DNA of 64,000 bases from Planctomycetota bacterium (GTDB lineage: Bacteria; Planctomycetota; Planctomycetia; Pirellulales; Lacipirellulaceae): positions 62,001-126,000 of the forward strand of contig JAADGV010000032.1 in the NCBI GenBank assembly GCA_013152205.1, read 5' to 3'. Position 1 is the first letter of the stretch, and every line of letters starts with the position of its first letter. Below are positions 1 through 64,000 of this stretch, in pieces. Below the pieces are notes generated by a model. That model ran no database searches. It worked only from the letters and a program-made list of their open reading frames with translations, and was not told the origin of the DNA. A program made the translations under genes and the position numbers.

Positions 1-406
1 GGGTTTGCTGTCCTGTCGAGTCGATAGTGACCGTTAGCTCAGACTGATGGTTGTACTTTTTCGGCAGATATTGTTCGCGACCCCCAGGGCGTACTGCCAC
101 ATCGGGACCTTCGCCCTGCGGTACGCCGTCATGTTTTCGGAAACCTCGAATCTCCACTCGTAGCTTGCCTAGCGGCACTCCGCCAATCGCCTTGGCTGTG
201 TAGGTGCCGTCCTTGATGATAGCGCCAGACACAGGCCCCTTGGTGCCTTCGATCGGAACGAAGCGGAGCATCCCATCTTGAACAGGTTTTCCCTGATAGG
301 AAACTTTTCCTGTGACGACGACCTTTTCGAGGCCCGGATCGCCACAGCCGGATAGCAGCGCCAGCCCAATAGGCAAGATAAAATGAAATCGAGTGATCTG
401 GTTCAT
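1..406 (-). CDS. Small lipoprotein with carboxypeptidase-regulatory-like domain; 3' end truncated by window edge
   Basis: Own minus-strand translation from ATG at 406: MNQITRFHFILPIGLALLSGCGDPGLEKVVVTGKVSYQGKPVQDGMLRFVPIEG...; lipobox LSGC; this class is typically next to DUF1559 genes in planctomycetes. The listed ORF 169..369 is a different frame. Confidence 0.75.
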   Translation of the reverse strand, partial: MNQITRFHFILPIGLALLSGCGDPGLEKVVVTGKVSYQGKPVQDGMLRFVPIEGTKGPVSGAIIKDGTYTAKAIGGVPLGKLRVEIRGFRKHDGVPQGEGPDVAVRPGGREQYLPKKYNHQSELTVTIDSTGQQT

Positions 407-431
407 ACTTCCTCGCTAAATCCTTGCCCTA

Positions 432-1391
432 CTAATATCCATCAACTGTGACCGCTTCACCGCCGGCACGAGTGGTAAGCGCGCTCAGTACCGCAGCGTC
501 GATATTTTCCAAAATCAAGCGCGCACTGCCATCAACCATCAAGAAGTGGCACCCGCCTGGGTGGTAACTGGAAAAGGCATCGTCGCCAGTCTTGCGAAAT
601 ACGCCCTCGCCGGGAATGGTGCCTGGCCCATTGATACCGAATTGGCTGCTGAACGTTGGCCCAGCGGGCCAGTACCATCCCGGAATCTCACCGCTTGCCT
701 CGTCGGAAATTCCGGCGGCTCCGGTGATCTCGCCCACGAATAGCGTGTTGCTAGTCCCGTCTTCTACCTCGGCGATCCGGATAGGATTTGCATTCATCAG
801 CATCCCATCACCGTAGGTAATTGAGTAGTTAAGGGTAACGGTCCAAGCGCTCTGGCTGTCACTCACTCCGGCGGCATTCGAACTCCACCAATAGAATGGA
901 ATCCCATTATCAGTTCCCACGAATGCCAACTGGTCTTCTGGAGCGCCAGGACAGGAATAGGCGACAATTTGAACTGCGCCCGCCTTCGTGTTGGTTCCTG
1001 AAAAAATCTGATACGGTCCGATCGAGAGATCGAACGAGTCGTGAACCTGTGTGTTCTCCAGATAGTCCAGGATCACACCACTCCAACCTAGCCCAAAAAA
1101 AAGCCCCCCATTGGGAGTATCCGGGTTTGAGGGCTCTATCCACTCTGTTCCCGTAGGGAACTCACCTAGTGCTGCGTGATAGTTGTGCATTGCCACGCCG
1201 ATTTGCTTAAAGTTATTTAGACAGTGCATCCGTCGTGCCGCTTCCCGCGCCGCTTGTATTGCCGGCAGTAGCAGCGCCACTAAAACGCCAATAATGGCAA
1301 TCACAACCAATAACTCAACGAGGGTAAAACCGCGTAAAATAACGCCTCGTCGACCTTCGATTCTTGTGAGATTTGTGTTACACACGCCCAC
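432..1391 (-). CDS. DUF1559 domain protein with type IV prepilin-like N-terminus
   Basis: GFTLVELLVVIAIIGVLVALLLPAIQAAREAARR motif and C-terminal FSSYHPGGCHFLMVDGSARLI. Confidence 0.95.
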   Translation of the reverse strand: MGVCNTNLTRIEGRRGVILRGFTLVELLVVIAIIGVLVALLLPAIQAAREAARRMHCLNNFKQIGVAMHNYHAALGEFPTGTEWIEPSNPDTPNGGLFFGLGWSGVILDYLENTQVHDSFDLSIGPYQIFSGTNTKAGAVQIVAYSCPGAPEDQLAFVGTDNGIPFYWWSSNAAGVSDSQSAWTVTLNYSITYGDGMLMNANPIRIAEVEDGTSNTLFVGEITGAAGISDEASGEIPGWYWPAGPTFSSQFGINGPGTIPGEGVFRKTGDDAFSSYHPGGCHFLMVDGSARLILENIDAAVLSALTTRAGGEAVTVDGY

Positions 1392-1484
1392 GTCCTTTAG
1401 ACTTCCGACAGTCTTTGACCATTTGACATTTTTTTAAGATGCCCTAGGAGCCTGCCCTATGCTCCCAAGGCATTGAAAATCTTG

Positions 1485-3713
1485 CTACTTTTGCGAGTTT
1501 CTCCTCGTAGCGATAACGCCCAACAGGGCAACCGCGAGCAAGGCAATACTGGTCGGCTCGGGTACCGTGGCCGCCGAAGCACTGCCCGCAGAGAGCGCCG
1601 CCGACGTGCCAAAGTTCGATTCCCAAGCGGCCAGACTCGTAGCGTCACCCAAGTCTCGCTGCCACTCCAGGAAGTCAAACCCATCAACATCGCCATCGAC
1701 ATTAAAATCGCCGCCGGTGGCAGTTATGAAATTTGTCGTATTATACTTGAAGAGGTCGCCTGTACCTCCTGGAAGAGTGAAGTTCAATGCGTTACCTGTC
1801 AGGGTGATGAGTTCCTGCAAGCCAGTTTCTCGGTTCAATCGCAATATCTCAGTGACTGTGGTGTCAAACTGAATCGTAAAACCCAAGCTTGTAGCGGCTG
1901 AAGATTCGCCCGCTCCTTGATTGAGATTTGTCAGCATAAAGAAATCTTCACCGAGGTCGTCGGTAAAGAAGCCAATCATACCGTCTTCGCCTAGGGCATT
2001 CCCGTCTGTAGTAATGCTCAGGATATTCGCAATACCGCCGGCCCCAGAACTCCAATCAGTCAGTCCATCGAGTGTGGTATTCGGAACCCCTCCCGTAGTG
2101 CCGGGAATGAACCGCACATCAGAACTTTCTAGCTGGGTAAGCTGCGGCCCCAATCTTCGCACTTCGGCATTGATCGCTTGGGCGATGAAGTACATCGTAT
2201 CTGGATTGCCGGCAGCGTCCAGCAATGCCTCGTCCAAGAATTTGGCATGCGTAAAATAACTTATTCCGGTGTAGCCGGCGGCAAGATTTGAGTACACATT
2301 CATCCGCATGTCTGATTCGCTAGAAGCACGCAATGCGCCGGCGATGGCAACACTCTGAACGTAAGCCCAATACGGCTTGTTTTCGGAAATAGCACGATTA
2401 CGAAGTTCCATGAGGCGATTCATGTAACCGTTCGTATTGGTCGTACCATCTTCGTTGAATGGGTAATTGGCTTGCATTAGAATATCGGGATTGACCTTAG
2501 CCTGTAGGTCATCGTAATAGGCCGCTTGCGTCCCATCTCCCGGATTCACCGCATACGCAGTGACAATAATCGGATAATCTTGAGAGGTCCAACGCATGTT
2601 TGAAATCGTATCCGTCAGACCATCCAGCTCAGTCGGGGTTGGTTCGTCTTTCATGATCCATGCCTGGAAGTTGGGATGGGTTATGTCGTCCATAATTCCG
2701 GCTGCCTCTTCACCCACCGACTTCGGACGCGATCGAATCCATGACTTACCACGATTTTCTGCCACAGAATCAACCAACGCCGTGCTTTGGCTCCAATCCG
2801 CCTCGAATATTGAATAATTGGTGTCCCAGTAAACATCGCCCGGCACGGGATCGTTGGGATCCTCAGTTGTGAGCCCAATGTGACCGAGAATATTGAACGG
2901 GTTGTTCTTGGTCCATTCTCTGCCGAAGCCGTTATCACCCGAACCGAGTTCAGGAGGGTCAGGAAGTCGGTCCCAAGAAAAATAGTCAACTTGTACCGGT
3001 GCTTGGACGGCAGAGTTGGTAGCAGAACCAAAAGAAAGTTTCGGAGCACCCGTTCCAGTAGAAGCAAGCGGAATGGTGGCTACAGTATTGACGCCCCCAT
3101 CGTCTTTTTTCCAAATTACGTCCAGATTTCCATCTTTGAAAGTGTATTGAAGAGTGACAAACACATCATCCGTTGTAGGATTTGTGAAATGGCGAATTTC
3201 GGTGCTAATGTCACTGACTAAATCGTAGACATAGACCCGCTGCTCTGTACGAAGAAGCCCTACGTTATAGAACTCAGTCCCCGCGGTATTCTGCAACCCC
3301 ACGATCACAGCCTGACCCCACATGGAGTTGAGTAAGCCCCCGGTTTCAAGCCCTTGCTTAAAACGCTCTTCGAACACGAACCCGCCTGCAGAATCAATCG
3401 GGGTTACCCCGTTAGCGGCGGGGTTATCCAGGGCGTAGTCCCACTGCGTAATAGGACTAACTGGATTCGATGGCGAGCCAAAGGGACCATTCCAACTGAA
3501 AAAATCGCCAGCCACTTCGAGTACGTCGCCCGTTCCGGGTGTGTTTCGAGTCAAAGTCCACGAAGGTGTAGAAGCACTAGGTAGTGGAGATCCACCTGTC
3601 GGGTCGTAGGTGTAGTTGTAGTTCCCCGGAGCCGGGGCTGCCGTGGCAGACGCACCAAGACAGACCAGCATCAACACCATCGTCATCCACACGGAGAACT
3701 TGCGAACCATCAT
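1485..3713 (-). CDS. Large secreted protein: N-terminal domain shared with the neighbouring gene, glycoside-hydrolase-like middle, dockerin-like repeat, PEP-CTERM anchor
   Basis: Signal peptide; GDFNVDGDVDGFDFLEWQRDLGD dockerin-like motif; C-terminal VPEPTSIALLAVALLGVIATRR. Confidence 0.85.
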   Translation of the reverse strand: MMVRKFSVWMTMVLMLVCLGASATAAPAPGNYNYTYDPTGGSPLPSASTPSWTLTRNTPGTGDVLEVAGDFFSWNGPFGSPSNPVSPITQWDYALDNPAANGVTPIDSAGGFVFEERFKQGLETGGLLNSMWGQAVIVGLQNTAGTEFYNVGLLRTEQRVYVYDLVSDISTEIRHFTNPTTDDVFVTLQYTFKDGNLDVIWKKDDGGVNTVATIPLASTGTGAPKLSFGSATNSAVQAPVQVDYFSWDRLPDPPELGSGDNGFGREWTKNNPFNILGHIGLTTEDPNDPVPGDVYWDTNYSIFEADWSQSTALVDSVAENRGKSWIRSRPKSVGEEAAGIMDDITHPNFQAWIMKDEPTPTELDGLTDTISNMRWTSQDYPIIVTAYAVNPGDGTQAAYYDDLQAKVNPDILMQANYPFNEDGTTNTNGYMNRLMELRNRAISENKPYWAYVQSVAIAGALRASSESDMRMNVYSNLAAGYTGISYFTHAKFLDEALLDAAGNPDTMYFIAQAINAEVRRLGPQLTQLESSDVRFIPGTTGGVPNTTLDGLTDWSSGAGGIANILSITTDGNALGEDGMIGFFTDDLGEDFFMLTNLNQGAGESSAATSLGFTIQFDTTVTEILRLNRETGLQELITLTGNALNFTLPGGTGDLFKYNTTNFITATGGDFNVDGDVDGFDFLEWQRDLGDATSLAAWESNFGTSAALSAGSASAATVPEPTSIALLAVALLGVIATRRNSQK

Positions 3714-3768
3714 CTTCTCTCTTTCGTCGTGAGTAGAAATGTCAACTAGCGAGACGGGTGTCTCAATA

Positions 3769-3803
3769 ACCGGGTGGCTAGGGCTGAGCCTCAGCCACCC
3801 GGT
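3769..3803. repeat. Perfect 11-bp inverted repeat between the two PEP-CTERM genes; possible terminator
   Basis: ACCGGGTGGCT (3769-3779) / AGCCACCCGGT (3793-3803), no T-tract. Confidence 0.7.
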
Positions 3804-3832
3804 CGGGGTTCTTCAATGGTTTTCCGTATAAC

Positions 3833-4636
3833 CTACATTCTGCGACGACGAACCATCATCACCAAGCTACCCAAGCCCATTAGGCCAAACGTAGTAGGCT
3901 CCGGGATGGCACTCCACGCGTAATAGTCAACCGATATTGGCGCTTGGACGTTGGAACTGGTGTAAGAACCGAAAGCAAGTTCCGGACTACCTGATCCCGT
4001 AGAAGCAAGTGCAATCGTTACAGGGGTACTGGGGCCCCCACCTGAGTCCCAGACAACGTCAAGATTTCCGTCCTTGAAAGTGTACTTGGCGGTCACAAAC
4101 GTACCTGGCCCGGCGAAGTGACGGATTTCAGTATTATTATCGTTGAGCAAATCGTAGACATAAATGCGCTGCTCTGTGTGAAGAATCGCGACGCGATAGA
4201 ACTGAGTCTGAGCGGTATTCTCTAACCCCACAAACACGGCCTGACCCCACATGGAGTTGAGCAAGCCACCGCTTTCAAAATCTTGCTCGAAGCGTTCCTC
4301 GAATACAAACCCGCCTGCAGAATCAATTGGGGTTACCCCGTTTGCGGCAGGGTTATCCAGGGCGTAGTTCCAATTTCCAGGAGTACTCATGGGATTCGAT
4401 GGCGAGCCATTGGGCCCATCCCAACTGAAAAGTTCGCCAGCGACTTCAAGCGCATCCCCCGTGCCGGCTGGGCGAGTCAAGGTCCACGATGGCGTTGAAG
4501 CACTGGGTAGCGGAGCGCCACCTGTCGGGTCGTACGTGTAGGCGTAATCCATGACGCCTGCCATTGCGGACGAGAAAATACCCGTCAAAGCCAATCCTGC
4601 TGTCAGAAAAATTAACGTGAGCTTGCGTGACATCAT
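3833..4636 (-). CDS. PEP-CTERM protein, paralogue of the N-terminal domain of 1485..3713
   Basis: Shares YDPTGG(S/A)PLPSASTPSWTLTR, NPAANGVTPIDSAGGFVFEERF, GGLLNSMWGQAV; ends IPEPTTFGLMGLGSLVMMVRRRRM. Confidence 0.9.
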   Translation of the reverse strand: MMSRKLTLIFLTAGLALTGIFSSAMAGVMDYAYTYDPTGGAPLPSASTPSWTLTRPAGTGDALEVAGELFSWDGPNGSPSNPMSTPGNWNYALDNPAANGVTPIDSAGGFVFEERFEQDFESGGLLNSMWGQAVFVGLENTAQTQFYRVAILHTEQRIYVYDLLNDNNTEIRHFAGPGTFVTAKYTFKDGNLDVVWDSGGGPSTPVTIALASTGSGSPELAFGSYTSSNVQAPISVDYYAWSAIPEPTTFGLMGLGSLVMMVRRRRM

Positions 4637-4743
4637 TAGTCTTTCCCTCTCTTTGCTAGTGGAAATATCTGAAAAGCATTAACAATCTTTCCTTGCTTTG
4701 CCTCACTCGGTTAGCCACTTTCTCTGGTTGTTTTTCGCTGTCG

Positions 4744-5457
4744 CTATCCTTCATTCTCAGTGGCACGGATCTCATCCCAAGACAGCCGGCGTATCGCCTC
4801 AATCGTGGCACGAATCCGCTGTTTGACCAGCTGCTCGGCGAGGTCCTGATCGTGCTGGGCAATCGCTTCGGCCACGTTGGTCCAACTCGGCAGCTTGCTG
4901 CGCACCACCTCGGGAACCTGAGCTTGGATCAATTTGCTTGTGCGTTGCGAGCCGGGGCGCAACGGCGCTAACTGATAAGACTGCCAGATCTGATAGAGCA
5001 ATGGATTGCCACAGTTGGCCATTAGGTATTCATGGTATTCCGGGATCGGCAGGTTGCGGCGATCGTCGTAGTCGATGGTGAAGTATTGGTCAAACTCAAC
5101 GGCCAACTCACACAGCCGATCAACCTGCCAGCCTGTCATGTTCTTGGCCGCTGCACGGGCCGCTCCCGACTCGATCTGTTCGCGAACTTCGTAGCGATAG
5201 AGCACCTCGTCTCGGCTCTCTTCTTCGAGCACACCGACCACACGACTACGCCGATTTCCACGCTGCCTTAAGAAGCCCTCGGCCTCGAGTCGCAAGATCG
5301 ATTCGCGGACTGGCCCTCGGCTAAGCCCGGTAAGCCGAACTGCCTTGGCTTCGGTAAGTGGCTCGCCAGTTCCAATCTGGCCTTGATGGATCATATGGAC
5401 GAGTTGCTGATATGCCTCGTCGGACTTGCTCGATCTTGTCGCAGTATCCGTGCTCAT
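4744..5457 (-). CDS. GntR family transcriptional regulator, FCD-type
   Basis: N-terminal winged helix (GEPLTEAKAVRLTGLSRGPVRESILRLEAEGFL) and all-helical C-terminal domain. Confidence 0.9.
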   Translation of the reverse strand: MSTDTATRSSKSDEAYQQLVHMIHQGQIGTGEPLTEAKAVRLTGLSRGPVRESILRLEAEGFLRQRGNRRSRVVGVLEEESRDEVLYRYEVREQIESGAARAAAKNMTGWQVDRLCELAVEFDQYFTIDYDDRRNLPIPEYHEYLMANCGNPLLYQIWQSYQLAPLRPGSQRTSKLIQAQVPEVVRSKLPSWTNVAEAIAQHDQDLAEQLVKQRIRATIEAIRRLSWDEIRATENEG

Positions 5458-5836
5458 GGCGATCCGTTCATGCTAGTGAATCAAAAAACAATCTTGTTAG
5501 CAGGATGCATTCTAGACAACAGTAACAATCTCTGCAATCACTTTTTTCAACTTTTTTATTATTCCCCCACTCTTTCAGCATTCGAAAGCATCGAAAATAG
5601 CACTTTATAAGTAATTTCCGCCGCCACTGGCTCTAAATCAGTAGTGAGCCGCTGGCAGAAGGATCGTCAATTAAACAAAAAATCAGCTACTTAATCCCAT
5701 TTGACCCGCGATTATTTACGTTTGCATCTATTTGGTAAACAAAAGATTAATCTTGTTGATCTTATGGCCTCCCGCAAGTAGAATGCGGCAAAAGTGAGGG
5801 ATCAAGGCACAATCGTGATTTCTGTGACTTGCCCGC

Positions 5837-6853
5837 ATGACTAAGTTGAAGTCGACGGCAGCTTTCAAATTCGCTTCGCCCGCTTCTTCTTACCGTCCGA
5901 CTCCAACATCCCAACTAATGCGGAGCTACTTCCAAATGATTCGACAACAATCGCGTGTTTCAGGTCTCTTGCTTCTTGGTTGGCTGCTTTCTACCTCGTT
6001 TACATGGGCAGCCAACGACAAGGCATCGCAGACTTCGTCTGCAGCAGAGCCTCAAATTGTTCGTGACGCACTCTGGGTGTGGGCTACTCCAGAGAGGGCA
6101 AAATCCGGCGAACATACGGCGGCCACCTACGCTAGCGCTGGTTCTGCGCAACAGGCTCGTATCCTGGGTGTGCCCAACGTAGTGCTGGCCGGCTCAGGAT
6201 TGCCGCACGATCGGGCCCTTGCCGAGAAATGGAGCGCCGAAGTCGCCGACGCACCTCGTGTGGTGTGGGAGATCATGCCGGACAGCGATAACAAAGAAAG
6301 ACCTACCTTCGATTTCAAACAGCGAATCGACCACCTCGCTCTACTCACGACGAAGTATCCGCATATCGAGGCCGTGATGGTCGACGACATGACAAGTGTC
6401 GCCGCTAGGCATGGATTCAAGCCCATACACCTACGCAACATTAAGACGTTACTCAAAGAGCACGAGCTACCACAGAAATTGTGGGGCGTGGTCTACACGA
6501 TGAACTTTTCGAAGGAAACGACCGACCCACTCGTCCGCGAGCTGGACGTGATCAATTTGTGGGTCTGGCAAGCCAAAGATCTCGTCGATCTTGAAAAGCA
6601 CGTTGCTGAATGCGAAAAACGCTACCCTAACAAGCCGATCGTATTGGGCCTGTACATGCGCGACTACGGAGCTGGCCGCCGAATGCCGCTGGACTTGCAT
6701 CAGCAGCAATGTGAAACGGCACTCAAGTTGCTACATCAGAATCGCATTGAGGGGATGGTGTTTCTCTCGATTCACGACGACGTAGAAGTAATCAAGTGGA
6801 CCGCAGATTGGATCAAACAAGTCGATAAACAGAAGCTCGCAGGAGCCCGTTGA
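5837..6853 (+). CDS. Hypothetical secreted protein; true start probably 5936 (signal peptide MIRQQSRVSGLLLLGWLLSTSFTWA)
   Basis: Long ORF, first gene divergent from the GntR regulator; TIM-barrel-like sequence of unknown family. Confidence 0.75.
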   Translation: MTKLKSTAAFKFASPASSYRPTPTSQLMRSYFQMIRQQSRVSGLLLLGWLLSTSFTWAANDKASQTSSAAEPQIVRDALWVWATPERAKSGEHTAATYASAGSAQQARILGVPNVVLAGSGLPHDRALAEKWSAEVADAPRVVWEIMPDSDNKERPTFDFKQRIDHLALLTTKYPHIEAVMVDDMTSVAARHGFKPIHLRNIKTLLKEHELPQKLWGVVYTMNFSKETTDPLVRELDVINLWVWQAKDLVDLEKHVAECEKRYPNKPIVLGLYMRDYGAGRRMPLDLHQQQCETALKLLHQNRIEGMVFLSIHDDVEVIKWTADWIKQVDKQKLAGAR

Positions 6854-6898
6854 ATATCCCTAAGCTTAGCTTTCTCAACCGATGGATAGGATAATGAG

Positions 6899-8071
6899 TT
6901 GATGAACGATGCGGCACTTTGCCTATTTCCTTGGGATCTGCAAGACGAGGGGCTGGAGTCAGTACTTCAGTTCGCAGCCGACTCTGGACTGACGTCGCTG
7001 TTCTTGGCAAGTGTTTATCACGCGGGCTGGTTCGTTCGACCACACAACCCAATTCAAAAATGCTACATGCCGGAAGACGGGGTGGCCTACTTCCATCCGA
7101 CCGAGTCCCTCTACGAAGCTACGCCCTTGAAACCGAAGGTCGCTGAAATTGCCCGGCAGACGGATTGGTTCGCCAGCGTGAGCAGACGGCTCGATGACTT
7201 TGGGCTGCGCCTGACCGCCTGGACGGTTTGCATGCACAATACACGTCTGGGACTTGCGCATCCTGAAGATACGGTGCGGAACGCTTGGGGAGACTCCTAT
7301 CCGCACGCCCTTTGCCCGGCCAGTCCCGCGGTCCGCTCGTATGTGCGGGCGACGGTCAAAGATTTAGCATCCCAGTATCCGCTGCAATCGATCTTTCTTG
7401 AAGCATTGAACTACCGTGGCCGACAACATGGTCACCATCACGAACGAGACGGTACCCCGCTGGGACTGCTGGAAAATGAATTGCTGGACATCAGTTTTTC
7501 CTTTCACGACATCGCTCAGGCCCAGGCGGCCGGGGTGGATGCTCAGCCGCTCCGCACAGCTATCCAAAACCACCTGAATGAATTTTTGTCCTACCTTCCT
7601 AGGCGACCGCCCGGTGCGTCTGAAACGTTGGAACAGTTTTTGAATAGCCATCCAAATCTGTCAGATTACTTGGCGGTGCTGGACGATCAGGTAGCGTCGC
7701 TGGCCGCTGAGATCAAGAATGATGTTTGCGAATCGGGCTTGCTCTTGGAGGGGTGCGAAGACGTCGATGCCTATGATGTCCGTCTGGTCGTGGCCTACGG
7801 AATGCCTCCAGACGCAGTGGCCAACCTGACCCGCGCAGCATGTCAACAGTGTACGGCAAACCAAAAGGTCCGCGTCGGATTTCGTCTTGGCTTTGATTTT
7901 CCCGATCAGCCAGGAGCGATTTTCAACGCCGAGGAAGCTCGAAACTGCGTACGGGCAGCCGTCGAAAATGGGGCCGATTCTGTTTTCTTTTATAACTATT
8001 CAGAGTCTCCGGAAAATTACCTAAACTGGATCAAACCCGCCATTGACGGTTCGATTCAATTGACCGCTTAG
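6899..8071 (+). CDS. Hypothetical protein, possible TIM-barrel/hydrolase-like
   Basis: 390-aa ORF in line with downstream genes; 8-bp gap to next CDS. Confidence 0.75.
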   Translation: MMNDAALCLFPWDLQDEGLESVLQFAADSGLTSLFLASVYHAGWFVRPHNPIQKCYMPEDGVAYFHPTESLYEATPLKPKVAEIARQTDWFASVSRRLDDFGLRLTAWTVCMHNTRLGLAHPEDTVRNAWGDSYPHALCPASPAVRSYVRATVKDLASQYPLQSIFLEALNYRGRQHGHHHERDGTPLGLLENELLDISFSFHDIAQAQAAGVDAQPLRTAIQNHLNEFLSYLPRRPPGASETLEQFLNSHPNLSDYLAVLDDQVASLAAEIKNDVCESGLLLEGCEDVDAYDVRLVVAYGMPPDAVANLTRAACQQCTANQKVRVGFRLGFDFPDQPGAIFNAEEARNCVRAAVENGADSVFFYNYSESPENYLNWIKPAIDGSIQLTA

Positions 8072-8079
8072 AGGATCAC

Positions 8080-9201
8080 ATGACGTTACGTGTTGGACTG
8101 ATTGGTTGTGGTGCGATCAGCGAGAGTCATCTGACGGCGCTCTGTGCTCAGACAGATGTCAACGTGGTTGCGTGCGCCGATCTGTGTCTCGAAGCCGCCC
8201 AAAGGCGTGCCGATCAATTTGAGATTCCCCATGTGTTTAGTAATGCCGACGAACTGCTCGAATTAGTCGATATTGATCTGGTTTCCATCTGCGTGCCTCC
8301 GAAGTGGCATGAGAAACTGTTTCTCGATGCAATAGCATGCAACAAACACGTCTTGATCGAAAAGCCGCTGGCAACGGATCTTGCCGGGGCCGACCGCATG
8401 GTCGAAGCCATGGACAAGTCCGATCGCATCGCAGCAGTGCCCCTGATACACCGGTATTCTCCTGGCTACCACGCCTTACGCCAACTCATCGAATGCGGGG
8501 CGATTGGTTCTGTCCGATCGGTGCGACTTGAGTTCGGAACCGATATGTACCGAGACAGCCGTTTCTCGAAACATCAACAAGACCCTCGCGGTTGGTTGGT
8601 TAATCAGGAGATAGCGGGCGGGGGGCTGCTGATGTCCTCAACGATTCATTTTTTGTCAGTGCTCTTGCATGTACTAGGTAACTTCTCGGCTAAGAGCGTG
8701 ACGGCACATGTGCAGCAACTCCACCCTAAATCGTTGGATGGGATTGAAGACGATGTCGACCTCTCTATCAAGCTTGATAACGGTAGCGAGATACTGCTTC
8801 ACGAAAGCTGGAGACGCAATATTCCCTATCGGTGTGAAATTATCGGAGATTGTGGACGATTTCTGATCACTTCGGGCAACACATGGAACGATCTGTCGAT
8901 CATAGGACGATGCCAGGGAGATGTGCCCAGGCAGTATCAATCGTTTCTGAAGGGCGATGAATTTCACGCGGAAGCATCGGCACTGACCGCGCCATTTTCA
9001 CCGTCGTTCGGTGGACTAATGGAGGACCTTTTCTGCAGCATTCAAAAGGGAAAGCATATGGAGCGACTCCCCGATTTGCTCCATGCCCGCAACATGCAGG
9101 CGATCGTTGCAGCTTGCTATCAGTCCGAGCGATTGAAGACTGTGGCAAGAGTCGACTGGCGGAAGAATGCCAACCTCTTGCCTAGCATCTCGAAAGAGTG
9201 A
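8080..9201 (+). CDS. Gfo/Idh/MocA family oxidoreductase
   Basis: N-terminal Rossmann motif VGLIGCGAISESHL; EKPLATDLAGADRM. Confidence 0.93.
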   Translation: MTLRVGLIGCGAISESHLTALCAQTDVNVVACADLCLEAAQRRADQFEIPHVFSNADELLELVDIDLVSICVPPKWHEKLFLDAIACNKHVLIEKPLATDLAGADRMVEAMDKSDRIAAVPLIHRYSPGYHALRQLIECGAIGSVRSVRLEFGTDMYRDSRFSKHQQDPRGWLVNQEIAGGGLLMSSTIHFLSVLLHVLGNFSAKSVTAHVQQLHPKSLDGIEDDVDLSIKLDNGSEILLHESWRRNIPYRCEIIGDCGRFLITSGNTWNDLSIIGRCQGDVPRQYQSFLKGDEFHAEASALTAPFSPSFGGLMEDLFCSIQKGKHMERLPDLLHARNMQAIVAACYQSERLKTVARVDWRKNANLLPSISKE

Positions 9202-9208
9202 TACCAAG

Positions 9209-10543
9209 ATGAAAGACCCTCAAGAAACAATCGCTACAACTTTCGACGGAGCAGCGGTGACTGATAAAACAAGCCGCCCTACGGCCGTGCTCGTTGCATT
9301 TATTTTCAGCTTGGCCGCGTTCCAAGGCTTTACGATAAATCTCATGCCGCTGCTTTTCGATACGATTGATCGAGCTTTCGATCTGAATCTTCGTCAAGAA
9401 GGGCAGTTGCAGTCATTTTCTCTCATCGGGGCGATCTTCGGGCTATCGATGTCGGGTTACGTAACCGAAATCGTACGAGCCAAACGCTCGGGAATGCTTG
9501 CGCTATTTGTGATCGGCCTTGGATCGCTGTTGCTTGGCTTCGCGACGACCTATACCCAGGTGCTCCTTGCCGCCATCGTGATAGGCATGGGAGATATGTG
9601 GGTTATAGCCGTTTACAGCGCCGTCATCACGAAATTCTTCCCCGAAAATCGCCAGCGAATGTTCATGTGGACATTGGCAGCCTTTGCCGGGAGTGCGGCT
9701 GTCGGAAACACATTATTCGGCTTTCTTTTGGACAGTGTCTCTCCGTGGCAGTGGATCTTTATCGGCTTTGGCGTACTGACATGGCTCTGGCTTGTCCTGC
9801 TGATGTTGATTGCCGGTCGACGACTGGACGTGATCGGAAAGCCTGCTCGAACAAGCGGCACAAGCACCACTACCGATTTGGCAAGATCTGCATCGGTTCT
9901 CGCTACAGTAAGGCAATTTCTATTCAGCGGGATTTTTAACCGCGGTACGTTTTGGATGCTCGGCTTCCTCGTCGTGCTCGACAACCTCGTGGCCGGGAAT
10001 ATGGTAGCTTGGACGGCACGGTATTTCCAATTGGAGTACGCCGTCGGGAATAAGATTGCTGGGTCCGTTCTTGGCTCGGTAGCCGCTGGAGTCTTCGTTG
10101 GTCGTCTTGTGTTGGGCACGTTTATTAGCGGGAGGTTTTCCGACCGAGTCGTCCTAGGAACCTGCTACGGACTCGGCCTTCTTATGTACGTTCTTGTTCT
10201 GGCTATCCCAAACTATCAGGTTGGCATGGCGCTAATGTTTCTTGCCGGAGCTTTTATCGCAGCCCAAGCACCGACCATGTACTCTTTAGCCTCGGAAAAA
10301 TTTGGCGATCGCGCCGCGACTGCCATCCCGCTGATGGATGCGGTCGGAGCCCTGGGTGGATTAGGTGGACCAGTCCTCATTGGAGCCTTAGCTGACGAGT
10401 CGGATTTGGCAACCGTCCTTTGGATCATCCCCGCTTTGGGAGCTTTTTTCGTTGCAATCGTATTTACTTGGGAGTGGATCGATCGACGGCCAGCGCAGGA
10501 AAAATCCATACCGATCGCACCACTAGTCTTGGATGAACCATAA
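9209..10543 (+). CDS. MFS transporter
   Basis: 12-TM-like hydrophobic pattern; ATG at 9209 preferred over the ORF start at 9167. Confidence 0.88.
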   Translation: MKDPQETIATTFDGAAVTDKTSRPTAVLVAFIFSLAAFQGFTINLMPLLFDTIDRAFDLNLRQEGQLQSFSLIGAIFGLSMSGYVTEIVRAKRSGMLALFVIGLGSLLLGFATTYTQVLLAAIVIGMGDMWVIAVYSAVITKFFPENRQRMFMWTLAAFAGSAAVGNTLFGFLLDSVSPWQWIFIGFGVLTWLWLVLLMLIAGRRLDVIGKPARTSGTSTTTDLARSASVLATVRQFLFSGIFNRGTFWMLGFLVVLDNLVAGNMVAWTARYFQLEYAVGNKIAGSVLGSVAAGVFVGRLVLGTFISGRFSDRVVLGTCYGLGLLMYVLVLAIPNYQVGMALMFLAGAFIAAQAPTMYSLASEKFGDRAATAIPLMDAVGALGGLGGPVLIGALADESDLATVLWIIPALGAFFVAIVFTWEWIDRRPAQEKSIPIAPLVLDEP

Positions 10544-10605
10544 CTATTGATTGATCCTTGCACAGCTAACGATCCAATGACAAAAACGAACAAAAAGAGT
10601 TAGAC

Positions 10606-11451
10606 ATGGCAAAATCGCCCATTGAGCTACACGACGTAAAGACGAAACGGTCTACCGTTTCGCCGGGGCGCCAACTGAAAGGCCGCCTGCGAGCCGGCGA
10701 AGTACTCCTCGGTGGGATGATTGCCGAATACGTGCGTCCCTCGCTGGTGAAATTGTACTGCCATGCTGGGTTCGATTTCGTTTTCCTTGAATATGAGCAC
10801 GGGTTTTTCAACCCGGCTGATCTGGTGGATGTCGTCCTGTGCGCACGGGATAATGGCCTGCCCGTGATCGCCAAGACGCCCCAACTGGAGCGTGCCGAAG
10901 TGGCAAAACTGTTGGACTGTGGCGTGGTCGGCATCCAACTGCCGCGGACCGAGACGCGGACCGAGGTGGAGACGTTACTCAGTTATCTGAAGTTTCCTCC
11001 GTATGGCACACGAGCTGTTGCGCCTAGTTTGGGCAACAGCAGCTACCTTCCGACGGGCGACTGGAAATCGTGGACGGCCGACCAAGACGAAGAGACAACC
11101 CTAGTCGTCCACATCGAAACCCGAGTTGGCTATGAAAACGCGGAGGAGATCATTAGCACGCCGGGTGTCGATATGGTCTATTTCGGAGCAGGCGATTTTT
11201 CTATCGAAATGGGCCAGCCAGGCCAGTACGACCATCCAGACATCCTCGGTCCGCAAGAAGAAATTCTGAGGCTCTGCCAAAAAAACAAAGTGTCGTTCGG
11301 CATGACGGCCTCCGGCGTCGAAACCGCCGGGCAGTGGATCGACAAAGGAGCACAATTCTTCGAAATCACCAATGAATTATCTTTGATATTTCAAGGCGCT
11401 TCCAAGGTAGTGCGTGACTACCGTGAATTCAGTAATAAACAAAGCATGTAG
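10606..11451 (+). CDS. HpcH/HpaI aldolase family protein (paralogue 1)
   Basis: FDFVFLEYEHGFFNPADL, GVVGIQLPRTET, VVHIETRVGYENAEEIIS. Confidence 0.88.
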   Translation: MAKSPIELHDVKTKRSTVSPGRQLKGRLRAGEVLLGGMIAEYVRPSLVKLYCHAGFDFVFLEYEHGFFNPADLVDVVLCARDNGLPVIAKTPQLERAEVAKLLDCGVVGIQLPRTETRTEVETLLSYLKFPPYGTRAVAPSLGNSSYLPTGDWKSWTADQDEETTLVVHIETRVGYENAEEIISTPGVDMVYFGAGDFSIEMGQPGQYDHPDILGPQEEILRLCQKNKVSFGMTASGVETAGQWIDKGAQFFEITNELSLIFQGASKVVRDYREFSNKQSM

Positions 11452-11528
11452 AGTTGACATCCGACCCCAGATTCGACAGATTCTCGCATAACGGCAATAC
11501 GAAAAACATCTCCTCAGGAGCAATCACC

Positions 11529-12341
11529 ATGTGGAACTCTCAACAACTGGATCAATATCGCGAGCAAGGCTTTCTTGCCCAGCCCGGGTTGCTCACCCAA
11601 GACGAATTGTCGTCGCTCCAGACAGCGGCCAATGATCTTGTTTCGCGCTACGAAGAGATGGTCGAGCTAGTAGGCGATGACGAGGACAACGGCGTCCATT
11701 ACGTGAAAGAAAACAACGGCGCTGTGCGCTCGCTGTTTGCCGCACACCAGCGCATCGAGGCATTTCGACAGGCGATCCGGTTACCCAAAATCGCGGGTCC
11801 CCTAAAGCAGATCTTCGACAACGATGCCTATGTGTTTCACAGTAAGGTGAATGTAAAGGACGCCTTCCAAGGAACCGTCTGGCTCTGGCACCAAGACTAC
11901 GGATATTGGCAGTACGACGGAGTTGACGACCGCATGGCATCGGTGTTAATCATGCTCGACAAAACCACCATCCACGGTGGCTGTCTTTTGTTTGTTCCCG
12001 GTTCACACCAATGGGGCGTACTCGAACATGAGAGTGATGAAGCAACAACCAGCTACAAGCAGTGGTGCGTAACCAAGCCAGCACTCCTAGAGCGAATTCA
12101 GGACGACAGAGTTTATGTTCCAATCGTGGGCGAGCCGGGCGACGTGTTCTTCTTTGATTGTAAAATCTTGCACGGATCAGGGCACAATATGTCGCCCGCT
12201 TCTCGCAAGAGTCTGATCTTCGCTTGTGCTGATGTGGATAACCAACCAAAGGTTGTAGAAAATCCTCGACCCGACTGGGTCGTAGCACGCCAGTTCGAAC
12301 CGTTTACTAACGACATCCAGTTGGAACCGACCGAGAGCTAA
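11529..12341 (+). CDS. Phytanoyl-CoA dioxygenase (PhyH) family protein
   Basis: WLWHQDYGYWQYDG, MLDKTTIHGGCLLFVPGSHQWG, CKILHGSGHNMSPASRKSLIF (Fe(II)/2OG ligand motifs). Confidence 0.9.
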   Translation: MWNSQQLDQYREQGFLAQPGLLTQDELSSLQTAANDLVSRYEEMVELVGDDEDNGVHYVKENNGAVRSLFAAHQRIEAFRQAIRLPKIAGPLKQIFDNDAYVFHSKVNVKDAFQGTVWLWHQDYGYWQYDGVDDRMASVLIMLDKTTIHGGCLLFVPGSHQWGVLEHESDEATTSYKQWCVTKPALLERIQDDRVYVPIVGEPGDVFFFDCKILHGSGHNMSPASRKSLIFACADVDNQPKVVENPRPDWVVARQFEPFTNDIQLEPTES

Positions 12342-12446
12342 AAGAAACGCCGATTGTCGTAAATCGAACGTGTTGTTGCTCTTACTACCCGATCGGTCCA
12401 CAAATTGTTCGTGACAGCTACCTAGCAACAAAGAACAGGATTTTGC

Positions 12447-13214
12447 ATGTACCCCGCAGTCCAGCTCAAAGAAAAACTCACCCGATCCGAGCCAGTCTTA
12501 GGGATCCTAGTTATCGATCACCTCTGGCTGGAGTTAGTCGAAGTAGCGATCAACGCAGGCTTGGATTACCTGATCGTCGACACGGAACATCAATCGAGAA
12601 ACGGAGAATTTGTCGCAGAGGTATGTCGCCTTGGCCGGATGGCCAATTTCCCCATACTACTCCGACCTCAACGAACAGACACGGAGTCGATCAGTTTGGC
12701 GATGGATCTCGGGCCATGCGGCTTGCTTTTGCCGATGATCGAGTCAGCGGAACAACTTGATGGCGTTCGTGACGGTATTTATATGCCTCCACGCGGAAAA
12801 CGTCGTCCTGGCGGAGCCAGCAACCGTTGGGTGACAGAATTCGATTACGAAACCTTCAAGGCCCAGGTCGAAGACCATGTTGTCATTTTGCCACAGATCG
12901 AAGGTCTTCGTGGGCTTGAAAACGCCGCCGCGATCGCCGAACACGAAATTACCACGGCCTTGGCAGCTGGCCCTTTCGATCTTTCAGCCCAGTTAGGCGT
13001 TTGCGGTGACAGCAGCCATGCGAAACTGCAGGCAGCACTTGCTCAGATTCGAGAAGCCGCTAGGCAGGCCGGAAAACCTGCCTGGATGATCGGTAACGCT
13101 GAAGAATTGGCCCGCCAGGGTTACCATTTTATCTGTATGGGTGAACCAACCGCTATGTTAGAGATAGCTCTCAAAAATAAGGTTTCCCAGGTGCGAGAAG
13201 CCGAAATTCAGTAA
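12447..13214 (+). CDS. HpcH/HpaI aldolase family protein (paralogue 2)
   Basis: LDYLIVDTEHQSRN, GPCGLLLPMIESAEQL, PQIEGLRGLENAAAI. Confidence 0.85.
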   Translation: MYPAVQLKEKLTRSEPVLGILVIDHLWLELVEVAINAGLDYLIVDTEHQSRNGEFVAEVCRLGRMANFPILLRPQRTDTESISLAMDLGPCGLLLPMIESAEQLDGVRDGIYMPPRGKRRPGGASNRWVTEFDYETFKAQVEDHVVILPQIEGLRGLENAAAIAEHEITTALAAGPFDLSAQLGVCGDSSHAKLQAALAQIREAARQAGKPAWMIGNAEELARQGYHFICMGEPTAMLEIALKNKVSQVREAEIQ

Positions 13215-13242
13215 GCGGATTCTCAAGGCAGTAGACAGCCGT

Positions 13243-14349
13243 ATGAAAATCGTTGACGTCAAGATTCACAAGTTGATTGTTCCGATGAAACCGGACACTG
13301 TGCATTCGGCGGGTATGGAGGACAAGCTCTGCGCTCCTGATCCGGTTACCGGGCGCAGCTTGAATTTTTGGGACTTTCCCAAATGGATCATCGAACTGGT
13401 GGCCAACGATGGGTCAGTCGGGTTAGGTGAACCGCGGCGCGGCGACCTCTACGAGCCGCTCAGGCAATATGCCGATTTGATTATCGGAAAAACATTGCTT
13501 GAATTGCCGATCGGAAATTTGCCGTTGCCGCACGGTGATGACTACGAGTCGTACATCATCTACGAAGCCTTCGAAATGGCTTGGTTCGATCTACTGGGAA
13601 AACACCTAGGCGTTCCGGTCTGGCATCTGCTGGGCGGCAAGTTGATCAATCGTGTGCCGATCGATTACTGGATGGGCCGGGCTGATCCAGACGAAACGGC
13701 TCGGCGAACACGCAAGGCTCAGGAGCTTGGCTTTCACGGCGTTAAGATGAAGTGCAAGCTGGGCGATCCGATTGTCGAACGTGTGAGGGCGGTCCGTGAC
13801 GTAGCACCCGAGTTTTCGATCGTCTTGGACCCCAACGAACGTTTTGAGAATCTGGAAGGGACCATTGAAGTTTCAAAATCGTTGAAAGGTTTTGAGTGTG
13901 TGACGTTTGAGAGTCCTGTGCCACAGCACCGATTAGATTGGTACGCCGAGCTTCGAAAAACAATCCCGCAGAAGATTGCCCTCCACCTCAACTGCTTGAA
14001 CGACCTGGTAGCAGCTTTGCGAGCCGACGCGGCCGACTACTACAACCTGCTCGGGCCGCTCAAAGAATTTACCGAATGGGCAAAAGTAGCTCAGACCGCT
14101 GGCCATCCCACATGGCGCGGTACGGGGATGGACCTAGGCGTACGCGACATGAGCAGCGTCCACGCAGCGGCCGCAGCTGGCTGCAAGCTGCCATGCGATA
14201 TCATCGGCCACCTGTTCCGCGAGGATGATCTGATCACGCGGCCGATCGAAATGGTCGACGGCGCCATCGTTGTGTCCAATGCGCCCGGTCTAGGCATCGA
14301 ACTCGACACCGATGCTCTAGAAAAGTACCGTGTGCCGGTTGAAGCATGA
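13243..14349 (+). CDS. Mandelate racemase/muconate-lactonizing enzyme (enolase superfamily) protein
   Basis: FDLLGKHLGVPVWHLLGGK, GFHGVKMKCKLG, FSIVLDPNERF. Confidence 0.9.
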   Translation: MKIVDVKIHKLIVPMKPDTVHSAGMEDKLCAPDPVTGRSLNFWDFPKWIIELVANDGSVGLGEPRRGDLYEPLRQYADLIIGKTLLELPIGNLPLPHGDDYESYIIYEAFEMAWFDLLGKHLGVPVWHLLGGKLINRVPIDYWMGRADPDETARRTRKAQELGFHGVKMKCKLGDPIVERVRAVRDVAPEFSIVLDPNERFENLEGTIEVSKSLKGFECVTFESPVPQHRLDWYAELRKTIPQKIALHLNCLNDLVAALRADAADYYNLLGPLKEFTEWAKVAQTAGHPTWRGTGMDLGVRDMSSVHAAAAAGCKLPCDIIGHLFREDDLITRPIEMVDGAIVVSNAPGLGIELDTDALEKYRVPVEA

Positions 14350-14411
14350 CGCACGGCCTCGTTTTAATATTCGACAGTTTCTGTCCTCGACAAATCATCC
14401 CGAGCGGCCAG

Positions 14412-14866
14412 TTACTGGACATCTTTCCAATAGCTCTCGATCAATTCTTGGATCGACTCGACAGCGGCCCTAAGAATGAGCTGCCCTTTTTCGGCCGAAG
14501 CGAGCGATGGTTTGTCGTACACGCCGTTTTGAGATAGCTCGTGATACGGACGATAGCTGGAGGCCAGACCGTTTAACATATCGAACCACATCGATTCTAC
14601 GCGGACGGATGCCACCGTCCTCTGCCTGAGCCACGTCAACTAATTCTGGCGCGATTTGGAGTATGATGCTCGTTTTTAATTCACAGGCATGTCCCGTTGA
14701 AAGCACTCCACCTTCGTTAATCGACTGGTTTTGTGGGCTCGAAATGGTCCACCAGTTGGCGATCAGACATTCGACGTCCGGATCAAGCTGGCCGATCTGC
14801 TCTAACGAATCCACTTTGGGGTCAAGTGACTCTCGCTCGAGGATGGACCGTCCATTGCTTGGGCGT
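14412..14866 (-). pseudogene. 5'-truncated, frameshifted creatininase-family remnant
   Basis: Two minus-strand frames carry consecutive creatininase-like parts: ...ANWWTI...STGHACELKTSIILQIAPELVDV (upstream frame) then SMWFDMLNGLASSYRPYHELSQNGVYDKPSLASAEKGQLILRAAVESIQELIESYWK (downstream frame); an in-frame stop lies upstream near 14868. Confidence 0.65.
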
Positions 14867-15120
14867 TAGTTGTTTGTTTTGGCGTGGCCGCCAACGCTAA
14901 CTTTTTATTGATGTGTGTATCAGAAACATTGAGATTCTGGTAGGGATTTTCTCATCGGTATCCACTATAACTCACGAAAGAACTACCTTTTTCTGTGCCT
15001 GAGGCCGTTTGTCCCTCGTAGCAGCGTGGCCGCCGTCGCTAACGATTGCAGCTCGGGACACCGTGTTTTGCAGAATTGTAAATTCAGTAGCCATTTGAAT
15101 TATCAGAAGAACTAATCCTT

Positions 15121-16185
15121 ATGCCCTCGATTCAGGTTGTTAGAACGGGTCTTATTGACGAGCGCGACTCGGCATTTCCTCAGACAGTGCAACTGCCCGA
15201 CGGCGATTTGCTTTGCTCATTCAGTGTTGGTGGCGGTGCCGAAGTGACGGGGGGAACCGATTGGGCACGGTCGGTTGACGGGGGAGAAACTTGGACGCTT
15301 GAAGGTACCCTTCTGGCGGCCAATACGAAAAAAGGTTGGGCGAACTTTCTGAAGCTGTCGTTGTCGCCAGATGGCGAAACGATTTATGCCTATGGGGCAG
15401 AAATCGATGCGGATATCACCAAACAATTCGGCGATCGAGACGCGAGAGCAATCCTCTGTAAGTCGACCGATGGTGGGCGCAGGTGGACGTCGCCAAAATT
15501 AGTCGACCTGGGTATTGATTGTTCGTTGGAAATTTCGTTTGCCGTGTTAGCGCACAGTACCGGTCGGCTGCTTGCCCCTGGGGCCACGCTCGCTGACAAG
15601 CAGAAATTGGGCGAGCGAGTTGTTGTTGCTATTTCGGATGATGGTGGCGAGACATGGCCCCAGCACAGCACGGTCTTCTATGATCCGGAAGGGAAAAAAG
15701 CTTTCTTCGAGCACAAGTTTGCCGAGCTACCCGACGGCAACCTGCTTGCGACTGCTTGGACCGCTACGCTGGGGGACTATCGTGACCTTGAGAATAGCTA
15801 TGCGATTTCGCGAGATCGGGGGGCGACTTGGAGCCCTGCGCAATCAACGGGGATTCAAGGTCAAACGCTTTCGACACTTGCGTTGGGAGAAAACCGATTG
15901 CTCGTGCTCTATAACCGTCGCTATGGTAAACAAGCCGTTGTGATGTGTCTGGTGACGTTTGACACGGGGGAATGGACCGTCCATCACGAGGGGGTCATGT
16001 ACGATGCCCATGCTTCGCATGAGCGGGCCGAAGCAGCAGATTCTGGCATCGACGAATTCGACGCCTTTGCCTTTGGGTTTCCGACGGCGATCTCTTTGCA
16101 AGATGGTTCGATCTTGGCGACGCACTGGTGCCATGAGAACGAAAAGAGTGGTATTCGCTGGACGAAATTGCTTGTTGATTGGTAG
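15121..16185 (+). CDS. Sialidase/BNR-repeat (exo-alpha-sialidase-like) protein
   Basis: Asp-box motifs SVDGGETW, STDGGRRW, SDDGGETW, SRDRGATW. Confidence 0.88.
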   Translation: MPSIQVVRTGLIDERDSAFPQTVQLPDGDLLCSFSVGGGAEVTGGTDWARSVDGGETWTLEGTLLAANTKKGWANFLKLSLSPDGETIYAYGAEIDADITKQFGDRDARAILCKSTDGGRRWTSPKLVDLGIDCSLEISFAVLAHSTGRLLAPGATLADKQKLGERVVVAISDDGGETWPQHSTVFYDPEGKKAFFEHKFAELPDGNLLATAWTATLGDYRDLENSYAISRDRGATWSPAQSTGIQGQTLSTLALGENRLLVLYNRRYGKQAVVMCLVTFDTGEWTVHHEGVMYDAHASHERAEAADSGIDEFDAFAFGFPTAISLQDGSILATHWCHENEKSGIRWTKLLVDW

Positions 16186-16240
16186 TGCCAGCTGCTTTGG
16201 CATGGCCGCCAACGCTAACTTGCTCAAACTAAAAACAACC

Positions 16241-16374
16241 AACCACGAATCATACGAATAGCACGAATAATTTGGGTCTTGTCAGGCCCTAAATCAACCC
16301 AGTTCAGACGCATCTCGGGAGGGGGTTTTAGTAAATGCCGACCCTATTCGTGTAAATTCGCGTCATTCGTGGTT
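16241..16374. repeat. ~134-bp intergenic element with inverted arms made of ACGAAT words
   Basis: AACCACGAATCATACGAATAGCACGAATA (from 16241) vs reverse complement of right arm AACCACGAATGACGCGAATTTACACGAATAG (ends 16374). Confidence 0.75.
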
Positions 16375-16415
16375 CAACCCTTTTCACTTTGAGTAACTTG
16401 AATTCAGAATGTTGT

Positions 16416-18158
16416 TTACTGCTTATCAGGAGTCTTGCTTCTGGATAGTAGCCAACTGATGGTTGTGCCGACTCCTAGGTTGACCACGAGCGTAGCGGGG
16501 CCGATCCATTGGAAGCTGATTGGGTCGGCGGCTGATCGGACTTCGAGGTTGGTAACTGGGTCGATCGAGGTGACGATTTCGGTACCAAAGACAGCGGGGT
16601 CGATCTGAAATTGATCTGCTAACACTACCACGAGGGCTCCTGAGAAGGCCAAGATCAGCGCGACCACGATTCCGCAGATGGTTCCGATCCAAACCCCAAC
16701 GGGGCGGGCAAAGGGAACAAACAGCGCAAAGACAAACAGTGCAAAGAGAGGTGGTGTTAGCAAATTGACGGTCTTGCCCGTAACTGTTGTGATGTTTCCC
16801 TCGATGTATCGCATGTACGAACTGCTATAGATGACGATGAGTCCGATACTAAACGCCAAGAGACGAGCGGTAAGAACTTGACGGGCAGCGGTCGCGGGTC
16901 GACGACCGAAGCGATCGAGAAAGTCGGTCATCACTACGGCTGTGATCGAGTTGACGCCCGAATCGATACTCGACATGGCTGCTGCAAACATGGCTGCGAC
17001 GACAAGCCCCGAGATGCCAACGGGCAGTTCGTTAGCAATAAACCGAGGGAATAGATTGTCAGCACTCTCTTTTAGACTCATCCCCGCAGGAATGGCTTCG
17101 TGGTGAGCCGCGTAAAATCCCAACAGAGCTAAGCCTACCAACCCGAGTGTAATTTGAACGACCACCGAGACCGTCAGTTGAGTGGCCAAAGCTTGGCGAG
17201 CGGTTCTTAGATCGCTGGTGGCCATAAATCGTTGTACCGAGACTTGATCGCCACCAGCCGTACAGACATACCAGGTTAGTACGCTTAGGATCGAACCAAA
17301 AACCGAAATGCGTACTTTGGGGTCGAAGCTGAAAATCGGTTGGGTGTCCCAGTGCTCATGCCACTGGGTTGTGAACCATCCAAACCCGCCAAAGTCGAAG
17401 GTGATCATGGCAATGACCAACAGCGCCCCGCCGAAAAGCAGGATGGTTTGGATTAGGTCGGTAATTACCACCGCCCGTAGACCGCCGATCGAGGCATAGA
17501 AAACGGAGATCGACCCAGTGATCCAAACAATTTGGATTGTGTGATTCGTGTCTCCATACATCATGAACGACATTGCTTCGGAGGCTAGGTATATCAGCAG
17601 CGACATCCAGACAAGGCGCATGATCAAGAACATCACCGCGCCCAATAATCGGACGCTTAACCCGAGTCGAGCTTCTAGCAGCTCGTAGGCGCTGGTTACA
17701 CGTTGCTTCATGTAGATTGGCAACATCCAGTAGGCAACGATGAAATAAACCAGCGGCAGCGCCGCCATCGTGGCTAAATAGACGGGGCCTTTGCCAAGCA
17801 CTTCGCCAGGAATCGAGAGGTAGGTGATGGTGCTAAGCAACGTCGCAAAAAGCGAGATGCCGATGAGTACCGGAGGCATATTGCCGCTGCCGACAAAATA
17901 CTCTTTCGTGCTGCGTTGGCGACGGCCGAAATACCAGCCCAAGGCGACGGTCGAAAGCGCGTAAACGGCAATGATTGCCCAATCGACCGGTGCCAAACCG
18001 CTGACGGGAGCCTGGCTGACCGTGCTGCCATCGTCAGAATTGGCAAAAGCTACCTGGGGAGAGTGCAGGTTGCTGGTCAAAGCGGTCATCAGTAAAAGGT
18101 ACGCACCAATGCGGTGAATATGGCCGGTGCCGGATGTTTGCTCAAGACGCAGCTTCAT
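16416..18158 (-). CDS. Sodium:solute symporter (SSS) family transporter
   Basis: Multiple TM helices; YFGRRQRSTKEYFVGSGNMPPVLIGISLFATLLSTITYLSIPGEV. Confidence 0.92.
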   Translation of the reverse strand: MKLRLEQTSGTGHIHRIGAYLLLMTALTSNLHSPQVAFANSDDGSTVSQAPVSGLAPVDWAIIAVYALSTVALGWYFGRRQRSTKEYFVGSGNMPPVLIGISLFATLLSTITYLSIPGEVLGKGPVYLATMAALPLVYFIVAYWMLPIYMKQRVTSAYELLEARLGLSVRLLGAVMFLIMRLVWMSLLIYLASEAMSFMMYGDTNHTIQIVWITGSISVFYASIGGLRAVVITDLIQTILLFGGALLVIAMITFDFGGFGWFTTQWHEHWDTQPIFSFDPKVRISVFGSILSVLTWYVCTAGGDQVSVQRFMATSDLRTARQALATQLTVSVVVQITLGLVGLALLGFYAAHHEAIPAGMSLKESADNLFPRFIANELPVGISGLVVAAMFAAAMSSIDSGVNSITAVVMTDFLDRFGRRPATAARQVLTARLLAFSIGLIVIYSSSYMRYIEGNITTVTGKTVNLLTPPLFALFVFALFVPFARPVGVWIGTICGIVVALILAFSGALVVVLADQFQIDPAVFGTEIVTSIDPVTNLEVRSAADPISFQWIGPATLVVNLGVGTTISWLLSRSKTPDKQ

Positions 18159-18335
18159 GTCATTATTCTCTCTACAAACTCGCTAAATCTCGCGTCAGCC
18201 TACTTCTGGAAGAGGACACAGGTGCGTTATCATATAAGAATTCTGGACAGGAAGTAACGCCCCATTCCATGGGGACTCTTGTTTTTTTTCTAGCGTTCAA
18301 GAATTCATCAGCTAGGCAGATTTCTGCCGTTTGGA

Positions 18336-19124
18336 TTGAAGGGTACTACATTGAGATCAAGTAAGACGCTGAAGAAAATTCGTGCTAACGAATCGGTGCG
18401 AATGTGTGTGTTGGGGCACTATGTGCCTTCGTTTATTCGTCATGCGGCCCATTACGGTTTCGATTGTATTTGGCTGGACCTAGAACACCGTATGTTCACC
18501 GATCGCGAAGTCCAAGCAATATTGGCCTATTTCCATCTGGCTGATATCGACTGTATGTTGCGTCCGCCAACGCTGGAAAAATCTCGCCTTTATCGCTACT
18601 TGGAAGATGGGGCGACGGGGTTGATGATTCCTCATGTGTCGACTCCCGAGAAAGCGAAGATGTTGGTCGATGCGGTCAAGTTTCCGCCCATCGGCGACCG
18701 AGGTCTCGATGGTTCCGGGTTGGATGCAGACTACTTCGTAGGAAGCGACGTCGACGAGTACGTTTCTGCTGCCAACCGAGAGACGTTTTTGGTCGTACAG
18801 ATCGAAACTCAAGAGGCTGTTGAGAACGCCGAGGAGATTGCCAGCATCGAAGGAGTCGATGGCATGTTCGTCGGCCCCGGCGACTTGGGCATGCGTTACC
18901 GACGCGAAGGGGCTGGTCGATCGGTTGACGAGGCGATGGCAACCGTTGCAAAGGCCGCTGAAAAGCACGGCAAGGTTTGGGGATGTCCGGCCTCTAGCTT
19001 AGAGCGAATGAAGAAACTCCATGGCATGGGCGCGCGATTGTTGGCCCACGGCGGCGACTTTGAAGCCATGCTGAATATACTGAAGCAATCGGCGTCCCAC
19101 TTTGACGAGATGATAGGATCCTAA
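18336..19124 (+). CDS. HpcH/HpaI aldolase family protein (paralogue 3)
   Basis: FDCIWLDLEHRMFTD, GATGLMIPHVSTPEKAKMLVDAVKFPPIGDRGLDG, VDGMFVGPGDLGMR; TTG start likely. Confidence 0.9.
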   Translation: MKGTTLRSSKTLKKIRANESVRMCVLGHYVPSFIRHAAHYGFDCIWLDLEHRMFTDREVQAILAYFHLADIDCMLRPPTLEKSRLYRYLEDGATGLMIPHVSTPEKAKMLVDAVKFPPIGDRGLDGSGLDADYFVGSDVDEYVSAANRETFLVVQIETQEAVENAEEIASIEGVDGMFVGPGDLGMRYRREGAGRSVDEAMATVAKAAEKHGKVWGCPASSLERMKKLHGMGARLLAHGGDFEAMLNILKQSASHFDEMIGS

Positions 19125-19126
19125 CA

Positions 19127-19915
19127 ATGGACCTCGAAGGTAAAATTGCCCTTGTAACTGGGGCAGGCCAAGGTATTGGCAAGGGGTGTGCATTGGAACT
19201 GGCTCGAAGCGGTGCCGACGTGGTGCTCAACGATCTGCCGGGGAGTACTGCGGCCGCCACAACCGCCGAAGAGATACGTGCCCTCGGTCGAGCTTGCACA
19301 GTTATCGAAGCGGATGTTTTTTCTCGAACCGATCGCGAAAATTTGGTCGACCGAGCGTTAAAAATCGATGGCCGAATAGACATTTTGGTAAGCAATCCTG
19401 CGAGAAGTATCCGCGAGGGCTTTCTTGACCAAGATGCTGACGTCTTCGAGCAGGTAGTCAGCGGAACGCTCGTTAGCAGCTTCCACCTAAGCCAACTCGT
19501 TGCGCGGCACATGGTCCAGCGCAAGGCGGGTGGCAAGATTGTTTTCATTTCAAGTGTTCATGCCCATTCGCCGTACGCCAATAGTGTTGCCTATAACGCG
19601 GCAAAAGCTGGCCTGAATCATATGGCGCGTACGATCGCCACCGAATTGACGCAACATCGGATCAATGTGAATGTGATTGAGCCTGGCTGGATCGATACGC
19701 CTGGCGAGCTGGCCTTGTTTGGAAAAGAAACCATTCTTCGGGAAGGGAAAAAATTGCCCTGGGGACGCATGGGGGCGCCTGAAGAGATAGGCGCGGCGGT
19801 CGCGTTTCTAGCCTCGGATCGGGCCGATTATATCACCGGGGTTGTGTTGCCTGTGGACGGATGTTTCCGCTTTAAGGATTGCCGGATGGGATCTTTGGCT
19901 GAGCTGAAGGAATAG
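19127..19915 (+). CDS. Short-chain dehydrogenase/reductase (SDR)
   Basis: TGAGQGIGKG, active site S...YNAAKAG, 2-bp gap from upstream aldolase. Confidence 0.93.
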   Translation: MDLEGKIALVTGAGQGIGKGCALELARSGADVVLNDLPGSTAAATTAEEIRALGRACTVIEADVFSRTDRENLVDRALKIDGRIDILVSNPARSIREGFLDQDADVFEQVVSGTLVSSFHLSQLVARHMVQRKAGGKIVFISSVHAHSPYANSVAYNAAKAGLNHMARTIATELTQHRINVNVIEPGWIDTPGELALFGKETILREGKKLPWGRMGAPEEIGAAVAFLASDRADYITGVVLPVDGCFRFKDCRMGSLAELKE

Positions 19916-19969
19916 TTATTAGACGCTGGCTTTGGGGCGATGGGCGCTAGTATGGAGAAGTAATTAGTG

Positions 19970-20890
19970 ATGCCAACTGCGTATGAGCTAAAAACTCATC
20001 GAATTTGTGGGGCGGCTGAGGGGCCCCATCTGCTGATCACCGCAGGCGTGCATGGTGATGAGTTTGAGGGGGTTGCCGCGATTCACCGCTTGATGAACTG
20101 CTTAGACGCTGCGGATATCTCTGGCTGCGTTACCTTGGTGCCGGTTGTGAATGAGTCGGCCTATGACCTCCGAGGCCGCTGCGGAAAAGATGGCCTGGAC
20201 TTGGCCCGTACTTGCCCTGGACGCGCTGATGGAAGTCGCACCGAGCAGGTTGCCCATGCTCTTGCCGAACTGATTCAGTCGGCAGACCTTTATATTGATT
20301 TACATGCCGGTGGAGTGGTGATGGACGTCTATCCGCTGGCCGGCTATGGGTTGGTGCAGTCAGCAGACGTGCTTGCCAAGCAGCGCCGGATGGCTGAAGT
20401 TTTTGGGCTGCCCTTAGTCTGGGGGACGACCTCGGATTTGGATGGCCGATCGATGTCGGTCGCCCGTGATGCCGAGGTGCCGGCGATCTACATTGAATAT
20501 CGGGGGGGTGGCCGCTGCGACCCCCGTGGGGTTGATGCGCTGTTTGACGGATGTCGGCGTGTGATGGCGGAGTTTCAAATAATTGACAAGTTCGAACAAC
20601 AACGGAGCCGCTCGGCGGTTTATGAGGATGCTCGACCGGATTCGGGGCATATGCAGAATTGCTACCCGGCCCCGCGCGAAGGGCTGTTCGAACCATCGGT
20701 TCGGCTTGGTCAGCGTGTGGAAGCTGGCGAGTCGATCGGTTGCCTTAGCGATTCGTATTCGGGCAAACGGCAGATGATTGCTGCAACTGAACCAGGGGCG
20801 GTGATCGTCCTGCGAACCTACCCCCGGGTGGATCAAGGCGACTCGTTGGCGGTTGTGCTTGAAGATGCCGAAGAGTTGCCCTCATGTTGA
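19970..20890 (+). CDS. Succinylglutamate desuccinylase/aspartoacylase family protein
   Basis: TAGVHGDEFEGVAAI, DLARTCPG, ADLYIDLHAGG. Confidence 0.9.
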   Translation: MPTAYELKTHRICGAAEGPHLLITAGVHGDEFEGVAAIHRLMNCLDAADISGCVTLVPVVNESAYDLRGRCGKDGLDLARTCPGRADGSRTEQVAHALAELIQSADLYIDLHAGGVVMDVYPLAGYGLVQSADVLAKQRRMAEVFGLPLVWGTTSDLDGRSMSVARDAEVPAIYIEYRGGGRCDPRGVDALFDGCRRVMAEFQIIDKFEQQRSRSAVYEDARPDSGHMQNCYPAPREGLFEPSVRLGQRVEAGESIGCLSDSYSGKRQMIAATEPGAVIVLRTYPRVDQGDSLAVVLEDAEELPSC

Positions 20891-20912
20891 TCGTTGGCAG
20901 TAAGGAAAAGTC

Positions 20913-20974
20913 TTTTGACAGGATGAACAGGATCGGACCGGATAGTCCTGTAAATCTTGTCTATCCTGTCAAAA
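20913..20974. repeat. Compact inverted repeat (TTTTGACAGGATGAACAGGAT / ATCTTGTCTATCCTGTCAAAA)
   Basis: Arms 20913-20933 and 20954-20974, 18/21 complementary. Confidence 0.8.
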
Positions 20975-21032
20975 CAAATTTGGTAAAAGCAATGGTTCGA
21001 CAAGACAGTAAGGAAATAATGAGGAAATCGAA

Positions 21033-22118
21033 ATGAGCCTTTGGCGGTTTGCCGATCATTTACCTGCGGTTGCTGAGCACGCTCGCCTGACCTTGGGCGA
21101 AGGGGATACTCCGCTCGTACGATCGCGAAATATTGGCCCTTCGCTGGGACTTGAGCGACTGTTTTTTAAGATCGAATCGTCAAACCCTACAGGTTCTTAT
21201 AAAGATCGGTTTGCGGCCAGTGCGGTTTCGCATCTGGTGGCGGAGAATGCACCGCTCTGTATTGGCACCTCGAGTGGCAACGCAGGCGCGGCACTGGCGG
21301 CTTATTGTGCGTTGGCCGGCATACGTTGCGTACTGGCCATCGTCGAGTCGGCTCCGAGAGGAAAACTACGCCAGATGTTGGCCTATGGCGCTGAGCTTTT
21401 TCCGATCCAAGGCTTTGGCACCGATGCCGAGAAGACGCGACAAGTAATGGCCGACCTCGAACAGTTGGCAGCCGACAACCATACCCGTGTGCAAATTAGC
21501 GCGTTTAAGTATTCCCCGAAAGGGATGGCCGGAGTCGAGACGATTAGTCGCGAGTTGTGTGAACAGTTAGCCGAGGGGATCGACCATGTGTTTTGCCCAA
21601 CGTCGGGCGGAGGTCTCACCTGGGCGGTTGCTCGGGGGTTTGAGTCGGCTTCGAGCACCCCTGCAATTCATTGCGTGCAGCCATCGGGAAACAACACCGT
21701 CGCAGGGCCACTGCGCGAAGGGGCCGCGCAGGCTTGCTCTTGCGACTGCACGACGACAATCAGCGGCCTACAAGTTGCCAATGTGATTGATGGGAACAAT
21801 ACGCTACACGCTTGCCGTGCGTCGGGCGGCATGGGATACCTAGTGGAGGATGAGCAGGTGTACGCCATGCAGCAGCGATTGGCTCGTGAGGAAGGCGTTT
21901 TTTGTGAGCCTGCCGGGGCTGTTGCGCTTGCTGGTGCTGCCGAGGCGGTTCGCATGGGCGAGTTGGCCAGCGATGCGACAGTTGTCTGCTTGGTGACGGG
22001 TTCGGGGTTCAAAGACGATGCCTCGGTAGAGCGAATGACAGCCGACCTGCTGCGGCCACCCGTCGAATCGGTTGAAGAGCTTGCTCAGGTGGTTAACGAG
22101 TCGCGTTGCATCGAATAG
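21033..22118 (+). CDS. Threonine synthase-like PLP-dependent enzyme
   Basis: LTLGEGDTPLVRSRN, KIESSNPTGSYKDRFA, GTSSGNAGAALAAY. Confidence 0.9.
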   Translation: MSLWRFADHLPAVAEHARLTLGEGDTPLVRSRNIGPSLGLERLFFKIESSNPTGSYKDRFAASAVSHLVAENAPLCIGTSSGNAGAALAAYCALAGIRCVLAIVESAPRGKLRQMLAYGAELFPIQGFGTDAEKTRQVMADLEQLAADNHTRVQISAFKYSPKGMAGVETISRELCEQLAEGIDHVFCPTSGGGLTWAVARGFESASSTPAIHCVQPSGNNTVAGPLREGAAQACSCDCTTTISGLQVANVIDGNNTLHACRASGGMGYLVEDEQVYAMQQRLAREEGVFCEPAGAVALAGAAEAVRMGELASDATVVCLVTGSGFKDDASVERMTADLLRPPVESVEELAQVVNESRCIE

Positions 22119-22181
22119 CATATCCCTTAGGCTTTTTGACATCGGGGCGTATGTAATTTTGCAAAACAAAGGATTCGGACG

Positions 22182-23465
22182 GTGATTAGAGAAGACAAAG
22201 CCGCGATTGCCAGTCGGGATGCTGAGCATGTGCTGATCGTTGGCGGAGGCATCATTGGTGCGGCATGTGCTTATTATTTGGTGCAAGCGGGCCGTCGGGT
22301 GACGATTATCGAGCGAGATGAATTTGGCAATGCCTGTTCGCATGGCAATTGCGGGTACATCAGCCCTTCGCATGTTCCTCCGCTTTGCCGCCCTGGGGCG
22401 ATTTCCAAGACAGTGAAATCGTTGTTCGACCCTGACTCGCCATTTCGTGTCAAACCGAGTCTTAATCTTTCATTATTGCGTTGGCTCTGGCAATTCGCCC
22501 GTCGGTGTAATCATCGCGACATGATGATTGGTGGAGCAGCGCGACATACACTGTTGCAATCGTCCGCAACGCTTTATCGACAGCTTATCGCGGATAAAGA
22601 GCTTGAAGGCTGCGAGTGGCAGACACAGGGCCTCTTGTTTGTTTTCAACACAGAGAAAGAGCAGGCCAATTTTTCGCCGCTTGCCAAGCTGGTCGATGAG
22701 GAGTTTGGCGTGGGGGCCACTTGGTACGACGGCGACCAATTGGTGGCGCTGGAACCTGCGCTCAAGCCAGGGCTGGTGGGAGCTTTTCATTATGAAGACG
22801 ATGCGCATTTGCGCCCGGATCGTTTGGTGGCCGCTTGGCGAGAACGATTAACTCGGGCCGGTGTTGAGATCCATGAGCAGTGTTCGCTAGAAAACTTTGT
22901 CTGCGAAGGCGGCAAGGCGCGGGCCGTTGTCACTTCGCAGGGAGAGATGTCTGCCGACGCCTTTATTGTTGCGACTGGGGCTTGGTCGCCCCATTGGAAT
23001 AAGGCGTTGGGCTGTAAGTTGCCCATTCAACCGGGAAAAGGCCTCTCGATTACCATGCCAAAGCCCCGCATCTGTCCAAAATATCCGATGCTGCTCGAAG
23101 AGTGTCGCGTTGGAGTCACCCCGTTCGAGTCGGGGTATCGGCTGGGGTCGACCATGGAATTCACCGGATACGACGAACGAATCAATCGTCGCCGACTGGG
23201 CTTGCTGAGCAAAGGGGCAAAGCGTTATTTGGTCGATCCTGTTTGCGAGCCGATCGAGGAAGAGTGGTTTGGTTTTCGGCCCATGAGCTGCGATGGGGCT
23301 CCGATTATCGATCGTAGCCCAGCCATGGCAAACGTGATGATTGCCGCAGGGCACAGTATGTTGGGCATGTCGATGTCACCCGCCACGGGCAAACTCGTTA
23401 CAGAAATGCTAACGGGAGCCAAGCCGCACGTAGACCCCCTGCCCTATCGACTTTCACGGTTCTGA
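22182..23465 (+). CDS. FAD-dependent oxidoreductase, D-amino-acid dehydrogenase (DadA)-like
   Basis: VLIVGGGIIGAACAYYLVQAGRRVTIIERDEFGNACSHGNCGYISPSH; GHSMLGMSMSPATGKLV. Confidence 0.9.
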   Translation: MIREDKAAIASRDAEHVLIVGGGIIGAACAYYLVQAGRRVTIIERDEFGNACSHGNCGYISPSHVPPLCRPGAISKTVKSLFDPDSPFRVKPSLNLSLLRWLWQFARRCNHRDMMIGGAARHTLLQSSATLYRQLIADKELEGCEWQTQGLLFVFNTEKEQANFSPLAKLVDEEFGVGATWYDGDQLVALEPALKPGLVGAFHYEDDAHLRPDRLVAAWRERLTRAGVEIHEQCSLENFVCEGGKARAVVTSQGEMSADAFIVATGAWSPHWNKALGCKLPIQPGKGLSITMPKPRICPKYPMLLEECRVGVTPFESGYRLGSTMEFTGYDERINRRRLGLLSKGAKRYLVDPVCEPIEEEWFGFRPMSCDGAPIIDRSPAMANVMIAAGHSMLGMSMSPATGKLVTEMLTGAKPHVDPLPYRLSRF

Positions 23466-23503
23466 AAAACGCAACCTTTCATCCAAGTGAAACAATCTCA
23501 CTA

Positions 23504-23956
23504 TCAGCGGGCCATTTCTTCGGAGTCGATCCAAAGGGTAACGGGGCCGTCGTTGGTGAGGGTGACTTTCATATCCGCACGAAAGCGGCCTGTTTCGACG
23601 GGGATTCCCTGCTGACGGACTTGTTCGACAAACTGCTCGTAGACCCGTTCGGCTTTCTCTGGCGGTGCCGCGGCAATAAAGCTGGGACGACGCCCCTTGC
23701 GGCAGTCGCCGTAGAGCGTGAATTGGCTGACCACCAGCATGGCACCATCGACTTCGATCAGCGAACGGTTCATCTTGCCTTGGTCGTCTGCGAAAATGCG
23801 TAAATTGGCGATCTTTTTTACCAGCCAACGCAAGTCGTCGTCGGTGTCGGATTCGCAAACACCAAGCAGCACGAGCAGACCGACAGCAATCTGGCCGGTG
23901 GTTTGGCCCTCGACCACGACCCGGGCTTCGCTAACTCGTTGGATACAGGCACGCAT
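23504..23956 (-). CDS. dtd: D-aminoacyl-tRNA deacylase
   Basis: [39 protein letters not shown]; start at internal M preferred. Confidence 0.95.
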
Positions 23957-24081
23957 GGCGGCCAGCATATCGTTGTCTGGCGTTTCCGGCAACTCGCGAA
24001 TCGCGTCCTTGTCGGGTTGAGCGTATCATAGGATAATCAGCGAAAGAGAAACCACCGATGTTGGCCGATGGGAAAAGGATC

Positions 24082-24307
24082 TCACGCAAAGGCGCGAAGG
24101 CGCCAAGAAAGAAACGCCAAAAGAAAAACCAGGATGGACTGGATTATTCTTTCCTTGAATGTTTTGCTTAGAAAATGGCCCGACCCTCTGGGCGGAGTGC
24201 CAGAACGCACAGTAGTGATATGCTCAAGCCTTGTATAATCCCGTCTATCTTGTAAATCCTGTCAACTTTTGGAACCCTGCTCTTTGCGTCTTCGCGCCTT
24301 TGCGTGA
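24082..24307. repeat. ~226-bp intergenic element bounded by a perfect 18-nt inverted repeat
   Basis: TCACGCAAAGGCGCGAAG (24082-24099) and CTTCGCGCCTTTGCGTGA (24290-24307). Confidence 0.85.
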
Positions 24308-24381
24308 GGACGTTTAGTAGTGTGGAGGTCCGTGTTCCACAAATCAAAACACCCCTTCCTTACCCCCAGTTGCCCCACAAA

Positions 24382-25260
24382 ATGACACCGTTTGTTCTGC
24401 TAACTTACTACTGCTTGCTGATCTTTGGCGCGTCGATCGCCGGGGGGATGATCCCGTCTTGGATCCAACTCACGCACCGCCGGATGGAGCTTGCCGTGAG
24501 CTTTGTGGCGGGGGTGATGCTTGGTATCGGGCTATTGCACATGTTGCCTCATGCCCTCGAGCAAGCGAGGCGCAACGCCCCTGACGCGCAGGGCACCGAG
24601 CTTACGATCATGCTATGGGTGTTGGCGGGGCTGCTGACGATGTTTTTCATCGAGCGGTTTTTTTGCTTTCATCATCACGAAGTTGAAGATGGTGAGGTGA
24701 CCTGCCATCACGAACACGATCATGGCCACGATTTAACCTGGAGCGGCGCAGCACTCGGGCTGACATTGCACAGCGTGATCGCTGGCGTGGCATTGGCCGC
24801 GAGCGTGCGGCACGGACACAGCAGTTGGGAGTTGGCGGGGCTGGGTACTTTTCTTGTGATTTTACTGCACAAGCCGTTCGACTCGATGACAATCGCTACG
24901 CTGATGGCCCGCGGCGGCTGGTCGTTGGGGTGGCGGCATGTGGTGAACGGGCTATTTTCGTTGGCGATTCCGCTGGGGGCGTTCATCTTTCACTTTGGCG
25001 TAATGACGAATGACGAGGGCGGAGCGACCCTCGCCTATGCCTTGGCTTTTGCCGCAGGGACGTTTCTGTGCATCGCCTTGAGCGATCTGCTGCCAGAGTT
25101 GCAGTTTCACGACCACGACCGGGGCAAACTCTCCGCCGCTTTGCTGCTGGGGCTGGCGCTCGCCTACGGGGTATGCCGCCTAGAAGCCATTTCGCATCAG
25201 CACCCCCCTGCCCCGCCGAGTGCCAATACGACTGGAGTTGCTGTAGAGGTTACACGCTAA
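24382..25260 (+). CDS. ZIP family metal transporter
   Basis: Multiple TM, His-rich loop HHHEVEDGEVTCHHEHDHGHD, LHSVIAGVALA, HKPFDSM. Confidence 0.92.
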   Translation: MTPFVLLTYYCLLIFGASIAGGMIPSWIQLTHRRMELAVSFVAGVMLGIGLLHMLPHALEQARRNAPDAQGTELTIMLWVLAGLLTMFFIERFFCFHHHEVEDGEVTCHHEHDHGHDLTWSGAALGLTLHSVIAGVALAASVRHGHSSWELAGLGTFLVILLHKPFDSMTIATLMARGGWSLGWRHVVNGLFSLAIPLGAFIFHFGVMTNDEGGATLAYALAFAAGTFLCIALSDLLPELQFHDHDRGKLSAALLLGLALAYGVCRLEAISHQHPPAPPSANTTGVAVEVTR

Positions 25261-25367
25261 GGAAGAGTACTCGCGGTCGACGAAAAACGGTAGGATGGCG
25301 TGCTCGCACCCATCTTCTCTCGTGATTGATGGGTGAACCTGTCGGTGGTAAGGCAATACAAGTAGTA

Positions 25368-25506
25368 GTAGGGTGGGTGTAGCGAAGCGAAACCCACCGT
25401 AATGTATGGCCTGAAAGGTGCGTTACAAGGGAGTGGTGCGTTAACGCTATTTCTACATTAAAACCGAAAAATAAACGCACCGTTTTTTTACGATCACGCA
25501 CCCTAC
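25368..25506. repeat. ~139-bp element bounded by GTAGGGTGGGTG / CACGCACCCTAC inverted repeat
   Basis: 11/12 complementary termini; internal GGTGGGTGTAGCGAAGCGAAACCCACC and GGTGCGTTA words. Confidence 0.65.
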
Positions 25507-25571
25507 TTTACTGTATCCATAGGCTCAATTGTACACCCGTAATATCGGGCAATCAAACACACCACCGAAGC

Positions 25572-25676
25572 CGCAAACGACCAAGCTAACCTGCCCGGTG
25601 CGGCCGGGCAGAGGAAACTGATACTACCATAAGCGCCGCCCGGCAGCACCGGGTCAGGTTGAGCGCCTTGTTATGC
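25572..25676 (-). other. attC: Candidate integron attC recombination site at the 3' end of the FRG gene
   Basis: Outer AAC (25576-25578) / GTT (25670-25672); two 9-nt non-complementary spacers; inner arms AACCTGCCCGGTGCGGCCGGGC (25588-25609) and GCCCGGCAGCACCGGGTCAGGTT (25638-25660), one mismatch and one extra base; FRG stop TAA inside the GCATAAC box. Confidence 0.68.
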
Positions 25677-26456
25677 CCCTTGTTCGTCAGGCAGCATTTC
25701 ATGTTGATAGCGTATGCGTTCAATTAGGCCTGACAACCCGGGGTACAACGACGCCGGATGGATGCCAATACGACAAAGAAGATGCCGCAAAGTGCGGAAA
25801 CAGTCGGCTGGAATCTTGATTTCAGTCAGTCGTAAGTCGGCGTCGGAGAGTTGCTCCTCGAAAGGAAGGAATCCTTTGCCGTTGCGATGATGCACGGTGA
25901 ACAATCCAGATTGAGCTTGGATATATGGAAAGACGTGTTCTGGGAGGTAGATGCGAGTTGTTTCAATCGAAAATGGTGAACATTGTTTTTCAGTGTTCGA
26001 GATTACTTGGGATGATTCGTAACCGTGTGCCCAGACGACTCCGGGTTCTTGTTTGTGCGCGGGCTTACTCACCGCGAACCATAGCGCGGCAAGCGGATTC
26101 TTTGTCCAGTCAAGCAATCTGGTAGGTAGCCCATTGTGTTGTGCAACCGCGAGCCATTGCCATGGCGTTTGCGGAACGTCTGTCAGATACGGAATCGCTT
26201 CGCGTTTGAACTCGTCGAAGATTTCAGTTTCAGTGCGGACGTACTCGGGTACACGTGCGACTGAAGGAAGCAGTGGACAACAGCGTCGTTGGCCACGGAA
26301 GACGACGTCTTCGTTTCCGTAGAGCCACGTTGCGACGGCGATAAAATCGCCGACGGATTCGACACGGTAAACGCGAGGTTTGCCGTCAGTTTTCGATACA
26401 AGGAACTTATCCAACGGTACTCCGTGTTTGCTGGGGCATAACTTGTGATTAGACAC
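25671..26456 (-). CDS. FRG domain-containing protein
   Basis: [51 protein letters not shown] start. Confidence 0.88.
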
Positions 26457-26556
26457 AAAAAACGTGGATAAGCGGGGCTTATCTACATGCTTTGTAGATA
26501 AATCGGGGGCTGCGGTCGATACCTTCGATTATCAGAATTCCGCTTCGGCACCGTTT

Positions 26557-27630
26557 TCATCGAGTCTTCCCGGCGGTAGGTGCAAAATCGGCATGACGGG
26601 TTTTTTGCTTTTGTACGGTTGCACCCGAGGGCTCGCTGCGCTGTTGCGGCTCATGCTGCAACCAATCGAGGATACGCCAGTCGAGCCAGCGGAAATCTTC
26701 GTCGCCGTTTCGAGCGGCTAAAAATCCCAGATGTCCGCCGTGGGGCGTGGTGATGATGTCGACCGCAGAACTATGGGCGGACGCCAAGAGCGATTCCACC
26801 GGGACGACCGGGTCGTCTTCGCTCGAAAAGATGGTAACCGGATGGCGGATGGCCTTGAGCTTAGGGCCGGGCGAGGCCTCTTGATAGTAATGATCTGCCG
26901 AGCGAAAACCTCCGCTGGGGGCGATCACCAGCTCGTCGATTTCGCGCAACCGGCGCGGACGGCGCGGCATCACTTCGGGAGCCATCTCAGGAAAGCATTG
27001 CCAACGCGCGAGCGTTTGTTTCCAGAGTATGTTGACAAAAAACTTGTCGTATCGTGTGCCCAAAAACGTATGAAAGTGGCGTTCGACGGCAGCTAAATCT
27101 ACCGGTGGGCAAATAACCAAAGAGCGTTCGAGGTTGCCGACTCGCATGTCTCCTGCTTCGGCAAGCATGTTGAGCGTTTGCGTACCGCCCATCGAAAAGG
27201 CAACCAGGTCGGTTGTTGCCTCGGGGTAGAGCTCGGCAATGAAGTGCAAAGCAGATGCAACGTCGGCGTAACGGCCGCAATGGGTCGGAAGTTTGGCAAG
27301 GCCTTCGCCAGCCCCACAGCCTCGCATATCATTGCGAAACACCCGATAGCCGCGTGCGACAAGCCGCTCGACCATCCGGCACATGTACGTACTAAGATGG
27401 CAGCCACCAAGCCCGTGAACCAAAAAAACGATGGGCGACGAATCCGTTGCATCAGCAGCACAATCTTCGTGGACCACCAATTGGTCGCCGTCTTCCGACT
27501 GGATCTTATGCTGCTGAGCTTGATAGGGCTGGGCACGGCTTGGCCAACGGATGCCAAGGATCGTCTGCGCGTGGCCGTTGGTTATCAACGGGTGAGCCGG
27601 AAACGCCCATTGTTCGCGATGGTGAACCAT
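26557..27630 (-). CDS. YheT-like alpha/beta hydrolase
   Basis: FVLVHGLGG-type motif (IVFLVHGLGGCHLSTYM), FRNDMRGCGAGEGLA, VAFSMGGTQTLNML. Confidence 0.92.
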   Translation of the reverse strand: MVHHREQWAFPAHPLITNGHAQTILGIRWPSRAQPYQAQQHKIQSEDGDQLVVHEDCAADATDSSPIVFLVHGLGGCHLSTYMCRMVERLVARGYRVFRNDMRGCGAGEGLAKLPTHCGRYADVASALHFIAELYPEATTDLVAFSMGGTQTLNMLAEAGDMRVGNLERSLVICPPVDLAAVERHFHTFLGTRYDKFFVNILWKQTLARWQCFPEMAPEVMPRRPRRLREIDELVIAPSGGFRSADHYYQEASPGPKLKAIRHPVTIFSSEDDPVVPVESLLASAHSSAVDIITTPHGGHLGFLAARNGDEDFRWLDWRILDWLQHEPQQRSEPSGATVQKQKTRHADFAPTAGKTR

Positions 27631-27945
27631 GACAAAGCAAGCAGCTTGAGTGATGCGTTGGAAGTCGAAGCGGCGCTATTCTAACCCGAAGAATTGGTCA
27701 CGGGTAGCCAAATCGTCCTGGCGGTGGCACCCAGTCGAACCGATATTCTTCCTATTTTACGCAAACGCCACGAGCCGTGCATTTCCCCATGCTTCGCTGA
27801 TCGCAGCGATCGGTTGCCCCGTCGAGTTGATGACTGCTGGCACCCGAAACTAGATAAAGCTGCGCCGCGCGAGTTCGCGACCCGATGGCGGCACCGTTTT
27901 TTGGAAATCACGACCACGCTTTTTTGGGAAAGTTGTACTAGAGCC

Positions 27946-28710
27946 ATGGAAAAAGCCTCAATCGTACCGCGGGTAGCGTTTGTATTGAACCTTGGCGTCA
28001 CTGAGACGACCGATACTATCGCGGCTCGGATCCAGCATCTAATTCACTTGTTTCAAGGCCATCGGTTACCGGCGACTTGGGTTGTGGCCGATACCAAATG
28101 CGCGAAGTTACTCGCTTCGCAGCGTACGGCCTCGTCGATGATATCCGAGTTTGCTCTGACCGTTGATGGCCCTTGGAGTGACGTGAGTACGCCTCCCACA
28201 GCGTTCCGGCGCGAGTTGGCCGACCGATGCGCAGCAATTCGTGCAAAAACCGGGCGATCGATTAAATTGGTCGTAGGCGATCCCCAGTCGCTACGAGTAC
28301 GAGCGGCTTTGCTTGCGGAACAAGGGATTGGCGGGATTTTTTCGACCCAACAAGATCGCACCTCAACGCGTTCGCGCCCGCTGCCCTGCGGGCTATGGCA
28401 ACTGGAATTGAACGTACGGATTCCACTAGTTCGAAGTTTTTCGCAATGGTTTACCAGCCGTCGCGTCTCGGCAAAACAATTGATCTCGGCCGGTTCGTTG
28501 GGCGAAACAACACTCGTAGCCGTCGATACCGGAAAGCTGGGGACTTCTAACGCACGAAGTCTACAAGCATTCGAAAAAATGCTTTGCGAAGTCTCTTGGG
28601 CGGCAAGCCGCAACCAATTGGTTGTGACCACGGCAGGAGCGATAGTGGCCGAGCTGACCAGTCAGCAAGCGGTGAAGCCGCAGCGATCGATCCTACGAGT
28701 GGCCGCATAG
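27946..28710 (+). CDS. Hypothetical protein, possibly polysaccharide-deacetylase-like
   Basis: LFQGHRLPATWVVADTKCAKLL resembles NodB-like folds; ATG at 27946 preferred over 27694. Confidence 0.6.
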   Translation: MEKASIVPRVAFVLNLGVTETTDTIAARIQHLIHLFQGHRLPATWVVADTKCAKLLASQRTASSMISEFALTVDGPWSDVSTPPTAFRRELADRCAAIRAKTGRSIKLVVGDPQSLRVRAALLAEQGIGGIFSTQQDRTSTRSRPLPCGLWQLELNVRIPLVRSFSQWFTSRRVSAKQLISAGSLGETTLVAVDTGKLGTSNARSLQAFEKMLCEVSWAASRNQLVVTTAGAIVAELTSQQAVKPQRSILRVAA

Positions 28711-28783
28711 CAACTCGTTAGCGGTGTCGGCCACGACATCCTCCAACAGAACACTTTTGCGAACAGAAAAAGCCAAACCGCCC

Positions 28784-28966
28784 CTAGCGGAGTTCGCGAA
28801 AGGTGCTGTAGCTAAGGTAGCCGAGAATCGCAGAAGCGGCCAAGGCGCCGAAGCTCATGGTCGATTGGGCCCCGCCGAAGGGGATGCCAACTGCCAAATC
28901 GGCCCCAAACAGCGTAAAAAGCAAGGCCGCAACGACCATCCCGGCGATCGTCATGGCTTTAGGCAT
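28784..28966 (-). CDS. Small membrane protein (60 aa), hypothetical
   Basis: Two hydrophobic segments, clean ORF in otherwise empty interval. Confidence 0.55.
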   Translation of the reverse strand: MPKAMTIAGMVVAALLFTLFGADLAVGIPFGGAQSTMSFGALAASAILGYLSYSTFRELR

Positions 28967-29132
28967 ACGCGAACTACTCTCAACATTCGGCGAACAAAGG
29001 GACCATCTGGCTCAGAATGAACCGGAAACTACTAGTATAGTCACATATTTTCGTCTGTCAGCCGGGCCTGGGGGAAAGTACGGGAAATGCTTGGTTTTCC
29101 GGGAAAAATGAGGGGCTTGCCGAATCGACCGT

Positions 29133-29735
29133 CTAGGGTGTTGCCGCAAGATCGGCATTCTCGGCAGCCGGGTCGGGCTCGACCTCAAGGCCTTTTTCTA
29201 TGCGGATCGTGCGGACGGCACTGACAATCTCTTGGATTGCTAACTGATTCTCGGCAATATTCATCCAGACCCGAACGTAGATAAAACCGACCAACGCCAG
29301 CCCAAGCATCGCGCCAGCCAAGTGGATATTGGCCATCGAGGCCGTATCCGGACGCCCTGTGCCGGGGTCAGAAGCAGCCCCGAGAGCCCCGACCACCACA
29401 ACCGTAAGCATGCCTACTACGCACAACGGAAAAGTTTTACGCTTGAGTATCGTACTACGAACAAGTGGCGAGGAATCGAGCAAGTAGGTCTCGGTAACTT
29501 CTTTGCACCAGCGGCTTGTGCCCACGAAATAAGTGATTGCGATACTAAGCACAAACACCACGGCTATCGCGGCAGAGACGCCCGTCAACATGTGGATGCC
29601 GCGAGTACGCAGCACCGCTTGGTCAGGCTGGTTGTGCAGATCGCCGATGGAAAGCCCAAGGACAACTGCGGCGAGGAACAGGCCGAGCGAAACAGCGGCC
29701 AGCGAGGGGAATATTCGTGTCATTCTGACCTGCAC
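29133..29735 (-). CDS. Hypothetical membrane protein
   Basis: Four hydrophobic segments in 200 aa. Confidence 0.7.
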   Translation of the reverse strand: MQVRMTRIFPSLAAVSLGLFLAAVVLGLSIGDLHNQPDQAVLRTRGIHMLTGVSAAIAVVFVLSIAITYFVGTSRWCKEVTETYLLDSSPLVRSTILKRKTFPLCVVGMLTVVVVGALGAASDPGTGRPDTASMANIHLAGAMLGLALVGFIYVRVWMNIAENQLAIQEIVSAVRTIRIEKGLEVEPDPAAENADLAATP

Positions 29736-29891
29736 GATTTCTGTTACAACGGATAGTGTCGAACGAAACGCCCGATTCTACTTGGTCGACCCATACCACA
29801 CTAGCCCGACGCGCTAGTGAATACTTCGCTTCGCATTTCGGAAACTTGCCCTAGAATGCGGTTACCAATCCCCTCGCCCATCTGCCCTGCC

Positions 29892-30938
29892 ATGACCAAA
29901 AAACCGCTATTAGCCGTGACTATGGGGGATGCTGCGGGGGTCGGGCCAGAGGTGATTGTGCGGGCTTGGGCCGACCCACGAGTCCATGAGAATTGCCGCC
30001 CCGTAGTGCTGGGGCACCCCAAAATACTGCAACAGGCGATTGAACTGGTCGGCAGACCGGTCGAACTTCTTGCTTCAAAAAACCTAGCCGATCTCGATTT
30101 CGATCGCGTGAATAGCGAGACGATCGTTTGTCTACATGTGGGCGAGGACGAGGTGCTTTCGGTTCCGCATGGGGCCATCAACGCCCGGACCGGACATGCT
30201 GCGTATCAAGCGGTTGTGCGCGCAATTGATGAGACTTTGGCAGGATCGTTCCACGGAATCGTTACGGCTCCGCTGAGCAAATCGGCCCTTCATGCCGCGG
30301 GGCACCACTACCCTGGGCATACTGAACTACTGGCCGAGCGTTGCGGCGTCGACGAATTTGCAATGATGCTGTATTTGCCGCCAGACGAAGCGCCAAACTG
30401 CCCAGCGGGGCTGGGCGTGGTCCATGTAACGCTGCACATGGCGTTGCGAGATGTGTTTTCGCACCTTTCGAGTGCCGCGGTGCTAGAAAAATGCCAACTC
30501 GTCGATCAGGTAATGCGAGAAGGCTTCGGGCTGGTAGCTCCTCGCGTGGGCGTCTGTGCCCTGAACCCACACGGTGGCGAAGACGGGCTATTTGGCGACG
30601 AGGAGTCTCGAATCATTGCGCCGGCTGTCGAGCAGGTCGTGGAGATAGGGATCGACGCATCGGGACCATTTCCAGCAGATACGTTGATGATCCGAGCACG
30701 AGATGGAGAATTCGACGCGGTGGTGGCGATCTACCACGACCAGGGACACATCGCCCTGAAACTCCTGGGGATGCACCGAGCCGTGAACATTACGCTGGGG
30801 CTACCTATCGTGCGAACCAGCGTGGCACACGGCACAGCATTCGACCGGGCTTGGCAAGGAACCGCCGAAGCAAGCGGCATGGTCGCCGCCCTACTGGCAG
30901 CAGCTCAGTTGGCCCCTTCTCCAAGCAACAATCGTTAG
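29892..30938 (+). CDS. pdxA: 4-hydroxythreonine-4-phosphate dehydrogenase
   Basis: LAVTMGDAAGVGPEVI, GIVTAPLSKSALHAAGHHYPGHTELL, YHDQGHIALKLLG; internal start. Confidence 0.96.
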   Translation: MTKKPLLAVTMGDAAGVGPEVIVRAWADPRVHENCRPVVLGHPKILQQAIELVGRPVELLASKNLADLDFDRVNSETIVCLHVGEDEVLSVPHGAINARTGHAAYQAVVRAIDETLAGSFHGIVTAPLSKSALHAAGHHYPGHTELLAERCGVDEFAMMLYLPPDEAPNCPAGLGVVHVTLHMALRDVFSHLSSAAVLEKCQLVDQVMREGFGLVAPRVGVCALNPHGGEDGLFGDEESRIIAPAVEQVVEIGIDASGPFPADTLMIRARDGEFDAVVAIYHDQGHIALKLLGMHRAVNITLGLPIVRTSVAHGTAFDRAWQGTAEASGMVAALLAAAQLAPSPSNNR

Positions 30939-30955
30939 CGATGTCGGCCACGCTT

Positions 30956-31035
30956 GGGTGCCACTGTCTGGCTTGTCCAGCAGTGTGAAGCGGGTACCAG
31001 GGTTCCACTGCTGGACAAGCCAGACAGTGGCACCC
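30956..31035. repeat. Perfect 30-nt inverted repeat hairpin element with 20-nt loop
   Basis: GGGTGCCACTGTCTGGCTTGTCCAGCAGTG (30956-30985) and its exact reverse complement (31006-31035). Confidence 0.97.
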
Positions 31036-31058
31036 GTCAATTCAGAATTAACAGAACC

Positions 31059-32225
31059 TTAGCGGGCAACCCGAAGTGCCAAAACAGCGAGTGCCATCAC
31101 GCCGATTACTGCGAGCCCGGTTTTAATTTGCTCGAACCGATTATTGCTCGGTACCGACTCCCAGCTTGCTGCCTCGGTGGCCGTCAACTGCTGAACCTGC
31201 TGACGGGTAACTTGCGGGGCCGGCTCAGCAGACTCGTCCTTAGGCCACATGGCAGCAACTTGGCCATGCGAAGATTGCCAGGAAGAATTGTCGTCGTCCG
31301 ACTGCCTTGCCAGATCGGCTGGCGGCGGCTCAACGGGCGGCTGAGGTTTCGCGGGCTTGGCCTCAGCTTGTAAGTCTTTTTCCGGTAGAGAGACTGGCGG
31401 AGGGACTTCGTCCCTGACAAGCGAAACGTCGACGGTCTGCCCAATGTCTGGGGCAAGCGTCGCCAAAAAACTTTCTACACGACCTCCAAAGCTGCCCAGC
31501 GTGGTCCCCTGCCCTGCCCCAAACAACACACCAGCCAGTTCGCCATCGCGGTTGAAAATGGGGCCGCCCGAGTCTCCTTGCCGGGCTTCGACATCAAGCT
31601 CGACCATGTGCCGGGGGAAGTCTAAACGCGGGGCGTAGTATTGGGTGCATCGCCCCGTGGCGGCCCGATACATTCCTTGGCCGTAGCCGCAAATGGTGAG
31701 TTGGTCGCCCGGCTGAGGGGCCGTTTGGGCAATCGTGACCGGCTCGATTTGTGGTCGCCAGATCACCAACGCGGCCAAGTCCCAATCGGCATCGACTTTC
31801 AATGCTCGGGCTTTCGACTTGAAACCGCCAGGAAACACGACCTCGATAGCACCTTGCGCATCGCGCACCACATGCCAGTTGGTAATCACAAGCCCAAACT
31901 GATCGCGAGCATCGACCAAAGTGCCGCTGCCGTACGAGGTGGCGTTGCCTTCGGGCACAATAATCCGAGCCACCGCCGGATGGGGTCGGTCAGACCGCAA
32001 CTGTGCCCCAGGCGACAAATTGGATGCGGGAAGTTTCGCGGCTGAGTTGCTCTGCGAATTTTCTGGCGGAGAGAACTGTTCGTTCCAGACGCGAGACAAT
32101 TCAGTCCGAGAGAGCGTCGCATTGGCGGCGTCGCATCGGCCAACCGGCGCAAAAAACAACAGGCCTACTCCCAACAGGGAGAGGGTATCGCGAAGGGTTC
32201 GCATTTTTGGGAGGGAGAGGTTCAA
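31059..32225 (-). CDS. Trypsin-like serine protease with C-terminal TM segment
   Basis: GSGTLVDARDQFGLVITNWHVV, ARQGDSGGPIFN; C-terminal IGVMALAVLALRVAR. Confidence 0.9.
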   Translation of the reverse strand: MNLSLPKMRTLRDTLSLLGVGLLFFAPVGRCDAANATLSRTELSRVWNEQFSPPENSQSNSAAKLPASNLSPGAQLRSDRPHPAVARIIVPEGNATSYGSGTLVDARDQFGLVITNWHVVRDAQGAIEVVFPGGFKSKARALKVDADWDLAALVIWRPQIEPVTIAQTAPQPGDQLTICGYGQGMYRAATGRCTQYYAPRLDFPRHMVELDVEARQGDSGGPIFNRDGELAGVLFGAGQGTTLGSFGGRVESFLATLAPDIGQTVDVSLVRDEVPPPVSLPEKDLQAEAKPAKPQPPVEPPPADLARQSDDDNSSWQSSHGQVAAMWPKDESAEPAPQVTRQQVQQLTATEAASWESVPSNNRFEQIKTGLAVIGVMALAVLALRVAR

Positions 32226-32239
32226 AATACTTGGGGAAA

Positions 32240-32434
32240 TTACTTGGGAGTCGGCGGGCGAGCGACAAAGTCGGAACGCCGTTGTTGCTCGTTTTCCAGG
32301 ATCATGTTTAATAACCGGGTGCGAAGTTCGCCGGTTTGCTTCAACTTCGCCGGGGGGGGCTTACTATTCGTGGTATGGGGGAGTGATGGTTTCACAGTCG
32401 ATTTATTCTCTGCTTTTGCAAAGACAGAATTCAC
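32240..32434 (-). CDS. Small hypothetical protein (64 aa)
   Basis: Short ORF between an RHH-like gene and the protease gene, same strand. Confidence 0.45.
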   Translation of the reverse strand: MNSVFAKAENKSTVKPSLPHTTNSKPPPAKLKQTGELRTRLLNMILENEQQRRSDFVARPPTPK

Positions 32435-32446
32435 AAGCGGGGTTCC

Positions 32447-32686
32447 TTACGCAGCGATGGGACGACCGCCGCGCAACTCTTCGTCGCGGCGTGGAAAGTC
32501 TTGGCCGTTGTTGTAGAGTGCCTTCAACCGGCGCAATTCCGCTTGAAAAGCGTTCTCGGCTAGTTGAGTCAGAGTCAAGCGAGCAGGGTAACCGGCCAAA
32601 TGGACGGCTGCGTCGCGTGCTTCGTCGAGCACCTCCACCGGCAAGTAGATGGTTGCCCGCACTTTTGCTTTGTTGCCGTACTGCAT
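32447..32686 (-). CDS. Small ribbon-helix-helix-like DNA-binding protein
   Basis: KVRATIYLPVEVLDEARDAAVHLAGYPARLTLTQLAENAFQAELRRL pattern. Confidence 0.55.
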   Translation of the reverse strand: MQYGNKAKVRATIYLPVEVLDEARDAAVHLAGYPARLTLTQLAENAFQAELRRLKALYNNGQDFPRRDEELRGGRPIAA

Positions 32687-32922
32687 ACGCCGACTCCTCA
32701 GGTAAGACCAATGCAGGAACCCGGGCTAAAAAGGTACGGAGTGATTCCTGCCTGTCTTCTTCATCGGAGAGAATGAGGGCATTAGTTCAAACGTATGACG
32801 TTTCGACGAATAACTTCGCCACACGTCTTGAGCGTTTCAACGCGAGATACCCCAACAAGCCACAAAGTTTGACAAACGCTATCAAACGCCCCCCACCAAA
32901 CGCCCCCACCGAGTCGCGACCG

Positions 32923-34440
32923 TCAGGGAGCGCAACCGCCCACCCCCTCAAGAAGAGCCTCAACAAGCCCCTCAGTCGTATACCGCGTAGCAATGGCCGC
33001 CGCCGGATAACCAGCATCAGCAAGAACCCCAGCCGTGAGCGGGCTAATGGCAACCAGTTTCGCTTGCCCCAGCGAGTCGCCAAACAGATGAACAAGCGAA
33101 CGGGCAATCGCCGAGCTAGTGACCGTAATCCAATCGATCCGCCCCTCGGCCAGTGCCGCAACAATTTCGGGATCGGCTTGCTCGACATCCATGCTCTGAT
33201 AGACGACAACCTGCTCGACCTCGGCCCCTGCAGCGGTCAGCGACTCGGCCAACACTTCGCGGCCACGGCTAGCCCGAAGCAAGAGCACACGTTTGTTGGC
33301 CGTTTCCGGGGCTAAAATCTCGGCCAAAGCTTCGGCCCGATACTCGGCTGGCTGCAAGTCGACGCCGAGGTGATATTGTTTGAGTGCCTCAGCCGTAGCA
33401 GGTCCAATCGCCGCGAGCCGACAAGGGCCCAATTGGCGCAGGTCCAGCCCAAGCTGGTCGAGCCGTCCGAGGAACGACTGGACGCCGTTGGCACTCGAAA
33501 AAACCAGCCAATCGTACCGCTGAAGGTCGCGAATTGCTTGGTCTGCTGGGCCCCAGTCGGCGGGCGGCGAAATCTCGATTGCAGGCTGGATCAGCGGGGC
33601 CGCCCCTTGGTTGGCGAGCAGGCGGACGAGGTCGGTTGCCTGATGGGCCGGTCGGGTTACCAGAACCGTGCGACCAAACAGCGGTCGCGACGCAAACCAC
33701 TTGGTGGTGCTCTCGGCCTGAACCGCTTCGCCAACAATCACAATCGCAGGCGGACGCATTTTGCGGGCTGCAAGTGCGTCGGGCAGTTCGCCAAGAGTCG
33801 TCAGCAAAGTCTGCTGCTGGGGCAGCGAACAACGGTACACGACCGCGACGGGAGTATCGGCAGGCTTGCCATGGCTAATCAACTCCGTCGACCAATACGG
33901 CGCAGTCGTGACACCCATATAAAAGACCAAAGTGCCGGGGAATTTGGCCAAGTTTGCCAGATCGAGCGGACGCCCCCCGTTGTCGCGACATTGCTGCCCT
34001 GTGACAAAGGCCACCGACGAGGCAAACTCGCGGTGCGTCAAAGGGATGCCTGTGTAACTGCTTGCCGCCGAGGCAGAGGTTACCCCAGGGACAACCTCGT
34101 ACGAGATACCTGCCTGCTCCAGCGACGCGATTTCCTCAGCCGATCGCCCAAAAAATGCCGGGTCGCCTCCTTTGAGACGAACCACCGTTTGCCCTGCTCG
34201 GGCAGCATCGACCACCAGGGCGTTGATCTCGTCTTGCGAGTGAATGCGGCCATGTCCATGCCGACCAAGGCAAACCAGCTTGGCGTCGGGTTGGGCGTGG
34301 GTCAAAATTCGTGGATTGACGAGATAATCATAAAAAACCGCATCGGCTTGCTGCAACAGCTCGCAGCCGCGCAGGGTAAGCAGCGACGGGTCGCCCGGCC
34401 CGGCCCCAACCAAATACACTTTGCCAGAGATTTCGGGCAT
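32923..34440 (-). CDS. cobA-hemD: Fused uroporphyrinogen-III C-methyltransferase / uroporphyrinogen-III synthase
   Basis: VYLVGAGPGDPSLLTLRGCELLQQADAVFYDYLV, VRLKGGDPAFFGR (CobA); C-terminal HemD-like half (GRTVLVTRPAHQATDLVRLL). Confidence 0.93.
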   Translation of the reverse strand: MPEISGKVYLVGAGPGDPSLLTLRGCELLQQADAVFYDYLVNPRILTHAQPDAKLVCLGRHGHGRIHSQDEINALVVDAARAGQTVVRLKGGDPAFFGRSAEEIASLEQAGISYEVVPGVTSASAASSYTGIPLTHREFASSVAFVTGQQCRDNGGRPLDLANLAKFPGTLVFYMGVTTAPYWSTELISHGKPADTPVAVVYRCSLPQQQTLLTTLGELPDALAARKMRPPAIVIVGEAVQAESTTKWFASRPLFGRTVLVTRPAHQATDLVRLLANQGAAPLIQPAIEISPPADWGPADQAIRDLQRYDWLVFSSANGVQSFLGRLDQLGLDLRQLGPCRLAAIGPATAEALKQYHLGVDLQPAEYRAEALAEILAPETANKRVLLLRASRGREVLAESLTAAGAEVEQVVVYQSMDVEQADPEIVAALAEGRIDWITVTSSAIARSLVHLFGDSLGQAKLVAISPLTAGVLADAGYPAAAIATRYTTEGLVEALLEGVGGCAP

Positions 34441-34608
34441 AAATACCACATTTCTCACCGAAAAAGTCGGTGAACTACAATTGTTCAGGCGTACCACACA
34501 AATTCTAAAATGCTAGAATACCGTGAACCGAGTGCCGTGCGTAGCACTGCGCTGCGGATTGCTCGTGACGAGCCCCTTTTTGACGGAACACTTTCTGGAC
34601 GTATTTGC

Positions 34609-36063
34609 ATGGAGCCTAACCAACCGCTTGCCGATCATACCGCGTCGCAGGGTCTCTCACCATTGACGGCTGCCTCGCGTCAGCGGCTGCAAAAGGTGTT
34701 TGAGCATGGGCAGCGGTGTGCCGAGAAGAAGGATTATGATTACGCCAATCAGCTCTTCTCGCAATGTGTGGCCGAAGATCCGGGCAGCATTCTCTACCTG
34801 CAACATTTTTTCGCCAATTTGCAAAACAAGTACGGCGACAACAAAAAAGGGGCCAAGCTGGCCGGTTTGAGGATTAAGAGCCACCGCGCGGCACTTCGCA
34901 AAGCGGCTAGCAAAGGCAAATGGGAAGCCGCTTTGCAGGCAGGCTGTGCGGCATTGACGCTGAACCCGTGGGATATCACATCGCTGCTGGCGGTGGCAAC
35001 GGCCTACGACGAGCTTCAAATCGACGAGTGCCAGTTGTTCTATTTGCGTTGGGCAATGGGGGTCGACGCAAACGACGCTGCGATAAATCGGCAAGCGGCG
35101 TTCACTTTGCAACGAATGGGTCAGTTCGACCAAGCAATCGCCTGTTGGCAACGTGTCTCGCAGGCGAAGCCCCAGGACGAAGAAGCTCGACAAGCGATAT
35201 CACGACTCTCGGTAGAAAAAACGATCCACCAAGGCGGATACACCGCAGCCTCGCTGGGGGGAGAAGCGGGTGGCGCTGAAACCAAGGTTTCGGTCGCCCA
35301 ATTTTCTAGACAGGCGAAGGATGGCGGAGAGGCCGAAGAATCGTTACCGCCCGAAGAGCGGTTGAAAGCGGCCATCATCGCCGACCCAACCGACGTGGAA
35401 TCTTACCTGCAACTTGCTGATATCTGCATGGGCGAAGCCCGATATAGCGATGCCGAGTACGTACTCTCTCGGGCTTCGGATGCGGCCGGGAGTGCTGATT
35501 TTCGGGTCCACGAGCGGCTCGAAGACGTGCTGCTACGGCGTGCGGCCCAGCAATTAGCAATCGCCGAACAGCAGGCTCAGCAAGATCCGAGCAAAGAAAA
35601 TAAGCAATTGGCGAAAAAAATACGCGACCAAGTCAATCAGGTGGAGTTGGAAGTTTATGTCGCCAAATCGGATCGCGATCCGAACAATGCCCAGCTAAAG
35701 TACGAGCTGGGCACTCGGCTAAAGTGTGCCGGGAAGCACAAAGAGGCGATCACGGCCTTCCAAGGGGCACGGGGCGACCCGAAGCGGCGCGCGGAGGTTC
35801 TGCTGGAGCTGGGTGAGTGTTTTCAGCGGATCGAGCAATATAAGCTGGCCCTATCGAACTACGAAGAGGCGATCGAGGCCTGTACTGAGCCCGATTCAGA
35901 AACTCGCCGGCTGGCCCTCTATCGGGCGGGGGTCCTGTCCACGGGGATGAAAGAGCTAGACCGCGCAGAACGCCACCTGACCGAGTTGGCAGGCCTAGAT
36001 TTTGGCTATCAGGATGTGGCAGACCGGCTGGACAAACTCAATCAATTACGCGATAGTGGGTGA
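34609..36063 (+). CDS. TPR repeat protein
   Basis: Repeated helical pairs; start MEPNQPL at 34609 preferred. Confidence 0.85.
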   Translation: MEPNQPLADHTASQGLSPLTAASRQRLQKVFEHGQRCAEKKDYDYANQLFSQCVAEDPGSILYLQHFFANLQNKYGDNKKGAKLAGLRIKSHRAALRKAASKGKWEAALQAGCAALTLNPWDITSLLAVATAYDELQIDECQLFYLRWAMGVDANDAAINRQAAFTLQRMGQFDQAIACWQRVSQAKPQDEEARQAISRLSVEKTIHQGGYTAASLGGEAGGAETKVSVAQFSRQAKDGGEAEESLPPEERLKAAIIADPTDVESYLQLADICMGEARYSDAEYVLSRASDAAGSADFRVHERLEDVLLRRAAQQLAIAEQQAQQDPSKENKQLAKKIRDQVNQVELEVYVAKSDRDPNNAQLKYELGTRLKCAGKHKEAITAFQGARGDPKRRAEVLLELGECFQRIEQYKLALSNYEEAIEACTEPDSETRRLALYRAGVLSTGMKELDRAERHLTELAGLDFGYQDVADRLDKLNQLRDSG

Positions 36064-36126
36064 TTCATGTCGTCCGGCCCAGGCCGGTCTTTCGCGATCG
36101 TCAATCCAGTAGTAGCAAAAAACAAG

Positions 36127-36393
36127 ATGCCTAGCTCCCTCAGCTCGAAGAAACGTCTACGACAAAACGAGGTTCGTCGACACCGTAATCATTCGGTAAA
36201 AACCTCCATGCGAACCCAAATTCGCAAGCTTCGTACTGCTGTTCAGGCAGGCGATGTCGAAACTTGCGAGAGCGAATTTCGAATCGCGGTCAAGAAACTT
36301 GACCAAGCCGCTTCAAAGAACATCATCCACGCCAACAAAGCTGCCCGGCTGAAATCGCGCCTCTCCAAGGCAATCAAAGCGATCAAAAGCTAG
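36127..36393 (+). CDS. rpsT: 30S ribosomal protein S20
   Basis: MPSSLSSKKRLRQNEVRRHRNHSVKTSMRTQIRKLRTAV...KNIIHANKAARLKSRLSKAI. Confidence 0.95.
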   Translation: MPSSLSSKKRLRQNEVRRHRNHSVKTSMRTQIRKLRTAVQAGDVETCESEFRIAVKKLDQAASKNIIHANKAARLKSRLSKAIKAIKS

Positions 36394-36395
36394 CC

Positions 36396-37295
36396 CTACC
36401 AGACAATCTTCTCCGCGTCGAATATCGGTCCGTCGACGCACGAGCGTTTGTAGTCCCAACTGCCGTCGGCTTGGGTAATCTTCACAACGCAGCTAAAGCA
36501 AATGCCGATCCCACAGGCCATGGGCGTTTCGAGCGAAAGTTGGCACGCAACCGATTGCGCCAACGCGATCTCAGCAACCGCCTCCATCATCGGTTCAGGC
36601 CCGCAGCAAACAACGCGGCACCTAGAGCGATCTTCCCCGGCGAGCGTTTGCTTCAGCAAATCGGTAACCAACCCATGATGCCCAACCGAGCCATCGTCGC
36701 TGCTAATACGCAGATCGATGCCAGCCGCCCGAAAATCATCGGCACCGGCCAATAGATCGACCGAGCGAACCCCGTAGCAAAGCGACACCCGCCTGCAAGA
36801 CGCGATCTGACGCGACGGCTCGCCATAGCTACGACCGCCCAGAAACTCTCTACCCAGGGCCAAAAACGGCGTTTGACCAATGCCGCCAGCCACCATGATA
36901 AGATGCTCAACCGGCTCCGCAGAAAATCCATTCCCCAGCGGCCCCCAAACTTGCAGCGGCCTGCCAGGCTTCAACTGAGCCAGCCGCGAGGTCATCTTGC
37001 CGACAACCAGATAAACAACATCAATCCCAATTCGATTGCCCGAGGAATCGAGGACCGTGTCGTATAACGCAAATGGTCGGCCCAGAAGCGGGTCATCGCA
37101 ATCGGGCAGCCGTAGCATCAGAAATTGCCCAGGCACAACGCACTGGGCCAATTCAGGGCACTCGAAACGCACTCGGTAAGTATCGACGGCCAGCCGTTCG
37201 TTTTCGACAATCGCGACTTCGTACCGCTTGGCCCCATCGGCATAGTATTTCGCTGCCAACGGGTTGGCTTGGCATTCAGTCGGTTCAGCGTTCAA
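36396..37295 (-). CDS. pyrK: Dihydroorotate dehydrogenase electron-transfer subunit-like (FAD/2Fe-2S)
   Basis: VPGQFLMLRLPDCDDPLLGRPFALYD, MVAGGIGQTPFLAL, ETPMACGIGICFSCVVK. Confidence 0.9.
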   Translation of the reverse strand: MNAEPTECQANPLAAKYYADGAKRYEVAIVENERLAVDTYRVRFECPELAQCVVPGQFLMLRLPDCDDPLLGRPFALYDTVLDSSGNRIGIDVVYLVVGKMTSRLAQLKPGRPLQVWGPLGNGFSAEPVEHLIMVAGGIGQTPFLALGREFLGGRSYGEPSRQIASCRRVSLCYGVRSVDLLAGADDFRAAGIDLRISSDDGSVGHHGLVTDLLKQTLAGEDRSRCRVVCCGPEPMMEAVAEIALAQSVACQLSLETPMACGIGICFSCVVKITQADGSWDYKRSCVDGPIFDAEKIVW

Positions 37296-38278
37296 CGCCG
37301 CCCTCCTTTGCGACCACCTTTTGCGCCGCCCCGTTGGGCTGCCCCAGTAGCCTTGCCTGCTGCCGCTCGGCGTTTACGTTCTCGCCCCTTGAGTGCCTCT
37401 TGCCTAGAAACAGGCCGCCCCGAAGACTGCTGCCCAGACGCAGGCTTCGGTGCCCGGACATAAGCCTGAAGCTTTTTGACTTCCTCAGGCGTTAGCCGGC
37501 GAGATGCTCCCTTGGGCATTTCTCCAAGGCGGATGGGGCCTACAGCAATTCGGGTGAGCCGCTGCACGCGATGCCCCACTTTGGCCAACAACCGGCGAAT
37601 CTCGCGATTGCGACCTTCGTCGAGCACCATTTCCAAGATCGTGCCGTTCTTACGGCGTGTTTTCACTCGCACGTTCACCGCCCGCACAAATCCTTCGGCC
37701 AAATGAACGCCCTTGCGGACTTGGGCCAAAACCTGTGGCGTCGGGTGGCCAGCAACCTGAACCTCGTACGTCTTTTCGACACCGTGGCGCGGATGGGTGA
37801 GCCCGTTGGCAAGCTCGCCATCGTTGGTAACCAAGATAAGCCCTTCGCTGGCCATATCGAGCCGACCGACATTGAACACCCGTCCCAGGCCCGGCGGCAA
37901 CAGGTCGGTAACCCGAGTGCGCCCCGACGGGTCGCTAGCCGTGCAGACAACGCCTTCAGGTTTGTTCACCGCAAAATAAACCAGCTTGGGCTTTGGCAGG
38001 GGTTCGCCATCGACCTGAATCTGCTGAGTGATGCGATTCACGCGGGTGCCAAGTTCGGTGATAACCTGCCCATCGACCTCGACCCGACCTTCCCGAATTA
38101 GCTCTTCGCACTCGCGTCGGCTAGCAATACCGGCGGCGGCGAGCACTTTTTGAAGCCGTTCGCCAGCGTCGTCAGGCGCCTGTCGCGGCGCGGCGGGTCG
38201 ACGCCGGGCCGGTTTACGCTGCTGAGATACACCGGGAGAGGCCGATTTACTGCGGGATTTACGATCGGGGCGGGCCAT
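37292..38278 (-). CDS. RluB/RsuA-family pseudouridine synthase
   Basis: S4-like ERLQKVLAAAGIASRRECEELIREGRVEVDG; GRLDMASEGLILVTNDGELA; stop overlaps pyrK start (ATGA). Confidence 0.95.
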   Translation of the reverse strand: MARPDRKSRSKSASPGVSQQRKPARRRPAAPRQAPDDAGERLQKVLAAAGIASRRECEELIREGRVEVDGQVITELGTRVNRITQQIQVDGEPLPKPKLVYFAVNKPEGVVCTASDPSGRTRVTDLLPPGLGRVFNVGRLDMASEGLILVTNDGELANGLTHPRHGVEKTYEVQVAGHPTPQVLAQVRKGVHLAEGFVRAVNVRVKTRRKNGTILEMVLDEGRNREIRRLLAKVGHRVQRLTRIAVGPIRLGEMPKGASRRLTPEEVKKLQAYVRAPKPASGQQSSGRPVSRQEALKGRERKRRAAAGKATGAAQRGGAKGGRKGGRR

Positions 38279-38441
38279 GGCGTCGCTGGGGGAAAGAATG
38301 GATTCGAACTAGCTAGGCCAAACGGGGCCCAGCGATTCCGTCCATCATAGACACTGGCCCGACCGAAACCCAGGCCCCAAGCTCCAAACAGCCCCCGTTA
38401 GCGGTGGCGGCCACGCCACCCCAAACAAGGAATACGGTATC

Positions 38442-38735
38442 TCAATACAGCGGCCCAGACGAACGCCAAGGCCCAACAGGCTGCTGCTGGCGAGCGCGGA
38501 TTACCTCAGGCGGCGGCTTTTGAAAGTCAGGCGGTCGACCACCAACAATCTCAGGCCCCATATCATCCGGTGGATACGGATCGAATTGAGTCGCGTTATT
38601 CCGCTGATAACCGGCCGGACCCGGATGCAACAGCCGTGGCTTACGCACCGTCGCCGAACAGGCAGCCAGCATGGGCAACAGTGCGAAGAGTGCAATGGCA
38701 ACGGTGGCTTTTAGGTTCATCATGGCAGCCCACAC
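38442..38735 (-). CDS. Small putative lipoprotein
   Basis: Signal ALLPMLAACSA then proline-rich tail. Confidence 0.65.
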   Translation of the reverse strand: MWAAMMNLKATVAIALFALLPMLAACSATVRKPRLLHPGPAGYQRNNATQFDPYPPDDMGPEIVGGRPPDFQKPPPEVIRARQQQPVGPWRSSGPLY

Positions 38736-38880
38736 TCGGTGACAGAAAAATCACGGGGCGGCGATTGTAGGGACGAACTCAATACGAAGGAAGGCGGGCA
38801 ATCACGCCAGCATTGCCAGCACGCCCTTGAGCAGCCCCCGTTAGCGGTGGCCCCAAATAGAAAACAGCATCAGAACCCTC

Positions 38881-38950
38881 GGGTGCCACTGTCTGGCTCG
38901 TCCAGCAGTGCGAAACGGGTACTAGGATTCCACTGCTGGGCGTGGCACCC
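38881..38950. repeat. Degenerate second copy of the 30956-31035 hairpin element (right arm ~10 nt shorter)
   Basis: Left arm GGGTGCCACTGTCTGGCTCGTCCAGCAGTG; 20-nt loop of similar sequence; right arm CACTGCTGGGCGTGGCACCC. Confidence 0.92.
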
Positions 38951-38980
38951 AGAATCCCTCAATGCAAGCCTGCCGGACCA

Positions 38981-39952
38981 CTACCTATCCGGCAGATAAG
39001 CATCAAGCAAAACAACATCCCCATCGCCGATCGCTTCTACCCGACCAGCCGCCGCAGGCAGCAGACAGGTCTCGCCCGCCACAAACTTTTCGCCCGCGAT
39101 CTCAACCGCCCCCTCCAGAATGGCCAACAAATGAAAACGGTCGTCTCCGCCGAAGGTTTGGGCCGCGTTGCCGTGGCAACGGTCGAGAACAAACTTATCG
39201 CAGTCGACCAAGCGTTGCCGCCCTGCCCTGCCGGTCGAGATTGGCTGCTGAGGGACAACCGGGCCACGCGAAAAATCGATGGTCGCCAGCGACTCGTCGA
39301 CGTGAAGTTGCCGAGGGTTGCCGTCAGCGCCCACACGATTCCAATCGAACAGCCTGAAGGTCGTGTCGCTCGCCTGCTGGATCTCAGCGATAAGAAGTCC
39401 CGCCCCCAAAGCATGAACCGTCCCCGCCTCGATGAAAATACAATCGCCCACCTGCGGCTCGAACTCATGTAGGCAAGCATCGCAAGTCCCTGCCTCTAGC
39501 GCCGAGCGGAGAGCCTCGCGAGTAACATCGGGTTTCAGGCCCGCATAGACTTTGCTGCCAGGGTCGGCGGCAAGAACAATCCAAGCCTCGGTTTTTCCCA
39601 AATCGGGCGGAACGAGTTTGGCCCCTTGCTCGTCGTTGGGATGAACCTGTACCGAAAGGGCCCGATTGCAATCCAGAAACTTGAACAACAGCGGAAACTG
39701 AGTTTCGTCGGCATGTTGGCCCAACAGTTCGACGGCATGGCCGGAAACGATTTCCCGCAAGGTCTTGCCAGCAGCCGGTCCCGACAATACGACACTCTGG
39801 TCCTGACCGTGATCGACGACTTCCCAACTCTCGGCATAGTCGTCGCCAACGCCGATCGACTTACCAAGCACCGTCGCCAAACGACGACCGCCCCACAGGT
39901 AGCGTCGAAACAACGGCTGAAACCGCAGCGGATAGTCAAAGGTGAAACTCAT
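38981..39952 (-). CDS. manA: Mannose-6-phosphate isomerase, class I-like
   Basis: RYLWGGRRLATVLGK, VQVHPNDEQG, GKTEAWIVLAADPGSKVYAGL, FIEAGTVHALGAGLLIAEIQQASDTTFRLFDW. Confidence 0.93.
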   Translation of the reverse strand: MSFTFDYPLRFQPLFRRYLWGGRRLATVLGKSIGVGDDYAESWEVVDHGQDQSVVLSGPAAGKTLREIVSGHAVELLGQHADETQFPLLFKFLDCNRALSVQVHPNDEQGAKLVPPDLGKTEAWIVLAADPGSKVYAGLKPDVTREALRSALEAGTCDACLHEFEPQVGDCIFIEAGTVHALGAGLLIAEIQQASDTTFRLFDWNRVGADGNPRQLHVDESLATIDFSRGPVVPQQPISTGRAGRQRLVDCDKFVLDRCHGNAAQTFGGDDRFHLLAILEGAVEIAGEKFVAGETCLLPAAAGRVEAIGDGDVVLLDAYLPDR

Positions 39953-40022
39953 ATGCCTGCCCCGTATCTCCTCATCCGTCCCCCCAATGACAAATGACCA
40001 CTGTCAAATAACGATTAAAAAA

Positions 40023-40235
40023 TCCGTAATACTTCAGCCATCTGAAGTAATAGAACGCGGATGAACACAGATCCGACGGATTTTCACGGATACAAAAAGA
40101 AGATTGTTGAAGTCATAGGGGCTAAAGATCGAAATAGACGGTTGACCAGAATCGTCTTGTCATCTGCGACAATCTGCTAAATCAGCGTTCATCTGTGTTC
40201 TATTCTGCTTCACTCGGCTGAAGTGTTACAAAAAT
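40023..40235. repeat. ~210-bp intergenic element with imperfect inverted arms
   Basis: Left ACTTCAGCCATCTGAAGTAATAGAACGCGGATGAACACAGAT; right arm reverse complement ACTTCAGCCGAGTGAAGCAGAATAGAACACAGATGAACGCTGAT. Confidence 0.75.
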
Positions 40236-40684
40236 CCCCACTCATCCCTGTGATATAATAGTCCCTTCCCAAGACTCCCCCCACCCAGAAAACCGCAACA
40301 CCACATCTCTGCCGTCTCAGCGTCTCTGCGGGAGCCCCCCCGGCCAAATATTCTTGTAGAATCCGCCCCACCAATCCGCGATAATACCGCCAACGCACGG
40401 CTGCCCCCAACTTCATCATTCGTCATTCGGATTTCGTCATTTAGCAACCAAACCAACCCAAAAAGGACAATACCTCCCCCTTCCGCACTGCAAATTCAGC
40501 ATTCCGCATTAAATATTGTCCACCTCAATGGGGCCCCCCCCGCAATTCGTGCCAAAACTAACCCACCAAACACTACCATAGCAGCACCAAGCAACCCCAA
40601 TTTGTCCACTTTCGCCCGCAGGCGCGGACAAATTGCGCCCACGCCATCCGAACCCCCAAAAAAGCAACCAGAGAAAGATTAAAT

Positions 40685-43600
40685 ATGTCCGTGCTAAAAC
40701 TACTCCTGAGTTGCTGCTGCTGGGTGCTGCTAAGCACATGGACGTTTGCTGCGGACGATGATGGCGACGCTGACGATACGTTTGCCTCGATGGTGCGTCC
40801 GACGCCGCATCTGTCGCCCGCCGAAGAGCAGAAGTCGTTTACGCTGCCCGCCGGGTTCGAAATCCAGCTATTCGCCGCCGAGCCGCAGATTGCCAAACCG
40901 CTGAACATGGCATTCGACGATCGGGGAAGGCTGTGGATCACCAACACGGTGGAATATCCTTATGCAGCCCCAGACGATCGCCCGGGGCGAGATAGCATCC
41001 GAATTCTGGAGGACACCAACAACGACGGACGGGCTGACAAGATCACAACCTTTGCCGACGGGCTGAACATCCCGATGGGTTTGTTGCCCTATCGAGACGG
41101 CGTGATTGTGTTCAGCATCCCGAATATCTGGCACCTACGCGATACCAACGGCGATGGCAAAGCCGATCTACGGACAAAGCTCTACGGGCCGTTTGGTGTC
41201 GATCGCGACACCCATGGGTTGAACAACGCTTTTCGCAGGAACTACGACGGGTGGATCTACGCTTGCCACGGGTTCAACAATCACACCACCGTACAGGGCA
41301 CCGATGGCCATGTGGTGAAGATGCACTCGGGCAACACCTATCGCTTCCGAGTGGATGGCTCGCGGATCGAGCAATTTTCGCATGGGCAGGTGAACCCCTT
41401 TGGGATGGCGTTCGATTCTCGCGGAGACATCTTTACCGCCGACTGTCACAGCAAGCCGATCTATCAACTGCTACGAGATGGGTACTACCCTAGCTTTGGA
41501 CGCCCGCACAACGGCCTCGGGTACGTACCGCCGATGATGGACCATCTACACGGTTCAACCGCCATCTCAGGAATCTCGGTCTACGAAGACGATCGCTTTC
41601 CCGAAGCACTGCGCGGAACGATATTCTCGGGCAACGTAATGACATGCCGAATCAACCACAACTCGTTGGTAAAACACGGCTCAACATATTTGGCGAAAGA
41701 GGAGGACGACTTTCTCATATCCTCAGACCCTTGGTTTCGGCCCGTCGACATCCAGCTTAGCCCCGATGGCTCGCTGTTCGTCTCCGACTTTTATAACCGG
41801 ATTATTGGACACTATGAGGTGCCGCTTGAGCATGAGGGACGAGATCGGACGAGTGGCCGAATCTGGCGAATCGTGAAAACAGGGAAGACGACTCCTCGTC
41901 AAATTGATCTAACCACCCTCCCCAGCGCCGAGTTGGTTCAGACTCTAGCAAGCCCGAACCAAACGCAGCGATTTTTGGCAATCAATCGATTGGTCGACTA
42001 CGCCAACGACCAAACAGCAGAGGAAGTAAAGCAGTTTTTCAATCAATCCGTCTCCCCAGATGGTCGCAGCTGTGCGCTATGGGTTTTAGAACGGTTGAAG
42101 CACCTCGGAGACAAAACGCTGGCAGCTTCGGCAAGCGATCCTTCGTCGACACTACGCACCCATGCGATGAAAATCTTGGCCGAACGTAGCGAGTGGACAC
42201 CCAAACAACGGGCGATGGTACTCCACAGCTTGCAAGACGACGATGCCTTTGTGCGACGAGCCGCAGCCGACGGGCTGTCGCTGCACCCTCAAGCCGATCA
42301 GGTTGCCGTATTGGTAAAGATGTTGCGAGAGGTCGATACGGCCGACACACACTTGCGATATGTTTTTCAACAGGCCTTGCTTAATAATTTGCAAAGCGAG
42401 CAGGAGTTCGCCGTGCTGGCTGACATAAAACTAAGCGACTCCGATCGCGACCGAATCGCTGAGGTGTTGCTGGCAAGTCCGACGGCAGACTCGGCTTCGT
42501 TTCTGTTGCCCTATGTGGCTAAGCGGACGAGCCGCAATGAACGGCTTTCGACTTTTTTACAGCACATCTCTCGTTATTTACCGACGGGCGAAATTCCGCA
42601 ACTGGTGAAATTAGTGCGTGCGAAGGTCGACCAAGATATCGACACACAGTCCGAATTGCTGCTAGCCATCGTTAACGGTCAGCGTCAGCAAGGGGCACCT
42701 CTGGGGGATGCCATTCGGCAATGGGCTGTTGATCTTGCCTCGGAGTTATTAGATTCGGTGGGCCTGAGTGGGCTGGGGTGGGTACACCTGGACGACAAAG
42801 ACGGCAATGGCGCAGTGCCTTGGGGCATGCGTCCCTTGCTCTCGACAGACGGGCGTAGAGACCCCCTATTTATCGATAGCCGAACGGGGGGCGAACAAGC
42901 GACCGGGGCCTACCGTTCGCCTTCGTTTTCGATTCCTTCGCAATTTTTGTTTTACCTGGCTGGGCATCGGGGGGCTCCGCCAAATGAGCCGCATGAGCTT
43001 ACTCGGGTTGAACTGCACGATGCAAACACAGACGAAATACTGGCCTGTGCGTTCCCCCCGCGACACGACACGGCCCGAAAGATCGAATGGCAACTGGCCG
43101 AAGTTGCTGGCCGGAATGGATATTTGAAGATCGTCGACGGTGATTCGGCCAGCGGATTCGCCTGGTTGGCCGTAGGGCGGTTTGTGCCTTTGGTGGTAGA
43201 ACTGCCAACAGCCGACCCGGCTTTAATGTCAAAACGCCTAGAGGCAGCGGCCCAACTGGCAACCGAGTTGCACTTGGCGAGCCTGAAACCCCAATTGGGC
43301 GAGGTACTACGAAATGTGGTTTCAGGGTCGACCGATGCTCAAACCGTGGCGAAGGCAATCGCCAGTCTCGCAAAGGACAGTCGGTTATACGCACTAATTC
43401 CGGGATTGGCCGCGAGTGAAACATCCTCAGAATTGCGACGACAGATTGTAGAAACCCTTGCGAGCGACGATTTGCAAACCGTCGCAAGCGTCTTGTCGGC
43501 AGTTGCCAAGGCGGTGCCTTCGGCAGTTCAGCAACAGATGGCCGAACAGTTGATTCAAGATCGAGTGGGTGCTGCGCAGTTGTTGCAATTGGTCGAGGCA

Positions 43601-44185
43601 GGCCAATTCTCCCCCCGCGTGCTATTGCATCCGGTAGTGGCACAAGCCTTGCCCCAACTGCTGTCCGACGAGCAACAAGCCGCAGTTCAATCTCTGACGG
43701 CTGACTTGCCTGCCCTGTCGGAGCAGTTGCAAACAGTAATCGCCGCTCGCCTGCAAGGCTACCCCAAGGCGACACCTTCGCTCGAACGCGGCTTGGCGGC
43801 CTTTGAAAAGCATTGCTCGATATGCCATCGAATTGGCAAAACGGGGGCACTCGTGGGGCCGCAACTAGACGGAATCGGCGATCGTGGCCTTCAGCGATTG
43901 CTCGAAGACATGCTCGACCCAAACCGCAATGTCGACTCGGCGTTTCGTACTTCGACGATTGTGATGGACTCGGGCAAGGTGTTAACAGGCCTATTCCGAC
44001 GCAAGGAAGGGGCCGTCTTGGTGTTTGCAGGCAGCGATGGCAAAGAGTTTAATGTCGCCGAGGAAGAAATCGAAGAACGGATCGAATCACCCGTGTCGCT
44101 GATGCCCTCGGGCTTTACCGAGGCGATCAATGAAGACATGTGCTACGACTTGCTGGCCTACTTGCTGGCCGAACGCGGGAAATGA
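40685..44185 (+). CDS. PVC-type heme-binding CxxCH / membrane-bound dehydrogenase-like protein
   Basis: Signal peptide, N-terminal beta-propeller-like sequence, C-terminal FEKHCSICHRIG...ALVGPQLDGIGDRG. Confidence 0.92.
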   Translation: MSVLKLLLSCCCWVLLSTWTFAADDDGDADDTFASMVRPTPHLSPAEEQKSFTLPAGFEIQLFAAEPQIAKPLNMAFDDRGRLWITNTVEYPYAAPDDRPGRDSIRILEDTNNDGRADKITTFADGLNIPMGLLPYRDGVIVFSIPNIWHLRDTNGDGKADLRTKLYGPFGVDRDTHGLNNAFRRNYDGWIYACHGFNNHTTVQGTDGHVVKMHSGNTYRFRVDGSRIEQFSHGQVNPFGMAFDSRGDIFTADCHSKPIYQLLRDGYYPSFGRPHNGLGYVPPMMDHLHGSTAISGISVYEDDRFPEALRGTIFSGNVMTCRINHNSLVKHGSTYLAKEEDDFLISSDPWFRPVDIQLSPDGSLFVSDFYNRIIGHYEVPLEHEGRDRTSGRIWRIVKTGKTTPRQIDLTTLPSAELVQTLASPNQTQRFLAINRLVDYANDQTAEEVKQFFNQSVSPDGRSCALWVLERLKHLGDKTLAASASDPSSTLRTHAMKILAERSEWTPKQRAMVLHSLQDDDAFVRRAAADGLSLHPQADQVAVLVKMLREVDTADTHLRYVFQQALLNNLQSEQEFAVLADIKLSDSDRDRIAEVLLASPTADSASFLLPYVAKRTSRNERLSTFLQHISRYLPTGEIPQLVKLVRAKVDQDIDTQSELLLAIVNGQRQQGAPLGDAIRQWAVDLASELLDSVGLSGLGWVHLDDKDGNGAVPWGMRPLLSTDGRRDPLFIDSRTGGEQATGAYRSPSFSIPSQFLFYLAGHRGAPPNEPHELTRVELHDANTDEILACAFPPRHDTARKIEWQLAEVAGRNGYLKIVDGDSASGFAWLAVGRFVPLVVELPTADPALMSKRLEAAAQLATELHLASLKPQLGEVLRNVVSGSTDAQTVAKAIASLAKDSRLYALIPGLAASETSSELRRQIVETLASDDLQTVASVLSAVAKAVPSAVQQQMAEQLIQDRVGAAQLLQLVEAGQFSPRVLLHPVVAQALPQLLSDEQQAAVQSLTADLPALSEQLQTVIAARLQGYPKATPSLERGLAAFEKHCSICHRIGKTGALVGPQLDGIGDRGLQRLLEDMLDPNRNVDSAFRTSTIVMDSGKVLTGLFRRKEGAVLVFAGSDGKEFNVAEEEIEERIESPVSLMPSGFTEAINEDMCYDLLAYLLAERGK

Positions 44186-44307
44186 TTCCTTGGGAGGTCC
44201 GTTGTGTGGTCCCAAATCCGTTGGTATTATAGGAACCTAAGACTTATTGAATTGAGTCTGTAGTTATCTCTGATCTTTCATAATCGCCCTCCGCCCTGCC
44301 CTCGCCC

Positions 44308-45363
44308 ATGCCCGCCTCTGAACAGGAAACACACCTCGAGAAGACAAAGATGTCTTTCTTCGATCATCTTGAGGAGTTGCGGACGGCGCTAATGAAGTCG
44401 ATTCTGGCGCTGGTACTCGGCACCCTGGTGGGGTTGCTCCTAGGCTGGTCGGTGGTCGACTACATCCAAACCCCGTTGCGCGAAGCTTTGGTCAAGTTCT
44501 ATCAAGGGCAAGCTCGCGAAGATATCGTTGCTCGCCTGAACCAGATGGAGTCCGAAGGCACCGATGTGCCCGAGGATATCGAGGGATACGCCAAGTCGTT
44601 GGCCGAAGATGGGATGGCACCCCAAGACTTCTACTTCGACGCCGACGAGCTACGAAGGGCCTTGAAGCTGGAGTTACCCGCCAAGGAACCGGCGGAAGGC
44701 GTTGCTCCTCGCGAAACGATGATTCGCTTGCGAGGATTCAAACCACTAGAAGACGATCCGCGTCTGAACTTGATTAGCACGGCTGGGCATGAGCCGTTTA
44801 TGGTGTACGTCAAGGCTTCGCTGGTCGTGGGAGCGATGATCGCAAGCCCTTTTATCTTCTTCTTCATCTGGGATTTCGTTGCAGCAGGGCTTTATAACAA
44901 CGAGCGGAAGTACGTCTATCTGTTTCTGCCGATCAGTTTGGGGCTCTTCTTTGCCGGGGCGGCGTTGGCGTTTTTCTTGGTCTTCGATTTCGTTCTGGAG
45001 TTTCTATTCTGGTTTAACGACAAGATGGGCATCAACCCGACGCCGCGGATTAACGAGTGGATGAGCTTCGTGCTGATCTTGCCGCTAGGGTTCGGCGTGA
45101 GCTTCCAGTTGCCGTTGGTCATGCTGTTCTTGGAGCGGATCGGTATTTTCACGGTCGACGTTTATCTGAAAAAATGGCGAGTTGCCGTTTTGGTGATTGC
45201 CGTGCTCTCGATGTTCTTAACCCCTGCCGACCCGGGCAGCATGATGCTAATGGCGGTGCCGCTGGTGGTGCTATACTTCGGCGGCATCCTGATGTGTCAT
45301 TTCATGCCTCGACCGACGAAGTCGACCGGAGATGGGCCGAAAGAAGACAAGTCGTCGGGCTAG
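44308..45363 (+). CDS. tatC: Sec-independent protein translocase TatC with enlarged first loop
   Basis: MSFFDHLEELRTALMKSI; FVLILPLGFGVSFQLPLVMLFL; SMFLTPADPGSMMLMAVPL. Confidence 0.95.
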   Translation: MPASEQETHLEKTKMSFFDHLEELRTALMKSILALVLGTLVGLLLGWSVVDYIQTPLREALVKFYQGQAREDIVARLNQMESEGTDVPEDIEGYAKSLAEDGMAPQDFYFDADELRRALKLELPAKEPAEGVAPRETMIRLRGFKPLEDDPRLNLISTAGHEPFMVYVKASLVVGAMIASPFIFFFIWDFVAAGLYNNERKYVYLFLPISLGLFFAGAALAFFLVFDFVLEFLFWFNDKMGINPTPRINEWMSFVLILPLGFGVSFQLPLVMLFLERIGIFTVDVYLKKWRVAVLVIAVLSMFLTPADPGSMMLMAVPLVVLYFGGILMCHFMPRPTKSTGDGPKEDKSSG

Positions 45364-45458
45364 TCAGGCGACCGGCAGATAGAAATTTGCCAGCCTTCGC
45401 TCGGTGGTAAAATCAGCACGTCGAGTTTAGGTTGGTAAATTCTCATCTGCTGATCGTC

Positions 45459-47210
45459 TTACATCGCTTTTTCCAGACTATCGGGCTCAGTACTAGTGCG
45501 CCCAGAAATCTTGTCGAAGTTGTTTATCTGAACGACGAAGATCGTGATACCGGCGACCAAGTAGCCGACGGTTCCACACACATAAGCAACGTAGAACGGA
45601 ACGCTCTGTGAAGAAAAGTCACTGAGAGAATTTTCAGAAAATCCATAGGCAGGAAATCCCAACAAAAACGGAAGACAAGGTGCTAAGAGCAATGCCTCGC
45701 TTCCATCATTGCCGCCGCCGTTCATCATGACGGTACAGCAGCAGAATAAATAACCTCCGCCACAGAAGAAAAGCGTAGCCAGGGTGGCGCCCATCGCTCG
45801 CATGGTAGTGAGTGAACGGAGCGAGTAGAGCAGGCCCAGACTCACCGCGAACCAAACGGTAATCAACAGAGTCATCAGTGCCGTTAGCGCCGCAAGGACG
45901 AACAGAGGCTCTAAAAAAATGCCCAACAACCAAGCAAGCGTCAACATAGCAAGAGGCCAGCGCAGGGCGTAGAGGCAACCACAGGCTTTCCCCCAGAGGA
46001 TTTCTTTGCCGGTCATCGGAGTCGCTAACAGTGCCAACCAGCAGTCGCTTTCTTTTTCGCTGGTGATGCTGCCTGCCGCTTTGGTGGCGAGCAGAACGAG
46101 AATACCCGAGCCTAATAGCGCTGACATTGAAATGAGACTGGCTAAGTAGTCGCTGCGGGAAGACGCCGCGTTTCCATTGAAAACTTCATAGAGAAAAGGA
46201 AGGACGATGCCGATAAAAACCACTCCGAATAGTAACATCTTCGCAATACGGCCGACGATGCCTTCCTGCGCGCCTGCACTACGCGAAAAAACTTCTTTCC
46301 AAATCATGGGCGAGTTGCCGAGTGGGCGCCGCCAGCGGGGCAGTTCAAAGGAGCGAAATCGTGGCCTGCTTTTCTTCACGCCACGGGTTGCCTCTCTGAG
46401 ATGTACGCGCCGGACGGCGGCGATGGCTAACAGGGTTGCTAGAAACGAAAGCAGTAGTTGGAGTGCGACGGCTTCGAATAACAGGGGCAAGTCGATTCCC
46501 CTCATCAAGGCAGTGCCCAAGATATAGGCCGGATTGACCATATGCAGGGTATCGAGAATCGGCATCGCCACCGAGTGCCAAACGTTGGTGCCAGAAAACC
46601 ACCTTACCCCGATGCTCTGGATAAACCCGGGCAAGATTAAGAAGACAGCCAGCAGGGTGTAGACGCGAGTCGTGGCATCGCGGGTGCGCGGAGACCAGAC
46701 TGAGACGCAAACGCTGATCGTCGTGAGCATGACAGCCGTACTGCCTGCGAGCAAAAATGTGCCAAGCAACAGCTCGGTGGAAATGCCACCCAACATGCGA
46801 AAAATAAACAGAACCGGCAGGCCGACCAAGATGAACTGGCCGAGTAGACAAAGTCGGGCGATGATTTTCCCAAGAACGATTTCGTGGTTGGCGAGATCGG
46901 TGGCAAAGAGGTATTCGATCGTGCGGCGTTCTCGCTCTGAGGCGATGGTGCCGACCGCCATGGCGGGGCCGATGGCCAGAATCGAAAAGATTTGCAACCA
47001 ACTGAAACTCATAAACAAAGCGGTAGCAATTTTCTGCCCCGTTTGAATCGACATTTTTTCTTGCTCGTTACCGGCAAACGTTCTCGTTTGCGAATAGGCT
47101 CCCCAGAGTACCAGGAGCATCAACATGCCGTAGACGACTCGCAACAGAAAGTAGCGGCGACGGCGAGCAAGCGTAACGAGTTCGACGCGAAAGATCGGAC
47201 CTAGCAGCAT
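45459..47210 (-). CDS. ABC-2 type transporter permease
   Basis: ASERERRTIEYLFATDLANHEIVLGKI; ITSEKESDCWLALLATPMTGKEILWGK; many TM helices. Confidence 0.85.
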   Translation of the reverse strand: MLLGPIFRVELVTLARRRRYFLLRVVYGMLMLLVLWGAYSQTRTFAGNEQEKMSIQTGQKIATALFMSFSWLQIFSILAIGPAMAVGTIASERERRTIEYLFATDLANHEIVLGKIIARLCLLGQFILVGLPVLFIFRMLGGISTELLLGTFLLAGSTAVMLTTISVCVSVWSPRTRDATTRVYTLLAVFLILPGFIQSIGVRWFSGTNVWHSVAMPILDTLHMVNPAYILGTALMRGIDLPLLFEAVALQLLLSFLATLLAIAAVRRVHLREATRGVKKSRPRFRSFELPRWRRPLGNSPMIWKEVFSRSAGAQEGIVGRIAKMLLFGVVFIGIVLPFLYEVFNGNAASSRSDYLASLISMSALLGSGILVLLATKAAGSITSEKESDCWLALLATPMTGKEILWGKACGCLYALRWPLAMLTLAWLLGIFLEPLFVLAALTALMTLLITVWFAVSLGLLYSLRSLTTMRAMGATLATLFFCGGGYLFCCCTVMMNGGGNDGSEALLLAPCLPFLLGFPAYGFSENSLSDFSSQSVPFYVAYVCGTVGYLVAGITIFVVQINNFDKISGRTSTEPDSLEKAM

Positions 47211-47378
47211 AACACCCCCGGAAATCCACCCACTAGAAGAGAGGCGTCATCCTAACGGGTAGAAGGTTAATTCTCTAGCGCAATCCGGGGAGGGGATGTT
47301 TGATTTATGATGTTTGATTGTTGATCTTTTCCGAGAGTTGGGGCGTGAACCGACTCTAGGTTGCGAATGGCCCGGCTT

Positions 47379-48338
47379 TCAGATTTGAAACTGTGTTTCG
47401 GGACACAGGTCGTCTGGTTCTTCGCTCTGCATTTTGAGTTTGGGTTTCTCTAGTACGACGGTCACATGAGGGTCGATGCTACGAGTTACCCAGACGCTGG
47501 AACCGATGACCGAGTCGTGGCCAATAACCGTTCGACCGCCAAGCACGGTGGCGTTGGCGTAGACGACCACGCGATCTTCGATGGTAGGATGCCGTTTTTG
47601 GCCACGGACGAGCTGGCCCTTGCCGTCGGTGCGGAAGCTGAGCGCACCGAGCGTCACGCCCTGATAAATCTTGACATTAGCCCCGATCTCGCAAGTCTCG
47701 CCGATAACGACACCCGTTCCATGGTCGATGAAAAAGTAGGGGCCGATCGAGGCGCCGGGATGAATGTCGATTCCCGTCTTGCTATGAGCCCATTCGCTCA
47801 TCATGCGAGGAATGAACGGGATCTGTAATTGGTTCAAAAGGTGGGCAAGCCGGTAGACAGTGATCGCTTCGAGACCCGGATAGCAAAAGATCACCTCGTC
47901 GAGGTTTTTGCATGCTGGATCGCCATCAAAAGCCGCCTGGACATCGGTGGCAAGCACCTTACGGAGATCAGAAAGCTGGTCGAGGAATTGTAGCGTCTTG
48001 GCTTGGCCAAGTGCTTCGAAGTCGTGGTCGGAATCGCAGTCGCTCGTGGCGCCGGCTTCGTGCCGCAATGCGCGGCCAATTTGGGTTGTTAGCCGATCGT
48101 GCAAGCGATCGATGAGATCGCCAACGTAGTAGCTGATGTTGCCGCGATGGAGGCCTTCGCGTCGGCGATAGCCGGGATAAAGAATCTCGGTGAGATCGTG
48201 GACCGAGGCAACAATCTCGTCGTAACTCGGCAACGGGCAATGATCGAGATGGTTGATTGTGCCCAGGTCGTCGTAGGTTTGGACAATGCGTTCGGTGATT
48301 TCGGGTAGCTGATCTTTGAGTCGAAAATCGGATGCCAT
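47379..48338 (-). CDS. cysE: Serine O-acetyltransferase
   Basis: [51 protein letters not shown] ribosome-binding site before ATG at 48338. Confidence 0.93.
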
Positions 48339-48369
48339 GGTATTTGCTCCCAACGCGATCTAAAGGAGG

Positions 48370-48479
48370 AGATTCGCGTCTAGCTGCTTGGGACGAATCT
48401 GGGAGAGACACGCCAGCGAAGGCGCACAGGGGGCGAGAGGGTCCGGCTCAGGCCGGACAGGTACAGAGACAACAGTCTC
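48370..48479 (-). promoter_or_regulatory. Three consecutive hairpins upstream of cysE (possible structured 5' leader)
   Basis: AGATTCG..CGAATCT (48370-48400), GTCCGGC-TCAG-GCCGGAC (48441-48458), GAGAC-AACA-GTCTC (48466-48479). Confidence 0.45.
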
Positions 48480-48791
48480 GGAGGGGGCTGTTCATTTGAC
48501 TTGGCAATCCTTCGTTGAATATCCCAGCTTCTACCAAGCCGACACCGCTTAGCACTGAAGGTTCACTCGGCAGGCTGAATAGACTGAGTTTAACTATTTT
48601 ACCAGCAGCCGGTATCACCCATAAGGTGCCAGCACTCTTTTCTCGGCGGTTAGAGCGACCTAAATCGGCTCAAAACAGCGTTATGGCGGGGATTCTTGCC
48701 GTATGTGGCCGAAACTCCACCATTTGTAAGGTACTCTTCAGATGGACATCAACACGAGCGATTCGAGAGTCCCGCACGTGGAGAAATCACC

Positions 48792-49184
48792 ATGGTCCAA
48801 CTATTGCTCAATTTCGACCCGAGCTTGAAGCTGATGTTGATCGGCCCGATCGCTATCGCCCTGGCAGCATGGGCATTGCGGCTGGCCTGCTCGTTCTCGT
48901 CGATTACGCCGCCCCCATTTCTTCAAGCCGTGCTGTCGATGGTGGCCATTATTGCAGCGCAGTTGGTGGTGCGGGTCTATCTTGAATTGAACCAAGTGCC
49001 GCCGGGGTTAGGACGAGTCGTCATTGCGCCGCTCATTACCTCAGCCGCGATGATCGGCATCTGTGTGCCGACCGGGCCGATGGCAGCCATCTCGGTCGCT
49101 ATTTTTCACGCAGGGATTTGCTTCCTGCTGTTCATGGGATTGGCAGCGGTTGGCGATACGCTGATTACGCCGCTGTTTGGGTAG
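48792..49184 (+). CDS. Hypothetical membrane protein
   Basis: Four hydrophobic segments; MVQLLLNFDPSLKL start. Confidence 0.7.
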   Translation: MVQLLLNFDPSLKLMLIGPIAIALAAWALRLACSFSSITPPPFLQAVLSMVAIIAAQLVVRVYLELNQVPPGLGRVVIAPLITSAAMIGICVPTGPMAAISVAIFHAGICFLLFMGLAAVGDTLITPLFG

Positions 49185-49224
49185 GCTGATGCTATGTCGC
49201 GACGGAACTGCACCGAAATCCGCA

Positions 49225-50049
49225 CTAGCGGCTGGCGATTCGTTCGGGGTAGACGACGAATTCGATACGCCGGTTTCTGGCCTTCCCCGCGTCTGTGGCA
49301 TTTGAGACCACGGGATGGTTTTCACCATGGCCGATGACAAATAGTTGCTGGGCAGGCATCACATTACGCTTTATCAACGTATTGTAAGTGGCTAGTGCCT
49401 GGGCGACTGAGAGATGATGATTGCTGGGAAACTGTTGCGAGTGAGTGGGTTTGTCGTCCGTGTGGCCTTCGATACCGATAATGTTGTTGGGGAAATTGCG
49501 TCGCAGGTCTGCTGCGACACTGAGAATCAATTGCTCGCCACCCTCTTTGGGATAGGGGCTGCCGGGCATGAAAATCTGATCTCCGGCAAGCTCGACCCGA
49601 ACGACGTCTCCATCTTGCCGCACGGTGGCGCCGGGAATGTCGCTAATGGTAAGATTCTTCAGCAAACTGTTATTGGCGCGAATTTCGGCCCCCGCTCGCT
49701 GCTGAACGGAAGCGACCAAAGCCGACGTTTTGGTGCGAAGTTGACTGTTGTCGTCACGCATCGCCAATAGCTGGCCGGTCGTTGTTTTTAACTGATCACG
49801 GGTGGCCGAGACTTCGTCAGTAAGCAACTGAACCTGCTGCCGCGATTGAGCCAAGAGCGACTCCAGCTCTTGATTGTTGGTATCGAGCGATTGAGCGCGG
49901 TTCTGATACTCTTGGCTTTGCTGGGCAACCAATTGCATCTGCTGCTGCATTGCCACGGTTGCTTGTTTGTTCGGCGATTTTACAAGCCGACCACAGCCGC
50001 TGGTCGCGGTGAGCAAAATGAGTCCGATTGATATCGTCAGGCGAGACAC
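49225..50049 (-). CDS. OmpA/MotB-domain lipoprotein with coiled coil
   Basis: Lipobox ATSGCG; IIGIEGHTDDKPTH...LSVAQALATYNTLIKRNV...VIGHGENHPVVSNATDAGKARNRRIEFVVYP. Confidence 0.93.
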   Translation of the reverse strand: MSRLTISIGLILLTATSGCGRLVKSPNKQATVAMQQQMQLVAQQSQEYQNRAQSLDTNNQELESLLAQSRQQVQLLTDEVSATRDQLKTTTGQLLAMRDDNSQLRTKTSALVASVQQRAGAEIRANNSLLKNLTISDIPGATVRQDGDVVRVELAGDQIFMPGSPYPKEGGEQLILSVAADLRRNFPNNIIGIEGHTDDKPTHSQQFPSNHHLSVAQALATYNTLIKRNVMPAQQLFVIGHGENHPVVSNATDAGKARNRRIEFVVYPERIASR

Positions 50050-50172
50050 TTCGGTCGTTCCGTCAAATAAGAATTTAGTCGGGAAATTGTTTCTGGCGTC
50101 GAGAGACAGCAGAGAGCCGCCTCTTGATCGGGCAGGAACGGTAACAAGCTACTAAAAGGCGGGCAAGGTCAG

Positions 50173-50682
50173 CTATGAAGTGACGGTGCTAGCACCGGGT
50201 GGTGTTTGAATATCTGGATACCGACCATAGAACCGTTTGATGAAGTTGCGGTGCCAGCGTTGCCGTTTATGGGGCTGCCAGCCATGGCGAGCTAGCAAAC
50301 GGTCGGAGAGACGCGAATTCGAGGCGTCGCAGAGAAGGGCATCCGTCTGTTTGAGCTGGGCAATGGCGTCGAGCGTAGTCATCGCGGCACAAACGGTCGC
50401 ATAGGGCGTGTGAGCGGTTGTCACCACGTACTTGAGGGCGAGAAAGTTGCGATGGCGCCAAGGCTGGTTGTAGTAAAGCAGACAACGGTCGGATTGGCCG
50501 CGGGCGTGGTAGTTGGAGCCTACGGGCCAAATTTCGGGCCAAGCGAGCCATTTCGGCCAAGGGCGAAAGTGGATGGCCGTGAGCATGCCCGCTGAAGTTT
50601 CAATCACTCCATAGCGATGGTCGCAGATCTGCTGCTCTGCTTCGCCCCACTGCCGGACGGTGTGCCAAAGGGATCGGGCCAT
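50173..50682 (-). CDS. Conserved hypothetical protein
   Basis: MARSLWHTVRQWGEAEQQICDHRYGVIETSAG...; start chosen to avoid overlap with the upstream gene. Confidence 0.65.
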   Translation of the reverse strand: MARSLWHTVRQWGEAEQQICDHRYGVIETSAGMLTAIHFRPWPKWLAWPEIWPVGSNYHARGQSDRCLLYYNQPWRHRNFLALKYVVTTAHTPYATVCAAMTTLDAIAQLKQTDALLCDASNSRLSDRLLARHGWQPHKRQRWHRNFIKRFYGRYPDIQTPPGASTVTS

Positions 50683-50705
50683 TATCGAGGATCCTACATC
50701 AACGA

Positions 50706-52067
50706 TTATTTCGGTGGAGGAAACAGGCGGACTTTGATCATTTGCCAAATCGCTAACATGATGCCTAGCAGGGCAAAGCTAGCGATAAGCACCGCCGCAA
50801 TTAGCCAGCCGTGCAGAAAAACGTCTTGGATTCTTACCGACCAGAAATCGGGCCAGCGGATTGCCACCACCAAGGCCCCTAGGCAAAGGAATGGGCCGTA
50901 GGGAATAACATCGTCGCGGCGTAATAGCAGTTGAAAGATGCCCACAACAAGCCCGGCAAATGGAGCAACAAAAAAGATGATGACGCCAGCCTGCCAGCCG
51001 AGGAAGGTGCCGACCATCATCATGAGAGTCACATCGCCGAACCCCATCGCTTCACGTTTTAATGCAGCCGTGCCGACAATTCGCACGATCCAGATCATGC
51101 CTCCGCTGACAGCCATGCCTACAAGGGCGGTTAGTAACCCCATCCAGGCAGGCCCGCCCCACCACCAGACACCGGCAACCGCAAGGCTGCCTAGCCAGGC
51201 GATGACGGCAAGCGGTGGGCGGGTGAGTTCTCTGACGACTCGCCGAGCAATGAGGCTGAGTGCTCGGCAGGTGCCGTGGCGGCCTCGCCAAATGCGTGGG
51301 GTGAGCGCGAAGCACCATAACCACCAACAGGCTTGACCAATGAGTAGCGAACCCCATCGCGGAGCGCCATCCAAGTTGGATGGCCAATCGTTGGGAGTGG
51401 CTAAAGTGGTCGGCTCGGCATAAATTGGAACGTTGCCAAATTCAAGCGGTAGCACGACGGTTTCGCCGAGGATTGGTGCAACGGTTGGCACTCCGACATG
51501 CGGAAGTAGGCTAATCGGCAACAGTGTGGCCAGCAGCAAACCAAACAGGGTGCCCGGGACGGTGATTTCGTCGGGGATGATTTTTTCGTCGATATCAATA
51601 AAGCTTGCCGCCGCCATCAGGGTAATCAACACGACATGGTTGAAGAAGGTGGCGTGGGGCATCCAGTCGGAAACGACCGGTGCCGCGACACCAACCGGCA
51701 TACTGCCCGTTGCTAATTTCAGCAGTTCCACAAGCTGCTGATGGACGAGCCATTGTTGGTCGACTTCCCACCAGTAGAGCCAAGCCAGTCCGGCACCCAT
51801 GGCGAGTTCGATTGCAAGCGGCCGAATCCAGAAACCTCGGCCATGCAAGGAATGTTCGCGTCGCAGTCCGCCCCACCCTAGCACGGGAATACGATCGGTA
51901 CGTTTTCGGGATGGTGCGCCCTCAGGACGCGGGCCCCAAGGCGAAATCTCTCGGGGATACCAGGCGAGCCGATAAATGGCCCAGTTCACCAGCGCCCCCA
52001 ATACCAGTCCGATCAGAAAGACCATGAGCAGGCGCATCGGCAGCGGTAACGCAAACAACTGGAGCAT
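50706..52067 (-). CDS. Prepilin peptidase (A24 family)
   Basis: FASFIDIDEKIIPDEITVPGTLFG-like (AASFIDIDEKIIPDEITVPG), MGFGDVTLMMMVGTFLGWQAG. Confidence 0.92.
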   Translation of the reverse strand: MLQLFALPLPMRLLMVFLIGLVLGALVNWAIYRLAWYPREISPWGPRPEGAPSRKRTDRIPVLGWGGLRREHSLHGRGFWIRPLAIELAMGAGLAWLYWWEVDQQWLVHQQLVELLKLATGSMPVGVAAPVVSDWMPHATFFNHVVLITLMAAASFIDIDEKIIPDEITVPGTLFGLLLATLLPISLLPHVGVPTVAPILGETVVLPLEFGNVPIYAEPTTLATPNDWPSNLDGAPRWGSLLIGQACWWLWCFALTPRIWRGRHGTCRALSLIARRVVRELTRPPLAVIAWLGSLAVAGVWWWGGPAWMGLLTALVGMAVSGGMIWIVRIVGTAALKREAMGFGDVTLMMMVGTFLGWQAGVIIFFVAPFAGLVVGIFQLLLRRDDVIPYGPFLCLGALVVAIRWPDFWSVRIQDVFLHGWLIAAVLIASFALLGIMLAIWQMIKVRLFPPPK

Positions 52068-52104
52068 GACAGGTCGCTAACAGGACGTGGTAGGTGGCGA
52101 GGGC

Positions 52105-52638
52105 TTAGCTGGAAGAACTGAGTTGAGCCGCGATTTCGGCGGCTATCTCAGCGGGGACCCTATCTTCCGTATCGACCTCAAGAGTAGCACATGCCCGGTA
52201 AATTGGCTCACGTTGCTTTAGGAGAACCTCAATTTCGGTCCGACCACCGTGATTAGTCAGGTTAGGACGCCTAGCACCAGTCGTTGGATCGGCTGAAATA
52301 CGCCGCTCAATGGCAGAAGCCGAGGCGGTAAGCCAGACAACCGCTTGGCACTGGGCAAGACAATTGCGGCTATCTTCTCGCAAAATAGCGCCTCCGCCCA
52401 AGGCGAGGACGGTTTTTTTTCGGTCGCATAGGTTGGCAACGAGGGTCGCTTCGAGGTCTCGAAAAACACCCTCCCCCGACTCTTCAAAGATGGCGGCAAT
52501 CGTTTTGCCGGCTTGCGTTTCGATTTCGTCGTCGACGTCTACCCAACCGTAGTCCAATAGCTCGGCCAACAGACGGGCCACCGTAGTCTTGCCGGTGCCG
52601 CGATAACCAATCAAGGCGATGACAGTTGATGACGGCAT
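52105..52638 (-). CDS. aroK: Shikimate kinase
   Basis: VIALIGYRGTGKTTVARLLAELL, WVDVDDEIETQAGKTIAAIFEESGEGVFRDLE, VLALGGGAIL. Confidence 0.95.
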   Translation of the reverse strand: MPSSTVIALIGYRGTGKTTVARLLAELLDYGWVDVDDEIETQAGKTIAAIFEESGEGVFRDLEATLVANLCDRKKTVLALGGGAILREDSRNCLAQCQAVVWLTASASAIERRISADPTTGARRPNLTNHGGRTEIEVLLKQREPIYRACATLEVDTEDRVPAEIAAEIAAQLSSSS

Positions 52639-52646
52639 AGTTTTCC

Positions 52647-54149
52647 TTAGTAGCGAACAGGCCCGATGGCCTTCTTTAGCACGTCGCGCATGATGCTGGA
52701 CGGAACCTCTTGCCGGGTGAACAGGAAGAATTGCAAGAGTGCTTGCCGGACAAACATTTCGACACCGGTGACCGTTTGACAATTCTGCGAACGACTATCT
52801 TTGATAAGCAGCGTTGACTCAGGATTGTAAACCGTATCGAAGACCAACATCGATGGTTTTAAGCTAGTCTTGCTCATCGGCGATTCGTCGACATTGGGGT
52901 GCATACCAATGGGCGTGCAGTTGACGAGCAGATCGCAATGCACACGTTGCCTGGTCTCCCAGTCAACCGCTTTGCAATCGTAGGTTTCAGCGAGACGATC
53001 GGAGCGTTTCCTGGTCCGCGAAGCTACGGTAACCAGAGCGCCGCGTTTTCTCAGTCCAAAGACGATCGGACGGGCAACCCCACCTGCCCCGAGCACCAGG
53101 GCACGTTTATTTTTTAGTGGGCTTGGCTGGGCACCGACCTTGCCGAGTGCCTGTTCGAGGCAATCCATGGCGGCGTTGTAGTCGGTGTTGTAACCAATCG
53201 TTTCTGCGCCGTCGAACACCACGGTATTCACCGCAGCAATACTTTTGACCGGAGGGTCGATTTTGTTGAGGTGTCGGGCAATGGCCTCTTTATGAGGGAT
53301 CGTCACGCTAAGTCCGCGAATACCGAGGCGATGTGCATCCTTAATAAATTGATCGAGACTATCGGAAGGCACCCGAAACGGGCAATAAACGGCGTTGACC
53401 CCTTTCGCATGAAAAGCCGCATTGTGTATCTGTGGGCTGAGGCTATGCCCTACCGGGTCGGCAATGACACCATAGACGGCGGTATCCAGATTGATATCCT
53501 CGTACCGATAGATCTCGTTCATCTGCTTGAAGCTGAGCTGTCCTGGTGCGAGTGCCCGTTCGTGGTGGAATGTGGCGTAGGTAAATGGGGCCCCGAACTT
53601 GGGAGCAAGAATCCGCGACGGGGTGCCGATGTCGCCCATACACATGGCGACGGTTGGAATTTCGCTTTCCTGCATCAACTCGAGCATTCGCAAGTTGTCG
53701 TGCGGGTCGTTTGCCGTGGTAGCGATCTTAATGATGTCAGGATCGCATTTGGCCATCCGTGTGTACAGATCGCGTAAGTCTTTGGGAGTTTTACGGAAGT
53801 TGTGATAGCTGATGATACGTTTGGTTTTGCCAAAACGTGGAATCTGCGCTGCAATGTCTTCTTCGATATCCACATAGTCGACGCCTTCGGCAATCGCTTC
53901 GCGCAGGAGCAGTTGTCGGGCCTCCTCGGTGCCACTCCACTTGCCGCCGTCTTCTCGGCGCCGGCAGGTAATGATCACTTGGCAATTTTCAGGTCGGTTT
54001 GCCATTAACCGGCCAATGTTGATCCGACCGGCAACATAGTCCAGCCGAAGCTCGACCATCTTGGCGCCTTCTTCAGCCAAGTGGCGATGCTCGGCCATAA
54101 TATGCTTGTGGCGACTACGTCCTATGGCAACACAAATCATGGGTATCAT
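52647..54149 (-). CDS. aroDE: Fused type I 3-dehydroquinate dehydratase / shikimate dehydrogenase
   Basis: MVELRLDYVAGR, CRRREDGGKW, ISYHNF (AroD); YGVIADPVGHSLSPQIHNAAF, LGAGGVARPIVFGL (AroE). Confidence 0.95.
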   Translation of the reverse strand: MIPMICVAIGRSRHKHIMAEHRHLAEEGAKMVELRLDYVAGRINIGRLMANRPENCQVIITCRRREDGGKWSGTEEARQLLLREAIAEGVDYVDIEEDIAAQIPRFGKTKRIISYHNFRKTPKDLRDLYTRMAKCDPDIIKIATTANDPHDNLRMLELMQESEIPTVAMCMGDIGTPSRILAPKFGAPFTYATFHHERALAPGQLSFKQMNEIYRYEDINLDTAVYGVIADPVGHSLSPQIHNAAFHAKGVNAVYCPFRVPSDSLDQFIKDAHRLGIRGLSVTIPHKEAIARHLNKIDPPVKSIAAVNTVVFDGAETIGYNTDYNAAMDCLEQALGKVGAQPSPLKNKRALVLGAGGVARPIVFGLRKRGALVTVASRTRKRSDRLAETYDCKAVDWETRQRVHCDLLVNCTPIGMHPNVDESPMSKTSLKPSMLVFDTVYNPESTLLIKDSRSQNCQTVTGVEMFVRQALLQFFLFTRQEVPSSIMRDVLKKAIGPVRY

Positions 54150-54172
54150 CAATTCCTTGCAGAAGTCTCGGA

Positions 54173-54228
54173 GTAGCCGGGCCGCCACGCGGTCCGGAGG
54201 CCCCGGAGGCAAGTGTGCCTCCGGCTAC
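54173..54228. repeat. Nested hairpin upstream of aroDE
   Basis: CCGGAGGCA-AGTG-TGCCTCCGG (54203-54224); outer GTAGCCGG (54173-54180) / CCGGCTAC (54221-54228). Confidence 0.7.
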
Positions 54229-54274
54229 CATAGCCAACTCACAATTTCATACGGCTTAGTACGACAACGTTAGG

Positions 54275-54461
54275 TTTAACCACAACGGCACAACGGACAC
54301 AACGAAAAGGGCCTACAATCGAATTGTTTACCAGCCTAGCCATGAGACTAACCCGACTGCCTTGTTGATTGTATCCAATCACACGCTGGCTTACTTTTAG
54401 AATCTTGTTCCAACCTTACTGGCTCACTCGTCGTTGTGCTCGTCGTGCCGTCGTGGTTCAA
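54275..54461. repeat. ~187-bp intergenic element with 35-nt inverted arms
   Basis: TTTAACCACAACGGCACAACGGACACAACGAAAAG (54275-54309) vs CTCGTCGTTGTGCTCGTCGTGCCGTCGTGGTTCAA (54427-54461), 28/35 complementary. Confidence 0.85.
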
Positions 54462-54520
54462 TGAACCTAGCGCTGCGGTATTAGAGCACCAGTCTATTGT
54501 GATGGAAGTATTGCTACGAA

Positions 54521-56380
54521 TCAAACCCGCTTGAATTGGCGATCGAGCTGTTCACGGGTAAAAACCAGCGCCGTAGGCCGACCGTGCGGACAATGATGGT
54601 GATCCTGGGCCAAATGCCGCTGGGCGAGTAGGGCATCGACCTCTTCGGGAGTGAGGCTATCGCCGTATTTGACGGCTGCTTTGCAAGCAATCATGTGCAT
54701 GAGCTCGTCGAGCAGGTCGCGTGGGCTGGGTTGTTTGCCTTCGGTTTGTAGCCCTTCGATCAGGCCCTGGAGCACCTCGTGGGGGCTAAAATTCGATAGC
54801 ATCGCAGGGTAAGCCGACACCAAAACCGTTTCGCCACCAAAGGGCTCGACCGCGACTCCCAGCTGGCTGAGTAGCTCACGATTCTCTAAAACGGCGGCGG
54901 CTTCGCTAGCTGCCAGGTCGACCGGTTCGGGGACCAGCAGACGTTGGCTCTCAATCGATCCAGAAAGCACTTTGTCACGCAGCGACTCGTACAGAATCCG
55001 TTCGTGCAAGGCGTGTTGATCGATGACCTCTAAGCCTTCTTCGTTTTCAACGACCAAGTATCGATTGTGAATCTGCAAAGCCGATGGCGCGAAATGGGGT
55101 GCGGGGGTAGCCGATTCGCCCACCACCGGGTCTACCCGATTCGTAGCCCCATCAGCTGGCGGAAATGTTGCGCCAGTTGGTGGCGCAACCGTGTGCATCT
55201 GCAACGGCTCCACGGGGCGATAGGGTGGGATTTGGCCCGTGCCGCCCGACCATGTGTTACCACTCTCGGGCTTGGGGTCGTTTAATTGCCGCTTTGCCCA
55301 ATCGAACAGTTCGCTTGTCTGAGGTGTGGCAGCAGCGATTTCGTCTTCGGAGTCTGTGGCTGCGCCGGGTACGCTGCCCCGTGCAACCAAATCGGTGGAC
55401 AGGAACTTCGACCGCAAAGAACCTAGCAACTGGCTGTAAATTCGTCCGCCGTCTTGAAATCGCACTTCGAGCTTGGTGGGGTGGACATTGACATCAACAA
55501 GTTCGGGGGCAATTTCAAGATGCAAAAAGCAAACAGGATATCGGCCCGTGAGCAGCAGCCCACGATAAGCCTCGCCGAGCGCGTGCTGAAGCGATCGATC
55601 GCGGATGTGCCGTCCGTTGAGAAAGAGGTACTGCATACGGTTGTTGCCCCGGCTGTGCGTGGGGTTAGCAACGTATCCGTGCAGGCGAATCTGGTCGTCC
55701 TCGCTGTCGATGGCGATCAAGCTTTCAGCGATTTGCGAGCCGCAAAGTGCCGCGATCCGATCTCGGGGATCGTCCGTGGGCGGCAGGTCGTGAATTAAAC
55801 GGCCACCGTGCGTGAGCGAAAAGTGGACGCACGGATGGGCCAAAGCCAAGCGGCAGACGGCTTCGGTGAGGTGCCCCATCTCGGTCTGTGTGGTCCGCAT
55901 GTACTTGTGCCGAACCGGCGTGTTGAAAAACAGTTGTCGAACTTCGACCGAAGTGCCCGTTGGGCAACCGACAGGACGTATCGGTTCGTGCCGTCCTCCG
56001 ACCACTTCAAGTTCGGCCCCCGCTTCGCAATCTGCTGGCCGGCTGCGGAGTAAGAGGCGGCTAATTTCGGCGATCGAGGCGAGCGCTTCGCCGCGAAACC
56101 CTAGCGTATGCACGCGAAACAGGTCGTCTGCGTCGGCGATTTTGCTGGTCGCGTGACTAGCCACGGCTAGGGTGAGCTGATCGGCACTGATACCACACCC
56201 ATTATCCGTAATACGGATGAGGTCTGCCCCGCCCTTCTCGACCACCACGTCGATGCGCGTCGCCCCGGCATCGAGCGAGTTTTCCAGCAGCTCTTTGACG
56301 ACACTCGCAGGCCGCTCGATGACTTCGCCAGCAGCGATCTTGTTGATCACGCTCGTCGGTAATTGACAAATGGAGGGCAT
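54521..56380 (-). CDS. mutL: DNA mismatch repair protein MutL
   Basis: INKIAAGEVIERPASVVKELLENSLDAGATRI, DNGCGI, GFRGEALASIAEISRL. Confidence 0.97.
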   Translation of the reverse strand: MPSICQLPTSVINKIAAGEVIERPASVVKELLENSLDAGATRIDVVVEKGGADLIRITDNGCGISADQLTLAVASHATSKIADADDLFRVHTLGFRGEALASIAEISRLLLRSRPADCEAGAELEVVGGRHEPIRPVGCPTGTSVEVRQLFFNTPVRHKYMRTTQTEMGHLTEAVCRLALAHPCVHFSLTHGGRLIHDLPPTDDPRDRIAALCGSQIAESLIAIDSEDDQIRLHGYVANPTHSRGNNRMQYLFLNGRHIRDRSLQHALGEAYRGLLLTGRYPVCFLHLEIAPELVDVNVHPTKLEVRFQDGGRIYSQLLGSLRSKFLSTDLVARGSVPGAATDSEDEIAAATPQTSELFDWAKRQLNDPKPESGNTWSGGTGQIPPYRPVEPLQMHTVAPPTGATFPPADGATNRVDPVVGESATPAPHFAPSALQIHNRYLVVENEEGLEVIDQHALHERILYESLRDKVLSGSIESQRLLVPEPVDLAASEAAAVLENRELLSQLGVAVEPFGGETVLVSAYPAMLSNFSPHEVLQGLIEGLQTEGKQPSPRDLLDELMHMIACKAAVKYGDSLTPEEVDALLAQRHLAQDHHHCPHGRPTALVFTREQLDRQFKRV

Positions 56381-56430
56381 AAGAGAAAAGGTCAAACGTG
56401 GGCTAGCTGGATAAGAAAGTGGCGGCAGTG

Positions 56431-57825
56431 TTAAAGCTGATATTCTTTGATTTTTCGGTAGAGCGTCCGTTCGCCGATGCCCAACAGTTTTGCTGCCTCT
56501 TCGCGATTTCCACTTGTGAATTGCAAAGTCTCAGCGATATACAGGCTTTCGATTTCTGCGAGCGGTTTGCCAACCAAGTCGCCCAGGCCGCGACCGCCCG
56601 CGTCGGTGGTGGTTTGATCGTTTGGCGCCAAATCGGTGGGGAGATCGTCTAGATCAAGCACGCCATCGTAGTCTACCACCACCATGCTCTCCACGGTGTT
56701 TTTAAGTTGCCGAACATTGCCGGGCCAATCGAAAGCCATTAACCGACGGCGTACGGCTGTTGTCATGCTCGCGATGTCTTTGTGATGCCGTTGGCTGTGC
56801 ATTTTGATGAAATGATCGATCAAGAGCGGAATGTCTTGGCTTCGCTCGGCCAAACTGGGCAAACTTATCGAGACGACTTTGATTCGATGGTAAAGGTCTT
56901 CTCGGAATGTCCCCGCCTTGATGGCATCTTCTAAATCTCGATTGGTGGCCGAAAGGATACGGACGTTGACTTCGATAGTTTCGTTCGAGCCAACACGAGT
57001 GATTTCGCCACTCTCAAGTACCCGTAGCAACTTGATCTGCGTTGGCAACGGCATGTCGCCGACCTCGTCGAGAAACAAGGTGCCGCCGTGGGCATACTCG
57101 AACTTTCCGATACGGTCGACACTCGCATCGGTGAAAGCGCCTTTGATATGCCCAAAGAGTTCGCTTTCGAGAATGTTTTCGCTCAGCGCCGCGCAGTTGA
57201 GGCCGACGAAGGGGCGTTTTTTCCGAGGGCTATTCTGGTGGATTGCCTGAGCGATAAGCTCTTTTCCGGTGCCCGTGTCGCCTTGGATCAGGATGGTGGC
57301 ATCGGTAGGAGCGATGCGTCGCAGGCGGTCGATAACGTCGTGCATCGGGGGGCTATTGCCGATGACGCCTTCGAAACCGAATTTCTCGTCCAGCCGGCGA
57401 CTTAGCTCGGCATTCGCCCGGCGGAGGTGCTGATTTCGAGAAGCCGTATCGACCACAGCCCGAAGCTGCTTGAGATCGAGGGGTTTTAGCAAGTAGTTAA
57501 ACGCCCCTTGCTGCATGGCTTCGACCGCAGATTGGACGGTGCCGTGTCCGGTGACGAGAATGACCTCGGCATCGGGCAACACCTCGTTGCACTTCGCTAG
57601 GATTTCTAGCCCACCGACATCCGGCATTTTGAGATCGCTGATGACGATTTCAAACGTATCTTTTTCCAGCAACTCAGCGCCCCCTGCGCCGGTGGTCGCA
57701 ACCGTGCATTGATAGCCAACACGAGAGAGGCTGTCGGCCATGGTCTCGGCGTGGGCAGCGTCGTTGTCGATAATCAGCGCCCTGATAGGCGGGCCAGTGC
57801 TGGCGGTTGTCTTCGATGCGGGCAT
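56431..57825 (-). CDS. Sigma-54-dependent response regulator (NtrC family)
   Basis: Receiver domain; [36 protein letters not shown]-terminal Fis-like HTH. Confidence 0.95.
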
Positions 57826-57926
57826 AACGGTTATAGTTCTACAATAAGCGACTCAAGGCGGGCAACCGTGGCGAATGGAGCCGGGAGCCAATCACTATTT
57901 TTGAAGCTGGGTATCTCTGGGGGAGT

Positions 57927-58682
57927 TTAACTGCCTTTGGCAAGCCGAGCCGGGACGGGCAGTTCAATAGTAAATTGGGTGCCTCGGCCAACTTCGCTTT
58001 CCACGCGAATTCGCCCTCCAAGAGCCTCGATAATCTTTGCGGTGGTCGGGAGCCCCAAGCCGGAACCGCCCGGCTTGGTTGAGAAAAAGGCGTCGAACAT
58101 CTGGGCGGCGGTCCCCTCGTCCATGCCACAGCCGGTGTCGATGAGGTAGATCGAGACATTCTCGCCACTAGCCGTTGTGCGGGCGACCAATTGGCCACCC
58201 CCGGGCATCGCTTGCTTTGCGTTGAGAATAAGATTCAACAGCGCTCCGCGAAACGCCTCGCGATCTAGCATGACACTAGGGAGATCGGGGTCGAAATAGC
58301 GGACGATTTCGATATTTGCTTCTTCGGCTTCCGGGGCAAAGAAGTCGAGGGTTTCAGCGATTTCGGCATTTAAGTCGGTCGGCTGTAGATCGAGATGCCG
58401 AACTTTCGCGTAGTTGAGAAAGTCGTCGAGTAAATCCTGAAGACGTTGGCATTCTCGATGGACAAGGTCGATACGTTTTGCTGCCCTTTGCTGGGCGGGC
58501 GTCGGATTCTCTTCGAGGTCTTCGGCGAGCAATTCCATGTTCAGCCGAATGGTAGACAAAGGGTTCTTGATTTCATGGGCAAGTGCCCCAGCCAGCCGAG
58601 CGATTTCGGTGTACTGGTCCATCAGCCGTTGGACCGCTTGGGCAGTCTGCTCGTTGCTCGTAGGTGGCGGTCCGGCTGACAA
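57927..58682 (-). CDS. Soluble sensor histidine kinase
   Basis: H-box LAHEIKNPLSTIRLN; N-box NLILNAKQAM; DTGCGM, FFSTKPGGSGLGL. Confidence 0.94.
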   Translation of the reverse strand: MSAGPPPTSNEQTAQAVQRLMDQYTEIARLAGALAHEIKNPLSTIRLNMELLAEDLEENPTPAQQRAAKRIDLVHRECQRLQDLLDDFLNYAKVRHLDLQPTDLNAEIAETLDFFAPEAEEANIEIVRYFDPDLPSVMLDREAFRGALLNLILNAKQAMPGGGQLVARTTASGENVSIYLIDTGCGMDEGTAAQMFDAFFSTKPGGSGLGLPTTAKIIEALGGRIRVESEVGRGTQFTIELPVPARLAKGS

Positions 58683-58852
58683 GGGTTATGTAGCTCCAGG
58701 ATGTGGGAAAGACTCCCATGATAGGCCAACAATTGGATGGTGGGCTAGTGTCGTAAAAGTGGCTAGGCTACGCGATTTTTGGGGAATGACGAAATCCGAA
58801 TGTCGAATGACGAATGAATTCAGTCCGCACAGCGGACCCTACTTGGGTGTTG

Positions 58853-58911
58853 TAGCCGCAGGCGGAAGCCGCGGATTTTTCAGATTCGACCGCAGCTTCC
58901 GCTTGCGGCTA
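58853..58911. repeat. Inverted-repeat hairpin element TAGCCGCAGGCGGAAGCCGCGG
   Basis: Arms 58853-58874 and 58890-58911, 20/22 complementary. Confidence 0.85.
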
Positions 58912-59295
58912 GCATGACTTTGCCGTTTTCGTGTGTTGGCGGGGCTTTGCAATCCGTAAACCCGGTATTTACTCACTAAAATACCTGAAGTACCAAAAAA
59001 ACCAATCTTTTTTTTGACTTTCGGCGGCTGATTGGTTAGATTGCCAGCATCCTACCGTCGGTTCGGTTGCTCGAAGGCGATGCCTTTTTGCCCCCGGCTT
59101 CCGACACCTATCCCGCCTAGATATTCATATCCCTTGCCTGCTTACCGAGCCGTAATGCTCGCCGTGGCCGTACACCCGCGTTACGCTAAGTTCACACACT
59201 CAGGCTAGTTAGTAACATTTGCACGTAATAAACCCTCGCGTGGCACATGGTAAGCCATGCAGGGAAGTTCATCGTATGGAAATGGAGGTAGCGAC

Positions 59296-60630
59296 ATGGC
59301 TTGTTATCGCGTTCACCCGATCCACCGTTCGCCCGGCAGCGGGCTTTCGAGGCGCGACTTCTTGACCGTTGGAGCGGTTGCGGGGTTAGGGCTCAATTTG
59401 GGCGACTTCTTTGCGATGCAAAAAGCTCAGGCTGACCAGAAGCAATACGACTTTGTCGAGCCAACCGCCCAGAGCGTTATCCAAATCTTCTTGCCTGGCG
59501 GCATGTCGGCTCAGGAAACGTTTGATCCTAAGCCCTACGCGCCGATCGAATATCGGGGCGAGATGAAATCGATCAACACCAATGTCGAGGGGATCGTCTT
59601 CAACGAGACCCTACCCAAGACGGCTCAGGTCGCAGACAAGTTGACGGTCATCCGGTCGATGACCCATGGCGAAGCGGCCCACGAGCGAGGCACGCACAAC
59701 ATGTTCACCGGCTATCGGCCCAGCCCTGCCCTCTTATTCCCCAGCATGGGCAGCATCGTCAGCCATGAATATGGCCCGCGGAAAAACCTGCCGCCGTATG
59801 TTTGCATACCCAGTCAGCCCAATGTTTATGCGGGCACCGGCTATCTGAGTTCGTCTTTCGCGCCGTTTAGTCTTGGTGCCGATCCCGCATCAAAAGGTTT
59901 CAAAGTGCGTGATTTATCACGGGCAGAAGGGGTGGACGACGCTCGCTTCGCCCGTCGCCGCTCGGCCTTGGAAGCAGTGAACGATTACTTCACGAAAAAG
60001 ACGCAAGCTGATTCCGTAGGTGCAATGAGCACGTTTTACGACCGAGCCTTCAGCTTGATCGAATCGCCTGAAGCCCGCGAGGCGTTTAATATCGATGCCG
60101 AAGAAGGCAAGTTGCGAGATGAGTATGGGCGTAACCCGGCTGGCCAACGGATGCTGATGGCACGTCGGTTAGTCGAAGCGGGGGTACGGTTCGTCACGTT
60201 GACCTATGGCGGTTGGGATCATCATACCCGCATCACGACGTCGATACGCGCCCTGATGCCATCGTTCGACCAAGCGTTTGCTCGCCTGATACGAGATTTA
60301 GACGAGCGTGGGTTGCTCGACACCACCCTGGTGATGGTGACTTCCGAATTTGGTCGGACACCGAAGATCAATGCCGATGCTGGTCGCGATCATTGGCCCA
60401 AGGTTTTCAGTGCGGTACTTGCCGGTGGCGGAGTCAAGCGAGGGATCACCTACGGATCGACCAACGCCACCGCGACCGAGCCTGAAAACAATCCCATTGG
60501 CCCAGAAGACTTGGCCACGACGGTCTACCGTTGTTTGGGCATTATTGCTGACAAAGAATTGATGGCTCCTGGTGACAGGCCAATCGAGATTGTCAAAGGT
60601 GGCACCGTTCGCCAAGACCTTTTGACGTAA
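59296..60630 (+). CDS. DUF1501 domain-containing protein
   Basis: SRRDFLTVGAVAGLGLNLGDFF, HGEAAHERGTHNMFTGY, TSEFGRTPKINADAGRDHWPKVF. Confidence 0.95.
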   Translation: MACYRVHPIHRSPGSGLSRRDFLTVGAVAGLGLNLGDFFAMQKAQADQKQYDFVEPTAQSVIQIFLPGGMSAQETFDPKPYAPIEYRGEMKSINTNVEGIVFNETLPKTAQVADKLTVIRSMTHGEAAHERGTHNMFTGYRPSPALLFPSMGSIVSHEYGPRKNLPPYVCIPSQPNVYAGTGYLSSSFAPFSLGADPASKGFKVRDLSRAEGVDDARFARRRSALEAVNDYFTKKTQADSVGAMSTFYDRAFSLIESPEAREAFNIDAEEGKLRDEYGRNPAGQRMLMARRLVEAGVRFVTLTYGGWDHHTRITTSIRALMPSFDQAFARLIRDLDERGLLDTTLVMVTSEFGRTPKINADAGRDHWPKVFSAVLAGGGVKRGITYGSTNATATEPENNPIGPEDLATTVYRCLGIIADKELMAPGDRPIEIVKGGTVRQDLLT

Positions 60631-60644
60631 TAAAGGGGAAGACG

Positions 60645-63014
60645 ATGCAATTGATGCTGTTTCGCGCGCAGATTCTTCGTGCCAGCCGACTGGTTGCCGC
60701 TATTGTGTTGACCTTCTTGTCCACGGGAGTTGCTGCCGCTGCCGACCCGGATTTGGGCAATATGATTCCGCAGGGGGGGCAACGCGGCACCGAGGTCGTG
60801 GTCCATTTCCACGGTGCAAGGATTGGTCAAGAGCCACAGGAAGTTGTGTTCTACGAGCCGGGCATCACCGCTTCTGAGATCAAGCCGGTCGACGCCAACC
60901 ACTTTGAAGCAAAATTGACCATTGCAGCCGATTGCCGAATTGGAATGCATCCCGTACGGATTCGTACTGCGACAGGACTGACACGGATACGGACATTTCA
61001 TATCGGCACCCTGAAAGAGATTGTCGAGGTGGAACCCAACAGCGAGTTTTCTGCGCCCCAGGCGATTGAGCTGGGAGTGACTGTTAGCGGCGTGATTCAA
61101 TCGGAAGATGTCGACTACTTTGTTGTCGAGGCTAAGGCTGGAGATCGGATTACGGCCGAGATCGAAGGGCTTCGGTTGGGGCGTACGTTTTTCGACCCGC
61201 ATATCGCGATTCTGAATAAAGATCGCTTTGAATTGGCGACCTCCGACGACAGTGCTTTGTTGTTGCAAGACGGCGTTGTGTCGATCATTGCCCCTGAAGA
61301 TGGCAAGTATATCGTCAGCGCTCGCGATAGTTCGTTTGGTGGAAACGGGGCAAGTACCTATCGTTTACACATCGGAAAATACCCACGACCACTTGCCGTT
61401 TTGCCCGCTGGAGGCCGTCCAGGAGAGACCGTCGACGTGGTTTGGCTGGGAGATGCCGCCGGCGACAAACCTCAGCAAATTGTGGTCCCATCCGACCCGC
61501 AGCATAGCTCGGGCCTGATCTACCAAGACGAACACGGCGTTGCTCCCTCGCCCAATGTGTTCCGCGTTAACGACCTTGAGAATATCGCCGAGGTTGAGCC
61601 AAACAACAATTACGAACAAGCCACCCCGGCCAAGGCCCCCGCCGCCTTCAACGGAGTGATTGGCGAACCGGGCGATGTCGACCACTTCCGCTTTGCAGCA
61701 AAAAAAGGCCAAGTTTTCGACGTCAACGTCTATGCTCGCCGCCTACGATCCCCCCTTGATGCACTGGCAAGAATCCGACACGTCGAAGGAAAGTATGCCC
61801 AGATCGCAGCAAACGACGACAACGCTGGAAAGCCCGACAGCTATTTCCGCTTCACTGCCCCGGCGGATGGCGAATACGACATCGAGTTGCACGATCACTT
61901 ACAGGCCGGCGGACCGAATTTTACTTACCGTATTGAAGTCACCCCACCGAAAGCGCAAATCGACGTGCAGATTGCCGAACGTCAGCGCTGGGCGGCAACT
62001 AAAATTGAATTGCCCCGAGGCAACCGTACCGCAATTCTTGTGAACGCGGCACGACGCGACTTTGGGGGGCCTCTGAATATCGCCCTAGAAAACTTGCCAG
62101 CTGGTGTCACCGTCGAGGCCCCAACCATGCAGGCCAATCGCGGGCAAGTTCCGGTGATTCTCACCGCCGCAGCAGACGCACCAAATGCGACGAGCTTGCC
62201 CGATATTCTCGCCAAACCGGCTGAGGAAGGAAAAACGGCGGAGAGCAAGTTTTCGCAGCGAACATGGCTAGTCCGTGGGGCCAACAATGTTGAGGTCTGG
62301 AGCCACTATGCCGACCGAGCTGCGATTGCCGTTATGAACGAAGTTCCCTTCAAAATCTCCATCGTACAGCCCAAGGTTCCCCTTGTGCGAGGAGGCTCGA
62401 TGCAACTGAAGGTTGTTGCCGAGCGAGCTGAAGGATTTGTCGACCCGATTAGCATCTACATGCTTTACAATCCGCCCGGCGTTTCTTCGTCGAGGTCGAT
62501 CAACATTGCAAAAGATCAAACCGAGGCGCTGATTCCACTGACGGCCAATGGTTCAGCAGCTTTGCAGCCTTGGGATATTTGCGTTGAAGGACGTGCGAAA
62601 ATCAATGGTCGGGTACTGGTGGCTACGCCACTGGCGAAACTAGATGTCAAAGCTCCGTACATCGGCCTGACGTTTCCTAAGGCGTCCGTCGAAATTGCTC
62701 AGGAAGTCGACTACAAGATTGCCGTTGCCGTGACCACGCCGTTTGAAGGCTCCGCCAAAGTAACCCTAGTGGGTATGCCAGCCGGTGTCACGGCTGAACC
62801 AATCGAGATGACCAAAGATACCAAGGAACTGCTGTTTCACATCAAGACCACCGATAAATCGCCTCCGGGCAAACATGCGACGCTGCTATGCCAATTCTCG
62901 ATAACTCAGGATGGCGAACCGATTGCCCACACCATCGGCACCGGCGTGCTACGCATCGACAAGCCGTTGCCACCCAAAGAAGACAAAAAGGAAAATAAGA
63001 TCGCACAGAAGTAA
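60645..63014 (+). CDS. Pre-peptidase C-terminal (PPC) domain secreted protein
   Basis: Repeated EVEPN(S/N)...GVI...DVDYF / DVDHFRFAAKKGQ motifs; signal peptide. Confidence 0.88.
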   Translation: MQLMLFRAQILRASRLVAAIVLTFLSTGVAAAADPDLGNMIPQGGQRGTEVVVHFHGARIGQEPQEVVFYEPGITASEIKPVDANHFEAKLTIAADCRIGMHPVRIRTATGLTRIRTFHIGTLKEIVEVEPNSEFSAPQAIELGVTVSGVIQSEDVDYFVVEAKAGDRITAEIEGLRLGRTFFDPHIAILNKDRFELATSDDSALLLQDGVVSIIAPEDGKYIVSARDSSFGGNGASTYRLHIGKYPRPLAVLPAGGRPGETVDVVWLGDAAGDKPQQIVVPSDPQHSSGLIYQDEHGVAPSPNVFRVNDLENIAEVEPNNNYEQATPAKAPAAFNGVIGEPGDVDHFRFAAKKGQVFDVNVYARRLRSPLDALARIRHVEGKYAQIAANDDNAGKPDSYFRFTAPADGEYDIELHDHLQAGGPNFTYRIEVTPPKAQIDVQIAERQRWAATKIELPRGNRTAILVNAARRDFGGPLNIALENLPAGVTVEAPTMQANRGQVPVILTAAADAPNATSLPDILAKPAEEGKTAESKFSQRTWLVRGANNVEVWSHYADRAAIAVMNEVPFKISIVQPKVPLVRGGSMQLKVVAERAEGFVDPISIYMLYNPPGVSSSRSINIAKDQTEALIPLTANGSAALQPWDICVEGRAKINGRVLVATPLAKLDVKAPYIGLTFPKASVEIAQEVDYKIAVAVTTPFEGSAKVTLVGMPAGVTAEPIEMTKDTKELLFHIKTTDKSPPGKHATLLCQFSITQDGEPIAHTIGTGVLRIDKPLPPKEDKKENKIAQK

Positions 63015-63109
63015 AACCGTCTCTTATGCCCAAATCGCCTGTCCGATTCGGCTGGGCGAAAGCTGATCGAATCGAAAGCTTACCGATGTTCACTCTAGGT
63101 AAATCAATC

Positions 63110-64000
63110 ATGGCTCATTACTTTCCGCGTCGCGGCGTCCAATCGTTTTGCTTGGTACTAGCTCTACTAGGTGGGCAAGTGTATGCCGAAGGGCCTGCTT
63201 GGACTTCGCTAACGGTATATCCTCCGCAGATTTCGCTGGCGACGTCAAACGACTATCAAAATATTGTCGTCGTTGCCACACGAGCCGATGGCATCACCGC
63301 CGATGTCACGAGCGAAGCTGAGCTGACGTTGCCAGAGGGTTCGCCTGCCAAGCTAGAAGGCGCCACACTGCGTCCACAAGCAGATGGCGAAACCAAGCTG
63401 GTCGCCAAGTTCGGCGGTTTAGAAACCTCGGTGGCGGTGGCCGTAGCAAGAGCGACTGAGAAACGGCCCGTAAGCTACATGCTCGACGTGATGCCCGTTT
63501 TTACTCGGACCGGATGTAATACGGGTAGCTGCCATGGTGCGGCAAGCGGTAAGGACGGTTTTCGGATTTCGCTGGTCGGCTCAGACCCAGCGGGCGACTA
63601 TTTTCGACTCACCCGCGAGCAAGCCACCCGGCGAATCAACCTAGCGGTCCCCGTTGACAGTTTGTTGCTCGAAAAAGCATGTGGTGCAGTCACACACACC
63701 GGTGGCAAACGACTGGAAACTGGCGGTAAGTATTACGAGTTCATCCGCCAATGGCTGGCCAATGGGGCGGTTAGCGATACCGATAAAGCACCGAGTGTAG
63801 CAAAGCTAGAGATTTATCCGCCCGCAGCAGTATTAGAAGGCGAAGGCACCAAGCAACAGTTTGTCGCGGTCGCAACCTACTCGGACAATACAACGCGGGA
63901 TGTTACCGACCTGGCCTTCTTCTCGACAAACAACGATAGCTCTGCCCCCATCGATAAAAATGGCCTCGTGACGGCCTCATCGCGAGGTGAGTCTTTCATC
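63110..64000 (+). CDS. PSD1-type planctomycete cytochrome C domain / DUF1549-like protein with Ig-like domains; truncated by window end
   Basis: Own translation: MAHYFPRRGVQSFCLVLALLGGQVYAEG...GCNTGSCHGAASGKDGFRISLVG...; open to 64000. Confidence 0.88.
   Translation, partial: MAHYFPRRGVQSFCLVLALLGGQVYAEGPAWTSLTVYPPQISLATSNDYQNIVVVATRADGITADVTSEAELTLPEGSPAKLEGATLRPQADGETKLVAKFGGLETSVAVAVARATEKRPVSYMLDVMPVFTRTGCNTGSCHGAASGKDGFRISLVGSDPAGDYFRLTREQATRRINLAVPVDSLLLEKACGAVTHTGGKRLETGGKYYEFIRQWLANGAVSDTDKAPSVAKLEIYPPAAVLEGEGTKQQFVAVATYSDNTTRDVTDLAFFSTNNDSSAPIDKNGLVTASSRGESFI

Follow-up and report, generated by a model that had tools for sequence, protein, structure and literature searches.

The locus raises the question of whether the FRG-domain gene that occupies the 1.3-kb gap between convergent ZIP transporter and alpha/beta-hydrolase genes is the cargo of an integron gene cassette and, if so, how it came to be there. 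We addressed this question in a window of 64,000 nucleotides (the whole stretch of planctomycete DNA that was analyzed), in which an initial annotation had proposed a captured cassette with an attC-like hairpin behind the gene. The features concerned are as follows, in positions of the window.

24304..25260, plus strand: flanking ZIP transporter gene, convergent (Pfam; syntenic in relatives)
25572..25676, minus strand: attC site as inserted, 105 bp (hit of covariance model R1, aadA1-like geometry, bottom-strand fold)
25572..25578, minus strand: R' box, which reads GTTTGCG after insertion; past the G, the sequence is flanking chromosome
25578..26441, minus strand: integron gene cassette, 864 bp, from G^TTATGCCCC to ...TTGGTCG^TTT
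25585..25601, minus strand: L' arm GCACCGGG CAGGTT AGC (arm pairing, scanner, fold)
25646..25664, minus strand: L'' arm GCT-c-AACCTG-a-CCCGGTGC; on the bottom strand, its additional C and A correspond to the extrahelical G and T
25670..25676, minus strand: R'' box GCATAAC, which includes the TAA stop (sequence)
25671..26414, minus strand: FRG-domain gene, 247 aa, TTG start (Pfam FRG, PF08867, 3.7e-25; PADLOC PDC-S15, 2.5e-71)
26420..26425, minus strand: probable ribosome-binding site ACGGAG (from sequence)
26433..26442, minus strand: 5' end of the cassette, GTTATGCCCC, which acts as the R' partner once the cassette is circular (complement of GGGGCATAAC)
26457..26483, minus strand: hairpin resembling a terminator, with its T-run, behind the hydrolase gene, holding the GTT at which the cassette had initially been ended (hairpin quoted as 26483-26467)
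26557..27630, minus strand: flanking alpha/beta hydrolase gene (Pfam; syntenic in relatives)

The Hairpin behind the FRG Gene Is an attC Site

The covariance model R1 was built on 19 attC sites, of which five came from integrons on plasmids and 14 from IntI-bearing members of the phylum, with none from the genome under study. R1 matched the site over its full length (positions 1-59 of 59) with 39.3-40.0 bits (40.0 in the window search) and a whole-genome E-value of 3.9e-6, which is a strong match to a model trained without this site. When R1 was run with filters off, the site was not reported; we suspect a length cap as the cause of this miss, the match being 105 nt long with a 49-nt loop insertion on a model of 59 positions. 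We also wrote a simple attC scanner, which seeks an AAC box, spacers, arms with bulges, and a GTT box, and it read the stem as a 5-nt spacer, 3 bp, a bulge, 6 bp, a bulge, 8 bp, and a 6-nt spacer. None of 94 dinucleotide-shuffled windows reached the arm score of the site (21), and a single lower-scoring match to the geometry occurred overall. An Rfam scan of the window gave no match. Taken together, we concluded that the attC site is genuine and not a chance resemblance.

Published attC sites range from 57 to 141 bp, and their hallmark is a bottom-strand hairpin in which the central spacer is unpaired, the extrahelical bases keep a fixed spacing, and the terminal structure varies (PMC5371416); the site at 25572..25676 lies within this range at 105 bp and has all of these features. 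As initially described, outer AAC/GTT boxes surround unpaired spacers, inside which a long, imperfect inverted repeat encloses a variable loop; however, the spacers AAGGC and TTGGTC measure 5 and 6 nt rather than 9 nt, since pairing already begins with the 3 bp that follow them (GCT/AGC), and in place of one extra base we counted two one-base bulges, both on the R'' side and 6 bp apart, plus one mismatch closer to the loop. The gene ends ...GAACAAGGGGCATAACAAGGCGCTC, and its TAA stop (25673-25671) does lie inside the R'' box GCATAAC, which is off the RYYYAAC consensus by one base. Both strands were folded, and the bottom strand gave an attC-like fold, with -28.7 kcal/mol (z -4.65) in place and -37.0 kcal/mol (z -7.1) in the circle form, where R' and R'' are fully paired, the spacer is unpaired, T and G are extrahelical, and the loop is 28 nt long; the bottom- and top-strand folds were of roughly equal stability.

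Complementary Ends Set the Boundaries of the Cassette

In integrons, the bases past the cleaved G of R' are those of the next cassette or of the flank, so that a mismatch between R' and R'' is expected in place. Their poor pairing had been regarded as the main weakness of the cassette reading; the mismatch is present in the inserted site, but it is no weakness, because the cassette's own 5' end pairs exactly with R'' over 10 nt. A search for the complement of R'' in the 2.5 kb upstream found one place, where GTTATGCCCC (26442-26433) is the exact reverse complement of GGGGCATAAC (25670-25679, at R''). Since this was the sole R'' complement upstream, we placed the 5' boundary at G^TTATGCCCC (26442/26441), such that the G at 26442 remains with the chromosome, the first cassette base is 26441, and the cassette comprises 864 bp (25578-26441). 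The left end had previously been put at the GTT at 26463; that GTT opens the T-run of the terminator-like hairpin of the hydrolase gene, and the boundary lies about 25 bp further inward. Circularization brings R'' (GGGGCATAAC) together with GTTATGCCCC, which gives perfect pairing of R' with R'', and the attC joint expected on excision is GGTCG^TTATGCCCC. The rule that the 5' end complements R'' also held elsewhere in the genome, in cassette 1 (13 nt) and cassette 2 (9 nt) of contig 89 and in one cassette of contig 127 (11 nt). The predicted cassette-free site is ...TCTAATCACAAG joined to TTTGCGGCTTCGG, and a pattern search for the joined sequence AATCACAAGTTTGCGGC elsewhere in the same genome found no copy.

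The Cargo Is a Candidate Defence Gene

The FRG gene probably starts at the TTG at 26414, judged from the ACGGAG 5 nt upstream; this codon sits 27 bp within the cassette, and the GTG at 26456 falls outside it. In published cassettes, the start lies 25-28 bp from the boundary (PMC12690207). The compact gene start noted initially thus holds for the distance to the boundary, but not for the GTT from which it was reckoned, which belongs to the terminator T-run. A consensus scan detected no promoter-like site within the cassette, which is therefore compact in having its stop in R'', a start near the boundary, and no promoter-like site of its own; expression of the gene might, with some uncertainty, depend on an outside promoter or be weak.

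The likeness of the protein to PADLOC PDC-S15 and Pfam FRG lies in the family profile match (2.5e-71, nearly full-length for PDC-S15) and in the retained motifs, FRGQ and a second one of 12 residues; the difference lies in the 48% identity to its nearest aligned homologue. The best-ranked plasmid homologues showed just 34-37% identity, and those of phages were weaker. Homologues were sparse, being present in five other genomes of a phylum sample (392) and in one other genome of a family sample (44; 37%), and a search of the genome contigs with the FRG protein gave no match. A single-sequence AlphaFold model was too poor for use (pLDDT 34). The FRG family has been placed in the ADP-ribosyltransferase superfamily, with possible NADase activity and a part in prokaryotic immunity (PMC9503650); by analogy, the protein may be an NAD-handling phage-defence effector with an ADP-ribosyltransferase fold. 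Separately, contig 80 of the genome carries a second, distant FRG-domain gene (L015:4348-5166; 25-27% identity), and this contig has no attC hit.

The Locus and Its Integron Background in Relatives

In five other members of the genus (G001, G003, G008, G009, and G010), the ZIP and hydrolase genes stand close together without the FRG gene. The intergenic DNA is too diverged from that of relatives for base-level alignment, and the comparison was made at the gene level; as regards the presence/absence comparison that the initial annotation had called for, the gene pair lacks the cassette in these five members, and the breaks are placed at the level of genes. The two tests on which that annotation had staked its reading, the attC model and synteny with the cassette in relatives, both came out for a cassette.

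Two loci of other genomes (L070 and L073, in G004 and G006) have two other genes between ZIP and hydrolase, one of which resembles a membrane transporter; the spot is thus variable in the genus. The central part of 25261-25571 in the window appeared repeat-like, with 76% identity over 93 nt to L127:6345-6436, just behind an attC of the contig 127 array.

The site was the one R1 hit in the window, and the genome search with R1 found about 13 further attC sites at six other loci: contig 127 has five, contigs 89, 86, and 109 have two apiece (the second on contig 109 being weak), and contigs 65 and 115 have one apiece. The cassette, initially called solitary, is thus alone locally but not in its genome. 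A pattern search found the R'' motif frame once in the genome, at the site itself. Genes near the further attC sites include those for DUF4160/DUF2442, a ParE-like toxin, DUF6998, and DUF4145. That the window holds no integrase was upheld, and a profile search found no IntI above the cut-off in the whole draft genome either (93% complete, 130 contigs). Matches to TIGR02249 on contigs 55 and 60 (298 and 314 aa) were rejected as IntI; they look XerC/XerD-type, fall well below the cut-off, and come in two pieces that leave profile positions 183-238 unmatched. Among the 13 other genus members, nine had attC hits and two (G006 and G011) had IntI, which was present in nine of 44 family genomes. With attC sites so much more widespread than IntI in these members and no IntI above the cut-off in the genome itself, cassettes outnumber integrases in this group.

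The array on contig 127 (L127, G000:C127:34000-42574; 4234-8098) has five attC sites without an integrase, ends close to a contig end, and includes among its cassettes the DUF4160/DUF2442 pair and the DUF6998 gene. On contig 86 (L128, 5710-6583), two attC sites whose cores have decayed, reading GCT for GTT and AAT for AAC, flank the gene of the ParE-like toxin together with that of its probable antitoxin. On contig 115 (L130), some 650 nt upstream of its attC, GTGATTTTAGGC|GTTCGTTGCG resembles the 3' end of another attC, one that the model did not report. G006 has two equal-scoring genes for integron integrases (C1:2048489-2049421 and 4117625-4118557), each about 1.6 kb before an attC hit, again of equal score (2051014 and 4120150), possibly a duplicated integron.

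Probable Insertion as a Single Unit

The match to an independent attC model, the 10-nt end complement, and the gene pair without the cassette in relatives confirmed the captured cassette as to kind; the integration step is what we infer. Thus, we proposed that an integron gene cassette was, with high probability, inserted as a single unit at a chromosomal G^TT between the convergent genes. An IntI that either worked in trans or was later lost would bind the folded attC bottom strand of the circular cassette. In the manner known from attG sites, this strand would be exchanged with ...AATCACAAG^TTTGCGGC..., a target other than attI, and the product of strand exchange would be resolved by replication.

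Alternatively, the cassette could be all that is left of a larger array (a chromosomal integron in decay, or a CALIN) that lost its other cassettes and integrase by deletion, without any lone insertion at a secondary site. The genome does have arrays of 5, 2, 2, and 2 attC sites without an integrase, and IntI is still present in two genus members; however, the flanking intergenic DNA (about 430 bp) showed no attC remnant or intI fragment, the window has its one attC hit, a CGCAAAC partner was not found downstream, and the T-run of the hydrolase terminator stops 15 nt short of the 5' boundary, which makes such a history unlikely.

It is highly improbable that the FRG gene is an old resident behind which the attC-like hairpin alone was inserted. 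FRG genes need not travel as cassettes, since none of the homologues in the phylum has an attC within 1.5 kb downstream; but here the complementary 5' end brackets the gene, its stop codon lies within R'', relatives lack it between these neighbours, and it is seldom present in the family. An ordinary terminator or repeated extragenic palindrome that resembles attC by chance would account for a strong hairpin directly behind the gene, and yet the stem is followed by no T-run, the R'' frame is not repeated in the genome, the two bulges stand at canonical positions, the model score and the shuffles exclude chance, and the 10-nt end complement would be left unexplained; we give this reading next to no credence.

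Having favored insertion as a single unit, we tentatively consider a wider possibility, namely that these genomes scatter single defence-type cassettes to chromosomal secondary sites with an integrase in trans or transiently present, by which FRG (PDC-S15) phage defence might move without an integron platform.

Comparison with Known Systems

The complementary ends of the cassette provide an independent check, which supports a lone site and sets both boundaries to the base, and the check is applicable to any lone attC candidate. Such sites are under-reported because the standard tool demands two attC sites by default, which limits false positives (PMC9024848). What the cassette carries is a candidate gene for phage defence, in a genome whose gene content looks planctomycete-like, and the genus, with attC in nine and integrase in two of its 13 other members, suits the study of cassettes that outlive integrases.

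The element is a SALIN (single attC lacking integrase), a type already known: SALIN and CALIN are the IntegronFinder terms for a single attC and an attC cluster, respectively, with no integron integrase (PMC9024848, PMC12690207). With one attC and its cassette, and an integrase above the cut-off found neither in the window nor in the genome, nothing essential differs from this type; the genome additionally has arrays of 2-5 attC sites. Insertion of cassettes in chromosomal G^TT outside integrons, at attG sites, has been described (Loot et al. 2024, as cited in PMC12901181), and, as far as that citation conveys, the likeness lies in a lone cassette, a chromosomal G^TT, and no integron platform, with the insertion here being deduced from the sequence of one genome and gene-level synteny. 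Finally, our scanner read the aadA1 attC of class 1 integrons with a layout identical to that of the present site in spacers and stem bulges (3 bp, bulge, 6 bp, bulge); the aadA1 site has 60 bp versus 105 bp here, and the longer terminal part of the present site accounts for the difference.
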